Shown piece after piece: positions 1-64,000 of a stretch of DNA of 64,000 nucleotides. The stretch is from the NCBI RefSeq assembly GCF_027107535.1, contig NZ_CP114283.1, positions 2,108,001 through 2,172,000 on the forward strand, in the 5' to 3' direction. Each line of letters opens with the position of its first letter. Position 1 is the first letter of the stretch. The notes under the pieces were generated by a model. The model was not told the origin of the DNA. It ran no database searches and worked only from the letters and a program-made list of their open reading frames with translations. This DNA is from Streptomyces aurantiacus. Its GTDB lineage: Bacteria > Actinomycetota > Actinomycetes > Streptomycetales > Streptomycetaceae. The position numbers and the translations under genes were made by a program.

Positions 1-28
1 GGCTGGACCCAGGTCAGACGCAGAGGGG

Positions 29-1180
29 TCATGACAGCTCCGCGTACGCCGTCTCGTGGGCCCGGCGGCGCCGTACGTCACGGGCGAAGATCTCGCGGGT
101 CACCTCCGCGAGGGTCGTCGCGGGTGCCCGCAGGTCCAGACGGCTGGCCTCGGCGACCGTCTTGGCCCAGTCGGACGGGATCTCCGACCCCAGGGCGCCC
201 GCCAGGGCACCGGACATCGTGGCGATGGAGTCGCAGTCGCGGCCGTAGTTCACCGAGCCCAGCACCGCGTGCCGGTAGTCGCCGCGGGAGACCAGCAGCA
301 TGGCGAGGGCCACCGGGAGCTCCTCGATGGAGTGGATGCGGGAGGGGCGGCGGGCGCCCAGGGACGGGCTCCGGTAGTCCGGGCCGACCGTGTCGTAGGG
401 GGCGACCGCCTCGCGCACGGGGCGCAGCGCCGACTCGAAGTCCGAGTACCGCGCCGCCGTGTCGCAGACCGTCTCGATCGCGGCCCGCGTGCCGTCCTTC
501 GCCACCGCCAGGCAGGCCTCGACCACCGAGTCCGGGGTCGCGCCCGGGGCACAGGCGGCCGCCACGGCCGCCGCGAAGACACCGGCCGCCTCCCGCCCGT
601 ACGACGACTGGTGGGCGCCCGCGATGTCCAGGGCCTCGGCGTAGGCGCCCGCCGGGTTCGCCGCGTTGACCAGGCCGACCGGGGCCATGTACATCGCGGC
701 ACCGCAGTTGACGATGTTGCCGGTGCCCGCCTCCCGGGGGTCCACGTGGCCGTAGTGGATCCGGGCCACCAGCCACTTCTCGGCGAGGAAGATCCGCTGG
801 AGGGGGAGGGCGTCCGCCTCGAGTTCCGGGATCCAGCGGGGCGTTGTCATCAGGTCGGGCACCAGGTGCCCGGCGACGGCGTACGCGTCGAGATGGTCGC
901 GGACCGTCGCGTACACCCGTACCAGGGCGTGCGTCATCAGGGTGTCGTCGGTCACGTGGCCGTCGCCCTTGTGGTACGGGGCGACAGGGCGGGCCGTGCG
1001 CCAGTCGTCGCCGTGCCAGGGGCCGACGATGCCGTGGACGCGTCCGCCGTGGCGTTCGGTGATCTGGTCGGGGGAGTAGCCCTCGACGGGGCCGCCGAGC
1101 GCGTCGCCGACGGCGGCTCCGACGAGGGCTCCGGTGATCCGTTCGTCGAGGGTTCCTGTTCCTTCTCCTTTGGGCGTCAT
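29..1180 (-). CDS. ADP-ribosylglycohydrolase (ARH/DraG family)
   Basis: A 383-residue protein of the ARH/DraG fold, whose members remove ADP-ribose from proteins or small molecules using two magnesium ions. The opening GALVGAAVGDALGGPVEG (residues 17-34) is the family's start motif. TDDT at 77-80 and RDCDS at 314-318 (Asp315, Asp317) are the expected metal ligands, so the enzyme looks intact. The ATG lies 7 bp after the stop of the next ARH gene upstream, and a GGAGGG sequence lies inside that gene's end, so it is the last gene of a three-gene operon. Its substrate cannot be read from the sequence. It could act on ADP-ribosylated protein, RNA or metabolites. Confidence 0.9.
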   Translation of the reverse strand: MTPKGEGTGTLDERITGALVGAAVGDALGGPVEGYSPDQITERHGGRVHGIVGPWHGDDWRTARPVAPYHKGDGHVTDDTLMTHALVRVYATVRDHLDAYAVAGHLVPDLMTTPRWIPELEADALPLQRIFLAEKWLVARIHYGHVDPREAGTGNIVNCGAAMYMAPVGLVNAANPAGAYAEALDIAGAHQSSYGREAAGVFAAAVAAACAPGATPDSVVEACLAVAKDGTRAAIETVCDTAARYSDFESALRPVREAVAPYDTVGPDYRSPSLGARRPSRIHSIEELPVALAMLLVSRGDYRHAVLGSVNYGRDCDSIATMSGALAGALGSEIPSDWAKTVAEASRLDLRAPATTLAEVTREIFARDVRRRRAHETAYAELS

Positions 1181-1187
1181 GCCCGAA

Positions 1188-2543
1188 TCATCCCTCCGGG
1201 AGGGCCAGTTCCGTCGCTTCCAGCAGTTCGGCGAGTCCGATGAGGTCCGTGCCGGTCAGCCGCGGCAGTGCGCAGCCGGACAGGGTGCGGCAGGTGTCGC
1301 GCCAGGCGGCGGGGATCGCCGCGCCGCCGCCGAGCGCGCCGGTCAGTGCGCCGGCGAGGGCCGGGGCCGAGTCCGCGACCCGGGACAGGCAGGCCGCCGC
1401 GGGCACGGCCTCCGCGATCCGGCCGTGTGCGGCGACGGCGAGCGCGAGGGCGACCGGGACGGTCTCGGCGGCGGCGATGCCGTAGCTGTAGACGTGGTCG
1501 ACGATCTGGTGTTCCAGGAGGGGGACGACACCGAAGGCGCCGTGCCCCTCCGTCATGGAGTCACGGGCGAGCGCGAGGGCGTGCCGTGCGTTGCGGCCGA
1601 TCTCCGTGGCCTCCGGGAGTTCGGCGAGGGCCGCCGCCGCGCAGGAGTCCACGTCCGCGCCGCCCAGCGCGAGTGCGACGGCCGCGGCCATCGCACGGGC
1701 GCCGTGCACGCCGTCACCGTCCTGTGTGTAGCGGGCGTCGAACTCGGCCAGTTCCGCGGCGGACCGGGCGTCTCCCGCGTGGGCCACCGCCAGTACGCAC
1801 GCCCGTACGCAGGCCGCGTCGTCGAAGTAGTGGGGGTTGTCGTGGCCGGAGGCCGGCGGGCGCAGTCCGGCTGCGAGGTTTCCGAGGCCGGCCCGTACCG
1901 AGATGCGGGCGCGCAGGGGGAGTACGGCGGACTCGATCTCGGGGGCGCGGTCGGCTGCCGCGGCGACCTCGCTGGCCACGGCGTTCCAGGAGAGGTCGAT
2001 GGCCGCGCGCATCCGGCGCTCCCGGCTCAGGTCGCCGAGCGCGCCGGCGTCGGCGGCGCGCAGGACCGCCTCCGCCGCGAACGCCGCCCATTCGGCGTCG
2101 TCCGACGGGCCGAGCCGCAGCGGCTCCGGTGGCTGGTTCAGGGCGATGGGGACGGGGAGGGTGGTCGTCGCGTTCTGTTCCGCGAAGGTGTCCAGCTCGC
2201 GGGTCAGGCGTCGTGTCCATTCGGGCATGCGGGCGGCTCGGTGCCTGGCCGCGGGCCAGCCTGCGGCGTCGCCCGCGGCCAGGCCCAGGAGGAGGCCCTC
2301 GATGCGGCGTCGGGCCTGGGGGCGGTGGGCGATGTGCGGGTCCGTGAGGGCTGGTCGCGCAGTTCCCCGCGCCCCCAGCAGAGGTTCCGGGCGGTTTGTC
2401 GCCTGCGGGTCCGTCGTGGCTGGTCGCGCAGTTTCCCGCGCCCCTGACGGGGTGCGGGCTGCCCCGGCTTTCGGTGGGGCGGTGAGGCCCAGCGCCGCCG
2501 CGGGGGCGCTGTCGAGCAGGTGGGTGGTCGGTTCGGGATTCAC
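1188..2543 (-). CDS. Divergent ADP-ribosylglycohydrolase paralogue with altered metal motif
   Basis: A 451-residue ARH-family protein. The GTG start overlaps the TGA of the upstream ARH gene in a GTGA junction, implying translational coupling. The ARH domain begins near residue 81 (IEGLLLGLAAGDAAGWP). The usual TDDTE is SDDAE here (147-151), and the C-terminal Asp-x-Asp-Ser is RVADS (388-392), so Val389 replaces the first metal-ligand Asp. The rest of the motif (APALAGALTGALGG) is conserved. About 80 extra N-terminal residues are low-complexity and contain two copies of a translated dispersed repeat (GARETARPATTDP and GARGTARPALTDP). It may be an enzyme with altered metal use or a pseudoenzyme. 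The fold assignment is safe; activity is uncertain. Confidence 0.82.
   Translation of the reverse strand: MNPEPTTHLLDSAPAAALGLTAPPKAGAARTPSGARETARPATTDPQATNRPEPLLGARGTARPALTDPHIAHRPQARRRIEGLLLGLAAGDAAGWPAARHRAARMPEWTRRLTRELDTFAEQNATTTLPVPIALNQPPEPLRLGPSDDAEWAAFAAEAVLRAADAGALGDLSRERRMRAAIDLSWNAVASEVAAAADRAPEIESAVLPLRARISVRAGLGNLAAGLRPPASGHDNPHYFDDAACVRACVLAVAHAGDARSAAELAEFDARYTQDGDGVHGARAMAAAVALALGGADVDSCAAAALAELPEATEIGRNARHALALARDSMTEGHGAFGVVPLLEHQIVDHVYSYGIAAAETVPVALALAVAAHGRIAEAVPAAACLSRVADSAPALAGALTGALGGGAAIPAAWRDTCRTLSGCALPRLTGTDLIGLAELLEATELALPEG
2352..2444. repeat. Two in-frame copies of a dispersed palindromic-repeat half
   Basis: TGGTCGCGCAGTTCCCCGCG at 2352-2371 recurs at 2421 with one change (TTTCC for TTCCC context). 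The copies are exactly 69 bp apart, so both are read in the same frame by the minus-strand ARH gene. The same word occurs between genes at 11212 and forms the arms of the hairpin after polA at 55631. Confidence 0.8.
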
Positions 2544-3547
2544 AGGGACACCTCGTCCGGGGTCAGCAGGTCCGCCACGTCCAGGACGTGATGGCCCTGC
2601 ATGGCGGGAAGACAGCTGCCTCGGGCCGGGCCGATCGCCGCCGCCCAGGCGGCGGGGATCGCCGAGGCGCCCTTCGTCGCGCCGGCCAGGGCGCCCGCGA
2701 CCGCGGCCGTGGTGTCGGCGTCCCGGCCCATGTTCACCGCCGTGAGGACCGCCTCCGTGAAGTCGCCGTCGGCGGCCGCGTACGCGCCGAAGGCGAGGGC
2801 CACGGCCTCGGGGGCCAGGTCGGTCCAGGGGTAGCCGCCGATGACGACGGCCGAGCGGACCGCGCGTTCGCCGCGGTGCGCACAGGCCACCGCCCGGCGC
2901 AGGGAGCGTGCCGTCCAGGAGTCGTCGGGGACGACGGCCAGTGCGGAGGCGACGACCACGATCGTCGGGGCGCCGGCCATCGCCGCCGCGACGCCCGCGG
3001 CGACCGCCTGGCCGCCGTAGATGCCCTCGCCGTCGTGGCTCACCGACCCGTCGATCGCCACCAGCCTGGCCGCCTCCGCGGGGCGGCCCGCCGCGAAGAC
3101 GCCGAAGGGGGCCGCGCGCATGGCGAGGCCGTCGCTCCAGGCGTGCCGGTGCTGTGCGGAGATCGGGGCGGCCAGCCCCCGGCGCAGGTTCTCCAGCGTG
3201 CCCCGCTCGCTGAAGCCCGCACCCCGGAACGGGCCCTCGTCGCGGTCCGCGATCCACTGGTGCCAGGCCGCCTCCACGTGCCGGGCCGTGAGCGCCGAAC
3301 CGTGCCGGGCGAGCAGCAGCCCCGAGAAGATCGCGTACTCGGTGTCGTCCGTGCCGGCCGGTTTCTCGGCCACGTACCCCGTGATGCGTCCCCAGCGCGC
3401 GCGGATCTCGGACGGCTTCATGTTCTCGGCCGGTGCCCCCAGCGCGTCACCCACGGCGAGCCCCAGCAGTGCGCCGCGCGCCCGTTCACGGAGAGCGGTG
3501 GCGCCTCCTGGCGCCGGGACCGGCGGAACGCAGGCAATCGAAGCCAT
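2540..3547 (-). CDS. ADP-ribosylglycohydrolase (ARH/DraG family), first gene of triple operon
   Basis: A 335-residue ARH-family hydrolase. The ATG at 3547 was chosen because GGAGAGG stands 7 nt upstream; an in-frame ATG 18 codons earlier lacks such a site. The family start motif (GALLGLAVGDALGAP) begins near residue 25. TDDTE at 66-70 and GRDADT with Asp276 and Asp278 are the canonical magnesium ligands. It is the promoter-proximal gene of three consecutive ARH genes, linked to the next by a 4-bp GTGA overlap. It is divergent from the metal-transporter gene to its right. DraG-type enzymes reverse ADP-ribosylation of metabolic enzymes such as nitrogenase reductase, but the substrate here is unknown. 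Confidence 0.9.
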   Translation of the reverse strand: MASIACVPPVPAPGGATALRERARGALLGLAVGDALGAPAENMKPSEIRARWGRITGYVAEKPAGTDDTEYAIFSGLLLARHGSALTARHVEAAWHQWIADRDEGPFRGAGFSERGTLENLRRGLAAPISAQHRHAWSDGLAMRAAPFGVFAAGRPAEAARLVAIDGSVSHDGEGIYGGQAVAAGVAAAMAGAPTIVVVASALAVVPDDSWTARSLRRAVACAHRGERAVRSAVVIGGYPWTDLAPEAVALAFGAYAAADGDFTEAVLTAVNMGRDADTTAAVAGALAGATKGASAIPAAWAAAIGPARGSCLPAMQGHHVLDVADLLTPDEVSL

Positions 3548-3807
3548 GGCGGTGCCTCTCCGTCGCGGGGTCCCGGAAGGTCGGAAGGACCCTTTGCGCA
3601 TGTGTCCCCACGGAGCGGTTCACCGGAGCCTCGCGCGCCTCAGCATCACCCGGTCGACATCTGTGCGCAGGTCACCACGGATGAGCGGATGAGGCGAAAG
3701 TGCAGGTAAGTACGGCCTTCCTTGCTGGCGAGCGAGAAATTTCAGGCGTACCTTCGGCGTTGTCCAAAAGTAGAACTAATCCAATCAAGCACCTGGAGGG
3801 CCCTGGA

Positions 3808-4539
3808 ATGGCCATCATCGAGACCGAGGCGGCACTCCATGAGGCCCACCGCGACAACCACACCCACCGGGACGTGAACGGGGGGTGGCTGCGCCCGGCC
3901 GTCTTCGGCGCGATGGACGGACTCGTCTCCAACCTGGCGCTGATGACGGGCGTGGCGGGCGGAGCCGTCTCCTCCCGGGCCGTCGTCATCACCGGATTCG
4001 CGGGCCTGGCCGCCGGAGCCTTCTCCATGGCCGCCGGCGAATACACCTCCGTCGCCTCGCAGCGCGAACTCGTCGAGGCCGAACTCGACGTCGAACGCCG
4101 GGAGTTGAGGAAGCATCCCCAGGACGAGGAGCGCGAGCTGGCCGAGCTGTACCAGGCGCGGGGGGTCGACCCCGGTCTCGCCCGCGAGGTGGCCCGGCAG
4201 CTGTCCAGAGACCCCGAGCAGGCCCTGGAGATACATGCGAGGGAGGAGCTGGGCATCGATCCCGGCGACCTGCCCTCGCCCGCCGTCGCCGCCGTGTCGA
4301 GCTTCGGCTCCTTCGCCCTGGGGGCCCTGCTCCCCGTCCTCCCGTACCTGCTGGGCGCGACCACCCTCTGGCCCGCCCTGCTGCTCGCGTTCCTCGGGCT
4401 CTTCGCCTGCGGCGCGATCGTGGCCAAGGTGACCGCCAGATCCTGGTGGTACAGCGGGGCGCGGCAGCTCGCGCTGGGTGCGGCCGCCGCCGGTGTGACG
4501 TACGCCCTGGGCGGTTTCTTCGGTACGGCCGTAGGATGA
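3808..4539 (+). CDS. VIT1/CCC1 family Fe2+/Mn2+ transporter
   Basis: A 243-residue membrane protein of the vacuolar iron transporter family, which exports Fe(II) or Mn(II) from the cytoplasm. The ATG at 3808 follows CTGGAGGG at a good distance; the open frame continues upstream without a ribosome site. After a polar, His-rich N-terminus (HEAHRDNHTH), the first helix carries the family pattern FGAMDGLVSNLALMTG (residues 33-48), then GEYTSVASQRE. A charged Glu-rich cytoplasmic segment (about 85-140), the metal-binding loop of the family, separates the first helix pair from the C-terminal helices. No transcription signal was recognised. It is a single gene between the ARH operon and gltB. Confidence 0.88.
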   Translation: MAIIETEAALHEAHRDNHTHRDVNGGWLRPAVFGAMDGLVSNLALMTGVAGGAVSSRAVVITGFAGLAAGAFSMAAGEYTSVASQRELVEAELDVERRELRKHPQDEERELAELYQARGVDPGLAREVARQLSRDPEQALEIHAREELGIDPGDLPSPAVAAVSSFGSFALGALLPVLPYLLGATTLWPALLLAFLGLFACGAIVAKVTARSWWYSGARQLALGAAAAGVTYALGGFFGTAVG

Positions 4540-4941
4540 CCGCACCGCTGAGGTGATCGGCTATGCAAGGGACTGCATAAGTAGTCGTTACTCGGCGGTT
4601 TCGAATGCTTAACCACTGGGCATGAGCCGTAAGCGCTGCGGGCAATGACGCCCGCTCCTCCTGTGAAGCGGTGGGTGACGTTGCCTGCCGCGATCGGGCC
4701 GACGGTCATTGATCTGTCCGAAAAGGCCCCCTTGTTCAGCCGCCACGAGCGGCACCCCGCCGCACCCGTGGCGTCCGCATGCTGGAACGCGGTATCCGGT
4801 TCCCGAGATCCGTCCCATCATGTAACCTGCACGAAATTTTGCACCTTTCGCAGAGGGCCAACGTCGTCCCTCGGCACTCGCTCCCCCAGAGCCGCAAGAG
4901 CCTGGGAGGCGCCCCCAGCCACGACGACGACGGGAGAGCCG
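4540..4941 (+). other. gltB upstream region with inverted repeats and hairpins
   Basis: This 402-bp spacer has no credible gene. It contains a perfect inverted repeat TATGCA-N6-TGCATA (4562-4579), a second one GCGGGC-N6-GCCCGC (4638-4655), a GlnR-like box at 4822-4837 (listed separately), and a GC-rich leader. In the leader, CTCCCCCAG (4881-4889) can pair with CTGGGAG (4902-4908), and the latter can instead pair with CCCAG (4914-4918). A frame open from 4645 into gltB is non-coding-looking leader sequence. Confidence 0.6.
4822..4837 (+). promoter_or_regulatory. GlnR-type nitrogen regulator box
   Basis: GTAAC-N6-GAAAT fits the actinobacterial GlnR a-b half-site pair gTnAc-N6-GaAAc. It lies about 105 bp before the gltB start, the position expected for nitrogen control of glutamate synthase. 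Only one a-b pair is clear; the next expected half-site is poor. Confidence 0.55.
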
Positions 4942-7900
4942 ATGCGTACGCCGCGCCAGCCGTCCCAGCACTCCGAGAATGGCCAGAACTGGTCCTTCAT
5001 GGATGCTCGCCCTGCCGCGCAGGGTATGTACGACCCCCGCAACGAGCACGACGCCTGTGGCGTCGGTTTCGTGGCCACCCTCACCGGCGAGGCGAGCCAC
5101 GCGCTGGTCGAGCAGGCGCTCACGGTTCTGCGCAATCTGGAGCACCGCGGTGCCACCGGCGCCGAGCCCGACTCCGGTGACGGCGCGGGCATCCTGTCCC
5201 AGGTCCCGGACGCCTTCTTCCGCGAGGTGACCGACTTCGATCTGCCCGGGGCCGGTGCGTACGCGGTCGGTACCGCCTTCCTGCCCGCGGACGGCATCGA
5301 CGCCGCCGTCACGCGCATCGAGACGATCGCCGCCGACGAGGGACTGACGGTCCTCGGCTGGCGCGAGGTCCCGGTCGCTCCCGGACTCCTCGGCGCCACC
5401 GCCCGTTCGACGATGCCCCTCTTCCGCCAGGTCTTCGTCACGGACGGGGCCAGCCAGGGCATCGAGCTCGACCGCAAGGCGTTCGTGCTGCGCAAGCGCG
5501 CCGAGCGCGAGGCCGACGTGTACTTCCCGTCGCTCTCCGCCCGCACCATCGTCTACAAGGGCATGCTGACCACCGGCCAGCTGGAGCCCTTCTTCCCGGA
5601 CCTGTCCGACCGCCGCTTCGCCTCCGCGATCGCGCTCGTGCACTCCCGGTTCTCCACGAACACCTTCCCGAGCTGGCCGCTCGCCCACCCGTACCGCTTC
5701 GTCGCGCACAACGGCGAGATCAACACGGTCAAGGGCAACCGCAACTGGATGGCGGCCCGCGAGTCCCAGGTCGTCTCCGACCTGTTCGGACAGCAGGACA
5801 AGCTCGACCGGATCTTCCCGATCTGTACGCCCGAGGCGTCCGACTCCGCCTCCTTCGACGAGGTCCTGGAGCTGCTGCACCTCGGCGGCCGGTCCCTCCC
5901 GCACTCCGTGCTGATGATGATCCCGGAGGCGTGGGAGAACCACGACTCCATGGACCCGGCCCGCCGCGCCTTCTACCAGTTCCACTCCACGCAGATGGAG
6001 CCCTGGGACGGCCCGGCCTGTGTCACCTTCACCGACGGCACCCAGGTCGGCGCGGTCCTCGACCGCAACGGCCTGCGCCCCGGCCGCTACTGGGTCACCG
6101 ACGAGGGTCTCGTCGTCCTCGGCTCCGAGGTCGGCGTCCTCGACATCGACCCCGCGAAGGTCGTCCGCAAGGGCCGCCTGCAGCCCGGCCGCATGTTCCT
6201 CGTGGACACCGCCGAGCACCGGATCATCGAGGACGACGAGATCAAGGCCGCCCTCGCCGCCGAGAACCCGTACGCGGAGTGGCTCGAAGCCGGCGAGATC
6301 GAGCTCTCCGACCTGCCCGAGCGCGAGCACATCGTGCATACCCATGCCTCGGTCACCCGCCGCCAGCAGACCTTCGGCTACACCGAGGAGGAGCTGCGCG
6401 TCATCGTCGCGCCGATGGCCAAGACCGGCGGCGAACCGCTCGGTTCCATGGGCACGGACTCGCCGATCGCGGCCCTGTCCGAGCGCCCGCGGCTGCTCTT
6501 CGACTACTTCACCCAGCTGTTCGCGCAGGTCACCAACCCGCCGCTGGACGCCATCCGCGAGGAGCTCGTCACCTCGCTGCGCTCCTCGCTGGGCCCCGCG
6601 GGCAACCTCCTCGAGCCGACCGCCGCGTCCTGTCGCAGCGTCACCCTGCCCTTCCCGGTGATCGACAACGACGAGCTGGCCAAGCTCATCCACATCAACG
6701 CCGACGGCGACATGCCCGGCATGAAGGCCGCGACACTGTCCGGCCTGTACCGCGTCTCCGGCGGCGGCGACTCGCTCGCCGCCCGACTCGATGAGATCTG
6801 CACCGAGGCCGACGCCGCCATAGAGAACGGCGCCCGGCTGATCGTCCTCTCGGACCGGCACTCCGACGCCGAGCACGCGCCGATCCCCTCGCTGCTGCTC
6901 ACCGCGGCCGTCCACCACCACCTCATCCGCACCAAGCAGCGCACCCAGGTGGGCCTGCTGGTCGAGGCGGGCGACGTCCGCGAGGTCCACCACGTGGCCC
7001 TCCTCATCGGCTTCGGCGCCGCGGCCGTCAACCCCTACCTGGCGATGGAGTCCGTCGAGGACCTGGTCAGGGCAGGGACGTTCCTCCCCGGCATCGAGCC
7101 CGAGCAGGCCATCCGCAACCTGATCTACGCCCTCGGCAAGGGCGTCCTCAAGGTCATGTCCAAGATGGGCATCTCCACCGTCGCCTCCTACCGCGGCGCC
7201 CAGGTCTTCGAGGCCGTCGGCCTCGACCAGGCCTTCGTGCAGAAGTACTTCAACGGCACGGCCACCAAGATCGGCGGAGTCGGCATCGACGTCGTCGCCA
7301 AGGAGGTCGCCGCCCGCCACGCGAAGGCGTACCCGGCCAGCGGCATCGCGCCCGCGCACCGCGCCCTCGACATAGGCGGCGAGTACCAGTGGCGCCGCGA
7401 GGGCGAGCCGCACCTGTTCGACCCGGAGACGGTCTTCCGCCTCCAGCACTCCACGCGCAGCGGCAACTACGACATCTTCAAGAAGTACACGGACCGCGTG
7501 AACGAGCAGTCCGAGCGGCTCATGACGCTGCGCGGTCTCTTCGGCTTCACGTCCGGCCGCGAGCCGATCTCCCTCGACGAGGTCGAGCCGGCGAGCGAGA
7601 TCGTCAAGCGCTTCTCCACCGGCGCCATGTCGTACGGCTCCATCTCGAAGGAAGCCCACGAGACGCTCGCCATCGCCATGAACCAGCTGGGCGCCAAGTC
7701 CAACACCGGTGAGGGCGGCGAGGACCCGGACCGCCTCTACGACCCGGCGCGCCGCTCCTCCATCAAGCAGGTCGCCTCCGGCCGCTTCGGCGTCACGTCC
7801 GAGTACCTGGTCAACGCGGACGACATCCAGATCAAGATGGCCCAGGGCGCCAAGCCCGGCGAGGGCGGCCAGCTGCCCGGCCACAAGGTGTACCCCTGGG

Positions 7901-9537
7901 TCGCCAGGACCCGGCACAGCACCCCCGGCGTGGGCCTCATCTCCCCGCCGCCGCACCACGACATCTACTCGATCGAAGACCTCGCCCAGCTGATCCACGA
8001 CCTGAAGAACGCGAACCCGCAGGCGCGGATCCACGTGAAGCTGGTCTCCGAGGTCGGCGTCGGCACGGTCGCCGCGGGTGTCTCCAAGGCGCACGCGGAC
8101 GTCGTCCTGATCTCCGGCCACGACGGCGGCACGGGCGCATCCCCGCTCACCTCGCTCAAGCACGCGGGCGGTCCCTGGGAGCTCGGCCTCGCCGAGACCC
8201 AGCAGACGCTGCTCCTGAACGGCCTGCGCGACCGGATCGTCGTACAGACCGACGGCCAGTTGAAGACCGGCCGTGACGTCGTCATCGCCGCGCTGCTGGG
8301 CGCCGAGGAGTTCGGTTTCGCGACCGCGCCGCTCGTCGTCTCCGGTTGCGTCATGATGCGCGTCTGCCACCTGGACACCTGCCCGGTCGGCATCGCCACC
8401 CAGAACCCGGCCCTGCGGGAGCGGTTCACCGGCAAGGCCGAGTACATCGTGAACTTCTTCAAGTTCATCGCCGAAGAGGTCCGCGAGATCCTCGCCGAAC
8501 TGGGCTTCCGCTCCATCGAGGAGGCCGTCGGCCACGCCGAGACCCTCGACGTCGCCCGTGCCGTCGACCACTGGAAGGCGCAGGGCCTGGACCTGGCCCC
8601 GCTCTTCTACGTGCCCGAACTGCCCGAGGGGGCGGCCCTCCACCAGGTCATCGAGCAGGACCACGGCCTGGAGAAGGCGCTCGACAACGAGCTGATCAAG
8701 CTCGCCGCCGACGCCCTCGCCGCGTCCAGCGCGACCGACGCCCAGCCGGTCCGCGCCCAGGTCGCGATCCGTAACATCAACCGCACGGTCGGCACCATGC
8801 TCGGCCACGAGGTGACGAAGAAGTTCGGCGGCGCGGGCCTGCCCGACGACACCATCGACATCACCTTCACCGGCAGCGCGGGCCAGTCCTTCGGCGCCTT
8901 CCTCCCGCGCGGCGTGACGCTGCGCCTGGAGGGCGACGCCAACGACTACGTCGGCAAGGGCCTCTCCGGCGGCCGCGTGATCGTCCGTCCCGACCGGGGC
9001 GCCGACCACCTCGCCGAGTTCTCCACGATCGCGGGCAACACCATCGCGTACGGCGCGACCGGCGGCGAGCTCTTCCTGCGCGGCCGCACCGGCGAGCGCT
9101 TCTGCGTCCGCAACTCCGGCGCGACCGTCGTCTCCGAGGGTGTGGGCGACCACGGCTGCGAGTACATGACCGGCGGTCACGCCGTCGTCCTCGGCGAGAC
9201 GGGCCGCAACTTCGCGGCCGGCATGTCGGGCGGCATCGCGTACGTCATCGACCTGAACCGCGACAACGTCAACGCCGGCAACCTCGGCGCCGTCGAGGCA
9301 CTGGACGACGCCGACAAGAAGTGGCTGCACGACGTCGTGCGCCGGCACCACGAGGAGACGGCCTCCACCGTCGCCGAGAAGCTCCTGGCCGAGTGGGACA
9401 CCGCCGTGGACCGCTTCAGCAGGATCATCCCCAGCACGTACAAGGCAGTGCTCGCCGCCAAGGACGCCGCCGAGCGAGCCGGACTCACCGAGTCCGAGAT
9501 CACCGAGAAGATGATGGAGGCGGCGACCAATGGCTGA
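4942..9537 (+). CDS. gltB: Glutamate synthase (GOGAT) large subunit
   Basis: A 1531-residue subunit that transfers the amide nitrogen of glutamine to 2-oxoglutarate, giving two glutamates. The ATG at 4942 follows GGGAGA. A 38-residue propeptide precedes Cys39 ([10 protein letters not shown]), the N-terminal nucleophile of the glutaminase domain after processing. The central and FMN-binding synthase domains follow. The 3Fe-4S cysteines are C1136-x5-C1142-x4-C1147 ([16 protein letters not shown]). The C-terminal Gly-rich beta-helix starts at [13 protein letters not shown]. The length is normal for the family. It overlaps gltD by 8 bp, so the two are co-translated. A GlnR-like box upstream suggests nitrogen control. 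Confidence 0.98.
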
Positions 9538-10990
9538 TCCCAAGGGCTTTCTGAACCACGGCCGCGAGGTCGCCAGGACGCGCCCCGTCGAGGAGCGCGT
9601 CAAGGACTGGAACGAGGTCTACGTTCCGGGCTCCCTCCTGCCCATCATCCCCACGCAGGCCTCACGCTGCATGGACTGCGGCATCCCCTTCTGCCACAAC
9701 GGCTGTCCGCTGGGGAACCTCATCCCCGAGTGGAACGACTTCGCGTACCGCGAGGACTGGTCCGCCGCGTCGGAGCGTCTGCACGCCACGAACAACTTCC
9801 CCGAGTTCACGGGGCGGCTGTGCCCGGCTCCCTGTGAGTCGGCGTGCGTGCTCGGCATCAACCAGCCCGCCGTGACCATCAAGAACGTCGAGGTCTCGAT
9901 CATCGACAAGGCGTGGGACAGCGGCGACGTCGCGGCCCAGGCCCCCGAGCGGCTCTCCGGCAAGACGGTCGCGGTCATCGGCTCGGGCCCTGCCGGACTG
10001 GCCGCCGCCCAGCAGCTCACCCGGGCGGGCCACACGGTCGCCGTGTACGAGCGAGCGGACCGCGTCGGCGGCCTCCTGCGCTACGGCATCCCCGAGTTCA
10101 AGATGGAGAAGCGGCACATCAACCGGCGCATCGAGCAGATGCGCGCGGAGGGCACCCGCTTCCGTACGGGCATCGAGATCGGCCGCGACCTCAAGGCGAC
10201 CGACCTGCGCAAGCGGTACGACGCCGTGGTCATCGCCGCCGGCGCCACCGTCTCCCGCGACCTGCCGGTCCCCGGCCGTGAACTGAACGGCATCCACTTC
10301 GCGATGGAGTACCTGCCGCTCGCCAACAAGGTGCAGGAGGGCGACTTCGTGTCGCCTCCGATCACCGCAGAGGGCAAGCACGTCGTCGTCATCGGCGGCG
10401 GCGACACCGGCGCCGACTGCGTGGGCACCGCCCACCGCCAGGGCGCGGCCTCCGTCACGCAGCTGGAGATCATGCCGCAGCCGGGCGAGGACCGCGCTCC
10501 CCACCAGCCCTGGCCGACGTTCCCCATGCTCTACAAGGTGACCTCCGCGCACGAGGAGGGCGGTGACCGGGTCTACTCCGTCTCCACCACCCACTTCGAG
10601 GGCGACGACGACGGCAACGTGCAGTGGCTGCACCTCGTCGAGGTCGCGTTCGTGGACGGCAAGCTGACCCAGAAGCCGGGCACGGAGCGCAAGATCCCCG
10701 CCCAGCTGGTCACCCTCGCCATGGGCTTCACGGGCACCGACCAGGAGAACGGTCTGGTCTCCCAGTTCGCCCTCGAACTCGACGAGCGCGGCAACATCGC
10801 GCGCGACGGCGACTACGCGACCAACGTTCCCGGCGTGTTCGTCGCCGGTGACGCCGGGCGTGGCCAGTCCCTCATCGTCTGGGCCATCGCGGAGGGCCGC
10901 TCGGCCGCCCGCGGGGTCGACCGCTTCCTGACCGGGGTCAGCGAACTGCCGGCTCCGGTCCGCCCCACGGACCGTTCCCTGATGGTCTGA
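9530..10990 (+). CDS. gltD: Glutamate synthase small subunit (NADPH-dependent)
   Basis: A 486-residue iron-sulfur flavoprotein that feeds electrons from NADPH to GltB. Its ATG lies inside the end of gltB (8-bp overlap). N-terminal cysteines ([13 protein letters not shown], 47-59, then [11 protein letters not shown]) bind two 4Fe-4S clusters. [13 protein letters not shown] near residue 151 binds FAD and GGGDTGADC near 289 binds NADPH. A C-terminal FAD motif ([19 protein letters not shown]) completes the adenylate-binding oxidoreductase. Length and motifs are typical for the family and the gene appears intact. Confidence 0.98.
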
Positions 10991-11113
10991 CGCTCCACCC
11001 CCAAAGACGTCCCGTACAACGGCGTACGGAACTGAGCGCGGCGCCCGCTGTGTCCCCGACCGGACTCCTGGTGGGCGCCGCGGTGCGTCTGGGAGCCTCC
11101 TGCGACTGGGGCT

Positions 11114-11179
11114 CCCGTCCGGGGGCCGGCGCCCCCAGGCCCCCGCTTCGGCCTTGCGGCCTCGTCCTCGCCGGACGGG
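11114..11179. terminator. Compound GC-rich stem-loop, likely terminator
   Basis: CCCGTCCG (11114-11121) pairs with CGGACGGG (11172-11179). Inside lie nested hairpins GGGGGC-CGGC-GCCCCC (11121-11136) and GGCC-TTGC-GGCC. It sits between two convergent genes. There is no long T-run, as is common for Streptomyces terminators. Confidence 0.5.
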
Positions 11180-11211
11180 CCGGAGGGTTTTCGTCCGCGG
11201 GTCGGTGGGGG

Positions 11212-11237
11212 CTGGTCGCGCAGTTCCCCGCGCCCCT
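11212..11237. repeat. Dispersed repeat copy (half palindrome)
   Basis: CTGGTCGCGCAGTTCCCCGC followed by GCCCCTG matches the repeats at 2352 and 55631. A degenerate second copy (CCGTTCCCCGCGC) follows at about 11248. It lies in the spacer between gltD and the chitosanase gene. Confidence 0.7.
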
Positions 11238-11291
11238 GAGGACCGCGCCGTTCCCCGCGCACCCAAGCGATGACGCAGCCTCCCGCCGGGG

Positions 11292-12131
11292 TCAGCGGAC
11301 CTCGTACGGCTGGCCGTAGACCTTCCACTTCAAGGGGGTGTCCAGGTCCAGGTTGCCGTCGTACAGGAACTGGCGCTGGGCCGTGTCCACCCGGGACGTG
11401 TCCCGTTTCTCTTCCTTCATCGTCTTCTTCCTGGCGTCCAGGAAGATGTCGAGGTAGGCCTCCTCCTCGCCGCCCTCCGCGGGAGTGTCCGCCTGCTCCA
11501 TGGCCCGCTCGCGGATGCCGTAGAAGCCGGGATCGGTGCCGGGCCCGTGCATGACCATGGCGTCGTAGTAGATGAACTGGCCGAGCGCGCCCAGGCCGTC
11601 GCGCCGGGCGAGGCGGACCGCCGGGTCGAAGTACACCCGGTCGCGCTCGGAGTCCTGCGCGCGACGGAACACCGCTGTCCGGGACTCCGCCTTCCAGGCC
11701 GCGACGAACCCGGAGCCCAGCCCTTCGTGGGACTCGGAGCCGTCGACCTCCCGGAGTGCGGGGAGGTAGCGGGCCAGGGCGTTGTCCGGGTGGGACTTCG
11801 TGTAGCGCTCGACCAGGTCGAGCAGGTCGTGCGTACCGGTCGTGAAGCCGATGATGCCGGCGGTGTAACCACGGCCGTCGCCTATGTCCTCGACGTAGTC
11901 GTACTGTCCGCGCCAGTCGAGGCTGGAGTTCTCGGCGCTGGACACGATCCGCTGGGCCAGTTCCTTCTTGTCCGGCGAGTCCAGGCCGCCCCGTCCGTCG
12001 GCGGAGCGGGCGGGAGAGGCGGTCCGGGCGTCCGAGCGCGAGTCGTCACCGCTCTGGCCGGGCACGGCGAAGTACGCCGCCACCGCGACGAGAGGGACGG
12101 CGACGAACAGCAGACGGCCAGCGCGTTTCAT
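11292..12131 (-). CDS. csn: GH46 chitosanase, exported
   Basis: A 279-residue glycoside hydrolase family 46 enzyme that cuts chitosan endolytically. An N-terminal hydrophobic segment (LLFVAVPLVAVAAYFAV, 7-23) serves as signal peptide or anchor, followed by a low-complexity linker. The catalytic pair is Glu67 in SSAENSSLDW and Asp85 in DIGDGRGYT, 18 residues apart as in the N174 chitosanase. Family blocks ERDRVYFDPA, GQFIYYDAMVMHGPG and DTSRVDTAQRQFL are present. The ATG at 12131 has no clear Shine-Dalgarno, but TACTCT lies 6 nt upstream, so a leaderless transcript is possible. It is convergent with gltD and stands alone. Confidence 0.93.
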   Translation of the reverse strand: MKRAGRLLFVAVPLVAVAAYFAVPGQSGDDSRSDARTASPARSADGRGGLDSPDKKELAQRIVSSAENSSLDWRGQYDYVEDIGDGRGYTAGIIGFTTGTHDLLDLVERYTKSHPDNALARYLPALREVDGSESHEGLGSGFVAAWKAESRTAVFRRAQDSERDRVYFDPAVRLARRDGLGALGQFIYYDAMVMHGPGTDPGFYGIRERAMEQADTPAEGGEEEAYLDIFLDARKKTMKEEKRDTSRVDTAQRQFLYDGNLDLDTPLKWKVYGQPYEVR

Positions 12132-12205
12132 GGGCAAAGAGTACGATCGGCCCTCAGCGGCGTGCCGCATCGGGTGGAGTGTCTGTGAGCGTCGGGGGAG
12201 GACCT

Positions 12206-12424
12206 GTGAGCGCGGAGGAACTGGCGCTGCTGCGGGCGGAGTTGGGCAGCCCCCTGCCGGAGGGCTTCGGGACGCTGGACGGCACGCAGGCCCGGTCGCT
12301 CGCCCAGGCACTGCGCCGGGCCCGGGAACGCAGGGCATCCGGACTGACGGAGGCCGTCGAGGATGCCCTCACCCTCGTACCGGCCCTGACCAGGGAACCT
12401 GTCCGCCGGATGCTCTTCCGCTAG
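12206..12424 (+). CDS. Small helical protein of unknown function
   Basis: A 72-residue protein starting at GTG 12206, preceded by GGGGGAGG four bases away. An upstream in-frame GTG at 12179 lacks such a site. It is Leu/Ala/Arg-rich and predicted helical, with no signal peptide, membrane segment or recognised motif. It ends 11 bp before the next gene and is probably co-transcribed with it and the vWA gene. The function is unknown. Confidence 0.7.
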   Translation: MSAEELALLRAELGSPLPEGFGTLDGTQARSLAQALRRARERRASGLTEAVEDALTLVPALTREPVRRMLFR

Positions 12425-12435
12425 GGGACAACCGC

Positions 12436-13539
12436 ATGGACACGCTGCGCGGCAGAGCCGAAACCCTCAAGCTCGCCCGACTGCTGGACGTCGAACCACA
12501 GACGCTGGCGTTCCTCGAAGAGCTGCCCGTCGAGGACGTACGTCTCTTCCGCGAGCGGTCCGTCGCCGCACTCTTCGACGACACCCCCGGAACACTCGAC
12601 CGCATCGCCGCCCTGACGAAACTCCTGCCCGCCGCTGTCGCCGCGGGCATCGCACAGAAGGCGCTGGGCCCACGCCTGGCCGCCGCACTCGCCGGCCGCC
12701 TCGAACCGGCCCGCGCGGCCGACATCATCGACCGGCTCCCCGCCGACTTCACGGCCCGCTGCTGCCACCACCTCGACCCGCGCCGCATCGCCGGGATCAT
12801 GGGCAGGCTGGACGACGGCATCGTCGTACGCATCGCCCTCGTCCTCGCCGAGCGTGGCGACCACCTCACGATGGGCCGGTTCGTCGGCCACCTGCGGGAC
12901 TCGGCCCTGAGGACGGTCCTGCCGCAGCTCGACGACACGACACTGCTGCGCACGGGCTTCGTCATCGACCATCCCGAACGGCTCGCACACATCGTCGAGC
13001 TGCTGGACGACGAGCGCGTCTCCTCGGTCATCGAGGCCGCGGCCGACCACGGCCTGTGGCCCGAGGCCATGGCCGTCGCGGGCATGGCGGCCGGCGCCCA
13101 GCGGACCCGGATCGCCTCACTGACCGCCGCACAGCCCGAGGCCCGCCTCGACTCGCTGGTACGGGTCACGGCCGAGCAGGACCTGTGGGAGTCGCTGCTG
13201 CCGATCGTGTCCCTGCTCAGCGAGGACGAGCTGCGAGCCGTCGCCGCGCTGCCCGCGCTGCGCGACCCCGCCGTGCTCGACGGTCTCGTGCGAGGAGTGG
13301 TGGCGACCGGCCTCTGGTCGGACTTCCTGCCCATGGTGGGGGTGCTGCCGCCGACCGCCCGACGGACCGTGGCGAAGGCCACCGGAGCGCTCGACGACCT
13401 CGACCTCGACGCACTGGCCCGCGGCGTCGACAAGGAGGACCTGTGGGAACTGGTCTTCCCACTCGTCGAGTTGATGGACGACACGGCCAGGCGACGGCTC
13501 CACGAACTGCCGGCCTTCCAGGAGCGGGCGGCCGGTTAG
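12436..13539 (+). CDS. Helical-repeat protein of unknown function
   Basis: A 367-residue cytosolic-looking protein made of repeated amphipathic helix pairs, for example PARAADIIDRLP, PRRIAGIMGRLDD, PERLAHIVELLDDERV and AEQDLWESLLPIVSLLSED. The ADIIDRLP-type units resemble the superhelical N-terminal domain of MgtE magnesium channels, but no membrane or CBS domain follows, so only a structural analogy is claimed. Two repeats share the pattern LW-x3-LP-[IM]-V. It lies 11 bp after a 72-aa gene and 36 bp before a vWA gene, which suggests one transcription unit. A scaffold or regulatory partner of the vWA protein is a possible role, by inference. Confidence 0.75.
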   Translation: MDTLRGRAETLKLARLLDVEPQTLAFLEELPVEDVRLFRERSVAALFDDTPGTLDRIAALTKLLPAAVAAGIAQKALGPRLAAALAGRLEPARAADIIDRLPADFTARCCHHLDPRRIAGIMGRLDDGIVVRIALVLAERGDHLTMGRFVGHLRDSALRTVLPQLDDTTLLRTGFVIDHPERLAHIVELLDDERVSSVIEAAADHGLWPEAMAVAGMAAGAQRTRIASLTAAQPEARLDSLVRVTAEQDLWESLLPIVSLLSEDELRAVAALPALRDPAVLDGLVRGVVATGLWSDFLPMVGVLPPTARRTVAKATGALDDLDLDALARGVDKEDLWELVFPLVELMDDTARRRLHELPAFQERAAG

Positions 13540-13575
13540 GCTCACCCGGTCGGATCATGGCCGGAAGGAGCCAGC

Positions 13576-14295
13576 ATGGCCGGGATCAGTCTCACCAAGG
13601 TGGAGGAGAGCGCCCCCGCGCTGGTCAGCCTCTACAAGAGCGCGGGAGTCTCGCTCACCAAGCACGGCCTGAACGGGCAGCGTGCCGCTGTGTATCTCGT
13701 CGTCGACTACTCGGGTTCCATGAAGCCGTACTACGCGAACGGCAGCGTGCAGGCGCTCGCCGACCGGGTATTGGGCCTGGCCGCGCACTTCGACGACGAC
13801 GGGACCGTGCCCGTCGTCTTCTTCTCCACGGACATCGACGCCGTCACCGACATCGCGCTCGACAACCACCAGGGGCGCATCGAGCGGATCGTCGCCGGGC
13901 TCGGGCACATGGGGAAGACGAGCTATCACCTGGCGATGGACGCCGTCATCGACCACTACCTCGACAGCGGCTCCAAGGATCCCGCGCTCGTCGTCTTCCA
14001 GACCGACGGAGGCCCGATCAACAAGCTCGCCGCCGAACGGTACCTGTGCAAGGCGGCGAAGCTGCCGCTCTTCTGGCAGTTCATCGGGTTCGGGGACACG
14101 TCGAGCAAGCAGTTCGACTTCCTGCGCAGGCTCGACGACCTGGCGGTCCCGGCCAAGCGGGTCGTCGACAACGCCGGTTTCTTCCACGCGGGTGCGGATC
14201 CGCGACGGGTCTCGGACGACGAGCTGTACGACCGCTTGGTGGGCGAGTTCCCCCACTGGCTGTCCGCGGCGCGGAGGCAGGGCATCGTCCGGTGA
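13576..14295 (+). CDS. vWA (TerF/TerY-like) domain protein
   Basis: A 239-residue von Willebrand factor A domain protein of the type found in tellurium-resistance (Ter) and stress clusters. The metal-ion-dependent adhesion site is DYSGS at residues 44-48 (Asp-x-Ser-x-Ser), with a later QTDGG supplying the distal acid. The N-terminus (MAGISLTKVEESAPALVSLYKS) matches the TerF-like lead-in. GGAAGGAG-like spacing (GGAAGGAG at 13562-13569) precedes the ATG. No TerD, TerC or TerB partner is nearby; instead two unknown helical proteins lie directly upstream. Its binding partner is unknown. Confidence 0.85.
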   Translation: MAGISLTKVEESAPALVSLYKSAGVSLTKHGLNGQRAAVYLVVDYSGSMKPYYANGSVQALADRVLGLAAHFDDDGTVPVVFFSTDIDAVTDIALDNHQGRIERIVAGLGHMGKTSYHLAMDAVIDHYLDSGSKDPALVVFQTDGGPINKLAAERYLCKAAKLPLFWQFIGFGDTSSKQFDFLRRLDDLAVPAKRVVDNAGFFHAGADPRRVSDDELYDRLVGEFPHWLSAARRQGIVR

Positions 14296-14346
14296 CCGCA
14301 CGGACGCTCCCACCGGGACCGGTTCGCGCCGAGGAGTACCACGAGC

Positions 14347-15429
14347 TCACGAACAGCGACGAGCACCACCACTGACGACGTCCGCGGCGAGCACCAGTTC
14401 CCGGCACTGCTGCGGGGTGCCCCAAGCGCCCCGCAGCGCCCGGGCCTTGGTCAGCCACAGGGACAGGTCGTACTCCGCGGTGTAGCCGATCGCGCCGTGC
14501 AGCTGCAGGGCCGTGCGGGCGGTCGCGTAGGCCGCCTCGCAGGCGGTGACCTTCGCGGCGGCGACGTCGGCCGGGTCCATCGTCAGCGCGGCGCCGAAGA
14601 GCAGGGGGCGCGCGAACTCCAGGCCGATCTTCGCGTCGGCGAGCCGGTGCCTGACCGCCTGGAACGAGCCGATGGGAACGCCGAACTGGCTGCGCTGCTT
14701 GACATAGGTGACCGTTTTGTCGAGGAGGGCGAGGCCCACCCCGAGGGCCTGGGCGGCGGTCGCGAGGCGGGCCCAGACGAGGGCCGCGTCCGCGCCGGAG
14801 GCGAGGTGGGGGCCGGCGGCAAGGAGTTCACCTCCGGGACGAGGGAGGCACAGCCGCCGGGCGGGGTCGAGGGAGCGGCGAACCCGTCCGCCCGGGGCTT
14901 CGGAGGAGCCGGATCCTGGAACAACCGTCAGCCGCAGCTCCCCGGTGCTGGGCTCCCCGGCCCCGGACACCGTTGCCCCGGACGCCCCGGTTCCGCCAGA
15001 ACCCCCGGTCACGGTCAGTTCCACATCCGCGACGTCGCCGTCCAGCATGTACGGTCCTGAGCCCGGCAGGGCCACCGTTGCGACGGTCTCCCCGGCGGCC
15101 AGCCCCGGCAGGAATCTCTTCGCCGGACCCGGATCGGTGAGCAACGAAGCCGCCGCCACCGTCTCCACCAGCGGTCCCGGCACCACGTGCCTCCCCAACT
15201 CCACGAAGGCGACGGCCAGTTCGACGGGTCGAGGTCCGAAGCCCTCGTACGCCTCGGGCACCGCCAGTGCGAACACCCCCGCGTCGGCGACACGCGACCA
15301 CAGGGCCCGCCCGGCCGTAGGGTCGCCGGCGCTCCACGACCGTACGACCGAAGGGGTGTCCGCCGCGGTCAGCAGGGCGTCCAGGGAGCGGGCGAACGCG
15401 GTCTGTTCGGCATCCAGGAGGAAACGCAT
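14347..15429 (-). CDS. fadE32: Acyl-CoA dehydrogenase subunit, FadE32-like
   Basis: A 360-residue acyl-CoA dehydrogenase fold. The N-terminus (MRFLLDAEQTAF) and the stretches ADAGVFALAVPE and LGRHVVPGPLVETVA resemble mycobacterial FadE32. A C-terminal four-helix domain carries KQRSQFGVPIGSFQAVRHRLAD and LHGAIGYTAEYDL. In mycobacteria FadE31 and FadE32 form a heteromeric dehydrogenase for steroid ring-degradation intermediates. The ATG overlaps the stop of fadE31 (ATGA), fitting a two-subunit enzyme. A Gly/Ser-rich stretch at residues 141-163 looks like a clade-specific loop. It ends the left edge of the steroid cluster. The pairing is inferred from similarity and gene order. Confidence 0.85.
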   Translation of the reverse strand: MRFLLDAEQTAFARSLDALLTAADTPSVVRSWSAGDPTAGRALWSRVADAGVFALAVPEAYEGFGPRPVELAVAFVELGRHVVPGPLVETVAAASLLTDPGPAKRFLPGLAAGETVATVALPGSGPYMLDGDVADVELTVTGGSGGTGASGATVSGAGEPSTGELRLTVVPGSGSSEAPGGRVRRSLDPARRLCLPRPGGELLAAGPHLASGADAALVWARLATAAQALGVGLALLDKTVTYVKQRSQFGVPIGSFQAVRHRLADAKIGLEFARPLLFGAALTMDPADVAAAKVTACEAAYATARTALQLHGAIGYTAEYDLSLWLTKARALRGAWGTPQQCRELVLAADVVSGGARRCS

Positions 15430-16637
15430 CAGCGGCGTCCCTTCGGCAGGCCGAGCAGCCGCTCGGCGATGATGTCGCGCTGGATCTCGTTCGTGCCCGC
15501 GTAGATGGGTCCCGCGAGCGAGAAGACGTACCCCTCTGCCCATCCGCCGCCGTCCGCGCCGGCCGAAGGACCGTCCGCCGACTCCCCGTCCGGCGCCCGC
15601 CCGCCCGCCATCTGCCCGCCCGCCAGCTCTCCGTCCCCGCCGAGGAGATCGAGTGCCGTCTCGTGCAGCGCTATGTCGTACTCGGACCAGAACACCTTGT
15701 TCAGGCTGGACTCCGGCCCGACGGGCTCGCCGTCGAGGAAGCGGGACGCGGCCGCGTACGTGAACAGCTGGTAGGCGCGGGCGCCGATCACCGCGTCCGC
15801 CACGCGGTCACGGGTGAACGGGTCCCGGCCGTGCTCGCGCCAGAGCGCTGCCAGCCGGTCGGCCGAGGCCAGGAACCGGCCGGGGGAGCGGAGCGTCAGG
15901 CCGCGTTCGTTGCCCGCCGTCGACATGGCCACCCGCCAGCCCTGCCCGGGCTCGCCGATCACGTCCTCGTCCGGTACGAACACCTCGTCCAGGAAGAGTT
16001 CCGCGAAGGCGGGCTTCCCGTCCAGCCTGCCGATCGGGCGGACGGTCACGCCCGGAGCGCGCAGGCCGAACATCAGGTAGGTGAGGCCCTGATGGGGCTT
16101 CGGGGTGTCCGGCTCGCTGCGGAACAGGCCGAAGGCGCGGTCGGCGAACGCGGCCCGTGACGACCACGTCTTCTGCCCGCTCAGGAGCCAGCCGCCGTCC
16201 GTGCGTACCGCCCTGGACCTGAGTGAGGCGAGGTCGGAGCCGGCCTCGGGCTCCGACCAGGCCTGTGCCCAGACGACCTCGCCGGAGGCCATCGGCGGCA
16301 GGATCCGCGCGCGCTGCTCCTCCGTTCCGTGGTCGAAGAGCGTCGGCGCGAGGAGGTTGATGCCGTTCTGGCCGACCCGCCCGGGGGCGCCCGCCGCGTA
16401 GTACTCCTCCTCGAAGACCAGCCAGCGCAGGAGCCCGGAATCCCGGCCGCCGTACGCGGCAGGCCAGGACACCACCGACCAGCGGTCCGCGGCGAGTTCG
16501 GCCTCCCAGGCGCGATGGGCGGCGAAGCCCTCCTCGGTCTCCAGGGAGGGCAGCGGCCCGGCCGGTACGTGCACGTCGAGCCAGGCGCGGGCCTCGGCAC
16601 GGAACGCCTCGTCGGCGGGTGAGTGGGTCAGGTCCAT
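15429..16637 (-). CDS. fadE31: Acyl-CoA dehydrogenase subunit, FadE31-like
   Basis: A 402-residue flavin acyl-CoA dehydrogenase. The motifs FEEEYYAAGAPGR, AQAWSEPEAGSDLASLRS, NERGLTLRSPGRFL and GPIYAGTNEIQRDIIAERL follow mycobacterial FadE31. It should dehydrogenate a CoA-bound product of steroid C/D-ring breakdown together with FadE32. The ATG at 16637 was chosen because it begins at the family start MDLTHSPADEAF; it lies 35 bp from a KstR2-like operator. Residues 339-365 are a Gly/Ala/Asp-rich insertion just before the conserved C-terminal motif. It overlaps fadE32 by 4 bp and is divergent from ipdF. Confidence 0.87.
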   Translation of the reverse strand: MDLTHSPADEAFRAEARAWLDVHVPAGPLPSLETEEGFAAHRAWEAELAADRWSVVSWPAAYGGRDSGLLRWLVFEEEYYAAGAPGRVGQNGINLLAPTLFDHGTEEQRARILPPMASGEVVWAQAWSEPEAGSDLASLRSRAVRTDGGWLLSGQKTWSSRAAFADRAFGLFRSEPDTPKPHQGLTYLMFGLRAPGVTVRPIGRLDGKPAFAELFLDEVFVPDEDVIGEPGQGWRVAMSTAGNERGLTLRSPGRFLASADRLAALWREHGRDPFTRDRVADAVIGARAYQLFTYAAASRFLDGEPVGPESSLNKVFWSEYDIALHETALDLLGGDGELAGGQMAGGRAPDGESADGPSAGADGGGWAEGYVFSLAGPIYAGTNEIQRDIIAERLLGLPKGRR

Positions 16638-16671
16638 CGGGCGGCTTCCTTCGGTGGCGGCACGCTTCCCT

Positions 16672-16685
16672 AACAAGTGTTTGGT
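16672..16685. promoter_or_regulatory. KstR2-like operator between fadE31 and ipdF
   Basis: AACAAGTGTTTGGT matches the mycobacterial KstR2 consensus AnCAAGnnCTTGnT at all fixed positions but one. It lies in the divergent promoter region, 16 bp before the ipdF ATG and overlapping a TAGGTT -10-like hexamer (16685-16690). It is nearly the reverse complement of the site at 22956. Confidence 0.7.
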
Positions 16686-16701
16686 AGGTTAGCGTGGGCC
16701 C

Positions 16702-17487
16702 ATGGCAGACGTCGAGGGTCCGGTGTACGTGCCCGGGCACGGGCTGTTGAAGGGGCGCACCGCGGTCATCACGGCCGCCGCGGGCGCCGGGATCGGTGGT
16801 GCCACGGCCCGCCGCTTCCTGGAGGAAGGCGCGCGCGTGCTGATCAGCGACGCGCACGAGCGGCGGCTGAAGGAGTACGAGGAGGAGCTGGCCGGGGAGT
16901 TCGAGGGGGTCGCCGCGCTCGCATGCGACGTCACCGACGGGACCCAGGTGCGCGCGCTCTTCGGCGCGGCGACGCGGCTGCACGGGCGGCTCGACATCGT
17001 GGTGAACAACGCGGGCCTCGGCGGCACTTCGGACCTCGTCGACATGAGCGACGAGCAGTGGTCGAAGGTCCTCGACGTGACACTGGGCGGCACCTTCCGG
17101 TGCACCCGCGAGGCCCTGCGGGCCTTCCGCGACGGCGGCCACGGCGGCGTGATCGTCAACAACGCCTCCGTCGTCGGCTGGCGCGCCCAGGCCGGCCAGG
17201 CGCACTACGCGGCCGCGAAAGCGGGCGTGATGGCACTGACCCGGTGCGCGGCCATGGAGGCGGCCGCCTTCGGAGTGCGGGTCAACGCCGTCTCGCCGAG
17301 CCTCGCCATGCATCCGCACCTGGTGAAGGTGACCACTCCCGAACTGCTGGAGGAGCTGACGTCCCGCGAGGCCTTCGGGCGGTACGCGCAGCCGTGGGAG
17401 GTGGCCAACGTGATCGTGTTCCTCGCCTCCGGCTACTCCTCGTACCTGACCGGCGAGGTCGTCTCCGTCAGCAGCCAGCATGCGTGA
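16702..17487 (+). CDS. ipdF: Short-chain dehydrogenase, IpdF-like
   Basis: A 261-residue SDR. The nucleotide-binding motif is TAAAGAGIGGATARR (24-38), in place of the usual TGxxxGIG. This variant, the lead-in PGHGLLKG and the end SSYLTGEVVSVSSQHA all match mycobacterial IpdF (Rv3559c). Catalytic residues are Ser156, Tyr169 and Lys173. IpdF oxidises the hydroxyl of the CoA thioester formed from the steroid indanedione propionate HIP. No clear Shine-Dalgarno precedes the ATG; a TAGGTT hexamer 11 nt away suggests a near-leaderless mRNA under the KstR2-like operator. Confidence 0.88.
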   Translation: MADVEGPVYVPGHGLLKGRTAVITAAAGAGIGGATARRFLEEGARVLISDAHERRLKEYEEELAGEFEGVAALACDVTDGTQVRALFGAATRLHGRLDIVVNNAGLGGTSDLVDMSDEQWSKVLDVTLGGTFRCTREALRAFRDGGHGGVIVNNASVVGWRAQAGQAHYAAAKAGVMALTRCAAMEAAAFGVRVNAVSPSLAMHPHLVKVTTPELLEELTSREAFGRYAQPWEVANVIVFLASGYSSYLTGEVVSVSSQHA

Positions 17488-17535
17488 GCACTCCGCGTGG
17501 GGCCGGGCCGAGGCCCCGCACACCACAATGGAACC

Positions 17536-18153
17536 GTGCCTACCAAGAAGAAGCCCCAGGTGACCGCCTCGCCCGAGCGGCGCCGTGAACTCCTCGGTAC
17601 CGCCGCCGAGGTCTTCGCCGAGCAGGGCTACAACGCCACCACCGTACGCAAGATCGCGGACCACGCGGGCATGCTCGCGGGCAGTCTCTACTACCACTTC
17701 GACTCCAAGGAATCGATGCTGGAGGAGATCCTGCGGACCTTCCTGGACGAGCTCTGGGACGGGTACGACACCGTCCTGGACGCCGAGCTCGGCCCGCGCG
17801 AGACGCTGGAGGCCCTGGTCACCGAGTCCTTCCGGGAGATCGACCGGCATCGCGCGGCCGTCGCGATCTACCAGAAGGAGTCCAGGCAGCTCGTCGCGCA
17901 GGAGCGCTTCGCGTTCCTCGCCGAGTCGCAGCGCAGGTTCGAGAAGGCGTGGCTGTCCACGCTGGAGCGGGGCGTGGCCGGCGAGGTCTTCCGGGACGAC
18001 CTCGACATCCGCCTCACCTACCGCTTCGTGCGCGACACCGTGTGGGTCGCCGCGTCCTGGTACCGGCCCGGCGGACAGCACAGCCCCGACGAGATCGCCC
18101 GCCAGTACCTGTCGATGGTGCTGGACGGGATCGCCGTACGAGACCAGCCGTAG
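17536..18153 (+). CDS. kstR2: TetR-family repressor KstR2
   Basis: A 205-residue TetR regulator. The helix-turn-helix spans AEVFAEQGYNATTVRKIADHAG plus SLYYHFDSKESML (about residues 25-62; motif given in two parts). The ligand domain carries IYQKESRQL, TYRFVRDTVWVAASWYRPGG and IARQYLSMVLDGI, a close match to mycobacterial KstR2, which represses the HIP pathway and is released by HIP-CoA. GTG 17536 was chosen; CACAAT lies just upstream, consistent with a leaderless transcript. It follows ipdF by 48 bp and precedes fadA6, as in the mirrored mycobacterial order. Confidence 0.9.
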   Translation: MPTKKKPQVTASPERRRELLGTAAEVFAEQGYNATTVRKIADHAGMLAGSLYYHFDSKESMLEEILRTFLDELWDGYDTVLDAELGPRETLEALVTESFREIDRHRAAVAIYQKESRQLVAQERFAFLAESQRRFEKAWLSTLERGVAGEVFRDDLDIRLTYRFVRDTVWVAASWYRPGGQHSPDEIARQYLSMVLDGIAVRDQP

Positions 18154-18236
18154 AGAGCGGCCGTACACGGCGAGAGAACATCCGTGGACAGCGAGAGAAC
18201 AGCCGGGGAAGACAAGAGACCAGCCGTAGAAGGCAG
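18139..18236. repeat. Degenerate tandem repeat, about 21-24 bp per unit
   Basis: Four imperfect direct units containing GAGA(G)(A)CCAGCCGTAG or GAGAGAACAGCCG run from the last codons of kstR2 into the spacer before fadA6. GAGACCAGCCGTAGA occurs at both ends of the array. No gene fits this spacer. Confidence 0.55.
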
Positions 18237-18255
18237 TTGAAGCAGGGGAGTCGTC

Positions 18256-19413
18256 ATGGCCGAGGCCTACATCGTCGAAGCGGTCCGTACACCCGTGGGG
18301 CGCCGGAAGGGGGGACTGAGCGGGGTCCACCCGGCCGACCTGGGCGCGCACGTGCTGAAGGCCCTGGTCGCGCGCTCCGGAGTCGACCCGGCCGCCGTCG
18401 AGGACGTCGTCTTCGGATGTCTGGACGCCGTGGGGCCGCAGGCCGGTGACATCGCGCGGACGTGCTGGCTGGCGGCCGGGCTGCCCGAGGAGGTGCCGGG
18501 GGTGACGATCGACCGGCAGTGCGGATCCTCGCAGCAGGCCGTGCACTTCGCCGCGCAGGCCGTGCTCTCCGGCACACAGGACCTCGTGGTCGCCGGCGGT
18601 GTGCAGAACATGACGCAGATCCCCATCGCCTTCGCCTCCCGCCAGGCCGCCGAGCCGCTGGGACTCACCCAGGGGCCGTTCGCCGGCAGCGAGGGATGGC
18701 GGGCACGGTACGGCGACCGGCCCGTCAACCAGTTCCACGGCGCCGAGCTGATAGCGGCCAAGTGGGGCATCAGCAGGCGGGACCAGGAGGAGTTCGCCCT
18801 GCGGTCCCACCAGCGGGCGCTACGGGCCATCGACGAGGGACGCTTCGCGCGCGAGACGGTGCCGTTCGGGGATGTCGCGGTCGACGAGGGGCCCCGGCGG
18901 GACACCTCGCTGGAGAAGATGGCCGGGCTGAAGCCCGTCGTGGAGGGCGGCACCATCACCGCCGCCTGTTCCTCGCAGGTGTCCGACGGGGCGGCCGCGA
19001 TGCTGCTCGCCTCGGAGCGGGCCGTTCGTGAGCACGGCCTCACCCCCCGGGCGCGCGTGCACCACCTCTCCGTGCGCGGGGAGGACCCGATACGGATGCT
19101 GTCGGCGCCGATACCCGCCACCGCGTACGCCTTGAAGAAGGCGGGGATGTCCATCGGTGAGATCGACCTCGTCGAGATCAACGAGGCGTTCGCGCCCGTG
19201 GTGCTGGCCTGGCTGAAGGAGACCGGGGCCGACCCCGGGAGGGTCAACGTCAACGGGGGTGCGATCGCTCTCGGGCATCCGCTGGGCGCCACGGGAGTGA
19301 AGCTGATGACGAGCCTCCTGCATGAACTGGAGCGGACCGGAGGGCGGTTCGGGCTGCAGACGATGTGCGAGGGCGGGGGACAGGCCAACGTGACCATCGT
19401 CGAGCGGCTCTAG
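18256..19413 (+). CDS. fadA6: Thiolase, FadA6-like
   Basis: A 385-residue acetyl-CoA acetyltransferase-type thiolase. The nucleophile is Cys89 (RQCGSS). His341 lies in NGGAIALGHPLGATG and the second cysteine, Cys371, in MCEGGGQANVTI. The protein begins directly with EAVRTPVGRRKGG, the usual thiolase start, after GGGGAG. Length and neighbours match FadA6 of the KstR2 regulon, which cleaves acyl-CoA products of ring D/C opening. It is downstream of kstR2 on the same strand and convergent with ipdC. A general beta-ketothiolase cannot be excluded on motifs alone; the context decides. Confidence 0.9.
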   Translation: MAEAYIVEAVRTPVGRRKGGLSGVHPADLGAHVLKALVARSGVDPAAVEDVVFGCLDAVGPQAGDIARTCWLAAGLPEEVPGVTIDRQCGSSQQAVHFAAQAVLSGTQDLVVAGGVQNMTQIPIAFASRQAAEPLGLTQGPFAGSEGWRARYGDRPVNQFHGAELIAAKWGISRRDQEEFALRSHQRALRAIDEGRFARETVPFGDVAVDEGPRRDTSLEKMAGLKPVVEGGTITAACSSQVSDGAAAMLLASERAVREHGLTPRARVHHLSVRGEDPIRMLSAPIPATAYALKKAGMSIGEIDLVEINEAFAPVVLAWLKETGADPGRVNVNGGAIALGHPLGATGVKLMTSLLHELERTGGRFGLQTMCEGGGQANVTIVERL

Positions 19414-19516
19414 GCCGCTTGCCGGCTGCGGGCGGGCGAGGGCCCGTCCCGCAGATCCCGCCTCCCGACGGAGGGTACTGACGGAGCGTCCCGACGGGGC
19501 GCCCCTGTGGAGGTGC

Positions 19517-20572
19517 TCACGGTGAGCCGGGGCCGGGGAGCGCGCCGAGCGTCTCCCTGGCCTCCGCCATCACCCGCTCCACCAGCTCCGCGCACGACGG
19601 CAGGTCCTCGATCAGGCCTGCCACCTGGCCCGCGGCCATCACCCCGAGATCCGCGCGGCCCTCGACCATCGACGCGCGCAGCAGCATCGGGGTGTTGGCG
19701 GCAAGGAGGACCTGGCTCCAGGTCAGGCTCCTGCCGTGCTTCATCGCCAGGCCGTCGCGGATCATCCGCGACCAGGTGAGGCCCGACAGCTTCCTGAACC
19801 CGGCGGCTCGGCGCACCGCCCGGGTCAGGGTTCTCGCGCGGCCCGCTCCCTCCAGGGAGTCGACGAGGTCGGTACGGAGCATGCGGTGCGGCAGCCCGTC
19901 CACGGCGGTCGTCACCGTGACGTCCTTCACCGTGGCCGCGAGATACCGGGCCTTCACCGCGTCCGGCACCGTCGACTCCGAGGTCAGCAGGAAACGGGTG
20001 CCCATGGCGACGCCGGACGCGCCGTACGCGAGGGCCGCGACCAGGCCCCGGCCGTCGAAGAAACCGCCCGCCGCGACGACGGGTATGCCGACGGCGTCCA
20101 CGACCTGGGGAAGGAGGACGCTGGTCGCCACCTCACCGGTGTGGCCGCCGCCCTCACCGCCCTGCACGATCACCGCGTCCGCGCCCCACGCCGCGACCTT
20201 CTCCGCATGGCGGCGGGCCCCGATGGACGGGACGACGACAACGCCCGCGTCCTTGAGCTCGGCGATCAACTCACGGGAGGGAGCCAGCGCGAAGGACGCG
20301 ACCTTCACGCCCTCCTCCACGATGATCCGCACGCGGTCGCCGGCGTCCCCCGCGTCCGCGCGCAGGTTCACCCCGAACGGCGCGTCCGTACGGGACCTGA
20401 CCTCGCGGATCGCCGCCCGCAGCCGGTCGGGTGTCATCGTCGCGGAGGCGAGGATGCCCAGCGCACCCGCGTTCGCCGTGGCGGAGACCAGACGCGGGCC
20501 CGCCACCCAGCCCATCCCGGTCTGCACGATCGGATACCGCACGCCGACGAGCCTGGTCAGTGCGGTCTCCAT
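19517..20572 (-). CDS. ipdC: Nitronate monooxygenase-family flavoprotein, IpdC-like
   Basis: A 351-residue TIM-barrel flavoprotein. It begins TRLVGVRYPIVQTGMGWVAG, and the FMN/active-site segment QGGEGGGHTGE spans 137-147 with His144. AAGGFFDGRGLVAAL and GVAMGTRFL complete the phosphate-binding side. In mycobacteria IpdC is a flavin reductase that introduces a double bond in the HIP pathway before ring C hydrolysis. The ATG overlaps the ipdB stop (ATGA), so it is the last gene of the echA20-ipdA-ipdB-ipdC operon. Annotation as plain nitronate monooxygenase would miss the context. Confidence 0.88.
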   Translation of the reverse strand: METALTRLVGVRYPIVQTGMGWVAGPRLVSATANAGALGILASATMTPDRLRAAIREVRSRTDAPFGVNLRADAGDAGDRVRIIVEEGVKVASFALAPSRELIAELKDAGVVVVPSIGARRHAEKVAAWGADAVIVQGGEGGGHTGEVATSVLLPQVVDAVGIPVVAAGGFFDGRGLVAALAYGASGVAMGTRFLLTSESTVPDAVKARYLAATVKDVTVTTAVDGLPHRMLRTDLVDSLEGAGRARTLTRAVRRAAGFRKLSGLTWSRMIRDGLAMKHGRSLTWSQVLLAANTPMLLRASMVEGRADLGVMAAGQVAGLIEDLPSCAELVERVMAEARETLGALPGPGSP

Positions 20573-21330
20573 CAGCCCCTGACCTCACGGTCGCGCAGAC
20601 CCCGCGGATCGATGACCTCGCGGATCGACGCCAGCTCCGCCGAGGACGGTTCACGGGTGTACGGCACCTCGTCCGGGACGGCCAACTCGAAGCCCGTCGC
20701 CGCGAGGACCTCCTCGACCGTCACCCCCGGATGCAGCGAGGCCAGTCGCATCGAGTGGTCCGGGGTCGCGAAGTCGAACACCCCCAGATTCGAGACCACC
20801 CGCGGAATGCGGTGGAAACGGGTCGCCGTCGGGCCGGCCGCCGCCGCGCTGTCGTACCCCACCCCGCCGATCATGTCGACCTTCTCGACGAAGACCCGCT
20901 TCGAGTGCTTGGGCACCCAGTAACTGACCGGGTTGTTCAGCGTGTTGACCGGTGCGCCCCGCACCCCGAGCAACTGCCGGGTGGGCCGCTCCCAGTCGCC
21001 CACGCACGAGATGTTCTGGTTGCCGAAGCGGTCGATCTGGCTCGCGCCCATCATCACGTGCCGCCGCCCGCCGGTCACCAGGGCCAGATGCTGCCGGTAG
21101 GGCAACCAGCCCTCCGGGGTGCCGTCGGGGCCGATCAGCATGGCCTCGCCGTCGGTCAGCATCAGGTCGGGTGAGAAGGTGTGCCGGGCGAGGCGGGCTC
21201 CGACCGACGGGATCAGACCCATCGGGCTGGCCAGCACCTCGCCGTTGTCCCGCCATGCCTCGGCGCAGGCGATCACGCAGTACTCGGCCCGGGTGACACC
21301 GCTCAGGGCCGTGCTCGTCGACGTACTCAT
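20572..21330 (-). CDS. ipdB: CoA-transferase-family ring C hydrolase, beta subunit
   Basis: A 252-residue CoA-transferase beta-type protein. It starts at ATG 21330, which overlaps the ipdA stop by four bases. Conserved blocks include EYCVIACAEAWRDNGE, DGEAMLIG, VMMGASQIDRFGNQNIS and FVEKVDMIGG. In mycobacteria IpdA and IpdB form a heteromer that hydrolyses the last steroid ring (COCHEA-CoA) rather than moving CoA between acids. The gene order and 4-bp overlaps on both sides support a stoichiometric complex. Confidence 0.9.
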   Translation of the reverse strand: MSTSTSTALSGVTRAEYCVIACAEAWRDNGEVLASPMGLIPSVGARLARHTFSPDLMLTDGEAMLIGPDGTPEGWLPYRQHLALVTGGRRHVMMGASQIDRFGNQNISCVGDWERPTRQLLGVRGAPVNTLNNPVSYWVPKHSKRVFVEKVDMIGGVGYDSAAAAGPTATRFHRIPRVVSNLGVFDFATPDHSMRLASLHPGVTVEEVLAATGFELAVPDEVPYTREPSSAELASIREVIDPRGLRDREVRG

Positions 21331-22190
21331 CGCTGCTCCTCGTGCCAGGCCTCCACGGCGGTCCGGTAGTCCTGCTCGTCGCCCGAGAGGAACCTCTCGG
21401 CGAACTCGGGCCAGGGCATGGACGCGTAGAGCCGCTGGAAGGCCTCGTCCCGGTCGTGGTCGGGCGCGCACGACGTGAAGTGGGCACCGCTCGGCGCCTC
21501 CACCACGCCGGTCACGCCCAGCCGCTTGATCAGCAGGGTCTGCGGGGGCGCCGCCTTCGTCAGCTCGGCCGTGTCGACGATCCGCTCACAGGACACGTAC
21601 GCCGTCGCGGCCGCCTCGCAGAACAGGTCGTCGAAGTACGGGTCGGGGCCCAGATACTGGCCGTTGCCCGCGCGGTCCGCGCGGTTCACATGGACCAGCG
21701 CCGCGTCCAGACGCAGGGCCGGCATCGCGACGAACGTCTCACGCAGGCCCGTCGACTCGTCCTCGTACGGCGAAGTGACCGTGCGCAGCCCCGGATTGAC
21801 CCGCATCACGTCCGAGCCGATACCGGCCCGCACCGGCAGGAACGGGAGCCGGTTGGCGGCCGCCCGCAGCCCCCACATGAACATCGCCTCGTCGATCTCC
21901 ATCAGGTCGAGGGAGCCACTCTCACGGGCCGCCCGGAAGTGCGGTTCGAGCGGGATCGAGTCGAGCGTCGCGAACGGGGCGACCAGTTTCCGTATCCGCC
22001 CGGCGGCCGCGAGCATGCCGACGTCCGGGCCGCCGTACGAGACGACCGTGAGATCGGTGACCGTGGAGCGGAGCAGTGCGCGCACGAGCGCCATCGGCTT
22101 GCGGCGGGAGCCCCAGCCCCCGATACCGAGGGTCATCCCGCTCTCCAGCCGGGAGACTGCCTCGTCGGCGGTCATCGTCTTGTCACCCAT
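21327..22190 (-). CDS. ipdA: CoA-transferase-family ring C hydrolase, alpha subunit
   Basis: A 287-residue CoA-transferase alpha-type protein. The N-terminal GMTLGIGGWGSRRKPMALVR (19-38) is the CoA-binding Gly-rich block, followed by SYGGPDVGML. Glu98 or Glu101 in MEIDEAMF (97-104) is the candidate catalytic acid. The second half carries NRADRAGNGQYLGPDPYFDD, typical of CoA transferase I. The ATG follows the TAG of echA20 with no spacer, and the stop overlaps ipdB. It is the partner of IpdB in hydrolytic opening of steroid ring C. The assignment rests on similarity and operon order. Confidence 0.9.
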   Translation of the reverse strand: MGDKTMTADEAVSRLESGMTLGIGGWGSRRKPMALVRALLRSTVTDLTVVSYGGPDVGMLAAAGRIRKLVAPFATLDSIPLEPHFRAARESGSLDLMEIDEAMFMWGLRAAANRLPFLPVRAGIGSDVMRVNPGLRTVTSPYEDESTGLRETFVAMPALRLDAALVHVNRADRAGNGQYLGPDPYFDDLFCEAAATAYVSCERIVDTAELTKAAPPQTLLIKRLGVTGVVEAPSGAHFTSCAPDHDRDEAFQRLYASMPWPEFAERFLSGDEQDYRTAVEAWHEEQR

Positions 22191-22934
22191 CTACCCGCCC
22201 GCCTTTCCGAACGTGTCCCGGACCCTGTCGCCCACGCCGCCGAGGCCCGCCTCGAACGTGAACCCCTGCTCGAAGCGGTAGCTGCGCCGCACGTCGACAG
22301 GATCGATGCCGTTGATGGCCGCCTTGGCGAGCCGGATCAGCTGCCCGTCCTTGCCCGCGATCTCCCGGGCCAGCTCCAGCGCGGCGGAGCGCAGCCCGTC
22401 ACGCGGCACGACCCGCCACACCGACCCGTGGCCGTGCAGCTCCGCCGCGGTCGCCGTGCGCGACGTGTAGTACAACGCCCGCATCAGGTGCTGCGGCACC
22501 AGGCGGGCCAGGTGCGTGGCCGCGCCCAGCGCGCCCCGGTCCAGCTCGGGCAGACCGAACGTGGCCTCCTCGCTCGCCACGATCGCGTCAGCGTTGCCCA
22601 CCAGGCCTATACCTCCGCCCAGACAGAAACCGTGCACCTCCGCCACCACCGGCACCTCGCACTCGTACACCGCGGCGAAGGCCTCGGCGCAGCCGCGGTT
22701 GGCGCCGAGCAGGGCGCTGTCGCCCTCTGCCTGTATCTCCTTGATGTCCACGCCCGCGTTGAACCCCCGCCCCTCGGCGGCCAGCACCACACAGCGGATC
22801 CCGGGGTCGCGGCCCGCCGCGCGCACGGTGTCGGCCAGCTCGAACCAGCCGCGCACCGGCAGCGCGTTCACCGGCGGGAAGTCGACCGTGACGACGGAAA
22901 TCCCTTTTTCCGGGGACGAGGTGGAGACACTCAT
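22191..22934 (-). CDS. echA20: Crotonase-family ring D hydrolase, EchA20-like
   Basis: A 247-residue crotonase-fold protein. FNAGVDIKE (58-66) and GFCLGGGIGLVGN (102-114) form the oxyanion hole, and GLPELDRGALGAATHL (127-142) matches EchA20 of Mycobacterium tuberculosis, as do the start (PPVNALP) and the end (YRFEQGFTFE). EchA20 hydrolyses ring D of the steroid-derived CoA thioester, which is unusual for an enoyl-CoA hydratase family member. It is the first gene of the minus-strand ipd operon, about 22 bp from the KstR2-like palindrome. Its TAG abuts the ipdA ATG. Confidence 0.92.
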   Translation of the reverse strand: MSVSTSSPEKGISVVTVDFPPVNALPVRGWFELADTVRAAGRDPGIRCVVLAAEGRGFNAGVDIKEIQAEGDSALLGANRGCAEAFAAVYECEVPVVAEVHGFCLGGGIGLVGNADAIVASEEATFGLPELDRGALGAATHLARLVPQHLMRALYYTSRTATAAELHGHGSVWRVVPRDGLRSAALELAREIAGKDGQLIRLAKAAINGIDPVDVRRSYRFEQGFTFEAGLGGVGDRVRDTFGKAGG

Positions 22935-22955
22935 GGACGCATCAGCTACCTTTCC

Positions 22956-22969
22956 ACCAAACGTTTGTT
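22956..22969. promoter_or_regulatory. KstR2-like operator between echA20 and SDR genes
   Basis: ACCAAACGTTTGTT contains the perfect 10-bp palindrome CAAACGTTTG and keeps the outer A..C and G.T positions of the KstR2 consensus AnCAAGnnCTTGnT, with two symmetrical changes. It sits in the divergent promoter between echA20 and the plus-strand SDR gene. Confidence 0.68.
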
Positions 22970-23021
22970 AGGTGCGGTCAGCTCTGAAAGTAACAGCGAA
23001 TACCGGCGAGCGGGAGGCCCT

Positions 23022-23756
23022 GTGGACAAGCGGCTCGTTGTGGTCACGGGCGGGACCAGAGGGGTCGGCGCCGGGATCGCCCGGGCCTTCGCCGACGCGG
23101 ACGACGAGGTCCTGGTCTGTGCGCGCAGACCACCTCAAGTGCCCCTGGAAGGCATCGGGTTCGCCCCTCTCGACCTGCGCGACCCGCCGGCCGTACGTGC
23201 CTTCTTCGAGCGGCTGCCGCGGCTCGACGTCCTGGTCAACAACGCGGGAGGCGCCCCCTACCGGCTGCTCACGGAGACGGAGGCCGAGTGGCACGCACGC
23301 GTGATCGACCTCAACCTCACCGCCCCCCTGACGGTCTCCCTCGCGGCGTACGACCGGCTGAAGCCCGCCCGGGGCTCCATCGTGATGATCGGCAGTGTCA
23401 GCGGGACCCGGCCCTCGCCCGGCACGGCGGCCTACGGGGCGGCCAAGGCCGGACTGGAGAACCTGGCACGCTCGATGGCCGTGGAGTGGGCACCGGACGT
23501 GCGGGTCAACACGCTCGTCGTGGGGATGGTCCGCACCGGGCTGTCCCACCTCCACTACGGGGGCGAGGACGGCATCGAGGCCGTCTCCCGCACCGTCCCG
23601 CTGGGGCGGCTCGCCGCGCCCTCGGACATCGGCGGGGCGGCCGTCTTCCTCGCGTCGGACGCCGCCGCGTACATCACCGGCGCCGGCCTCCTCGTGCACG
23701 GGGGCGGCGAGCGGCCCGCCTTCCTGGACGCGGCGACCGTCAACAAGGAGAAGTGA
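23022..23756 (+). CDS. Short-chain dehydrogenase of the steroid cluster (Rv3549c position)
   Basis: A 244-residue SDR starting at GTG 23022, with GGGAGG five bases upstream. GGTRGVG (10-16) binds the nucleotide, NNAG follows at 73-76, and the catalytic residues are Ser125, Tyr138 and Lys142. It occupies the place of Rv3549c in the mirrored mycobacterial cluster, divergent from echA20 across the KstR2-like operator. Its stop is separated by one base from the next SDR start. It presumably oxidises or reduces a hydroxyl/keto group of a ring C/D intermediate. The exact step is unknown. Confidence 0.85.
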   Translation: MDKRLVVVTGGTRGVGAGIARAFADADDEVLVCARRPPQVPLEGIGFAPLDLRDPPAVRAFFERLPRLDVLVNNAGGAPYRLLTETEAEWHARVIDLNLTAPLTVSLAAYDRLKPARGSIVMIGSVSGTRPSPGTAAYGAAKAGLENLARSMAVEWAPDVRVNTLVVGMVRTGLSHLHYGGEDGIEAVSRTVPLGRLAAPSDIGGAAVFLASDAAAYITGAGLLVHGGGERPAFLDAATVNKEK

Positions 23757-23757
23757 C

Positions 23758-24705
23758 ATGACCTCAGGCACGTATCCGGACGCGGGCGCGGGCGGCCGCA
23801 CGGGCATCTGCGACGGCCGGGTGGTGATCGTCACGGGTGCCGGGCGCGGGCTCGGACGGGCCCACGCGCTCGCCTTCGCGGCGGAGGGCGCGCGGGTCGT
23901 CGTCAACGACCTGGGTGTCGGGCTCGACGGTTCGCCCGGGGCCGACAGCCCGGCCCGGCAGGTCGTCGAGGAGATCTCGGCGACAGGCGGCGAGGCCGTC
24001 GCGCACGCCGGGGACATCGCGACGACCGAGGGTGCCGCATCCCTCGTACACACGGCCGTGGACGCCTTCGGGCGACTCGACACGCTCGTGAACAACGCCG
24101 GGTTCCTGCGCGACCGGATGCTGGTGAACCTCGACGAGGACGACTGGGACGCCGTCATGCGGGTCCATCTGAAGGGCCACTTCCTGCCGCTCAAGCACGC
24201 CGCCGCGCACTGGCGGGCGCAGGCGAAGGCGGGGCGGATGCCGCAGGCCCGGGTCGTCAACACCAGCTCCGGAGCAGGCCTGTCGGGGTCCGTCGGGCAG
24301 GGCAACTACAGCGCGGCCAAGGCCGGCATCGTCGGACTCACCCTCGTCGCCGCCGCCGAGATGGGGCGCTACGGAGTGCAGGTCAACGCCATCGCGCCGG
24401 CCGCGCGGACCCGGATGACCGAGGCGGCCTTCGCGCAGGCCATGGCGGCACCGGACAGCGGCTTCGACGCGATGGCACCCGAGAACGTGTCACCGCTCGT
24501 CGTCTGGCTGGGCTCCGCCGCGAGCGCCGGGGTCACCGGCCGGGTCTTCGAGACCGAGGGCGGCCGCATCACCGTCATGGACGGCTGGCGGCCCGGCCCG
24601 AGCGCCGACAAGGGGGCGCGGTGGACTCCGTCCGAGGCCGGGGACACGGCACTGAAACTCCTCGCGGAGGCACAGGCGCCGCCCCGGGTGCACGGGGCGC
24701 AGTGA
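23758..24705 (+). CDS. Short-chain dehydrogenase of the steroid cluster (Rv3548c position)
   Basis: A 315-residue SDR of the long, HSD17B4-like type. TGAGRGLGRAHALAFAAEGA (26-45) is the cofactor site, extended by NDLGVGLDGSPG. The catalytic residues are Ser171, Tyr184 and Lys188. The C-terminal part (GVTGRVFETEGGRITVMDGW) is shared with MaoC-linked hydroxyacyl-CoA dehydrogenases, suggesting a CoA-thioester substrate. It follows the preceding SDR by one base and closes the cluster on the right. The role matches Rv3548c by position. The substrate is inferred. Confidence 0.85.
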   Translation: MTSGTYPDAGAGGRTGICDGRVVIVTGAGRGLGRAHALAFAAEGARVVVNDLGVGLDGSPGADSPARQVVEEISATGGEAVAHAGDIATTEGAASLVHTAVDAFGRLDTLVNNAGFLRDRMLVNLDEDDWDAVMRVHLKGHFLPLKHAAAHWRAQAKAGRMPQARVVNTSSGAGLSGSVGQGNYSAAKAGIVGLTLVAAAEMGRYGVQVNAIAPAARTRMTEAAFAQAMAAPDSGFDAMAPENVSPLVVWLGSAASAGVTGRVFETEGGRITVMDGWRPGPSADKGARWTPSEAGDTALKLLAEAQAPPRVHGAQ

Positions 24706-24856
24706 CCGGGGGCGGGCCGCGGAGAACGGGAAGAAGCGGAAGGCCGCGCACCGCCGCCGGGTGCTCCCGGGCGGAGGGCGCCGGTGGTCCGCCGAAGGGC
24801 GCGGGAACGCGCGCGACCGGCCACCGTGCGTCCGCGGCCCGCCCACGGCCCGCCGT

Positions 24857-25753
24857 CTACGTGTCGCACTCCAGCACGGTGCGACACAGCCCGCACCGCG
24901 CCCGCACCCGGCCGCGTACCGGCACCCGGATCCGCTGGTGGCAGGTCGGGCAGGGGAACGAGACCCGCAGCGGACCCCCTCCGGCCGGCGTGAAGGTGTA
25001 CCCGGTGTCCGCGGCCGGACGCGGCACGGGGCGGTCCTGGGCGTGGCGGCGGTCCTGGGCGTAGCGCCGCCGCCCCGCCCAGCCGGCCGCGGTCAGCGGA
25101 GGCTGCCGTTCGTCGCGGCGGGCCCGGGTCATGCCCCTCGTGTACGCGGTGTACGCCTGCGCACTGGTGAACCACGTGGAAGGGTCCTCCCCGAACACCA
25201 GCGACCGCTTGGCCAGCACGTACCCGAACTCCTCCGGCGTCAGATAGCCGAGCTTCTGCGAGGACGCCGCGTCCTCCCGGTACGCGTCGAGCAGCAGCCA
25301 GCCCGCGCCGAGATACGTCGTCGCCGTGTCCGTGAGGATCTCGTTGTCGCGCGTGCCGGGGAAGGACAGGCCGAGGCGGTGCAGCCAGACGTGCATCACC
25401 TCGTGCGCCAGCGCGGCACCGATGTCCCGGCGGTGGGTGCGGAAGCGGTCGTTGAGCTCGATGAAGTACTCCGGGCCCGCGGTGAGCTCGACGTTCGCCG
25501 CGTGACCCATCTCCCGGAAGCTGATGATCATTCGGGCGTCCGGCAGCCGGAAGTGGCGTACCAGCTCCCGGGACACCCGTTGCGCGCCCAGGTACAGGTC
25601 GTCGGTGTCGCAGAACGCCACGTCGGCGGGGGCCACGCTGGTGGCGAACATGTGGACGGTGTCGTACGAGAGCCTCTTGTACAGCGCGGTGACAGCCGCC
25701 CGCACCGTCTCCAGGTGTGGATAGCCGTGCTCGACCGGACCGCCGTTCGCCAC
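24857..25753 (-). CDS. HEVMH zinc-metallopeptidase-like protein with C-terminal zinc ribbon
   Basis: A protein of about 298 residues from GTG 25753 (the frame stays open to 25864, so the start is uncertain). A central LAHEVMHVWLHRLGL gives the HExxH zinc motif, with NEILTDTATTYLGAGWL downstream offering the third ligand region. The C-terminus has a CPTCHQRIRVPVRGRVRARC run (split here for clarity: CPTC near the end, then CGLC), a four-cysteine zinc ribbon as used for nucleic-acid or protein binding. There is no signal peptide, so it is probably cytosolic. Its substrate is unknown. It stands alone, divergent from the trypsin gene. Confidence 0.75.
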   Translation of the reverse strand: MANGGPVEHGYPHLETVRAAVTALYKRLSYDTVHMFATSVAPADVAFCDTDDLYLGAQRVSRELVRHFRLPDARMIISFREMGHAANVELTAGPEYFIELNDRFRTHRRDIGAALAHEVMHVWLHRLGLSFPGTRDNEILTDTATTYLGAGWLLLDAYREDAASSQKLGYLTPEEFGYVLAKRSLVFGEDPSTWFTSAQAYTAYTRGMTRARRDERQPPLTAAGWAGRRRYAQDRRHAQDRPVPRPAADTGYTFTPAGGGPLRVSFPCPTCHQRIRVPVRGRVRARCGLCRTVLECDT

Positions 25754-25844
25754 GCCCGTACCCCCATGGAGGCCCCGAACCTCATTCCACTCTAAGGGGA
25801 CGCGAGCGGATTCTCGCGGGTTGGGTTCCCTGACAGGGAAGTGA

Positions 25845-26744
<900 letters not shown>

Positions 26745-26826
26745 CCGTCCGGCCGGGTGGGCGGGTGTTCGCGGTGCCAGCGCCGTGGGCGCCCGCCTTC
26801 TTGCGTTCCCGGGGCGGGCGGCCTTC

Positions 26827-26852
26827 GCGCTTCCCCGCGCCCCTGAAGGGCG
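26827..26852. repeat. Degenerate copy of the dispersed repeat
   Basis: GCGCTTCCCCGCGCCCCTGA followed by AGGGCG lies between the convergent trypsin and beta-galactosidase genes. It resembles the repeats at 11212 and 55631 and may aid termination. Confidence 0.5.
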
Positions 26853-26856
26853 ACGG

Positions 26857-28647
26857 CTAACCGCCGTCACCCGCCTCCCCGGCCTCGGCTCCGGCCTCGC
26901 CTCCGACTCCGGACAGCGTCGGAGGCGCCGCCGAGCCCTCGAACTCCAGTACCCAGACGTCGTTCGGGCCCTCCCGCAACAGCGGCCCCGGGACGTACAA
27001 CGACGACTGCGGCCCGACGGACCAGTAGCGGCCCAGGGCGAAGCCGTTCACCCACACGAACCCCCGGGTCCAGCCCGGCAGTTCGAGACGGGCGTCGCCT
27101 GCGCCGCGCACCGACACGGTGCCGCGGTACAGACCGGGGGCGCCCACCCCCGGCAACGCCCCGAACGGCACCCCCTCCACACCCGCGTCGAACGCGTCCA
27201 GACGCAGCGCACGCGCCCGCACGCCGTGCAGATACTGCCGTTCGTGCAGCACACCCCCCGTGAGACCCTTCGGCTCCCCGGTCCGCGGCCCGTAGTTGAC
27301 CCGCCCCAGCGACTCCACCCACAGCTCCACGCGCGCGGGCCCCGCGACCGCCTCCTCGAGCTCCGGCTCGTCCTCGGTGACCACCCCGGCCGGCACCCCG
27401 TCGACGTACACGACCGCCAGATCCCGCAGCCCGCGCACAGTCAGCGGATACGGCTGCCGCGGCCCCGGCACGTCGACCGTGTAGCGCACGAACCCCCGGT
27501 CGACGTCCAGTTCCTCGAACGTGGGCGGCATGGGAGCGTGCGTCTCGGACCCGCCCAGCGCGTCGAGCACCGCGGGCAGGGACGCCCAGCCCGTCAGGTC
27601 CACGGCGGCGGGCGAGCCCAACGAGGCGGGCTCGGGAGGCAGTGCGGACAGCGGCCCCTCCGCGTGCGCGGCCAGCAGCGACCGGAACCGCCAGAACTTC
27701 TCGGTGGGGCGACCGTGTTCGTCGATCGGCGCGTCGTAGTCGTACGACGTCACATCCGGCTGGAGGACCCCGTCGTGCAGCGCGCCGCCCCGGTTGGCGC
27801 CCGCCCAGCCGCCGAAGCTCGTGCCGCCGTGCGCCATGTAGAGGTTGACCGAGGCCCCGCACTCAAGGATCTCCCGCAGCGCCTCCGCCGCGTCCGACGG
27901 GTCGCGCACCGCGTGCTCGCCGCCCCAGTGGTCGAACCAGCCGCACCAGAACTCCATGCACATCAACGGCCCCGTCGGCCGGTACCGGCGCAGCACCTCG
28001 AAAGCCCGGCGGGCATGCGAGCCGAAGTTCACCGTGGCCGGCACACCCTCCAGGCAACCGCCGGTGAGCATGTGGTCCTCGGCGCCGTCCGAGGTGAACA
28101 GCGGCACGCTCACGCCCCCGGCGCGCAACACCTCGGCGAGACGCCGCAGATACACCTGATCCGAACCGTAGCTGCCGTACTCGTTCTCGACCTGCACCAT
28201 CACCACCGGGCCACCACGGTCGAACTGCCGGGGCACGATCTGCGGCAACAGGCGGGAGAACCAGCGCTCCACCGGCCCCAGGAACCCGTCGTCGCGGGTA
28301 CGCACCCGGACGCCGGGCCGGCCGGTCAGCCAGTGCGGCAGCCCGCCGTTCTCCCACTCGGCACAGATGTACGGACCCGGCCGCACGATCGCCCACAGCC
28401 CGGCCTCGTGCGCCGCGTCCAAAAACCGGCCCACGGCCCCCACGTCCCGCGGCACGCCCGGACGCGGCTCGTGCAGATTCCACGGAACGTACGTCTCCAC
28501 GCAGTTGAGCCCCATCGCCCGCAGCATCGCCAGCCGGTGCCCCCACTGCCCCTCGTGCACCCGGAAGTAGTGCAGCGCCCCCGACAACACCCGCACCGGC
28601 CGACCGTCCACCAGAAAATCGGTGTCCCCCACCGCGAACTCGCTCAT
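26857..28647 (-). CDS. GH35 beta-galactosidase
   Basis: A 596-residue glycoside hydrolase family 35 enzyme, probably cytosolic because no signal peptide is present. It begins at ATG 28647 (FLVDGRPVRVLSGALHYFRV). The barrel carries YVPWNLHEPRPG, RPGPYICAEWENGGLP and VQVENEYGSYGSD, with acid/base Glu156. The nucleophile is Glu232 in MCMEFWCGWFDHWGG. C-terminal beta-sandwich domains (LTVRGLRDLAVVYVDG, GFVWVNGFALGRYW) finish the protein. It releases terminal galactose from oligosaccharides. It is divergent from an AraC regulator that probably controls it. On this minus-strand gene the plus strand is strikingly C-rich. Confidence 0.92.
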   Translation of the reverse strand: MSEFAVGDTDFLVDGRPVRVLSGALHYFRVHEGQWGHRLAMLRAMGLNCVETYVPWNLHEPRPGVPRDVGAVGRFLDAAHEAGLWAIVRPGPYICAEWENGGLPHWLTGRPGVRVRTRDDGFLGPVERWFSRLLPQIVPRQFDRGGPVVMVQVENEYGSYGSDQVYLRRLAEVLRAGGVSVPLFTSDGAEDHMLTGGCLEGVPATVNFGSHARRAFEVLRRYRPTGPLMCMEFWCGWFDHWGGEHAVRDPSDAAEALREILECGASVNLYMAHGGTSFGGWAGANRGGALHDGVLQPDVTSYDYDAPIDEHGRPTEKFWRFRSLLAAHAEGPLSALPPEPASLGSPAAVDLTGWASLPAVLDALGGSETHAPMPPTFEELDVDRGFVRYTVDVPGPRQPYPLTVRGLRDLAVVYVDGVPAGVVTEDEPELEEAVAGPARVELWVESLGRVNYGPRTGEPKGLTGGVLHERQYLHGVRARALRLDAFDAGVEGVPFGALPGVGAPGLYRGTVSVRGAGDARLELPGWTRGFVWVNGFALGRYWSVGPQSSLYVPGPLLREGPNDVWVLEFEGSAAPPTLSGVGGEAGAEAGEAGDGG

Positions 28648-28797
28648 GCCGCCACCCTCACCCCTGGCGGGCGACCCGGTCCATGGACAAAGATCGGCAC
28701 CGGTTGGACGCAACTGACCGGACGCGGGACCCACCGACGCGCACGGCGGACACCGCTCGCCCCGGCGGCAGGAAAGCGGAGGAAGCGGAGGAAGCGG

Positions 28798-29688
28798 ATG
28801 TACCACACCTGGATGCGGTTCTTCACCCCCGGCCCCGCCCACCACAGACTCGGCCTCGTCTGCCTCGGCGTCGGCCTCCAGCACGGGGCGCTGCCCACGG
28901 TCGGGCCCCGCACCCTCGACCACCACGTCGCCGTCGTCGTCAGCACCGGCCGCGGCTGGCTCCGCACCCCCGACGGACACCGCACGACGGTCACCGCCCC
29001 CGCCCTGCTCTGGCTCACCCCCGGCGTACCCCACCACTACGCGCCCGACCCCGACACCGGCTGGGACGAGGCCTTCGTCGACTTCACGGGCCCCACCACC
29101 GCCACCTACACCGAACTCGGCTACATCGAACCGGACCGACCCGTCGTGCCCCTCTCCGACCCCGGCCCGGCCCGCGCCACCGTCGGCCGCATCGCCCGCG
29201 CCGCCCGCCGCGGCAACCCCCTCCTGGAGGTCGAGACCAGCGCCGCCGTCCACGAACTCCTCGTCACCCTGCGCCGCGCCCGCGCCGACACCGCCCCCGA
29301 CGGCGAACAGGTCCTCCAGGCCCTCGCCCGCGACGCCTGCCAGGCCCTCACCGTCGCCGACCACGCCGCCCGGCACGGCATGACCCCCGCCGAACTGCGC
29401 ACCGCCGTCCGCCGCGGCGCCGGCTGCAGCCCCAAGGACTACCTCCTCGGCATCCGCCTCGGCCGCGCCAAGGAACTCCTCGCCGCCACCGGACTCCCCG
29501 TCGCCGCGGTCGCCCGCCGCGTCGGCTACGACGACCCGGCGTACTTCTCCCGCCTGTTCACCCGCCGCGTCGGCATGGCACCCGTGCGCTTCCGGGAACA
29601 ACAGGGCCGTACGGTCCCCGGAGGCTGGAGCAACCAGGTGCCCGACCCCGACGATCCGCCGACGATCGAGCGGCCGCACCCCACCTGA
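28798..29688 (+). CDS. AraC-family transcriptional regulator
   Basis: A 296-residue AraC regulator. The N-terminal half is a cupin-like sugar-sensing domain (LDHHVAVVVSTGRGWLRTPD, LWLTPGVPHHYAPDPDTGWD). The C-terminal half carries two helix-turn-helix motifs, the second being LPVAAVARRVGYDDPAYFSR with the signature FTRRVGMAPVRFR. The ATG at 28798 follows GGAGG six bases away within a tandem AGGAAGCGG repeat. Its position 150 bp from the divergent GH35 gene suggests that it activates galactoside use. The last 30 residues are Pro-rich and disordered. Confidence 0.88.
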   Translation: MYHTWMRFFTPGPAHHRLGLVCLGVGLQHGALPTVGPRTLDHHVAVVVSTGRGWLRTPDGHRTTVTAPALLWLTPGVPHHYAPDPDTGWDEAFVDFTGPTTATYTELGYIEPDRPVVPLSDPGPARATVGRIARAARRGNPLLEVETSAAVHELLVTLRRARADTAPDGEQVLQALARDACQALTVADHAARHGMTPAELRTAVRRGAGCSPKDYLLGIRLGRAKELLAATGLPVAAVARRVGYDDPAYFSRLFTRRVGMAPVRFREQQGRTVPGGWSNQVPDPDDPPTIERPHPT

Positions 29689-29713
29689 GGCACGCCACGT
29701 AGGGTTGGCCCCC

Positions 29714-30052
29714 ATGACCACCAGCAACACCGGCAACACGGGCGACACCGCCCCGGCCGTCCGCGCCGAACTCGCCCGACTGCGCGAGAGCATCGACAAC
29801 ATCGACGCCGCCGTCGTCCACATGCTCGCCGAGCGCTTCAAATGCACCCAGCAGGTCGGCCATCTCAAGGCCGCCCACCAACTGCCGCCCGCCGACCCGT
29901 CCCGCGAGGCCCAGCAGATCGCCCGGCTGCGCAGACTGGCCGAAAACGCCAACCTCGACCCGGCGTTCGCGGAGAAACTCCTCAACTTCATCATCGCCGA
30001 GGTCATCCGCCATCACGAGCGCATCGCGGACGACGCCAACACCCGGGAATGA
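29714..30052 (+). CDS. Chorismate mutase, AroQ type
   Basis: A 112-residue monofunctional AroQ chorismate mutase that converts chorismate to prephenate for Phe/Tyr synthesis. The helical core ELARLRESIDNIDAAVVHML, then AERFKCTQQVGHLKAAHQLP and DPSREAQQIARLRRLAE, contains the expected active-site Arg and Lys residues. There is no signal peptide, so it is cytosolic. ATG 29714 is used; TAGGGT at about 29699-29704 with no Shine-Dalgarno suggests a leaderless transcript. It stands between the AraC gene and a response regulator without an obvious operon partner. Confidence 0.9.
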   Translation: MTTSNTGNTGDTAPAVRAELARLRESIDNIDAAVVHMLAERFKCTQQVGHLKAAHQLPPADPSREAQQIARLRRLAENANLDPAFAEKLLNFIIAEVIRHHERIADDANTRE

Positions 30053-30224
30053 GCACGCACCACCCCCCGTACGTCCCGCATCTCAGGCCGTAGTGCGCCC
30101 CGCCCCCTCGGCGCGCGCACCGAAATGAGGCATCCTGCGCTGAGCACTCCTTGTCAGTCCACGAGTACTCCCAGTCAGTCGGTTCGGACATAAGCTGATG
30201 GTCCTAGCGAGGGGACGTCGCTCC

Positions 30225-30743
30225 ATGCCGCCGGATGCCAAGATCCTCATAGTCGACGACCATGAGGAAACGCTCTACGCACTGGAAAGCGCCCTGGCCC
30301 CGCTCGGCTACCAGCTGACACGGGCGACCAGCGGCGACGGCGCGCTCAAGGAAGTCCTGCGCGGCCAGGTCGGCCTGCTCCTCCTCGACGTCCGCATGCC
30401 CGGCGTCAGCGGCCTCGACGTCGTCCGCTACATGCGGGGCGTGGAGCAGACCCAGCTCATCCCGATCATCCTCGTCACCGGCTTCGGCCAGGACGCCGAA
30501 CTCACCTCCGCGGCCTTCCGGCTCGGCGTCGCCGACCTCGTCATGAAACCCGTCGACCCCTGGACCCTGCGCACCAAAGTCCGCTACCTGTACGACTCCC
30601 ACCAGCGCTACCGGTCCCTGGAACGAGAAGCCCGCGAACTACGCGCCCTGGTGAAGGGCCAGGAACCCGCCACCCGCTACGACCCCCGCATCACCGCCCA
30701 GCGGCCCGCCCCCCGCCAACAGGAACAGGGCCGCACCGCCTAA
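30225..30743 (+). CDS. Single-domain response regulator
   Basis: A 172-residue receiver-domain protein without a recognisable DNA-binding domain. The acidic pair is Asp11-Asp12, the phosphoacceptor is Asp55 (LLLLDVRMPG), and Lys108 (MKPVDPW) completes the site. The C-terminal 50 residues are a charged coiled-coil-like segment (RYRSLEREARELRALVK), then a disordered tail. ATG 30225 is favoured over an in-frame ATG at 30198 because GAGGGG lies between them. No kinase gene is adjacent. It may act by protein contact. Confidence 0.85.
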   Translation: MPPDAKILIVDDHEETLYALESALAPLGYQLTRATSGDGALKEVLRGQVGLLLLDVRMPGVSGLDVVRYMRGVEQTQLIPIILVTGFGQDAELTSAAFRLGVADLVMKPVDPWTLRTKVRYLYDSHQRYRSLEREARELRALVKGQEPATRYDPRITAQRPAPRQQEQGRTA

Positions 30744-30860
30744 GGGCCCCGGAACAGGCGCGCGACCGCGGAACGACGGGCGCGCGGCACCACCGGGCGT
30801 GACGCCGACAGACCGGGCCGCCCCTGTGCCGGACCCCGCCCATCAGGCAGCATGGCACCC

Positions 30861-33353
30861 ATGTCCGTACTGACGCGCGACGAAGCGCAGACCCGTGCCA
30901 AGCTCCTCGACGTCCACCGCTACCGGATCGAGCTCGACCTCACGCGCGGCGACGAGACCTTCGACTCCCGCACCGCCATCATCTTCACGGCCCGCGCGGA
31001 CGGGGACACCTTCGTCGAGCTCAAGCCCGCCGAACTGCGCTCCGCCACCCTCGACGGACACCACCTCGACCTGGACACCCTGGACGGGAACCGGCTGCCG
31101 CTGGACAACCTCACCGCCGGCGAACACGAACTGCGCATCGACACCGTCATGCGCTACTCCCGCACCGGCGAGGGCATGCACCGCTTCACCGACCCCACCG
31201 ACGGTGAGACATACCTCTACACCCAGCTGTTCATGGACGACGTCCAGCGCGTCTTCGCCGCCTTCGACCAGCCCGACCTGAAGTCCGTCTTCGAACTCTC
31301 CGTGACGGCCCCCGACAAGTGGACCGTCCTCGCCAACAGCGTCACCACCCGCACCGGCGACGGAGTGTGGCAGGCCGCACCCACCCCGCCGATCTCCACC
31401 TACCTCGTCGCGGTCGCCGCCGGACCCTGGCACTCCGTACGCACCGAACACCGCGGCCTGCCCTTCGGCATCCACTGCCGCCGCTCCATGGCCCCCCACC
31501 TCGACACCGACGCCGACGAGATCCTCGACATCACCCGCGCCTGCTTCGACCGCTACCACGAGAAGTTCGAGGAGCCCTACCCCTTCGACTCCTACGACCA
31601 GGCGTTCGTGCCCGAGTTCAACGCCGGCGCCATGGAGAACCCCGGACTCGTCACCTTCCGCGACGAGTTCGTCTACCGCTCCGCCGTCACCGACACCGAA
31701 CGCCAGACCCGCGCCATGGTCATCGCCCACGAGATGGCCCACATGTGGTTCGGCGACCTCGTCACCCTGCGCTGGTGGGACGACATCTGGCTGAACGAGT
31801 CCTTCGCCGAGTACATGGGCTACCAGACCCTCACCGAAGCGACCCGCTTCACCGACACCTGGACCGACTTCGGCATCGTCCGCAAGTCCTGGGGCTACGA
31901 CGCCGACCAGCGGCCCTCCACCCACCCCGTCGCACCCGACCCCGACGCCGTCCCCGACACCGCCTCCGCACTGCTCAACTTCGACGGCATCTCCTACGCC
32001 AAGGGCGCCTCCGCACTGCGCCAACTCGTCGCCTGGCTCGGCGAGAAGGACTTCCTCGCCGGCATCAACACCCACTTCGCCCGCCACCGGTTCGGCAACG
32101 CCACCCTCGCCGACTTCATCGAATCCCTCGCCGCGGCCACCGAACGCGACGTCCACGCCTGGGCCGCCTCCTGGCTGCGTACCACCGGCGTCGACACCCT
32201 CACCGCGTCCGTCACCGCCGAACCGGGGGAGTGGACCCTCACCGTCGAGCGCGAAGGCAGCCGCCCGCACCGCGTCAACGTCGGCGTCTACGACCGAGAC
32301 CTCAACGACGACCGCGCGCTCGTCCTGCGCGAGCGGTACGAGACGGACATCCCGCAGAGCGCGTCCGCCGACTCCCGCCCCGGCACCCGCCCCGCCCTCG
32401 TCGTCCCCAACGACCTCGACCTCAGCTACGCGAAGATCCGCCTCGACGACGTGTCCGAGGAGACCGCACTGCGCGGCATCTCCGGCGTCCCCGACGCCCT
32501 CACCCGCGCCGTCCTGTGGAACACCCTGCGCGACATGGTCCGCGACGGCGACCTCGACCCCGCCTCCTACCTGGAGACCGCCCGCGCCCACCTCCCCGAG
32601 GAGACGGACCTCGCCGTCGTCCAGGGCGTCCTCACCTTCGCCGCCACCCAGGTCGCCGACCGGTTCCTCCCGGCCCACGACCGGCCCACCGCCCTCGCCA
32701 CCCTCGCCTCCCTGTGCCGCGACCTGATCCGCCGCACCGAGGACGGCGACCACCCCGGGCTGCGCCTCATCGCCGTACGCCACCTCATCGACGTCGCCGC
32801 CCAGCCCGACACCATCAGCGCCTGGATCTCCGAAGGCACCGTCCCCGGCGGACCCGAGCTCGATCCCGAACTGCGCTGGCGCATCCTCGGCCGGCTCTCC
32901 GTCCTCGGCGCCATCGACGACGCCGTCATCGAGGCCGAACTCGTCCAGGACCCGAGTGCCTCCGGCCAGGAAGGCGCCGCCCGCTGCCGCGCCGCCCTCC
33001 CCGACCCGCAGGCCAAGCGCGCCGCCTGGGAGGCCATGTTCACCACGGACGACCTCTCCAACTACCTCTTCACCGCCACCGCACGAGGCTTCTGGCAGCC
33101 CGAACAGGCAGACCTCGTACGAGAGTTCGTCCCGCGGTACTTCGAGGACGCCGTCGCCCTCGCCGCCCGCCGCGGCCCCGCCATCGCCGAGGCCGCAGGC
33201 CGCTGGGCGTTCCCGGCGTACGCCGTCACCCCCGAGACACTCCGCCTGGGCGAACAGTGCCTCAAGAAGGCCGACCCGACCCCCGCCCTCCGGCGCAAAC
33301 TGACCGACCAACTGGACGACCTGGCAAGGGCCCTACGAGTACGAGAGGCATAA
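30861..33353 (+). CDS. pepN: Aminopeptidase N (M1 family)
   Basis: An 830-residue zinc aminopeptidase of family M1, which trims N-terminal residues from peptides in the cytoplasm. GAMEN at 256-260 recognises the free amino group. The zinc site is HEMAH (290-294) plus Glu313 in NESFAEY. The beta-saddle N-terminal domain starts LDVHRYRIELDLTRG, and a C-terminal ERAP1-like helical domain covers roughly 510-830. ATG 30861 is preferred over ATG 30852 because CAGCAT then sits 8 nt before the start, like other leaderless starts in this window. It appears intact and monocistronic. Confidence 0.93.
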   Translation: MSVLTRDEAQTRAKLLDVHRYRIELDLTRGDETFDSRTAIIFTARADGDTFVELKPAELRSATLDGHHLDLDTLDGNRLPLDNLTAGEHELRIDTVMRYSRTGEGMHRFTDPTDGETYLYTQLFMDDVQRVFAAFDQPDLKSVFELSVTAPDKWTVLANSVTTRTGDGVWQAAPTPPISTYLVAVAAGPWHSVRTEHRGLPFGIHCRRSMAPHLDTDADEILDITRACFDRYHEKFEEPYPFDSYDQAFVPEFNAGAMENPGLVTFRDEFVYRSAVTDTERQTRAMVIAHEMAHMWFGDLVTLRWWDDIWLNESFAEYMGYQTLTEATRFTDTWTDFGIVRKSWGYDADQRPSTHPVAPDPDAVPDTASALLNFDGISYAKGASALRQLVAWLGEKDFLAGINTHFARHRFGNATLADFIESLAAATERDVHAWAASWLRTTGVDTLTASVTAEPGEWTLTVEREGSRPHRVNVGVYDRDLNDDRALVLRERYETDIPQSASADSRPGTRPALVVPNDLDLSYAKIRLDDVSEETALRGISGVPDALTRAVLWNTLRDMVRDGDLDPASYLETARAHLPEETDLAVVQGVLTFAATQVADRFLPAHDRPTALATLASLCRDLIRRTEDGDHPGLRLIAVRHLIDVAAQPDTISAWISEGTVPGGPELDPELRWRILGRLSVLGAIDDAVIEAELVQDPSASGQEGAARCRAALPDPQAKRAAWEAMFTTDDLSNYLFTATARGFWQPEQADLVREFVPRYFEDAVALAARRGPAIAEAAGRWAFPAYAVTPETLRLGEQCLKKADPTPALRRKLTDQLDDLARALRVREA

Positions 33354-33786
33354 CCCACCACCCCGCGCCCTCCGCACCGGAGGGCGCGGGCCCAGCGGAC
33401 CAGCTCACACCGCCCGCCCGGCCGAGGCCTCCGCCCCCTCAGGGGCGCGGGGAACGGCGCGAGCAACCAAAACGAACCCGCAGCCGCCCCACACGCACAA
33501 GTCCCGCAGGGCGAACGCGGCGAAGCGGCCCGCACGATTCGCCCGGCCGAGGCCTCCGCCCCCTCAGGGGCGCGGGGAACGGCGCGAGCAACCAAAACGA
33601 ACCCGCAGCCACCCACAGGCACAAGCCCCACACGCACAAGCCCCGCAGGGACCCGGCACGGATTCCCCGCACGGCAGTACCCACTTTCGGGTGCCGATCG
33701 TTGAACTCCCCGGGCACGTCGGCCCAAACGCGACAAGCTGAAAGCTTCCCGCTGGAAGCCCCCGCCGCGCGCCCCGGAGGACGACC
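33354..33786. other. Repeat-bearing spacer before the decarboxylase gene
   Basis: This 433-bp region has no convincing gene. It contains a hairpin just after pepN (CGCGCCCTCCG with CGGAGGGCGCG, about 33364-33388) that probably terminates pepN transcription. Two perfect 70-bp direct repeats lie 125 bp apart (listed separately). No iron-box palindrome was seen despite the siderophore-like genes downstream. Confidence 0.65.
33416..33610. repeat. Two perfect 70-bp direct repeats, 125-bp period
   Basis: The segment 33416-33485 is repeated without change at 33541-33610. Each contains CCCCTCAGGGGCGCGGGGAA, related to the dispersed repeat family, followed by CGAGCAACCAAAACGAACCC. A shorter shared word, ACACGCACAAG(T/C)CCCGCAGGG, follows each copy (33491 and 33630). 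Confidence 0.9.
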
Positions 33787-35160
33787 ATGAGCCCGCTCGC
33801 ATCAGGCCCCCAAGGCCCGGACACCCTGCGACCGTTGCTCACCACAGTGCTCGACGCGCTACAGACCGGCACAGCCGCCCGCGGCGGCCCACTCCCGGCC
33901 GGCGGCCCCGCCGAGGTCGCCGCACGCCTGCGCGACGCCGTCGGCGACATCCTGCCGGACCACGGCGACGAGAACGCCCTGCGCACCCTCGTCCACGCCT
34001 TCACCGCAGGCGCCGCAGACCCCGCGCACCCCCTCTGCACGGCCCACCTGCACTGCCCACCCCTCGCCGTCGCCACCGCCGCCGACCTCGCCGCCTGCGC
34101 CCTCAACCCGTCCCTCGACTCCTGGGACCAGGCCCCGGCCGCCTCGGAGCTGGAAGCCCTCGTCACCAGAGCCCTCGCCACCGAGGTCTACGCACCGACC
34201 ACCCGCACCACCACGAACCCCGACGCCCTCGTCACCACAGGCGGCACCGAAGCCAACCAGCTCGCCCTCCTCCTGGCCCGTGAAGCCCACGGCCACGTAC
34301 AACTCGTCCAGGCCGCCAACGCCCACCACTCACTACACCGCGCCACCTGGCTCCTCGGCCTCCCCGAACCGGTCACCGTGCCCGCCCCCGCAGGCACCAT
34401 GGACCCCGTCGCACTCCACGAAGCCCTCACCACACTCCCCGGCCCCGTCGTCGTCGCCGCCACCGCCGGCACCACCGACGCCGGCCTCATCGACCCGCTC
34501 CCCGAGATCGCCGCACTCTGCGAAACCCACGGAGCCCGCCTCCACGTGGACGCCGCCTACGGCGGAGGCCTCCTTTTCAGCGACCGCCACCGCCCCAAAC
34601 TCCACGGCCTCCACCGCGCCCACACCGTCACCCTCGACCTCCACAAACTCGGCTGGCAACCAGTCGCCGCAGGCCTCCTCGCCGTACGCGACCCCCACGA
34701 CCTCACCGCGCTCAACAACCAGGCCGACTACCTCAACGCCGACGACGACACCGAAGCCGGCCTGCCCGACCTCCTCGGACGCTCCCTGCGCACCACCCGG
34801 CGCCCCGACATCCTCAAGATCGCCGTCACCCTCAAGACCCTCGGCCGCACAGGACTGGGCGCACTCGTCGACCAGGTCTGCGCCCGCGCCGCCGAACTCG
34901 CCGAACTCATCCACCGGCACCCCCACTTCGAGCTCTACGACCGGCCCACCATCAGCACCGTCCTCTTCCGGCCCACCCACGCCACCGACGACACCGTCGC
35001 CGCCGTACGCCGCACCCTCCTCACCCAAGGCCGCGCCGTCCTCGGCCGCGCCCGACCGGACGACCGCCTCTGGCTCAAGGCCACCCTGCTCAACCCGCAC
35101 ACCGGACCCGGCGACCTGACCGCGCTCCTGGAACTCGTGGAAGGACACACCGCACGATGA
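33787..35160 (+). CDS. PLP-dependent amino acid decarboxylase (DesA-like)
   Basis: A 457-residue group II (fold type I) pyridoxal-phosphate decarboxylase, in the family of lysine, diaminobutyrate and aromatic amino acid decarboxylases. TTGGTEANQLAL is the phosphate site, HVDAAYGGGL contains Asp255 that pairs with the ring nitrogen, and Lys287 in TLDLHKLGWQP forms the Schiff base. The block LNPSLDSWDQAPAASELE resembles DesA. Its stop overlaps the next gene, an N-hydroxylase (ATGA), so the pair probably makes an N-hydroxy diamine such as N-hydroxycadaverine. The substrate amino acid is inferred, and the protein is diverged from canonical DesA. Confidence 0.8.
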   Translation: MSPLASGPQGPDTLRPLLTTVLDALQTGTAARGGPLPAGGPAEVAARLRDAVGDILPDHGDENALRTLVHAFTAGAADPAHPLCTAHLHCPPLAVATAADLAACALNPSLDSWDQAPAASELEALVTRALATEVYAPTTRTTTNPDALVTTGGTEANQLALLLAREAHGHVQLVQAANAHHSLHRATWLLGLPEPVTVPAPAGTMDPVALHEALTTLPGPVVVAATAGTTDAGLIDPLPEIAALCETHGARLHVDAAYGGGLLFSDRHRPKLHGLHRAHTVTLDLHKLGWQPVAAGLLAVRDPHDLTALNNQADYLNADDDTEAGLPDLLGRSLRTTRRPDILKIAVTLKTLGRTGLGALVDQVCARAAELAELIHRHPHFELYDRPTISTVLFRPTHATDDTVAAVRRTLLTQGRAVLGRARPDDRLWLKATLLNPHTGPGDLTALLELVEGHTAR

Positions 35161-36578
35161 GGCCGACGCCACCCCCCACGCCCCCCACCCGCCACGAACC
35201 CGAAGCCCCCCGCGACCTCGTCGGCATCGGCATCGGCCCCAACAACCTCTCCCTCGCCGCCCTCGCCCACCCCCTCACCGAACTCGACACCGCCTTCTAC
35301 GAACAGCGCCCCACCTTCGACTGGCACCCCGGCCTCCTCCTCGAAGGCACCACCCTCCAAGTCCCCTTCCTCGCCGACCTGGTGACCCTCGCCGACCCCG
35401 CGAGCCCCTGGACCTTCCTCAACTACCTCAAGACCCGCGAACGACTCTTCCCGTTCTACTTCGCCGAGCGCTTCCACATCCACCGCAGCGAATACGCCGC
35501 ATACTGCCGCTGGGTCAGCGACAGCCTCCCCGGACTCCACTTCGGCCACCAGGTCGACGCCGTCCGCTGGAACCCCGAACGCGACGTCTTCGAAGTCGAC
35601 TTCACCCAACTCGACACCGACGGCGAAGCAGAAGCCCTCGGACGCACCTACACGAAGAACATCGCCCTCGGCATCGGCACCGCCCCCCACATCCCCGAAC
35701 CGCTCCGCCCACTCGTCGAAGCACCCGGCGTCCCCGTCATCCACGCCGCCGACTACCTCCACCACCGCGACCGGTTCCTCACCGCCGACCACATCACCGT
35801 CATCGGATCAGGACAGTCCGGCGCCGAAGTCTTCCTCGACCTCCTCAGAAACCGCCCCGCCGGCCGGGAGAAGATCCACTGGCTCGCCCGAACCGAGGCC
35901 TTCGCACCCATGGAGTACTCGAAACTCGGCCTCGAACACTTCACACCCGACTACACGCGCTACTTCCACGACCTGCCCGAACCCGTACGCGACCGACTCG
36001 TCCCCGCCCAATGGCAACTCCACAAGGGCATCGACGCCGACACCATCGCCGCCATCCACGACGAGCTCTACCGCCGCACCCTCGACGGCGGCTGGCCCGA
36101 AACCGTCCTCACCCCCGGCGTCCTCGTCCGCACCGCGGGCCGCATCGCCACCACCAAGATCGAACTGCACCTCGAACACGTCCAGCAGGCCAGCCGCTCC
36201 CGCATCACCACCGACGCCGTCGTCCTCGCCACCGGCTACCGCGAACGCCCCCTCGGCGGAATCCTCGCCGGCCTCGACCCCTACATGCGCCGCGACGCCT
36301 CCGACCGCCCCAGGATCGACGACCGGCACCGCCTCGTCCTCGACCCCTCCGTCACCGGATCCGTCTACATCCAGAACGGCGAACGGCACACCCACGGCGT
36401 AGGCGCCCCCGACCTCGGCCTCACCGCCTGGCGCAGCGCCGGCATCCTCAACTCCCTGACAGGCAAAGACCCCTACCCCCTGCCGAACCGAACGGCCTTC
36501 ACGACCTTCGGCCTCACCCCACAACCCCAGATCCCATCCGCCAGACAGCCCAGGATGCTCACACCCCTCAAGGACTGA
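35157..36578 (+). CDS. Lysine/ornithine or diamine N-monooxygenase (DesB-like)
   Basis: A 473-residue flavin N-hydroxylase. GIGIGPNNLSLAALA (23-37) is the FAD site. DWHPGLLLEGTTLQVPFLADL and PWTFLNYLKTRERLFPFY are hallmarks of siderophore amine hydroxylases. GSGQSGAEVFLDLL near residue 218 binds NADPH, and LATGYRER is the late FAD motif. It overlaps the decarboxylase gene by 4 bp. In desferrioxamine synthesis DesB hydroxylates cadaverine. No acyltransferase (DesC) or NIS synthetase (DesD) gene follows, so the product must be finished elsewhere or is different. Confidence 0.88.
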   Translation: MRPTPPPTPPTRHEPEAPRDLVGIGIGPNNLSLAALAHPLTELDTAFYEQRPTFDWHPGLLLEGTTLQVPFLADLVTLADPASPWTFLNYLKTRERLFPFYFAERFHIHRSEYAAYCRWVSDSLPGLHFGHQVDAVRWNPERDVFEVDFTQLDTDGEAEALGRTYTKNIALGIGTAPHIPEPLRPLVEAPGVPVIHAADYLHHRDRFLTADHITVIGSGQSGAEVFLDLLRNRPAGREKIHWLARTEAFAPMEYSKLGLEHFTPDYTRYFHDLPEPVRDRLVPAQWQLHKGIDADTIAAIHDELYRRTLDGGWPETVLTPGVLVRTAGRIATTKIELHLEHVQQASRSRITTDAVVLATGYRERPLGGILAGLDPYMRRDASDRPRIDDRHRLVLDPSVTGSVYIQNGERHTHGVGAPDLGLTAWRSAGILNSLTGKDPYPLPNRTAFTTFGLTPQPQIPSARQPRMLTPLKD

Positions 36579-36647
36579 GGGCCCACCCGACCTCCCCGCC
36601 GCCCCGAGGCGAACGAGAAAGCCGGACAGGCCCTCCAAACACACGCC

Positions 36648-38456
36648 CTAGAAGACGGGCGTCCCCTCACGCGTCAGCTTCCAGTCCACCGAAGCGAACT
36701 CCTTCGGGTCCAGCGAACCCTTCGCCGTCACCCACTCCGCGATCCGCGTACGGATCTCCGTCGACTCCGCCCACAGCTCCTTCGCCGACGCCACGTGCGG
36801 GAACGCCCCACCGCCGTTCGCCCGGTAGTTGTTCACCGCGAACACGAACTGCTGCGCGTCGTCCAGCGCCGCACCGTTGTAGGAAAGATTCCTGATCCGC
36901 GACCCGGCCGCCTGCGCGATGTCGATGTCGTACGTCAGACCCGACACGTAGTCGTAGTTGTAGTCCGGCCGGTTGCCCGCGTTCGTCAGCTTCTCCACGT
37001 CCACCGGCGCACCGGCCGCCGTCTGCGCGAAGTACTGCGCCGAGAACTCCAGGTACGCCCGCACCTGCGCACCCGTCATCAACTTCGCGACCAGCGTGTT
37101 GTCGTACACGTACAGACTCGACAGATCCCGGATCGTCACGTCCCCCGCCGGGATCGCCGACGTACGCGAGAACGGCGACGCCTGCGACAACACCGGCAGC
37201 GACGCGTACTCCGTACCCGCCAGCGCCGCCCTGACCACGTCCTCCTGCACCTTCGTGATCAGGTCGATGATCGGCGCATCCTTGTACCGCGCCTCCACCG
37301 TCGTCAGCGTCTCCGTCGCCGTACCGACCACCTGGTTGACGTACGCCACGACCACGTCGTGCTCGTCCTTCAGAAGCTTCGTGATCCTCGGGTCGTCCGC
37401 CACCGAGTTCGAGTTGCGGACCGACGCCGCCACCGACTCGACCACCCACCGGCCCTTCTCGAAGACCAGCTCGAAATCGAACAGCGACAACCGCTCCGCA
37501 TACGCCAGCGGCTCCGACAGAACAACCGTCTTCCCGGTCTTCGCGTTCGTCACCTTCAGCTCGGGAATCTCCACATGCGCATGCCCCACCAGAATCGCGT
37601 CGATCCCCGGCACCTGCTGCGCCACCAGCGCCGCCGAGTTCTCGATGTACGGCAACTGGTCACCGTAGGACGACGTACCGGACGACCCACTGTGCGCCGA
37701 CACGACAACCACGTCCGCGCCCATCGACCGCAGCTTCGGAACCCACTTCGCAGCCTGCTCCTCCAGCCCGGGAAAGACCAGCTTGCCCTGAACGTACGCC
37801 TTGTCCCAGATCGCGATACCCGGGTTGGTGAGACCGAGAACCGCGACCTTCACCGGCGGAGCACCCTTCACCTGGAACTTCTTGATGAAGTACGGAGGAA
37901 AGGCCGGCTTCAGCGTCTTCGCGTCCAGCGCGTTCGCACCGAGCAGCGGGAAACGGCACTGCTCCTCGAACTTCCGCAGCGTCTCGATGCCGTAGTTGAA
38001 CTCGTGGTTGCCCAGCGCCACCGCGTCGTACCCGATGGCGTTCATCGCCTGCGCCATCGGATGCACCGGCCCGCCCTTGGCCGTGATCGGGTCGACCTTC
38101 GCGTAGTAGTACGTCAGCGGCGTGCCCTGGATCGTGTCACCCGCGTCCAGAAGCAGAGTGTTGCAGCGGCCCTTCTCCTTGCGCACCGCGTTCACCAGCG
38201 TCGAGATCCGCGCCAGCCCCTGCGCGTTGCCCGCCGCGTCCTTGTACTCCGCGTCCTTGAAGTAGTCCCAGTTGAAGACGTGCCCGTGCAGATCGGTCGT
38301 GCCCATCACCGTCAGCGAGTACCGCTTCGGCTTCGGCTTCCTGCCACCCGCCGCCACCGCCGCCTCCGCACTCGGCGCCACGACCGCCCCGGTCAGGGCG
38401 ACACCGGCCCCGGTCACAGCGGACTTCTTCAGGAACTTCCGACGGTTCAACGGCAT
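36648..38456 (-). CDS. Tat-exported 5'-nucleotidase / cyclic phosphodiesterase
   Basis: A 602-residue secreted metallophosphoesterase. The N-terminus NRRKFLKKSAVTGAG (4-18) is a twin-arginine signal, followed by a hydrophobic core and an AEA cleavage region. Metal ligands appear in TTDLHGHVF (Asp55, His57), GNHEFNYG and VGHAHVEIP. The C-terminal 5'-nucleotidase domain carries ANNYRANGGGAFP-like FAVNNYRANGGGAFP for base stacking. It probably releases phosphate from extracellular nucleotides. ATG 38456 has GAGGAG eight bases upstream. It is divergent from the SIMPL gene and convergent with the N-hydroxylase. Confidence 0.92.
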   Translation of the reverse strand: MPLNRRKFLKKSAVTGAGVALTGAVVAPSAEAAVAAGGRKPKPKRYSLTVMGTTDLHGHVFNWDYFKDAEYKDAAGNAQGLARISTLVNAVRKEKGRCNTLLLDAGDTIQGTPLTYYYAKVDPITAKGGPVHPMAQAMNAIGYDAVALGNHEFNYGIETLRKFEEQCRFPLLGANALDAKTLKPAFPPYFIKKFQVKGAPPVKVAVLGLTNPGIAIWDKAYVQGKLVFPGLEEQAAKWVPKLRSMGADVVVVSAHSGSSGTSSYGDQLPYIENSAALVAQQVPGIDAILVGHAHVEIPELKVTNAKTGKTVVLSEPLAYAERLSLFDFELVFEKGRWVVESVAASVRNSNSVADDPRITKLLKDEHDVVVAYVNQVVGTATETLTTVEARYKDAPIIDLITKVQEDVVRAALAGTEYASLPVLSQASPFSRTSAIPAGDVTIRDLSSLYVYDNTLVAKLMTGAQVRAYLEFSAQYFAQTAAGAPVDVEKLTNAGNRPDYNYDYVSGLTYDIDIAQAAGSRIRNLSYNGAALDDAQQFVFAVNNYRANGGGAFPHVASAKELWAESTEIRTRIAEWVTAKGSLDPKEFASVDWKLTREGTPVF

Positions 38457-38593
38457 GGTGGGCACTCCTCGGGAACGGTGAACAACGCGCGTAGATTCTG
38501 ACCCGCTCATGACGCACCGCAACACCCCCCACAGGTTTCGATCTGGTGACCGGCAGGAGCCGGAAACGGGCCGCCGGTGACAGAGTGGGACGT

Positions 38594-39310
38594 ATGACCT
38601 CAGCCCACGAGGAACCAAGGCCCACCACCCCCTACGGCACACCCGAAGCCCCCCGCATCGCCGTCCGCGGCGAAGCCCACCTCGAAGTCGACCCCGAGAT
38701 CGCCCGCATCGGCATCACCGTCAGCGCCCGCGGCACCGACCGCCGAGACGCCCTCGGCGACCTCACCCGCCGCAACACCACCGTCCTCGACCTGGTCAAA
38801 ACCTACGGAAACGCCGTCGAAAAACTCGAGACCGGCGCCTTCTCCATCACCCCGGAACTCACCAGACACGGCCGCGGCGAACGCGTCCGCGCCCACCACG
38901 GCCGCGTCCACATCACCGCCGAACTCACCGACTTCACCGCCCTCGGCGAACTCACCACCCGCCTCGCAGACCTCGACCTCACCCGCGTCGACGGCCCCTG
39001 GTGGGCCCTGCGCCCCGACTCACCCGCCCACCGCCACGCCAGGCAACAAGCAGTACGCGAAGCCGTCCAACGAGCCCGCGAATACGCCGAAGCCCTCGGC
39101 GCGACCCTCACCGCACTCCTCGAACTCGCCGACATCGGAGCCGAGGACGCCCGCCCCTACGCCATGGAAGCCCAGTCCCGCTCCATGCGCACCATGGCCT
39201 TCGACGCCGCCGACCCCGACCAGCCCCCCGCCCTCGACCTCGAACCCGAACGCCAACACGTCCACGCACAGGTCAACGCCCGCTTCACCATGTCACCGCC
39301 CACCCTGTGA
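38594..39310 (+). CDS. SIMPL (DUF541) domain protein
   Basis: A 238-residue protein of the SIMPL/DUF541 family. The core RIAVRGEAHLEVDPEIARIGI (given within 37-57, shortened) and a VDGPWWALRP strand pair with the helix ARQQAVREAVQRAREYAEAL, the family's typical order. No signal peptide is seen, although many relatives are periplasmic, so it may be cytosolic. The ATG is the first good start; the frame is open upstream without a ribosome site. The molecular role of the family is poorly known. It lies alone between the 5'-nucleotidase and pyk. Confidence 0.8.
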   Translation: MTSAHEEPRPTTPYGTPEAPRIAVRGEAHLEVDPEIARIGITVSARGTDRRDALGDLTRRNTTVLDLVKTYGNAVEKLETGAFSITPELTRHGRGERVRAHHGRVHITAELTDFTALGELTTRLADLDLTRVDGPWWALRPDSPAHRHARQQAVREAVQRAREYAEALGATLTALLELADIGAEDARPYAMEAQSRSMRTMAFDAADPDQPPALDLEPERQHVHAQVNARFTMSPPTL

Positions 39311-39442
39311 ACACCCCCAGAAATGCTCGTCGGAGCACCCCGACGCCCACTTCAACACTTGGCAACAACCCTGTACGCAAAGGCCGTTGAGCAGTCACAC
39401 AGCATCAATTCCCTACCCACCGGTAAGGCCTAGGCTCACACC

Positions 39443-40879
39443 ATGCGCCGAGCAAAAATCGTCTGCACCCTGGGCCCCGCCACCGACTCCTACGACCAGA
39501 TCAAGACCCTGGTCGAAGCCGGAATGGACGTAGCCCGCCTCAACCTCAGCCACGGCACCCACGCCGACCACGAGGAGCGCTACCAACGCGTACGCAAGGC
39601 CTCCGACGAAACCGGCCGCAGCGTCGGCATCCTCGCCGACCTTCAAGGCCCGAAGATCCGACTCGGCCGCTTCACCGAAGGACCCGTACTACTCGAACGC
39701 GGAGACACCTTCACCATCACCGTCGAAGAAGACGCCGAAGGCGACCGCCACACCTGCGGCACCACCTACCCCGGCCTCGCCACCGACGTCACCCCCGGCG
39801 AACGCATCCTCGTCGACGACGGCAAGGTCTGCCTCGAAGTCACCTCCGTCGACGGACCCCGCGTCCACACCACCGTCATCGAAGGCGGCATCGTCTCCGA
39901 CAACAAAGGCCTCAACCTCCCCGGCGTCGCCGTCTCCGTCCCCGCCCTCACCGACAAGGACGAAGCAGACCTCCGCTGGGCCCTGCGCACCGGATGCGAC
40001 GTCATCGCCCTCTCCTTCGTCCGCAGCGGACACGACATCGAAGACGTCCACCGCATCATGAAAGAAGAAGGCCGCCACCTCCCCGTCATCGCCAAAGTCG
40101 AAAAACCCCAGGCCGTCGACAACATCGACGACATCGTCGCCGCATTCGACGGCATCATGGTCGCCCGAGGCGACCTCGGCGTCGAAATGCCCCTCGAACA
40201 GGTCCCCGTCGTCCAAAAACGCGCGATCAAACTCGCCAAACGCAACGCCAAGCCCGTCATCGTCGCCACCCAGATGCTCGACTCGATGATCGACAACTCC
40301 CGCCCCACCAGGGCCGAGGCCAGCGACGTGGCCAACGCGGTCATCGACGGCACGGACGCCGTGATGCTCTCCGGCGAGACCAGCGTCGGCAAACACCCCA
40401 TCGAGACCGTCCGCACGATGGCCCGCATCGTCGAGGCGGCCGAAGAGGACATCCTCGCAAAAGGCCTCCCCTCCCTCACCGAGCGGAACAAACCCCGCAC
40501 CCAGGGCGGCGCGGTCGCCCGGGCCGCCGCCGACATGGGCGACTTCCTCGGCGCGAAGTTCCTGGTCGCCTTCACCCAGAGCGGCGACACCGCCCGCCGC
40601 CTGTCGCGCTACCGGTCACCCATCCCCCTCCTCGCCTTCACCCCGGACCCGGCGACCCGCTCCCAGCTGAACCTGACCTGGGGCGTCGAGACGTACCTCG
40701 GCCCGCACGTCGAAACCACGGACGCGATGGTCGACCAGGTCGACGAGCTGCTCCTGAAGTACGGCCGCTGCCGGAAGGGCGACATCGTCGTCATCACGGC
40801 CGGCTCCCCACCCGGAGTCTCCGGCTCGACGAACCTGGTCCGCGTCCACCACATCGGCGAGGACGACAGCCCCAAGTAG
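39443..40879 (+). CDS. pyk: Pyruvate kinase
   Basis: A 478-residue glycolytic enzyme converting phosphoenolpyruvate and ADP to pyruvate and ATP. It starts MRRAKIVCTLGPATDSYDQI. The barrel carries ADLQGPKIRLGRF, the signature VIAKVEKPQAVDNIDDI around the catalytic Lys, MVARGDLGVEMP and ATQMLDSMI. The C-terminal effector domain is complete. No Shine-Dalgarno is visible, and TAGGCT lies about 7 nt before the ATG, suggesting leaderless initiation. The first two thirds prefer GAA and AAA codons while the last third prefers GAG, a change near 40300. Confidence 0.97.
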   Translation: MRRAKIVCTLGPATDSYDQIKTLVEAGMDVARLNLSHGTHADHEERYQRVRKASDETGRSVGILADLQGPKIRLGRFTEGPVLLERGDTFTITVEEDAEGDRHTCGTTYPGLATDVTPGERILVDDGKVCLEVTSVDGPRVHTTVIEGGIVSDNKGLNLPGVAVSVPALTDKDEADLRWALRTGCDVIALSFVRSGHDIEDVHRIMKEEGRHLPVIAKVEKPQAVDNIDDIVAAFDGIMVARGDLGVEMPLEQVPVVQKRAIKLAKRNAKPVIVATQMLDSMIDNSRPTRAEASDVANAVIDGTDAVMLSGETSVGKHPIETVRTMARIVEAAEEDILAKGLPSLTERNKPRTQGGAVARAAADMGDFLGAKFLVAFTQSGDTARRLSRYRSPIPLLAFTPDPATRSQLNLTWGVETYLGPHVETTDAMVDQVDELLLKYGRCRKGDIVVITAGSPPGVSGSTNLVRVHHIGEDDSPK

Positions 40880-40889
40880 GGGCGTGGCG

Positions 40890-41678
40890 TCAGTACTTGG
40901 CGCCGACGTGGGCGTCCATGAGGGCTACGGAGGCTTTGCGGGCGACGGAGATGTTGTACGGGTCGCTGCCGCGGGCAAGGGTGGTCCACTCGACGCCGAC
41001 CTTGTCGAGGGTGTCGCTGAAGAGCTTGCGGATGTCGTCCGACTTGTTGGAGAAGAAGTACCGGGGGTATTCGTAGCGCTTTCGTTCGCCAGCGACGAGC
41101 CGTGTCGTCCAGTTGATGATTCGGCACCCGTCGGAGTGGATGAGCCCGCGGATGAACTCCCAGGGGTGGGCGTCGACGATCTCCTGTTGCCAGGGTTCGA
41201 GGGCGATGCGGCGGTCGTGCTTCTTGCCGGGGCCGTGCTGGGGAAAGAGGCAATGCAGGTGCTTTGAGTAGACCTTTACGTTGTGGCAACCGATCTTGCG
41301 GACGCGGCAGACGGAGTTGTCGGGGAGGACCGCGCGCATGGCGAGTTCACAGTCGTCCAAGAGGCCGGGCCATGAATCGCAGCAGGTGATCATGAGGTTG
41401 GGCACGCGGTGCTCGGAGTAGTGGCTGATGTGGCCATCGCCCAAATACAGACCGAGCAGGTAGCTGTAGGCGGATTCATCCAGCTCCCGGCGGTCGCACC
41501 GGGGGCACTTGGGGTCGTGTTTCCCTCGACACTCGCCGCGTTTCGCTCGGTCCAGGTGCTTCCAGTAGCTGATCGTGCCGGGCGGGACGTTGAACGTCCG
41601 TGCCACGTCGGCGTTGCTCACGCCGTTTCGTAGGAGCGTGACTGCCTTTTGTCGCACCTCAGTGCCGTGGAAGTTCAT
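40890..41678 (-). CDS. Free-standing HTH plus LAGLIDADG homing-endonuclease-like protein
   Basis: A 262-residue protein. The N-terminus is a helix-turn-helix (VRQKAVTLLRNGVSNADVAR and TFNVPPGTISYWK, 8-40) like those of transposases and resolvases, then a CPRC zinc knuckle (58-61). Two LAGLIDADG motifs follow: LLGLYLGDG (74-82) and IRGLIHSDG (176-184), spaced as in a monomeric homing endonuclease with an acidic residue at each active site. It is not inside an intron or intein. It is convergent with pyk (10-bp gap) and 88 bp from tRNA-Leu. Base composition is visibly less GC-rich than neighbours, hinting at transfer. It may cleave DNA or serve as a regulator. Confidence 0.78.
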   Translation of the reverse strand: MNFHGTEVRQKAVTLLRNGVSNADVARTFNVPPGTISYWKHLDRAKRGECRGKHDPKCPRCDRRELDESAYSYLLGLYLGDGHISHYSEHRVPNLMITCCDSWPGLLDDCELAMRAVLPDNSVCRVRKIGCHNVKVYSKHLHCLFPQHGPGKKHDRRIALEPWQQEIVDAHPWEFIRGLIHSDGCRIINWTTRLVAGERKRYEYPRYFFSNKSDDIRKLFSDTLDKVGVEWTTLARGSDPYNISVARKASVALMDAHVGAKY

Positions 41679-41765
41679 GCGAACACTTTGTGTTACCAAT
41701 CGCGACTGTGCGCAGCAAAATGCGGATGTTCACGAGAATGGGAACATCCGCTTGGCAGGAAAGTG

Positions 41766-41848
41766 TGCCGGGTGCGGGATTCGAACCCGCAAGCCCTCTC
41801 AGGCAGAGGTGTTTGAGACCTCCGTGTATACCGTTCCACCAACCCGGC
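41766..41848 (-). tRNA. tRNA-Leu (anticodon CAA)
   Basis: An 83-nt class II tRNA. The acceptor stem GCCGGGT pairs fully with ACCCGGC, followed by discriminator A. The D-arm region is TGGTGGAACGG, the anticodon arm is GAGGT-CTCAAAC-ACCTC (anticodon CAA, reading UUG), a long variable arm TGCCTGAGAGGGC follows, and the T-arm is GCGGGTTCGAATCCCGC. CCA is not encoded. It is not bldA, which has anticodon UAA. Confidence 0.97.
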
Positions 41849-41946
41849 CAGGCACTCACGGAAGTGTACCGGGTCACCGTATGACGCCGCCCCTAGGTAG
41901 GCTGCATGCACAGCAGCACCTGCCCGGCCCGTAACGAGGAGCCCCC

Positions 41947-42603
41947 GTGACCGCCCCCGAGTCGCCCCAGCCCGTGGACGCGCCCGACGACGACAAGTCG
42001 CACGTGCCTCCGCTGACGACCCGTGTCGTCATCGCCGAGGACGAGGCGCTGATCCGTCTCGACCTCAAGGAGATGCTGGAGGAAGAGGGGTACTCGGTCG
42101 TGGGCGAGGCCGGTGACGGCGAGGAGGCTGTCGAGCTCGCCAGGAAGCACCGTCCGGACCTCGTGATCCTCGATGTGAAGATGCCGAAGCTCGACGGCAT
42201 CTCCGCCGCGGAGAAGATCGCGGAGGAGTCCATCGCCCCGGTGCTGATGCTGACGGCGTTCTCGCAGCGTGATCTCGTCGAGCGGGCGCGTGACGCCGGT
42301 GCGATGGCGTATCTGGTGAAGCCGTTCAGCAAGAGTGACGTGGTTCCGGCGATCGAGATGGCTGTTTCGCGGTTCACGGAGCTGAAGACGCTGGAGAAGG
42401 AGATCGAGGATCTCACCCAGCGTCTGGAGACGCGGAAGCTGGTGGACCGTGCGAAGTCGGTTCTGCAGACGGAGTACGGCCTGACGGAGCCGGCGGCGTT
42501 CCGTTGGATCCAGAAGACGTCGATGGATCGTCGTATGTCGATGCAGCAGGTGGCGGAGGCGGTCATTCTGGATGCGGACGAGAAGAAGGCCGCGAAGGAC
42601 TGA
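41947..42603 (+). CDS. pdtaR: ANTAR-domain response regulator (PdtaR-like)
   Basis: A 218-residue two-domain regulator. The receiver domain has Glu31-Asp32, phosphoacceptor Asp76 (LVILDVKMP) and Lys125 (YLVKPFSK). A coiled coil (ELKTLEKEIEDLTQRLE) leads to a C-terminal ANTAR domain (RAKSVLQTEYGLTEPAAFRW, then MDRRMSMQQVAEAVI), which binds paired RNA hairpins and acts as an antiterminator when phosphorylated. GTG 41947 follows GAGGAG. The usual partner kinase PdtaS is not in the window. A strong hairpin ends the transcript. Confidence 0.92.
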   Translation: MTAPESPQPVDAPDDDKSHVPPLTTRVVIAEDEALIRLDLKEMLEEEGYSVVGEAGDGEEAVELARKHRPDLVILDVKMPKLDGISAAEKIAEESIAPVLMLTAFSQRDLVERARDAGAMAYLVKPFSKSDVVPAIEMAVSRFTELKTLEKEIEDLTQRLETRKLVDRAKSVLQTEYGLTEPAAFRWIQKTSMDRRMSMQQVAEAVILDADEKKAAKD

Positions 42604-42626
42604 GGTCCGTCCGAGCGGTTGTTCGT

Positions 42627-42673
42627 ACGGCTGAGGCCCGCACCCCGGAAGATCGGGTGCGGGCCTCAGCCGT
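42627..42673. terminator. Bidirectional terminator between pdtaR and livF
   Basis: A perfect 19-bp stem (42627-42645 with 42655-42673) encloses a 9-nt loop; its core is GAGGCCCGCACCC paired with GGGTGCGGGCCTC. It lies between two convergent genes, 23 bp after the pdtaR stop. Confidence 0.9.
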
Positions 42674-42702
42674 GTGCGGGGTGCTGGGCCGTGGTGTGCG
42701 GC

Positions 42703-43419
42703 TCAGTCCTCGCCGAGGTACGCCTTGCGTACCGATTCGTCGTGCAGGAGGTCCTGGCCGGTGCCGGAGAGGACGACGTTGCCGACTTCCATGACGTGTC
42801 CGTGGTCGGCGAGGGAGAGCGCCGCCTGGGCGTTCTGCTCGACGAGGAGGATCGTCGTGCCCTGGGACTTGAGTTCCGAGATGGTGGCCATGATCTTCTG
42901 CATCATGATCGGTGAGAGGCCCATGGAGGGTTCGTCGAGCATGAGCAGTTTGGGCTGCGACATGAGGGCGCGGCCCATGGCGAGCATTTGCTGTTCGCCG
43001 CCGGAGAGGGTTCCTGCGGCCTGCTTGCGGCGTTCCCCGAGGATGGGGAAGAGGTCGTAGGCGCGCTGGATGTCCTTTTCGATGCCTGGTTTGTCGCTGC
43101 GGAGGAAGGCGCCGAGTCGGAGGTTGTCCTCTATCGTCATGCGGGGGAAGATGTGCCGCCCCTCGGGGGAGTGGGCGAGTCCCAGGGCGACGATCTGGTG
43201 GGCGGGGGTCTTCTTGAGTGATTTGCCTTCGAACTTGATCTGGCCGCCGACGGGCTTGAGGAGGCCGGAGAGGGTGCGCAGGGTGGTGGTCTTGCCGGCG
43301 CCGTTGGTGCCGATGAGGGTGACCACTTCGCCGGCTTCGACCTTGAAGGAGATGCCCTTGACGGCTTCGATCTTGCCGTAGGCGACTCGGAGGTCCTCGA
43401 CTTCGAGCAGTGCGGTCAT
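42703..43419 (-). CDS. livF: Branched-chain amino acid ABC transporter ATPase
   Basis: A 238-residue cytoplasmic ATPase of the HAAT (LivF) type that powers uptake of Leu/Ile/Val. Walker A is GTNGAGKTT (37-45), the signature is LSGGEQQML, and Walker B is LLMLDEPSMGLSP. The H-loop region LLVEQNAQAAL follows. Its ATG overlaps the stop of livG (ATGA). It is the last gene of livK-H-M-G-F and ends at a strong hairpin. Confidence 0.96.
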   Translation of the reverse strand: MTALLEVEDLRVAYGKIEAVKGISFKVEAGEVVTLIGTNGAGKTTTLRTLSGLLKPVGGQIKFEGKSLKKTPAHQIVALGLAHSPEGRHIFPRMTIEDNLRLGAFLRSDKPGIEKDIQRAYDLFPILGERRKQAAGTLSGGEQQMLAMGRALMSQPKLLMLDEPSMGLSPIMMQKIMATISELKSQGTTILLVEQNAQAALSLADHGHVMEVGNVVLSGTGQDLLHDESVRKAYLGED

Positions 43420-44315
43420 CGGTCGGTCTCCTTGCGGGGCGCGGCGTCGGCTTGTGCTTCGGCCGCTTCGACCTCCGCGACCTCGGCGTGGCCGGGTGCG
43501 TCTTCGTAGGGTTCGCCGAGGTAGGCGGCGACCACTCGTTCGTCGCCCTGGACGGTGGCGCTGTCGCCTTCGACGAGCTTTTCGCCCTGGACGAGGACGG
43601 CGACGCGGTCGCAGAGGTTGAAGATGAACCGCATGTCGTGCTCGATGACGAGTACGGCGATGCCCATGTCGCGGATGGCGAAGACGAGTTCTTCGGTGGC
43701 GCGCGTCTCCTGCGGGTTCATGCCGGCGGTGGGCTCGTCGAGGAGGAGGAGTCCGGGTTCGCTGGCGAGTGCCCGTGCGATTTCGAGCTTGCGCTGTTCG
43801 CCGTAGGGGAGGTTCCTGGCGAGGTGGTCGCGCTTGTGGGCGAGGCCGATGAAGTCCAGGAGTTCCATGGCGCGCTCTTCGGAGGCTTTTTCGGCTTTTT
43901 TGAAGCCGGGGCCGCGCAGGAGTGCGGACCAGAGGCCTTCCTTGGTGCGGGTGTGGCGGCCGACGAGCACGTTTTCCAGGACCGTCATGTTGGCGAAGAG
44001 ACGGATGTTCTGGAAGGTGCGGGCGATGCCGGCGGCGGTGACCTTGAAGGACTGGGCCGGCAGGACGGTGCCTTTGTACCGGACTTCTCCCTCGGTGGGG
44101 ATGTAGAGGCCGGTGAGGCAGTTGAAGAAGGTCGTCTTGCCGGCGCCGTTGGGGCCGATGAGTCCGACGATCTCGCCGCTGTTGACGGTGAGGTTGACGT
44201 TGCGTACGGCGGTGAGGCCGCCGAATCGCATGGTGACGCCGCGTGCGTCGAGCACGGTCTCGCCGGGGGTGCTTGCGCCCGGGGTGGCGTCTTTGGTGGT
44301 GGTGTTGGTAGTCAT
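43416..44315 (-). CDS. livG: Branched-chain amino acid ABC transporter ATPase
   Basis: A 299-residue LivG-type ATPase. Walker A is GPNGAGKTT (54-62), the family signature is LPYGEQRKLEIARAL, and Walker B is LLLLDEPTAGMNP. IEHDMRFIFNLCDRV contains the switch His. The N-terminal 20 residues are Thr/Pro-rich and the C-terminal 30 are acidic (AEVAEVEAAEAQAD), both beyond the usual family limits and probably disordered. It is 5 bp after livM and overlaps livF by 4 bp. Confidence 0.96.
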   Translation of the reverse strand: MTTNTTTKDATPGASTPGETVLDARGVTMRFGGLTAVRNVNLTVNSGEIVGLIGPNGAGKTTFFNCLTGLYIPTEGEVRYKGTVLPAQSFKVTAAGIARTFQNIRLFANMTVLENVLVGRHTRTKEGLWSALLRGPGFKKAEKASEERAMELLDFIGLAHKRDHLARNLPYGEQRKLEIARALASEPGLLLLDEPTAGMNPQETRATEELVFAIRDMGIAVLVIEHDMRFIFNLCDRVAVLVQGEKLVEGDSATVQGDERVVAAYLGEPYEDAPGHAEVAEVEAAEAQADAAPRKETDR

Positions 44316-44320
44316 CGTGG

Positions 44321-46153
44321 TCAGGCCCCTGCCTTGCTGAGGACTGTGGGGGCTTCCGCCTCGTCGTGGAATTCGAGCTGGCGGCGCCGGTTCGGGATGA
44401 GGCCTTCCGGACGGAAGCGCATCAGCAGGACGAGCGCGAGACCGAAGGCGAAGAGCTGGTAGTCGCCGAGGAACTGGAGCTTGGCCGGGATCAGGTAGAG
44501 CAGTGCGGCTCCGACGAGGGGGCCGCTGATGGTGCCCATGCCGCCGAGGACGACCGCTGCGAGCAGGAAGGCCGAGTTGGGCGGGACGACGTGGGCGAAC
44601 TGGTACTGCTCGGGGGTCACGGTGTAGGTGACGTGTGCCTGGACGGTTCCGGCGAGGCCGGCGAGGGCGGCTCCGAGTGCGAAGGCGATGAGTTTGACGC
44701 GGAAGCCGTTGATGCCCATGGCGAGGGCGGCTGTCTCGTCTTCGCGGATGGCGATCCAGGCGCGGCCGATGCGGGAGTCGCTGCTGCGTCGGAAGACGAT
44801 GACGACGACGAAGGTGATGAGGAGCATCAGCAGGAAGTAGTTGGCGAATCGCGCGATGGTCATTCCGGCGATGGTGTGTTCCTGGCCGAAGTCGAATCCG
44901 AGGATGTTGAGGTTCGGGATCGACGCGATGCCGTTGGAGCCGTTGGTGATGTCGGGGCCGCTGGTGCCGTCCATGTTGAGGACGCCGATGCGGAAGATCT
45001 CGCCGAAGCCGAGGGTGACGATGGCGAGGTAGTCGCCGCGCAGCCGCAGGGTGGGGGCGCCGATGAGGACGCCGAAGACCATGGCGACGGCGGCGCCGAG
45101 GAGGGCGGAGGCCCAGAACGGCAGGTGGATGTCGAAGGGTGAGGAGGGGGAGCCGGAGACCATGGCCGCGGTGTAGGCGCCGACGCCGAGGAAGGCGACG
45201 TAGCCGAGGTCGAGGAGTCCGGCGAGGCCGACGACGATGTTGAGGCCGAGGGCGACGGTGGCGAAGATCAGGATGTAGACGCCGATGGTCGCGTACTGGT
45301 CGTCGGACTGGGTGAAGGGGAAGGCGGCGGCTGCTGCGAACGCGCCGATCATCGTCACGTTGCGGTGCTTGGCGGTGAGTGCGGAGACTCGGCCGACGAG
45401 TCCGGCTTTGGCGGCGGCGGCGAAGCAGAAGCCGGCGGTGATGAGGAAGCCGACGAAGAGTTCGTCGTACTCGGTGCCGATGCCGTAGGTGAAGACGATC
45501 AGGCCGAGGGTGAGTGCCGCGCCGATGATGAGGATCTCGGCGTATGCGGGCAGTTTGCGGGCCGGGGCGGCGGTGCCGGAGGCGAAGGCCGCCTTGATGA
45601 TGGTGCGTTCGTGCCGGGCCTTGTGGCGGAACTGCTCCCAGGCGGTGTCTTCGGGGTCGAAGGGATCCGGTGCCGGTCGTTCGAACGGCAGGGAGAGTGC
45701 GCCGAGGAGGGCGGTGAGGGTGGCGATGGCCGCGACCCAGCCGCCGGGTTCGAGGTTCGCGAGGCCGCCGAGCTGGGTGCTGATCGCGATGATCGTGTAC
45801 CAGGCGGTGGCGAACGCGGCGAGTGCGGCGAGTTTGATGGCGCTGTCGGCGCCTGCCGGTGCCAGCCAGCGCAGGCCCTTGATGCCGTAGGAGGCGAGGC
45901 CGAGCAGGGCGGTGAGGGCGCCGCCGATGAGGACGAGGACCTGGAGGCCGCCGGGGTAGCCGTAGTAGGTGAGGTCGCCGGGGAAGGCGTCGGTCCAGGT
46001 CCAGGCGAGGAAGGCGGAGATGACGGTGAGGATGCCGCCGCCGGTGGCGAGGGCGCGTCCGAGGTGCGGCGGGATGCCGATGAGTCCAGAGGTGGCGCCG
46101 GAGGGGTCCTTGGCGAGCGTCTGGGTGGTGGTGTGTGTGGTCATCGGTGTCAC
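44321..46153 (-). CDS. livM: Branched-chain amino acid ABC transporter permease with long N-terminal membrane extension
   Basis: A 610-residue LivM-type permease. The conserved domain occupies roughly residues 285-600 (LNIVVGLAGLLDLGYVAFLG, LRLRGDYLAIVTLGFGEIFR, AWIAIREDETAALAMGIN with the EAA-like loop). The first ~270 residues add several hydrophobic segments (VLVLIGGALTALLGLASYG, IIGAALTLGLIVFTYGIG), making it much longer than enterobacterial LivM. GTG 46153 overlaps the livH stop (GTGA); ATG 46144 three codons later is an alternative start. It works with LivH, LivG, LivF and LivK. Confidence 0.93.
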   Translation of the reverse strand: MTPMTTHTTTQTLAKDPSGATSGLIGIPPHLGRALATGGGILTVISAFLAWTWTDAFPGDLTYYGYPGGLQVLVLIGGALTALLGLASYGIKGLRWLAPAGADSAIKLAALAAFATAWYTIIAISTQLGGLANLEPGGWVAAIATLTALLGALSLPFERPAPDPFDPEDTAWEQFRHKARHERTIIKAAFASGTAAPARKLPAYAEILIIGAALTLGLIVFTYGIGTEYDELFVGFLITAGFCFAAAAKAGLVGRVSALTAKHRNVTMIGAFAAAAAFPFTQSDDQYATIGVYILIFATVALGLNIVVGLAGLLDLGYVAFLGVGAYTAAMVSGSPSSPFDIHLPFWASALLGAAVAMVFGVLIGAPTLRLRGDYLAIVTLGFGEIFRIGVLNMDGTSGPDITNGSNGIASIPNLNILGFDFGQEHTIAGMTIARFANYFLLMLLITFVVVIVFRRSSDSRIGRAWIAIREDETAALAMGINGFRVKLIAFALGAALAGLAGTVQAHVTYTVTPEQYQFAHVVPPNSAFLLAAVVLGGMGTISGPLVGAALLYLIPAKLQFLGDYQLFAFGLALVLLMRFRPEGLIPNRRRQLEFHDEAEAPTVLSKAGA

Positions 46154-47082
46154 GCCCTGTCCGCGACGCGCTCGCCGAGCAGGCCTTGTGGCCTGAAGAG
46201 GAGCACGAGGATGAGGAGTACGAAGGCCCAGACGTTGGCCCAGGACTGGCCGCCGAGCTGTTCCATGCCGGGGACGTCGGCGATGTAGGCGGTGGCCATG
46301 GTTTCGGCGAGGCCGAGGACGAGGCCGCCGATCATGGCGCCGTAGATGTTGCCGATGCCGCCGAGGACGGCGGCGGTGAAGGCCTTGAGTCCGAGGATGA
46401 AGCCCATGCGGAAGTCGATCTGGCCGTACTTGAGGCCGTAGGCGAGGCCTCCGACGGCGGCGAACGCGGCGCCGAGGGCGAAGGCGACCACGATGATGCG
46501 GTCGGTGTTGATGCCCATGAGCTTGGCGGTGTCCGGGTCCTGGGCGGTGGCCTGCATGCCGCGTCCGGTCCGGGTCTTCATGACGAAGTAGGCGAGGATC
46601 GCCATGCTGATGGGGGCGGCGGAGAACAGGAAGATGTCACCGGTCTGGAAGGTGACGCTGCCGATCTCGAAGGGGCCGCCCTCGATCTGCGGGAACGTGC
46701 GTGCCGACTTGGCGTTGGGGTACCAGGCCCACACCGCCTGCTGGAGGGCCAGGGAGAGGCCGATGGCGGTGATGAGCGGGGCGAGCCGTGGCGCGGTGCG
46801 CAGGGGCCGGTAGGCGAATCGTTCCGCGCCGACCGCCACGGTGGTGGCGACGAATACGGCGCCGACGAGCATGAGCGGCAGGGCGATCCACATGGTGGTG
46901 CCGTCGGGCAGTACGTACAGGTAGACCGTGAGCGCCCCGAAGGCGCCGGTCATGAAGATCTCGCCGTGGGCGAAGTTGATGAGCTGGACAATGCCATAGA
47001 CCATCGTGTAGCCGATGGCGACCAGCCCGTACATGGATCCCAGTAGCAGGCCGTTGACCAGCTGCTGCGGCAGTTCGTTCAC
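46150..47082 (-). CDS. livH: Branched-chain amino acid ABC transporter permease
   Basis: A 310-residue LivH-type membrane permease with about eight hydrophobic segments. The start QLVNGLLLGSMYGLVAIGYT, MVYGIVQLINFAHGEIFM and MQATAQDPDTAKLMGINTDR (EAA loop) are the family's conserved blocks. The GTG start (47082) lies 110 bp after livK, across a stable hairpin, so expression of the membrane genes is probably lower than that of the binding protein. Its stop overlaps livM. Confidence 0.95.
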   Translation of the reverse strand: MNELPQQLVNGLLLGSMYGLVAIGYTMVYGIVQLINFAHGEIFMTGAFGALTVYLYVLPDGTTMWIALPLMLVGAVFVATTVAVGAERFAYRPLRTAPRLAPLITAIGLSLALQQAVWAWYPNAKSARTFPQIEGGPFEIGSVTFQTGDIFLFSAAPISMAILAYFVMKTRTGRGMQATAQDPDTAKLMGINTDRIIVVAFALGAAFAAVGGLAYGLKYGQIDFRMGFILGLKAFTAAVLGGIGNIYGAMIGGLVLGLAETMATAYIADVPGMEQLGGQSWANVWAFVLLILVLLFRPQGLLGERVADRA

Positions 47083-47134
47083 CGCATGTCCTCCGAGACG
47101 TTCGGATAGTCGAGGGATGTGACCGGATGCGAGT

Positions 47135-47170
47135 CCGCGCGGGGCGCCAGTGGTGCGGCGCCCCGCGCGG
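47135..47170 (-). terminator. Attenuating hairpin between livK and livH
   Basis: CCGCGCGGGGCGCC pairs perfectly with GGCGCCCCGCGCGG across an 8-nt loop (14-bp stem, extendable by GAG/CTC). It lies 21 bp after the livK stop and 52 bp before the livH start. It probably stabilises livK mRNA or causes partial termination. Confidence 0.75.
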
Positions 47171-47191
47171 CTCGTGGGTGGTGCGGGTGGG

Positions 47192-48427
47192 TCAGTCCTT
47201 GTAGGTGCCGGACTTCACGGACTTCCAATCGGTGCCCTCGACCGAGTAGACGGTGAGCTGCTTGTTGGTCGCGTCACCGAACTCGTCGAAGGAGACCTTA
47301 CCGGTCACGCCGTCGAAGGAGACGTTCTGCATGGCCTCGGTGACCTTGGCGCGGGCGTCGTCCGGGAGCTTGCCGTCGTTGTCCTCGACGACCTTCTTCA
47401 CGGACTCGATGATCGCCCAGGCGGAGTCGTAGGAGTAGCCTCCGTACGCCTCGTAGGCCTCCTTGTAGCCCGCGGCCTTGTAGTTGGCGACGAACTCCTT
47501 GGCGGAGGGGAGCTCCTCGACCGGCGCGCCGACCGAGGTGGCGAGGTCGCCCTTGCCGCTGGCGCCGGCCAGCTTGATGAAGTCGGCGCTGTAGATGCCG
47601 TCACCGCCGACCAGCGGGACCTTGGCGCCGGCGGCCTTGATCTGCTTGCTCAGCGGGCCGGCCTGCGGGTACTCACCGCCGTAGTAGACGACGTCCGCCT
47701 TGGAGGTCTTCACCTTGGTGGCGACCGCGGAGAAGTCCTTGGTGTCGGGGTCGATGTGCTCGGTGCCGACGACCTTGCCGCCGAGCTTCTTGAACTCGTC
47801 GGTGAAGGTGGCGGCCAGGCCGGCGCCGTAGGTCTTCTTGTCGTCGATGACGTAGACGCTCTTCTTCTTGGCGTCGTTGTAGACGTACTGCGCGGCGAAC
47901 GGGCCCTGGATGGCGTCCGTGGTCGCGGTGCGGAAGTACGACTTGTACGGGCGGGCCTTCGTGCCGCCGTTCCACTCCGTGCCCTGGGTCAGGGCCGGGT
48001 TGGTGTTGGCGGGGGAGACCTCGACGAGCTTGGCGTCGTCGAAGACCTTCTGCATGGACTCGGCCACGGAGGAGTTCAGCGGGCCGACGACACCGAGGAC
48101 GTCCTTGTTGGCGACGAACTTGGTGGCGTTCTGCTGGCCCGCGGAGGGCTGCGCCTGGTCGTCGAGGGACTCGACCTTGAAGGTGACGCCCTCGACGGTC
48201 TTTTCCTTGTTGGCGGTCTTGGCGGCGAGGTCCACGGAGTTCTTGATACCGAGGCCCAGCGCGGAGAGGTCGCCGGTCAGCGGGGCGTCGACGCCGATGA
48301 CGACAGTGGTGCCGCCGTCGCCGGAGTCCGAGCCGCCGCCGTCGTCGTCGCGCGAGCCACAGGCGGTGAGGGTGAGTGCTCCCGCCGCCAGTGCGGCGGT
48401 GATGGCGATGAGCGAACGTTGACGCAC
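47192..48427 (-). CDS. livK: Branched-chain amino acid binding lipoprotein
   Basis: A 411-residue extracellular substrate-binding protein (type I periplasmic binding fold). GTG 48427 follows AAGGA. The signal peptide ends in the lipobox LTAC with Cys23, then a Gly/Asp/Ser-rich linker (GSRDDDGGGSDSGDGG). The core VVIGVDAPLTGDLSALGLGI and later VVGPLNSSVAESM, VYVIDDKKTYGAGLA and YGGYSYDSAWAIIESV are typical of Leu/Ile/Val-binding proteins. It is the first gene of the liv unit, separated from the permease genes by a hairpin. Confidence 0.96.
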   Translation of the reverse strand: MRQRSLIAITAALAAGALTLTACGSRDDDGGGSDSGDGGTTVVIGVDAPLTGDLSALGLGIKNSVDLAAKTANKEKTVEGVTFKVESLDDQAQPSAGQQNATKFVANKDVLGVVGPLNSSVAESMQKVFDDAKLVEVSPANTNPALTQGTEWNGGTKARPYKSYFRTATTDAIQGPFAAQYVYNDAKKKSVYVIDDKKTYGAGLAATFTDEFKKLGGKVVGTEHIDPDTKDFSAVATKVKTSKADVVYYGGEYPQAGPLSKQIKAAGAKVPLVGGDGIYSADFIKLAGASGKGDLATSVGAPVEELPSAKEFVANYKAAGYKEAYEAYGGYSYDSAWAIIESVKKVVEDNDGKLPDDARAKVTEAMQNVSFDGVTGKVSFDEFGDATNKQLTVYSVEGTDWKSVKSGTYKD

Positions 48428-48728
48428 GATCAGCAGTCCTTTCCCTGGCGCGGCCGTTCCTCGTGGAACGGGCCGAGTCGAGCGCTGGGCCGAAAATTGT
48501 TCGAATCCGGTGGCGCGGTGACTGGCCGTGACTCTAAGCGGGTGAAGGGAACGTGGAGGAGAGTCTGACCCAGGCTGTGACGCTCTTGTTATGACACGAG
48601 GTAATGCAGAGCGGTACTCAGTGGGTGGATGGGCGGAATTCCGGCCGATTCGTCCTGTCCACATAGTGAGAACCTGCAGGACGGGCGGCGGTGATTTCAG
48701 TAGCGTTCCAGTATTTTGCTAGTGACAG
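48428..48728 (-). other. livK upstream region
   Basis: These 301 bp hold no supported gene. They contain the livK leader and probably its promoter on the minus strand, and the 3' flank of the next minus-strand gene. It is AT-richer than the surroundings around 48580-48720. No clear GlnR box or riboswitch was recognised. Confidence 0.5.
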
Positions 48729-49346
48729 TCACTCGTTGCTGCAGGCTACTTGAAGGGCCTCCGAGAGGTCGTGCGCGTAGCGCTCGCCCAGAATGAAGCT
48801 GTGGTCTTCTATTGCGCGCGTATTACGCAGAGTCACGTCCAGGAAAGGCAGTCCGGCATTCCTCGGCGTATGCGCGCATTCCGTGACATGCAGAGTGAAA
48901 ACGATCTTGTGGCCGAAGCCCGTTCTGGTCCGGAACGGCGGCTTCGGCACCGACGTCAGGGCGAGACCGGCGTAGGGCTGGGAAATGCGCACGACGGTGA
49001 TCGGCGGACCGGACAGCGCGGTGACCTTCATCCCGAAGCTGAAGCTGCCGCGCGGCGCGCCGGCGGGCGTGCCCTCCCTGCCCAGGTAGGTGACGTCGAC
49101 CGCCTGGGACGGATACGGGGCGGGTCCGGCCGGCGGTTCGTGCGGCCGGGTCGCGTAGAGGTAGCCGCCGCCCGCGACGAGCACGGCCGCCGTCGCGGAC
49201 GCGAGCGCGGCGCGGCGGTGCCGGGCGTAGAGCGCCACCAGGCGGCCGTACGGCTGTGAGGGGCTGCGTGGCGGGGGCGGCTCGGCGGCGTCCCACACGC
49301 GCGTGCCCTCGCCCGGTTCGACCGGCCCCACACCGCTCAAATCCAT
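48729..49346 (-). CDS. Membrane-anchored protein of unknown function
   Basis: A 205-residue protein. A Pro-rich cytoplasmic N-terminus (about 1-42) precedes one transmembrane helix (AALASATAAVLVAGGGYLYA, 46-65), leaving an extracytoplasmic beta-rich domain (YPSQAVDVTYLGREG, FSFGMKVTALSGPPITVVRI) with two cysteines near the C-terminus. The fold is unrecognised. Its ATG overlaps the end of the upstream lipoprotein gene by 10 bp, so the two are probably co-expressed. It could be a sensor or envelope factor; no function is assigned. Confidence 0.7.
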   Translation of the reverse strand: MDLSGVGPVEPGEGTRVWDAAEPPPPRSPSQPYGRLVALYARHRRAALASATAAVLVAGGGYLYATRPHEPPAGPAPYPSQAVDVTYLGREGTPAGAPRGSFSFGMKVTALSGPPITVVRISQPYAGLALTSVPKPPFRTRTGFGHKIVFTLHVTECAHTPRNAGLPFLDVTLRNTRAIEDHSFILGERYAHDLSEALQVACSNE

Positions 49347-49771
49347 GGCCCTTCGCCCGGACCGCCGTCGCGGTACCAGGCCTCGCAGCCGGTGCGCGTC
49401 TCACGGTCGATCAGCCGCTCCGCGGCCTTCTGGCCCTCGCGGGCCTTCGTGGCCCTGGCGGCGTCCACGACGTCCCGCAGGATCTCGTACTGGCCGTTGG
49501 ACAGGCCCATGGACTGGTAGTCGCCGTAGGTGCCGTCGTCCAGGACCTCCCGCGACCAGTGGGCGACGATCCGTGCGCACAGGTCCTCGGGCGGGGTCGC
49601 TGCGGGCGAGGATGCCGCCCCCGAGCCGGGAGACGCGCTCTGCCGCGCGGCGCTCGCGCCGTCCGGTGTGTCCGGTTCGCCGCATCCGGTGACCAGGGCG
49701 GCGGCGAGGAGCGCCGGCCCCGCACCCCGCCCGAGCGCCCGCCTCGGCCCGGAGGCCCCGCCTGTTCCCAT
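49337..49771 (-). CDS. Small putative lipoprotein
   Basis: A 144-residue protein with a signal peptide ending in a lipobox-like LVTGC (about residues 26-30), a Ser/Ala/Pro-rich linker, and a helical domain with two cysteines (EDLCARIVAHWSREVLDD and TGCEAWYRDG) that may pair. It has no recognised family. It overlaps the membrane-protein gene downstream by 10 bp. The start ATG 49771 is the only one giving the signal sequence. Confidence 0.7.
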   Translation of the reverse strand: MGTGGASGPRRALGRGAGPALLAAALVTGCGEPDTPDGASAARQSASPGSGAASSPAATPPEDLCARIVAHWSREVLDDGTYGDYQSMGLSNGQYEILRDVVDAARATKAREGQKAAERLIDRETRTGCEAWYRDGGPGEGPWI

Positions 49772-49850
49772 CCTCTGACGCTAGGCCGCCGGGTGCCCGG
49801 GATCAACGCCGTTGCGTACAAAGGCTGTCGGAGGATGGCCGCCCGGTGGC

Positions 49851-50339
49851 TCAGCCTGTCGCGCCGACCCGCTCCGCGTCGCTCGGGTTCACGCCGCGCA
49901 GCATGCAGGTCAGCCGCGCGCTGCACACCCGCTTCCCGTCCTCGTCGCTGATCACGATCTCGTAGGTGGCGGTGGAGCGGCCCCGGTGCAGCGGGGTGGC
50001 CACTCCGGTGACCAGGCCGGAGCGGGCGCCGCGGTGGTGGGTGCAGTTCAGGTCGACTCCGACGGCGATCTTGGAGCTGCCGCCGTGCAGCATGGCGCCG
50101 ACCGAGCCGAGCGTCTCGGCGAGCACGGCGGAGGCGCCGCCGTGCAGGAGCCCGTACGGCTGGGTGTTGCCCTCGACCGGCATGGTGCCCACGACGCGGT
50201 CCGCGGAGGCCTCGACGATCTGGACGCCCATGCGTGCCCCGAGGTGTCCGGCGGAGAACATGGCGACCAGGTCCACGCCGAGCGCCGAGTACTCGTCGAT
50301 GACCTCTTGCGGGAACTTGACGTGTTGCTGCTCGCCCAT
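49851..50339 (-). CDS. Hotdog-fold thioesterase (PaaI-like)
   Basis: A 162-residue acyl-CoA thioesterase of the hotdog superfamily. PYGLLHGGASAVLAETLGS is the central helix with the HGG motif and the catalytic acid (Glu). VGVDLNCTHHRGARSGLVTG and ATYEIVISDEDGKRVCSARL are the following strands. It probably hydrolyses aryl- or acyl-CoA thioesters in the cytoplasm. GAAGGAG lies nine bases before the ATG. It is followed by a possibly separate unit; no pathway genes are adjacent. Confidence 0.87.
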   Translation of the reverse strand: MGEQQHVKFPQEVIDEYSALGVDLVAMFSAGHLGARMGVQIVEASADRVVGTMPVEGNTQPYGLLHGGASAVLAETLGSVGAMLHGGSSKIAVGVDLNCTHHRGARSGLVTGVATPLHRGRSTATYEIVISDEDGKRVCSARLTCMLRGVNPSDAERVGATG

Positions 50340-50384
50340 GGGGTCCGGCTCCTTCGTCGTCGATCCTGGCGTCTAAGCGAACGC

Positions 50385-52664
<2,280 letters not shown>

Positions 52665-52856
52665 CTCGGCCTCCTCTTCGAGCACACGTGTGAGGTACGT
52701 CTCCGATCCTCCCACGTGGGGGTGACACCGATCGCGGCCCGTCCCGGAGAACGATCGTGCGCGCGCCCCGCCGGGGGACGAACCGTGACGCGGGCACGCG
52801 GCCGGCGGGCGGCGGGGCGGGGCCGACTGTCAGTGGGGCGTGGCAGGATCGGGGGC

Positions 52857-55583
52857 GTGGCAGATTCAGCTTCGAAGAAGACCGAGAAGACCTCCGGCGG
52901 CGGACGCCCGCGACTGATGCTCATGGATGGGCACTCGCTGGCGTACCGAGCGTTCTTCGCGCTGCCCGCGGAGAACTTCACGACGGCGACGGGCCAGCCG
53001 ACGAACGCGATCTACGGCTTCGCGTCGATGCTCGCCAACACGCTGCGCGACGAGGCGCCCACGCACTTCGCGGTGGCGTTCGACGTGTCCCGCAAGACAT
53101 GGCGCTCCGAGGAGTTCGCCGAGTACAAGGCCAACAGGTCGAAGACGCCGGACGAGTTCAAGGGCCAGGTCGAGCTGATCGGCGAGGTCCTCGACACGAT
53201 GCACGTCGACCGGTTCGCCGTCGACGGCTTCGAGGCGGACGACATCATCGCCACGCTCGCCACGCAGGCCGAGGCCGAGGGCTTCGACGTGCTGATCGTC
53301 ACGGGCGACCGCGATTCCTTCCAGCTGGTCTCCGAGCACACGACCGTGCTCTATCCGACCAAGGGGGTCTCCGAGCTGACGCGGTTCACCCCGGAGAAGG
53401 TCTTCGAGAAGTACGGCCTCACCCCCGCCCAGTACCCCGACTTCGCGGCCCTGCGCGGCGACCCGTCCGACAATCTGCCGGGCATTCCCGGCGTCGGCGA
53501 GAAGACCGCCGCGAAGTGGATCAACCAGTTCGGGTCGTTCGCGGAGCTGGTCGAGCGTGCCGACGAGGTCAAGGGCAAGGCCGGGCAGAACCTCCGCGAC
53601 CACCTGGAGTCCGTCAAGCTCAACCGCCGCCTGACGGCGATGGTCTGTGACGTCGAGCTGCCGAAGACGGTCGCCGACCTGGAGCGCGCCCCGTACGACC
53701 GCACGGCGCTCGCGATGGTCCTGGACACCCTGGAGATCCGTAACCCGTCGCTGCGCGAGCGGCTGCTGGCCGTCGACCCCGGGGCGGAGGAGGCCGACGC
53801 CGGCCCGCCGGCCGCCCCGGGCGTGGCCGTGGACGGCACGGTCATCGGCGCGGGCGAGCTGGGACCCTGGCTCGCCGAGCACGGCACGGCGGTCCTCGGT
53901 GTCGCCACGGTCGACACCTGGGCGCTCGGTACGGGATCGGTCGCCGAGGTCGCCCTCGCCGCGGCCGGCGGTGCCGCCGCGTGGTTCGACCCAACGCAGC
54001 TCGACGAGGCCGACGAGAACGCGTTCGCGCGGTGGCTCGCCGACCCCGCCAGTCCCAAGGTGCTGCACAACGCCAAGGGCGTCATGCGGGTCTTCGCCGA
54101 GCACGGCTGGAGTGTCGAGGGCATCTCCATGGACACCGCCCTGGCCGCCTATCTCGTCAAGCCGGGCCGCCGCTCCTTCGACCTGGACGCGCTGTCGCTG
54201 GAGTACCTCGGCCGGGAGCTGGCGCCCGCCGCGGCGGCCGACGGACAGCTCGCCTTCGGCGCGGACGACGCGGCCGAGGCCGACGCGCTCATGGTCCAGG
54301 CCCGGGCCGTCCTCGACCTGGGCGAGGCCTTCGCGGAGCGGCTCAAGGAGGTCGGCGCGGCCGACCTGCTCCAGGACATGGAGCTGCCCACCTCGACACT
54401 GCTCGCCCGCCTGGAGCGGCACGGCATCGCCGCGGACAGGGCCCACCTGGAGGCCATGGAGCAGATGTTCGCGGGCGCGGTCCAGCAGGCCGTGAAGGAG
54501 GCGCACGCGGCGGTCGGGCACGAGTTCAACCTCGGCTCGCCCAAGCAGCTCCAGGAAGTCCTCTTCGGTGAGCTGGGCCTGCCCAAGACGAAGAAGACGA
54601 AGACCGGCTACACGACGGACGCCGACGCGCTGGCCTGGCTGGCCGCCCAGACCGACCACGAACTGCCGGTCCTCATGCTGCGCCACCGTGAGCAGGCGAA
54701 ACTGCGGGTGACCGTCGAGGGCCTGATCAAGACGATCGCCGCGGACGGCCGCATCCACACCACCTTCCACCAGACGGTGGCCGCGACGGGCCGCCTCTCC
54801 TCGCAGGACCCGAACCTGCAGAACATCCCGGTCCGTACCGAGGAGGGCCGCGCGATCCGCCGCGGCTTCGTGGTCGGCGAGGGATTCGAGTCCCTCATGA
54901 CCGCCGACTACAGCCAGATCGAGCTGCGCGTGATGGCTCACCTCTCCGAGGACGAGGGCCTCCTGGAGGCGTTCAGCTCCGGCGAGGACCTGCACACCAC
55001 CGTCGCCTCCCAGGTGTTCTCCGTCGAGAGGACGGCCGTCGACGCGGAGATGCGCCGCAAGATCAAGGCCATGTCGTACGGGCTGGCCTACGGCCTGTCG
55101 GCCTTCGGCCTCTCCCAGCAGCTGAACATCGACGCCGGCGAGGCGCGGGTCCTGATGGACACCTACTTCGAGCGCTTCGGAGGAGTACGGGACTATCTCC
55201 GCCGCGCGGTCGACGAGGCGCGGGCGACCGGCTACACGGCGACGCTCTTCGGGCGCCGCCGCTACCTCCCCGACCTCAACAGCGACAACCGCCAGCGCCG
55301 CGAGGCGGCCGAGCGCATGGCCCTCAACGCGCCGATCCAGGGCACGGCGGCGGACATCGTCAAGATCGCCATGCTGAACGTGGACCGCGCCCTGCGCGAA
55401 GCGGACCTCAAGTCCCGCATGCTCCTCCAGGTCCACGACGAAATCGTCCTGGAGATCGCTCCGGGCGAGCGGGCGAAGGCCGAGGAACTGGTCCGCCGGG
55501 AGATGGCCGGAGCGGTGCGGCTCCGGGCGCCCCTGGACGTCTCGGTCGGCTCCGGCGCGGACTGGGAGTCGGCGGCGCACTAG
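52857..55583 (+). CDS. polA: DNA polymerase I
   Basis: A 908-residue DNA polymerase I for repair and Okazaki fragment processing. The N-terminal 5'-3' exonuclease domain starts LMLMDGHSLAYRAFFALP, with DGFEADDIIATLA and TGDRDSFQLV. The middle region lacks the usual proofreading acidic residues. The polymerase domain has motif A DYSQIELR (near 684), motif B KIKAMSYGLAYG and motif C LLQVHDEIVLE. GTG 52857 has CAGGAT 7 nt before it and no clear Shine-Dalgarno, so a leaderless mRNA is likely; the open frame upstream of it is not coding. A 21-bp hairpin follows. Confidence 0.97.
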   Translation: MADSASKKTEKTSGGGRPRLMLMDGHSLAYRAFFALPAENFTTATGQPTNAIYGFASMLANTLRDEAPTHFAVAFDVSRKTWRSEEFAEYKANRSKTPDEFKGQVELIGEVLDTMHVDRFAVDGFEADDIIATLATQAEAEGFDVLIVTGDRDSFQLVSEHTTVLYPTKGVSELTRFTPEKVFEKYGLTPAQYPDFAALRGDPSDNLPGIPGVGEKTAAKWINQFGSFAELVERADEVKGKAGQNLRDHLESVKLNRRLTAMVCDVELPKTVADLERAPYDRTALAMVLDTLEIRNPSLRERLLAVDPGAEEADAGPPAAPGVAVDGTVIGAGELGPWLAEHGTAVLGVATVDTWALGTGSVAEVALAAAGGAAAWFDPTQLDEADENAFARWLADPASPKVLHNAKGVMRVFAEHGWSVEGISMDTALAAYLVKPGRRSFDLDALSLEYLGRELAPAAAADGQLAFGADDAAEADALMVQARAVLDLGEAFAERLKEVGAADLLQDMELPTSTLLARLERHGIAADRAHLEAMEQMFAGAVQQAVKEAHAAVGHEFNLGSPKQLQEVLFGELGLPKTKKTKTGYTTDADALAWLAAQTDHELPVLMLRHREQAKLRVTVEGLIKTIAADGRIHTTFHQTVAATGRLSSQDPNLQNIPVRTEEGRAIRRGFVVGEGFESLMTADYSQIELRVMAHLSEDEGLLEAFSSGEDLHTTVASQVFSVERTAVDAEMRRKIKAMSYGLAYGLSAFGLSQQLNIDAGEARVLMDTYFERFGGVRDYLRRAVDEARATGYTATLFGRRRYLPDLNSDNRQRREAAERMALNAPIQGTAADIVKIAMLNVDRALREADLKSRMLLQVHDEIVLEIAPGERAKAEELVRREMAGAVRLRAPLDVSVGSGADWESAAH

Positions 55584-55630
55584 CTCCGCCGCAAGAGAGG
55601 CACTTCGGCCGCCGGCCCGCCGCGGCCGAC

Positions 55631-55676
55631 CGCGCAGTTCCCCGCGCCCCTTCAGAGGGGCGCGGGGAACTGCGCG
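55631..55676. terminator. Perfect 21-bp hairpin after polA, founder-like copy of the dispersed repeat
   Basis: CGCGCAGTTCCCCGCGCCCC plus T pairs with its complement across the tetraloop TCAG. It lies 48 bp after the polA stop and is probably its terminator. Its arms are the word repeated at 2352, 2421 and 11212. Confidence 0.88.
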
Positions 55677-55818
55677 ACCAAGCCCCCACGACGCGCACCC
55701 GACACCACCCCTCAAGCCCCGCCCGCCACCTCTCCATCCCCAGTTCCCGGGAGGGGCCCGTCACCCGCGTGGACGCCGACGGGGAGCCCCGGGTGGTGCA
55801 CGCCGCAAGGATGCGGGC

Positions 55819-56916
55819 ATGCGTCCTCACATACGGAACACGCGGCGCACGCGGTACGTACCGTCCGTACGACACTGCCGCACCGCGCTCGTCGCAGCCC
55901 TTGCCTCGGTGCTCATCGCACCGGCCCCCGCCGTCTCGGCCGCTGCCGCCAGTCCCAGAATCCCCACCGGAGCCGCGACCAGACGCGTCCCGGCGGACAC
56001 CCCCGGCGAGTACCGGCAGGCCGGCACCCCCGGCCACCGCGTCCACTCCGACGACCCCACCGACTCCGTCACCTGCCACGCTCCTCACGCGCCCGGCCTC
56101 GCCACCCGCCTGTCGCACGACATCCGGGCAGCGCTGTCGTCCCGGGAAGGCACGGTCTCCGTGGCCGTGCACGACGACCTGGGCCTGACCTGCGAACTGG
56201 CGAGCCGACGGCAGTACGACTCCGCGAGCGTCGCCAAGGTACTGATCATGGAAGGGCTGCTGAGGCGGGCCGAGGAACGGGGCCGCAAGCTCACCGGCTG
56301 GGAGACGACGAACGTCCGCCCCATGATCGTCAGCTCCGACAACGACGCCGCCTGGCGGCTGTGGACCGCCCTCGGCCACACCTACCTGAACGGCTTCCTC
56401 GCCCGTGTCCGTACCCGCGCCACCGTCCTCGGACCCGGCGGCTACTGGGGCCTCACCCGCACCACGGCCGACGACCAGATGCGCCTGCTGGACGTCCTGA
56501 CGAACACCCGCTCCTTTCTCCGCACCCGCGCGTACGGCCTCAAACTGCTCTCCGAGGTCCGCTCCGACCAGCGCTGGGGTGTTCCCGCCGGAATGCCGGC
56601 CGGGCTGAAGGCACACGTCAAGAACGGCTGGCTGCCCCGCTCCACCCACGGCTGGCGCGTCCACAGTGTCGGCGCGTTCACGGGCGAGGGCCGCACGTAC
56701 CGGATCGTCGTCCTGTCCCACGACAACCCCACGAAGGCGTACGGCGTCCGCACCATCGAGCGCATAGCGCAGGCCGTGCACCGGGGGCTGGGCCAGGGCC
56801 GCGTCCTCGGCCGCGACCTCACCCCGCCGGCGGCGATCAGCGACGAACCGGACGGCTCCGCTCCGTACGATCCGCTGCCGGGCTGGGACGCACCGGAGCC
56901 GGGCGCCACACCCTGA
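55819..56916 (+). CDS. Secreted class A beta-lactamase-fold serine hydrolase
   Basis: A 365-residue protein with an N-terminal Arg-rich signal peptide (hydrophobic core ALVAALASVLIAPAPAVS). The penicillin-recognising motifs are present: SVAK with Ser137 and Lys140, SDN at 173-175, and KNG at 268-270 in place of KTG/KSG. The Glu166 loop of true class A lactamases is not evident, so it may be a lactamase-related hydrolase rather than a resistance enzyme. Its last 80 bp overlap the 3' end of the convergent DUF4184 gene. No regulator is adjacent. Confidence 0.82.
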   Translation: MRPHIRNTRRTRYVPSVRHCRTALVAALASVLIAPAPAVSAAAASPRIPTGAATRRVPADTPGEYRQAGTPGHRVHSDDPTDSVTCHAPHAPGLATRLSHDIRAALSSREGTVSVAVHDDLGLTCELASRRQYDSASVAKVLIMEGLLRRAEERGRKLTGWETTNVRPMIVSSDNDAAWRLWTALGHTYLNGFLARVRTRATVLGPGGYWGLTRTTADDQMRLLDVLTNTRSFLRTRAYGLKLLSEVRSDQRWGVPAGMPAGLKAHVKNGWLPRSTHGWRVHSVGAFTGEGRTYRIVVLSHDNPTKAYGVRTIERIAQAVHRGLGQGRVLGRDLTPPAAISDEPDGSAPYDPLPGWDAPEPGATP

Positions 56917-57691
56917 CCGCCACGCCGTACACCGCCAGACCGACGGCCAGCCCGGCCCCCGCCCCGAAGCACACGGTGGGGATCAGCTCCCAGGGCTTCG
57001 CACGCGAACCCCAGTAGTCCCACCACCGCATCGCCCGCTGCGCGGCCGCCGCCATCGCGCAGCCGCCGATCAGCGCCGCCGCCAGCCAGCGGTCGCGCAC
57101 CGACAGCACGGGCACGCCCACCGGCTCCGCGTCGTGCTGCCGCCGCACGGCCACCACGACGAACGCGGCGATCACCACGGCCGCGACCGCCGAACCGCCG
57201 TACTGCAGGTACCAGTACAGGGGCGAGCCCGCGATCTCCCGCCCCAGCGCGGGGAACACCCGCATGCCCCACCGGTCGAGGTGCGTGAACGCGTCCCACA
57301 CGACATGGGTCAGCGCGCCGGACACCGCGGACACGTACCACCACAGGGCGAGCGACGGCCGAGGGCGGGCGCGCGGCGCACCGCAGCGCAGGAGGGCCCC
57401 GATCCGCCCCTGCCGGCCTCGCGGCAGCAACGCCACCAGCGGCTCGCGCAGCACCAGCCAGGCACCCACGAGCACCCAGGCGACCAGGACGTCGAACGTG
57501 AACACCCCGGTGAACGAGTGCGTGAAATCGCCGAACTCCATCGCCTCCGGCAGCACACTCGCCACGTAATAGGTCATGTCGGGCGCCAGCGAACCGGCGA
57601 CGAGCACGGCCGGGACCAGTCGGCCGCGTCCGGACCCGTCGGCACGCACGGCAGGCAGGACCGCCGCGACATGGCTGAGAGTGAACGGCAA
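56837..57691 (-). CDS. DUF4184 family membrane protein
   Basis: A 284-residue integral membrane protein. It begins LPFTLSHVAAVLP, the family's hallmark start (usually MPFTLSH), so TTG 57691 with GGGGAG five bases upstream is taken as start. Blocks SLAPDMTYYV, DFTHSFTGVFTFDVLVAW, HVVWDAFTHLDRWGM and WELIPTVCFGAGAG with seven or so helices follow. The Asp and His residues in these blocks suggest a metal-dependent membrane hydrolase related to YdjM-like proteins, by inference. Its 3' end overlaps the convergent lactamase-fold gene by 80 bp. Confidence 0.82.
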   Translation of the reverse strand: MPFTLSHVAAVLPAVRADGSGRGRLVPAVLVAGSLAPDMTYYVASVLPEAMEFGDFTHSFTGVFTFDVLVAWVLVGAWLVLREPLVALLPRGRQGRIGALLRCGAPRARPRPSLALWWYVSAVSGALTHVVWDAFTHLDRWGMRVFPALGREIAGSPLYWYLQYGGSAVAAVVIAAFVVVAVRRQHDAEPVGVPVLSVRDRWLAAALIGGCAMAAAAQRAMRWWDYWGSRAKPWELIPTVCFGAGAGLAVGLAVYGVAVRVWRPAPVRPSPAADRTERSRPVRR

Positions 57692-57994
57692 CTGGGCTCC
57701 CCGAGAACGACGTTGACCGGAATCCGACGGTTCTGACGGTCCTGGCCGTCCCTTGATCGGTGACGCCCAGTATCGCGTGAACGGTTCCCGGCGGACGCGC
57801 ATGGTCCGGTGTCGCCGGGGCAGGACGAACGGGATGTGGCCAACCGGTGAAAATCGGGCACGAACAGGTGTCTGCGCGGCGGAAGTTGTCGTAGGGTCAC
57901 CTGGGTTGCCGTACTGGGGAGTGCGGCCCACAGCAGCGGACAGCAGGAGAACGCGCGGAACACGGGCGATCGTCCATCGGGAGGGGTTCACGCA
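57692..57994. other. Divergent promoter region of DUF4184 and transglycosylase genes
   Basis: These 303 bp have no supported gene. A GGGAGGGG ribosome site lies at about 57979. A TAGGGT hexamer (57892) could be a -10 element. The conserved parts of a ydaO c-di-AMP riboswitch, often found before cell-wall hydrolase genes in Streptomyces, were looked for and not seen. Confidence 0.5.
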
Positions 57995-59704
57995 ATGGCG
58001 GCGCAATTCGGCAGGCGGGTCGTCAAGGGGGCCGCGACCACGGCCGTGGCAGCGGTCGCGGTGGCGGCCCTGTCCGCGTCCCAGGCCCCGGGCGTGACGG
58101 ACACGTCGCAGGGCAGACAGAACACCGGCTCCTCGCCCGATGTGCTCGCCGACGACAGCGCGACCGGCAACTCGCCCTATTACACGGACCTCCCGCCGCT
58201 CAACAGCCCGACGGCGCCCCCCAGTGCGGGCGCCGGCACGCCCGCCGCCACGGGTGACGCCGAGGCGGGCATACCCGCGACCGTCCTCGACGCCTACAAG
58301 AAGGCCGAGGCGGCGCTCGGCGACTCCAAGCCGGGGTGCAACCTCCCCTGGCAACTCCTCGCGGCCATCGGCAAGGTCGAGTCCGGACAGGCCCGCGGCG
58401 GCAAGGTCGACGCGAACGGCACCACGATCAGCCCGATCCTCGGCCCGCAGCTCGACGGCAACGGCTTCGCGCTCATCAGGGACACCGACAACGGCGCGTA
58501 CGACGGCAACAGCAGCTACGACAGCGCCGTCGGGCCCATGCAGTTCATCCCGTCCACCTGGGAGTGGGCGGCCCGCGACGGCAACGCCGACGGCAAGAAG
58601 GACCCCAACAACGTCTACGACGCGGCCCTCGCCGCCGGCCACTACCTGTGCCGGTTCGGCTGGGACCTGTCCGACCGCGCCGACCTCAGGCGCGCGATCC
58701 TCAGCTACAACAACTCGACGGAGTATCTGAACACGGTCCTGTCGTGGCTGGAGTACTACCGCAAGGGCACCCACGAGGTTCCGGACGGCACGGGCACGCT
58801 GCCCTCCGGCCGCAGCGACGGCAACAGCGGCAATACGGGGAACACCGGCGGCGGGGGCGGCACCACCCCGACGCCGACCCCTCCGGGCACGAAGCCACCC
58901 ACCAGCCAGGAACCGGGCTCGGGCGGCTCCACGAGCCCGAGCCCGAAGCCGCCCAGCACGCCGAGCACCCCTCCCGGCACGCCGTCGACGCCGCCGAGCA
59001 CCCCCACACCCACCGACACGGTGGACCGCCTGGAGAACGCGGGTACGGGCAAGCTCACCGCGACCGCGGGCGACGCCTTCGCCGAGAAGGTCGCCGCCAG
59101 GACCGAGACCAAGGCCGGAAAGGCCGTCGCGAAGGTCCGCGTCCGGTTCACGATCGTCGGCGACACCGACGCGGTCTTCACCGGCGGTGAGAGCGTCGCG
59201 ACCGCCGTCACCGACGGCTCCGGCGTGGCGACCGCGCCCGCCCTCCAGGCCGGCGAGAAGACCGGCGCATTCACGGTCCGCGCCACCGTCGTCGGCCGCT
59301 CCGTCGCCGGCCTCGACTACGCGGCGACCGTCACCGCCCGCCAGGCCGACGGCCTCGCCCGCACCACCGACACCGCGCTGACCTGCGTCCCGGGCGGCGA
59401 GTTCGCGGACCAGGTCGAGGTGAAGGCCACCTACAAGGGAGCCGCCGCGGACGGTGTCGCCGCGACCGCCACGCTCATCAAGGCGGCAGGCGACGCGACC
59501 GAGAACGACAAGGGCCCGTACTTCAAGGACGCGGCCGGCAAGACGGTACGCACCCTCGCCGGCCTCAAGACGGGCGAGAACGGCCTGCTGAAGCTCCCGA
59601 AGCTGTACGCGGACGACACGGCCGGCACGTACCTGCTGCGGATCACCACGACCGGCGGCGCGACGCTGACCGTCGAGCTGAAGGTGGCGGCGGCCGCCTC
59701 CTAG
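57995..59704 (+). CDS. Secreted lytic transglycosylase with Ig-like C-terminal domains
   Basis: A 569-residue exported cell-wall enzyme. A signal peptide (1-31) precedes an acidic linker. The MltB-like transglycosylase domain spans about 90-255: Glu129 in AIGKVESGQARGG is the likely catalytic acid, and SAVGPMQFIPSTWEWAARDG is the substrate block. A Gly/Thr/Pro linker (about 265-345: TPTPTPPGTKPP and similar) leads to two Ig-like bacterial (Big_1-type) repeats, ARTETKAGKAVAKVRVRFTI and VEVKATYKGAAADGVAATAT. It probably cleaves peptidoglycan glycan strands. A hairpin terminator follows. Confidence 0.88.
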   Translation: MAAQFGRRVVKGAATTAVAAVAVAALSASQAPGVTDTSQGRQNTGSSPDVLADDSATGNSPYYTDLPPLNSPTAPPSAGAGTPAATGDAEAGIPATVLDAYKKAEAALGDSKPGCNLPWQLLAAIGKVESGQARGGKVDANGTTISPILGPQLDGNGFALIRDTDNGAYDGNSSYDSAVGPMQFIPSTWEWAARDGNADGKKDPNNVYDAALAAGHYLCRFGWDLSDRADLRRAILSYNNSTEYLNTVLSWLEYYRKGTHEVPDGTGTLPSGRSDGNSGNTGNTGGGGGTTPTPTPPGTKPPTSQEPGSGGSTSPSPKPPSTPSTPPGTPSTPPSTPTPTDTVDRLENAGTGKLTATAGDAFAEKVAARTETKAGKAVAKVRVRFTIVGDTDAVFTGGESVATAVTDGSGVATAPALQAGEKTGAFTVRATVVGRSVAGLDYAATVTARQADGLARTTDTALTCVPGGEFADQVEVKATYKGAAADGVAATATLIKAAGDATENDKGPYFKDAAGKTVRTLAGLKTGENGLLKLPKLYADDTAGTYLLRITTTGGATLTVELKVAAAAS

Positions 59705-59717
59705 ACCCGTGGGCCCA

Positions 59718-59752
59718 CGGTGCCCCCTCGCCCGACGGGCGAGGGGGCACCG
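59718..59752 (+). terminator. Terminator after the transglycosylase gene
   Basis: CGGTGCCCCCTCGCCC pairs perfectly with GGGCGAGGGGGCACCG across a GAC loop (16-bp stem), followed by CTGTCTGTGTGTG. A 12-bp palindrome CGTGGGCCCACG (59708-59719) overlaps its left arm. Confidence 0.88.
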
Positions 59753-59847
59753 CTGTCTGTGTGTGCAACGTGTTCTCATCTCGCCCGCCCGTTGCTACGG
59801 TGCCCGACCTGACGACGTATCAGTTCCGTCCGTGCCGGGAGGCCCGC

Positions 59848-59982
59848 ATGCGTGCCCTGATCGCCACCGCGACCGGTCTCGCCGTCGCGTTCGCGCTGGT
59901 CCTCACGATCACCGCCATGGGATCGCCGTCGGGCGAGACGTCACCCGAGCCGATGCTCACCACCGTCCCCAGCCACCCGTAA
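59848..59982 (+). CDS. SPW_0924-family micro-protein
   Basis: A 44-residue protein: one N-terminal hydrophobic helix (LIATATGLAVAFALVLTITA) and a short tail GETSPEPMLTTVPSHP. This matches the small actinomycete SPW_0924 family. GGGAGG lies six bases before the ATG. It precedes the DUF3068 gene by 21 bp and is probably co-transcribed with it. It is presumably an envelope-associated peptide. The function is unknown. Confidence 0.8.
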   Translation: MRALIATATGLAVAFALVLTITAMGSPSGETSPEPMLTTVPSHP

Positions 59983-60003
59983 CGCACAGGGAGGGCCGCC
60001 GAG

Positions 60004-60996
60004 ATGCGCCGCAAGGCCAGCCTGATCCTGCTCGCCCTCGCCGTGTTCTTCACGGCCCTGTCCCCGCTGCTGCGCTGGTACGCCTTCCCGCGCCTGGCCA
60101 AGATCCCCGCCAACCAGTACCAGGACATGGTCCTCGAGGCGAAGGACGCGACCCTCCTCGACTACGGCAGCATGACGGCCAAGAAGGTCGACAAGGTCAC
60201 CATCGTGCAGACCCTCAAGGGCAACGTCGAAGCCTCCGAGAAGATCGAGAGGACCGCGGGCCGCGACGTCGTCGTCTGGGACGGCCTCTCCTACGTCCAG
60301 GGCCCCGACGGCGAAATGGTCTCCAAGATCCCCGAGCGGTACATCTTCGACGCGCACACCCAGGAACCCGTCCACGCCACCGGCGAGATGGTCGACGGCG
60401 ACCCCGTCAAACGCGAGGGCATCGAGTTCAAGTGGCCCTTCCTGACGGAGAAGAGGGACTACGAGTACTTCGACGCGCAGGCCCGGATCACCGCGCCCAT
60501 CCACTACAAGGGCACCCAGGACTTCCGGGGCGTCGACGTCTACTACTTCGAGCAGACCCTCCCCTGGACCAAGGTGCCCTTCCCGAAGACCATGCCGGTC
60601 GAAGGCATCACCGCGGAGTCGGTCGCCAAGACGGGCACGACCCGCTGGTACACCACGGTCCGCAGGTTCTGGGTCGAACCCGTCACCGGCGCACCCGTGT
60701 ACGGGGAGGAGATCCACAAGGAGGAGCTGCGCGGCGGCACCCTCCTCGGGGACCGCGACAAGGTGACGGCCTTCGCCGGGCACGTGAAGATGCGCGAGGA
60801 CTACATCCGTTCCACGGTCGACCTCGTCAAGTCCCAGCGACTCCTCGTCCTGCTGATGACCTCGTACCTGCCCTGGGGCTTCCTGGTTCTGGGCATCGGA
60901 CTGCTGTCCCTCTCCCTGTACCTGGAGGCCCGTGGCCGCCGCCCAGGCGACCCCTCGCCGACCGAGCCCCGGGAGCAGGAGCCCGTCAGCGCCTGA
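60004..60996 (+). CDS. DUF3068 membrane-anchored protein
   Basis: A 330-residue protein of the DUF3068 (PorA-like annotation) family. One N-terminal helix (LILLALAVFFTALSPLL) and one C-terminal helix (YLPWGFLVLGIGLLSLSLYL) flank an extracytoplasmic beta-rich domain with DVVVWDGLSYVQGPDG and KREGIEFKWPF. The short tail is charged. It starts 21 bp after the SPW_0924 gene, and its last 11 bp overlap the end of convergent hrpB. The porin name is not supported by topology; the role is unknown. Confidence 0.88.
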   Translation: MRRKASLILLALAVFFTALSPLLRWYAFPRLAKIPANQYQDMVLEAKDATLLDYGSMTAKKVDKVTIVQTLKGNVEASEKIERTAGRDVVVWDGLSYVQGPDGEMVSKIPERYIFDAHTQEPVHATGEMVDGDPVKREGIEFKWPFLTEKRDYEYFDAQARITAPIHYKGTQDFRGVDVYYFEQTLPWTKVPFPKTMPVEGITAESVAKTGTTRWYTTVRRFWVEPVTGAPVYGEEIHKEELRGGTLLGDRDKVTAFAGHVKMREDYIRSTVDLVKSQRLLVLLMTSYLPWGFLVLGIGLLSLSLYLEARGRRPGDPSPTEPREQEPVSA

Positions 60997-63559
60997 GGCG
61001 CGCGTTCGTGTGCCGCGTCGGCGGTGCGGTCGCCGGGTCCTCGGGCCAGGGGTGCTTCGGGTACCGCCCGCGCAGCTCCGCCCGCACACCCCGGTAGCCG
61101 TCCTTCCAGAAGGACGCGAGGTCCGAGGTGACGGCGGCCGGGCGCCCCGCGGGCGACAGCAGATGCACCACCACCGGGACCCCGGCGACGGCCGGCGACT
61201 CCTGCGCCCCGAACATCTCCTGCAGTTTCACCGCGAGCACCGGCCGCTCGGGATCCGCGTAGTCGATCCGGATCCTGGACCCGCTCGGCACCTCGAACCG
61301 CTCCGGCGCCAGCTCGTCGAACCGGGCCGCCTCCCCGGACGCCCACGGCAGCAGCCGGCCCAGGGCCTGCCCGGCGTCGATCCTTCCCAGATCGGCCCGC
61401 CGCCTCGCCCGGCTCAACTCCGGCTCCAGCCACTCGTCCACGCGCGCATGGAGTGCACCGTCCGACACCTCGGGCCAGGGAGCACCGACCCGGTGGTGCA
61501 GGAACCCGAGCCGCTGCCGCAGCACCTCGGCGTCCCGGGACCACCGCAGCAGCCCGAAACCCTCCTCCGCCAGTCCCTGGAGAAGAGCCTCCCGTACGAG
61601 ACCTGGGTCGGCGTCACGCAGCGGCCGCACGGTCAGCTCCACCGCCCCGAGCCGCTCGACGCGCCGAGCCACGACTTCCCCGTCGGCCCAGCGGACCTCG
61701 TCGCCCTGGGCGTACAGGGTCCCGGCCGCTTCACGGGCAACCTCTTCGTCGACCACGGCCCCGAGCCGCACGCGCGCGTGCCCCGCGCCCAGCGGCCGGT
61801 CGGCGACCGCGACGGCGATCCAGCCGGCATCCCGCAGCCCACTGCCGTCACCGACTTCACCCCGGGTCCCGGACACCATGAGGAAAGACCCCCCTTGCCG
61901 CCGAGCGACCCGCTCGGGGAAGGCGAGCGCGGCGACGAGCCCGGCTACCTGGTCGTCGGTGAGGGCACCGTCAGGGGTGCGGGGAACCGCGCGCCCGGCC
62001 GCACCGGACCCGCCGTCGAGCGGTGCTTCTGGCGCGGTCCGGCCGCCGGGCCGGGCCGCGGGCGCCACCGCCCGCAGCCGCCGCACCTCCGTACGCCACC
62101 GCCCGGCATACGCGTCACCCCCACGCCGCGCGGCCCGCAGAGCGGAGGCGAGGTCGTCCCCGTACTCCCGCGGCGGTTCCTCACTCAGGAGGGCGACCAC
62201 CTCCGCCGCGCGCTCCGCACCCACGGAGGCCGCCGCGTCCAGCAGCGCACGCCCCAGCCGGGGATGCAGCCCGAGCCGCGCCATCCGTACGCCCCGGCCG
62301 GTCGGACGCCCGCCGTCGCCCACGGCGCCGACGGCCTCCAGAACACCCCGGGCGGCCGCCATGGCGCCTCCCGGCGGCGGATCCAGCAGCGCCAGCCCCG
62401 AGGCGTCGGGATCGCCCCAGCAGGCCGCCTGCAGGGCGAACGCCGTCAGGTCGGCCACCTTGATCTCCGGCGCCGGGAAACGCGGCAGCCGCCCGTCCTC
62501 CGCCTCCGCCCAGCAGCGGTACACGGCACCCGGCGCCTCGCGTCCCGCCCGTCCGGCCCGCTGCCGCCCGGCCGCCTGCGAGGCCCGTACGGTCGTCAGC
62601 GCGCTCAGGCCCCGCGCGTGGTCCACCCGCGGCTCGCGGGCCAGCCCGGAGTCCACGACCACCCGCACACCCGGAACCGTCAGCGACGACTCGGCCACCG
62701 ACGTCGCGAGGACCACCCGGCGTCCCGCAGCGCCGGACAGCACCGCGTCCTGCACCGCCGTCGGCGCCCGCCCGTGCACCTGCAGCACCTCTACATCGCC
62801 GAGCCCGCCGAGCTGCCCCGCCACCCGCGCGATCTCCCCGACCCCGGGAAGGAAGCACAGGACGTCCCCGGCACGCTCGGACAGCGCCCGCCGCACCACC
62901 GACGCCACATGTGTCAGCAACACCGGATCCACCCGCATCCCATGGGGCGGCCGCACAGGGCGCACGGACGGCGCCCACACCACCTCGACCGGATGGGAGA
63001 CACCCGCCGCCTCGACCACCGGTGCGTCGCCGAACAACCGCGCCCACCCCTGCGCGTCGGTCGTCGCCGAGGCGGCCACCAGCCGCAGCTCGGGACGCAG
63101 GGCGGCCCGCACGTCCAGCAGGAACGCCGCCGCCGTGTCCGCGTCCAGATGCCGCTCGTGGCATTCGTCGAGCACGACCGCGTCGACGCCCGTCAGCTCC
63201 TGGTCCCGTTGCAGCCGTTGCAGCAGCACCCCGGTCGTGACCACCTCCACGCGCGTGCGCGGCCCGGTCACCCGCTCCCCGCGCACGGTGTACCCGACGC
63301 TCTCCCCGGCCTTCTCGCCGAGCAGCCACGCCATCCGCCGCGCGGCCGCCCGCACCGCGATCCGCCGCGGCTCGGCCACGACGACACGGCGCGGGGGCCC
63401 CTCGCCGACCAGCCCGGCGAGCACCAGCGGCACGAGGGTCGTCTTGCCCGTGCCGGGTGGCGCGACGAGCACCGCGGCGCCGTGCCCCTCCAGGGCGTCG
63501 CTCAGGCCGGGCAGCGCTCCGCGTACGGGCAGAAGGTCCAGGGCGTCATGACGGATCAC
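60986..63559 (-). CDS. hrpB: ATP-dependent helicase HrpB
   Basis: An 857-residue DEAH/RHA-type helicase. Walker A APPGTGKTT (33-41), EPRRIAVRAAARRMA (motif Ia), DECH (131-134), SATTD (motif III) and the C-terminal VVDSGLAREPRVD with QAAGRQRAGRAGREAPG (motif VI) are all present. A C-terminal HrpB-specific region ends in LRGRYPKHPWPEDP, a very characteristic tail. GTG 63559 starts 4 bp after the upstream methyltransferase gene. Residues about 520-531 (AGRAVPRTPDGAL) are a translated copy of the dispersed repeat. RNA substrate unknown. Confidence 0.95.
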   Translation of the reverse strand: MIRHDALDLLPVRGALPGLSDALEGHGAAVLVAPPGTGKTTLVPLVLAGLVGEGPPRRVVVAEPRRIAVRAAARRMAWLLGEKAGESVGYTVRGERVTGPRTRVEVVTTGVLLQRLQRDQELTGVDAVVLDECHERHLDADTAAAFLLDVRAALRPELRLVAASATTDAQGWARLFGDAPVVEAAGVSHPVEVVWAPSVRPVRPPHGMRVDPVLLTHVASVVRRALSERAGDVLCFLPGVGEIARVAGQLGGLGDVEVLQVHGRAPTAVQDAVLSGAAGRRVVLATSVAESSLTVPGVRVVVDSGLAREPRVDHARGLSALTTVRASQAAGRQRAGRAGREAPGAVYRCWAEAEDGRLPRFPAPEIKVADLTAFALQAACWGDPDASGLALLDPPPGGAMAAARGVLEAVGAVGDGGRPTGRGVRMARLGLHPRLGRALLDAAASVGAERAAEVVALLSEEPPREYGDDLASALRAARRGGDAYAGRWRTEVRRLRAVAPAARPGGRTAPEAPLDGGSGAAGRAVPRTPDGALTDDQVAGLVAALAFPERVARRQGGSFLMVSGTRGEVGDGSGLRDAGWIAVAVADRPLGAGHARVRLGAVVDEEVAREAAGTLYAQGDEVRWADGEVVARRVERLGAVELTVRPLRDADPGLVREALLQGLAEEGFGLLRWSRDAEVLRQRLGFLHHRVGAPWPEVSDGALHARVDEWLEPELSRARRRADLGRIDAGQALGRLLPWASGEAARFDELAPERFEVPSGSRIRIDYADPERPVLAVKLQEMFGAQESPAVAGVPVVVHLLSPAGRPAAVTSDLASFWKDGYRGVRAELRGRYPKHPWPEDPATAPPTRHTNARLRR
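61971..61993. repeat. Dispersed-repeat copy inside hrpB
   Basis: TCAGGGGTGCGGGGAACCGC followed by GCG resembles the repeat arms at 33434 and 55651 (CAGAGGGGCGCGGGGAACTG). It is in frame in hrpB, in a variable linker between conserved helicase and C-terminal regions. Confidence 0.55.
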
Positions 63560-63563
63560 ACGC

Positions 63564-64000
63564 TCAGTCTCTCCCCCGGCCTCCGGCCGGCGGTGCCCCC
63601 GTCTCGCTTCGCTCGCACACGAAGATCGCCGTGCCCGGGATCAGGTTTCCCCGCAGGGGGGACCAGCCGCCCCACTCCTGGGTGTTCCAGGCAGGCCACT
63701 CCGGCTCGACCAGGTCGACCAGCCGGAAACCGCCCGCCACGACGTCCCGGACACGGTCGCCGACCGTCCTGTGGTGCTCGACGTACACGGCGTTCCCCTC
63801 CTCGTCCTGCTCCACGTACGGAGTGCGGTCGAAGTAGGAGGCGGCCACGCTCAGACCCTCGGGTCCCGGTTCGTCGGGGAAGGCCCAGCGGACCGGGTGG
63901 GTGACGGAGAAGACGAACCGGCCGCCCGGGCGCAGCACCCGGCGCACCTCCCGGAGGACCCTCACGGGCTCGGCGACGAACGGCAGCGCTCCGTACGCGG
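63564..64000 (-). CDS. SAM-dependent methyltransferase, C-terminal part (cut by window end)
   Basis: The last 144 or so codons of a class I methyltransferase; the frame stays open to the window edge. GALPFVAEPVRVLREVRRVL and RPGGRFVFSVTHPVRW are the post-motif II/III segment of the UbiE/type-11 methyltransferase family, with the HPVRW element common in actinobacterial members. The SAM-binding motif I would lie beyond 64000. It is 4 bp upstream of hrpB on the same strand. The substrate is unknown. Confidence 0.85.
   Translation of the reverse strand, partial: AYGALPFVAEPVRVLREVRRVLRPGGRFVFSVTHPVRWAFPDEPGPEGLSVAASYFDRTPYVEQDEEGNAVYVEHHRTVGDRVRDVVAGGFRLVDLVEPEWPAWNTQEWGGWSPLRGNLIPGTAIFVCERSETGAPPAGGRGRD

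Follow-up and report, generated by a model that had tools for sequence, protein, structure and literature searches.

The steroid C/D-ring cluster of Streptomyces aurantiacus is best read as one half of a split, KstR2-controlled module for the degradation of HIP, the C/D-ring remnant of steroids, which would work without an upper pathway, with its entry half in a second locus (locus B) and with HIP probably released by other microbes (probability about 0.7). Within the window, the 64,000-nucleotide chromosomal stretch that we analysed, positions 14347-24705 hold eleven consecutive genes: fadE32, fadE31, ipdF, kstR2, fadA6, ipdC, ipdB, ipdA, echA20, SDR1 and SDR2 (Table 1). The sequence-only reading had matched all eleven to members of the KstR2 regulon and had recognized, in reverse, the order and orientations of the mycobacterial regulon. 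The first claim is borne out by identities to Rhodococcus and Mycolicibacterium proteins, operators and gene order, and the second by comparison with the Mycolicibacterium and Rhodococcus clusters, the orthologues of ipdA, ipdB, ipdC, ipdF, echA20 and fadA6 all lying side by side. We consider it well supported, on the strength of these sequence comparisons, that the locus is a genuine KstR2-type HIP cluster in Streptomyces. It resembles the Mycobacterium/Rhodococcus KstR2 regulon, as portrayed in PMC5380842, in its eleven gene families, order, orientations, divergent promoters and KstR2-type operators.

Table 1. Genes and predicted operators of the cluster (positions in the window; percentages are amino acid identities)
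Feature	Position	Strand	Remarks
fadE32-like acyl-CoA dehydrogenase, beta-type subunit	14347-15429	-	42-46% to FadE32 vs 31-34% to FadE33
fadE31-like acyl-CoA dehydrogenase, alpha-type subunit	15429-16637	-	58-62% to FadE31 vs 37-40% to FadE30
predicted operator 1	16670-16685		CTAACAAGTGTTTGGT on + strand; between divergent fadE31 and ipdF
ipdF, short-chain dehydrogenase	16702-17487	+	62-64% to reference IpdF
kstR2, TetR-family repressor	17536-18153	+	GTG start; 48-56% to reference KstR2
fadA6, thiolase	18256-19413	+	64-73% to reference FadA6
ipdC, FMN-dependent (FabK-like) reductase	19517-20572	-	63-67% to reference IpdC
ipdB, ring-C hydrolase beta subunit	20572-21330	-	57% to R. koreensis IpdB
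ipdA, ring-C hydrolase alpha subunit	21327-22190	-	59% to Rhodococcus IpdA (6co6_A segment)
echA20, ring-D hydrolase, crotonase family	22191-22934	-	63-68% to reference EchA20
predicted operator 2	22956-22971		ACCAAACGTTTGTTAG; between divergent echA20 and SDR1
SDR1	23022-23756	+	GTG start; 53-58% to reference SDR adjoining echA20
SDR2, hydroxyacyl-CoA dehydrogenase candidate	23758-24705	+	69% to R. koreensis SDR at same place; adh_short domain

The relative gene order is kept in all 20 other Streptomyces loci read, counting the genes called (all eleven in 14/20), and dN/dS against three relatives lies between 0.05 and 0.35 for every gene (0.27-0.35 for fadE32), as expected under purifying selection; together these observations argue that the cluster is not a chance assembly. 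Its genes are tightly packed: ipdA/ipdB overlap as ATGA and echA20/ipdA abut as TAG-ATG, both as previously described, whereas ipdB/ipdC and fadE31/fadE32, for which ATGA had also been given, in fact read TGATG and overlap by one base.

Best matches outside the HIP families for IpdA, IpdB, EchA20 or the TetR protein would have spoken against this identity; none was found. Among solved structures IpdA is closest to chains 6co6_A (342 bits) and 6con_A (327 bits; next 81 bits) and IpdB to 6co6_B (299 bits) and 6con_B (285 bits; next 62 bits); these chains, labelled CoA-transferase subunits, we take to be IpdAB. Glu101 of IpdA aligns with a Glu of 6co6, a place occupied by Ala in 6coj. EchA20, whose reference is the crotonase in the corresponding position of the Rhodococcus and mycobacterial clusters, scores 400 bits on NF005925 (cut-off 260), and SDR1 355 bits on NF005893 (cut-off 255), while IpdC stays below the cut-off of the FabK model (254 bits, cut-off 453). 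The best solved relatives of the TetR protein are 2ibd ('possible transcriptional regulator', 223 bits) and 4w97/4w1u (named KstR2, 193 bits), with the next at 78 bits; its NCBIfam matches include no KstR2 model. An alternative kstR2 start is possible at an upstream GTG (17497). We call SDR1 an Rv3549c-type and SDR2 an Rv3548c-type homologue, the Rv numbers being assigned by position; the role of the SDR2-type (Rv3548c-type) SDR is taken from PMC8399759.

Both predicted operators lie at divergent promoters corresponding to those of the reference clusters. The KstR2 motif, which we take to be AnCAAGnnCTTGnT, is present at the reference promoters and is matched with one mismatch in operator 1 and two in operator 2. 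A search of the whole genome with ACCAAACNNTTGTTAG returned two perfect matches only, operators 1 and 2; at C2:944734 a further site, one mismatch away, is flanked by another pair of divergent genes. Operator 1 is conserved at 14/14 positions in 16 and at 13/14 in one of 17 comparable intergenic regions of Streptomyces, and operator 2 at 14/14 in 18 and at 12/14 in one of 19. The site between fadE30 and fadD3 of R. koreensis (CCTACCAAGCACTTGCTAGG) and operator 1 (CCTACCAAACACTTGTTAGG) are alike at 18/20 bases, differing at two.

Gene-by-gene comparison with the reference clusters revealed that fadD3, fadE30 (ipdE1) and fadE33 (ipdE2) are absent from the window cluster, whereas in the reference clusters fadE30 and fadD3 lie between ipdF and fadE31, and fadE33 follows fadE32. 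The possibility that the window fadE31 and fadE32 are fadE30 and fadE33 in disguise is ruled out by their greater identities to FadE31 and FadE32 (the FadE32 and FadE33 references being those of Rhodococcus koreensis and two Mycolicibacterium); the window FadE32 scores 138 bits on the IpdE2 model (cut-off 450). Because FadD3, IpdE1 and IpdE2 are not encoded in the cluster, its presence by itself does not warrant the earlier claim that it enables the strain to use HIP; judging from gene content, such use is plausible only together with locus B. Neither the missing genes nor the two operator palindromes had been remarked on in the sequence-only reading.

Loss of fadD3 and ipdE1 from the genome is ruled out, as searches with FadD3 and IpdE1 located locus B, a second conserved chromosomal region (G000:C2:8.986-9.015 Mb) about 6.85 Mb from the cluster that holds FadD3, a protein of the IpdE1 clade and an IpdE2 candidate assigned by its position. 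By its sequence, the predicted HIP-CoA synthetase FadD3 of this genome is encoded there: the protein is 52% identical to the reference (501 bits; next best 259), passes the NCBIfam FadD3 model (798 bits, cut-off 657) and groups with reference FadD3 in a tree (support 98/99). IpdE1-IpdE2 (FadE30-FadE33) form a heteromeric acyl-CoA dehydrogenase pair. The locus-B IpdE1 (C2:9012341-9013489) shows 56% identity overall and 61% over residues 50-404 and, unlike its counterpart in the known system, is encoded outside the cluster. In a first tree, flagged for long branches and including two distant dehydrogenases, its grouping with FadE30 against all outgroup rows was weak (68/94, 64% of bootstrap trees); in a tree rebuilt without three distant rows (the L113, L109 and L179 paralogues) and without the duplicate L089, it groups with FadE30 against FadE31 with support 100/100, so that the predicted relationship is firm only against FadE31. 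L189 is outside both trees, and the G008 copy is counted as locus B in the rebuilt tree, following its place in the first. The IpdE2 candidate reaches 206 bits on the IpdE2 model, near two paralogues in the genome (199 and 187 bits), and a search of the genome with this model gave nothing above the cut-off of 450, which the Mycolicibacterium reference passes (585 bits) and the Rhodococcus reference does not (316 bits).

With these parts a route can be proposed. HIP from outside would be taken up and activated by the locus-B FadD3, its side chain would be shortened by IpdE1/IpdE2, a hydratase, SDR2 and FadA6, and HIP-CoA would free KstR2 from both operators; the bicycle would then be converted to central CoA thioesters through IpdF, IpdC, EchA20 (ring D), IpdAB (ring C), FadA6 and FadE31/FadE32. 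Locus B offers no close match to the hydratase of the Rhodococcus cluster, the best reaching 34%. An Ltp/ChsH2-type pair lies beside the locus-B fadD3; we did not favour aldolytic side-chain removal by this pair, because a thiolytic route would be available through SDR2 and FadA6. A KstR2 operator common to both loci is not supported, no KstR2-type site of at least 11/14 being present in the locus-B stretches L113/L114; with no such site found near fadD3, the inducer-making enzyme may be expressed before induction.

The two loci tend to occur together. Among 61 Streptomyces genomes, 41 have IpdA, FadD3 and IpdE1 together and 16 have none of the three; IpdA and FadD3 are both found in 42 and neither in 16 (3 discordant), IpdA and IpdE1 both in 43 and neither in 16 (2 discordant), these being raw counts that ignore shared ancestry. 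IpdE2 was left out, as the genus search was crowded with paralogues. Yet in the trees the locus-B FadD3 and IpdE1 branch, as sub-clades, separately from the copies inside Streptomyces clusters, and one genome (G023) has both kinds of IpdE1, so that locus B could serve another acid. It is unlikely, in our estimate, that the module serves to break down some other hydrindane acid, for instance a terpenoid or coronafacic-acid-like one from Streptomyces or plants, with the 1-oxo-hydrindane-4-carboxylate core common to HIP intermediates, steroids being incidental. Coronafacic acid is structurally like the HIP-type hydrindane core, and besides the separate sub-clades this explanation would account for the presence of IpdA in 103/150 Streptomyces genomes when 141/150 gave no KshA match. 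Against it, the ring enzymes and operator 1 remain close to the versions of steroid degraders, all nine KshA-bearing genomes carry IpdA, and in-cluster fadE30 and locus-B ipdE1 substitute for each other in four genomes. In these (G004, G015, G025 and G041) the in-cluster fadE30 gives the sole IpdE1 match at E<=1e-80, and no ipdE1 was seen in the locus-B stretches read. G041 has a clean gap, with adh and sdr 26 bases apart where G000, G040, G049 and G058 carry ipdE1; in the other three the whole adh-ipdE1-sdr part was not seen, and loss of ipdE1 alone is therefore shown only by G041. This complementarity, a pattern of gene content, speaks against a locus B unrelated to HIP.

The enzymes of rings A and B set this genome apart from the Mycobacterium/Rhodococcus system. 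Single-protein searches found neither KshA at E<=1e-40 nor HsaC at E<=1e-25, so a complete 9,10-seco steroid pathway, as defined by KshA and HsaC orthologues, was not found, and a coarser chimera search (7 candidates scored per genome) turned up no HsaD and, for HsaA, nothing closer than a distant relative. Use of sterol remnants, also proposed earlier, is thus possible only for their C/D part. The genome does carry a KstD orthologue (54%, C2:6081372) and an Ltp2/ChsE1-type (side-chain-type) operon (C2:9.414-9.419 Mb), and in some other Streptomyces, G014 among them, a divergent HsaC/HsaD set (41-43%) is present with no KshA match. Both facts would fit a complete steroid degrader whose A/B-ring enzymes are unrelated, or only distantly related, to KshA, HsaA, HsaC and HsaD; given the negative KshA and HsaC searches, and strong KstD (E<1e-170) in only 16 of the 44 IpdA-positive genomes among the 61, we hold this to be very improbable. 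Still harder to credit is a decaying, non-functional relic of a once complete pathway, which the persistence of KstD and the side-chain-type operon beside missing upper-pathway genes might suggest: all eleven frames are open and under the selection described above, the operators are almost unchanged across the loci compared, IpdA is strong in 209/295 Streptomyces genomes, and the entry genes are kept along with it.

A steroid pathway does occur in a minority of the genus. KshA is found in 9/150 Streptomyces genomes (among them G012, G023 and G098) and HsaC, at 49-53%, in the same nine; they share the C/D-ring module with the window's genome, and in G098 and G012 the region of that module also contains fadD3, fadE33 and fadE30. 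That C/D-ring genes occur in most sampled Streptomyces and genes for the first two rings in few suggests that the genus finishes the steroid leftovers of others. We lean, with some reserve, towards most Streptomyces being steroid finishers, with a two-locus HIP module but no upper pathway, with HIP from other microbes and with FadD3, the ligase that makes the inducer, outside the control of KstR2. A survey reported 55/57 Streptomyces genomes to be without a steroid pathway and required KshA and HsaC of steroid degraders (PMC4810484), a criterion under which C/D-only genomes would go uncounted. Among the open-licence literature matches listed, we recognized no report of a widespread C/D-only module in Streptomyces; PMC5380842 cites a 1977 title naming HIP metabolites formed by Streptomyces rubescens.

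The arrangement illustrates how the steps of a pathway may divide a regulon: the ring-opening genes stay next to KstR2, and those for activation lie elsewhere. Should the real substrate in the genus be a non-steroid hydrindane acid, KstR2-type clusters would have a second biological role. Under the reading that we prefer, the strain would be a finisher living on HIP from A/B-ring degraders and, with IpdA so widespread and KshA plus HsaC so rare, a major soil genus may join steroid mineralisation by cross-feeding.

The eleven genes proposed by the sequence-only reading (fadE32, fadE31, ipdF, kstR2, fadA6, ipdC, ipdB, ipdA, echA20, SDR1 and SDR2) do lie across window positions 14347-24705 in the orientations it gave them; its junctions ipdA/ipdB (ATGA) and echA20/ipdA (TAGATG) also stood, while ipdB/ipdC and fadE31/fadE32, which it had read as ATGA, proved to be TGATG. 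Among solved structures, IpdA matched 6co6_A and 6con_A at 342 and 327 bits (next family, 81 bits) and IpdB matched the same two entries at 299 and 285 bits (next, 62 bits); their depositors label both as CoA-transferase subunits, and we take them to be IpdAB of Rhodococcus and M. tuberculosis. IpdA Glu101 is retained here, the aligned Glu of 6co6 being Ala in 6coj. The TetR protein scored 223 bits against 2ibd ('possible transcriptional regulator') and 193 bits against KstR2 (4w97, 4w1u), with the next match at 78 bits. Only general names came from NCBIfam models above cut-off (IpdF, FadA6, EchA20, SDR1); IpdA, IpdB, IpdC, KstR2, FadE31 and FadE32 had no such match, SDR2 being outside that comparison. 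Cluster proteins were 42-73% identical to the same-place genes called in the KstR2-type clusters of Rhodococcus koreensis and Mycolicibacterium, which we named from the known order and Table 1 of PMC5380842, which tabulates the KstR2 regulon. FadE31 was 58-62% identical to reference FadE31 versus 37-40% to FadE30, and FadE32 42-46% to reference FadE32 versus 31-34% to FadE33. We conclude that these genes form a KstR2-type C/D-ring cluster.

Positions of chosen gene starts, locus B genes and other features (window positions, or contig C2 of the 9.9-Mb, two-contig genome, where the window is C2:2108001-2172000)
Feature	Position	Remark
GH46 chitosanase gene	window 11292-12338	
fadE32	window 14347-15429	start chosen 15429
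fadE31	window 16637	start chosen
ipdB	window 21330	start chosen
SDR1	window 23022	start chosen, GTG
SDR2	window 23758	start chosen
One-mismatch KstR2-type site	C2:944734-944749	L108
KstD orthologue	C2:6081372-6083006	
FadD3, locus B	C2:8986447-8987958	
IpdE2 candidate, locus B	C2:8996293-8997573	between FadD3 and IpdE1; basis, position only
IpdE1, locus B	C2:9012341-9013489	
Dehydrogenase pair and amidohydrolase	C2:9016937-9020221	L113:13938-17222
Side-chain-type operon	C2:9413824-9418867	L115:7825-12868

IpdA matches at E<=1e-20 occurred in 220 of 295 Streptomyces genomes, 209 of them strong (2e-79 or better) and 11 weak (E above 1e-30); phylum-wide, at E<=1e-70, they occurred in 27/296 genomes and 16/198 genera. 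Among the 120 closest matches listed, relatives with a stated organism were from Streptomyces, at up to 98% identity. Homologues 80% and 72% identical lie on NZ_CP081497.1 and NZ_CP108854.1, megabase-size Streptomyces replicons recorded as plasmids. In 20 other Streptomyces loci chosen by hand for reading (IpdA 75-96% identical), the relative order of called genes was always the same, with the full set of eleven called in 14; ipdF was not called in L120 and L127, fadE32 in L134 and L136, or SDR1 in L137, and in L128 fadE31/fadE32 fell in a neighbouring stretch, L184. Extra reading frames occupy the ipdC-fadA6 interval in nine loci, fadE30 adjoins ipdF in L128 and an extra hydratase adjoins fadE31 in L136. 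Nei-Gojobori dN/dS against three relatives was 0.05-0.35 for all eleven genes. FadE32, which has a Gly/Ser-rich stretch, is among the fastest-evolving (0.27-0.35), as is SDR1 (up to 0.34). Left of the cluster stand the chitosanase gene, separated by putative reading frames, and what is presumably, from size and order, a gltBD-like pair; the second gene of the pair matches in its domains.

In the reference clusters, fadE30 and fadD3 stand between ipdF and fadE31, and fadE33 follows fadE32; comparison with them found none of the three in the window's cluster, one reference feature in which it differs. The best FadD3 match in the genome (501 bits, 52% identity; next, 259 bits) lies in locus B, a second conserved region ~6.85 Mb away, and scored 798 bits on the NCBI FadD3 model (cut-off 657; Rhodococcus protein, 737). 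Locus B further holds IpdE1 (FadE30), an IpdE2 (FadE33) candidate, Ltp-like thiolases, a ChsH2-type OB-fold protein, hydratases, an MFS transporter, a TetR regulator and an SDR, and synteny of its core extends to G040, G049, G006, G007, G058 and G023. In trees, reference, in-cluster and locus-B FadD3 formed one group at 98/99. The IpdE1 grouping was weak (68/94) when the outgroups included two distant dehydrogenases; without these, FadE30 and locus-B IpdE1 separated from FadE31 at 100/100, with locus-B IpdE1, including the G008 copy, nested as its own sub-clade among FadE30 proteins. A second acyl-CoA dehydrogenase pair, with an amidohydrolase, adjoins locus B; G041 has relatives of all three genes in the same place, and G006 of the pair, where the stretch ends.

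Co-occurrence was scored in 61 Streptomyces genomes (IpdA 2e-79 or better, FadD3 E<1e-110, IpdE1 E<1e-80). IpdA and FadD3 were both present in 42 and both absent in 16, with IpdA only in G008 and G020 and FadD3 only in G001; for IpdA and IpdE1 the counts were 43 and 16, with one genome each way (G032, G001). All three occurred in 41 genomes and none in 16; each of the four discordant genomes is split into 230 to 740 contigs (G001 is 79% complete). Fisher values, which ignore shared ancestry, were ~1e-11 to 1e-12. In G004, G015, G025 and G041, a fadE30 inside the ipd cluster is the sole IpdE1 match at E<=1e-80; fadD3 and the IpdE2 candidate remain in locus B, where no ipdE1 was seen in the 60 kb read for each (most stretches also searched by tblastn). 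Locus B of G041 is otherwise largely intact, with a gap of 26 bases at the adh-sdr position that ipdE1 occupies in the window's genome (G000), G040, G049 and G058; likewise, the adjoining part of locus B was not seen in the 60 kb read for each of the other three. Contrary to a simple replacement rule, G023 has both IpdE1 kinds, and G012 and G011 have two and three IpdE1 matches.

Putative KstR2-type palindromes lie in both the fadE31/ipdF and echA20/SDR1 intergenic regions and are the only two perfect genome-wide matches to ACCAAACNNTTGTTAG; two further matches have one or two mismatches, and the control, the pattern written backwards, gave one match within two mismatches. Of the 20 other Streptomyces loci, 17 allowed comparison of the fadE31/ipdF site (16 perfect, one at 13/14) and 19 that of the echA20/SDR1 site (18 perfect, one at 12/14). 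The R. koreensis site CCTACCAAGCACTTGCTAGG lies between fadE30 and fadD3; its window counterpart CCTACCAAACACTTGTTAGG lies between ipdF and fadE31. The one-mismatch copy stands between two divergent genes that, as a guess from their sequence starts, resemble membrane glycosyltransferases.

For rings A/B, a joined query of five enzymes (seven candidates scored in the window's genome) found a KstD orthologue (54%) and just distant relatives of HsaA (32%) and KshA (28%), while HsaC and HsaD gave no match at E<=1e-20; single-protein searches found neither KshA at E<=1e-40 nor HsaC at E<=1e-25 in this genome with its KstD. At these thresholds, KshA was found in 9 and HsaC in 33 of 150 Streptomyces (taken to be G000-G149). 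The nine with KshA are the same nine with HsaC at 49-53% identity; the other HsaC matches, at 29-44%, point to a second, divergent HsaC group in some Streptomyces. Strong IpdA, counted from the 295-genome search, occurred in 103 of the 150, including all nine. KstD at E<1e-170 was present in 17 of the 61 genomes, 16 of them with IpdA. One contig of another Streptomyces, G014:C46, carries divergent relatives of HsaC (41%), HsaD (43%) and HsaA (38%) with KstD-like genes, perhaps another steroid-type pathway; in G014 the single-protein search gave no KshA at E<=1e-40. Despite the lack of KshA and HsaC matches, the window's genome has an operon encoding an Ltp2-like protein (68% to Mycolicibacterium) with ChsE1-like (45%) and weaker ChsE2-like (29-30%) dehydrogenases, a set like that of the sterol side-chain operon.

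PMC4810484 reports the steroid pathway absent from 55/57 Streptomyces genomes, with KshA and HsaC among the required markers. PMC9728343 describes cholesterol hydroxylation by CYP125 of Streptomyces peucetius, and PMC5380842 refers to a 1977 paper that, by its title, concerns HIP (C/D-ring remnant) metabolites formed by Streptomyces rubescens. PMC8399759 treats cross-feeding among bile-acid degraders, with Streptomyces absent from the main text, and the passages of PMC9782250 and PMC3388012 consulted hold nothing on a C/D-only module. What the cluster degrades, how locus B is regulated and which gene encodes IpdE2 are inferred. We class the window cluster as a split, C/D-only variant of a known cluster type, which most likely works as a KstR2-type C/D-ring cluster together with locus B.
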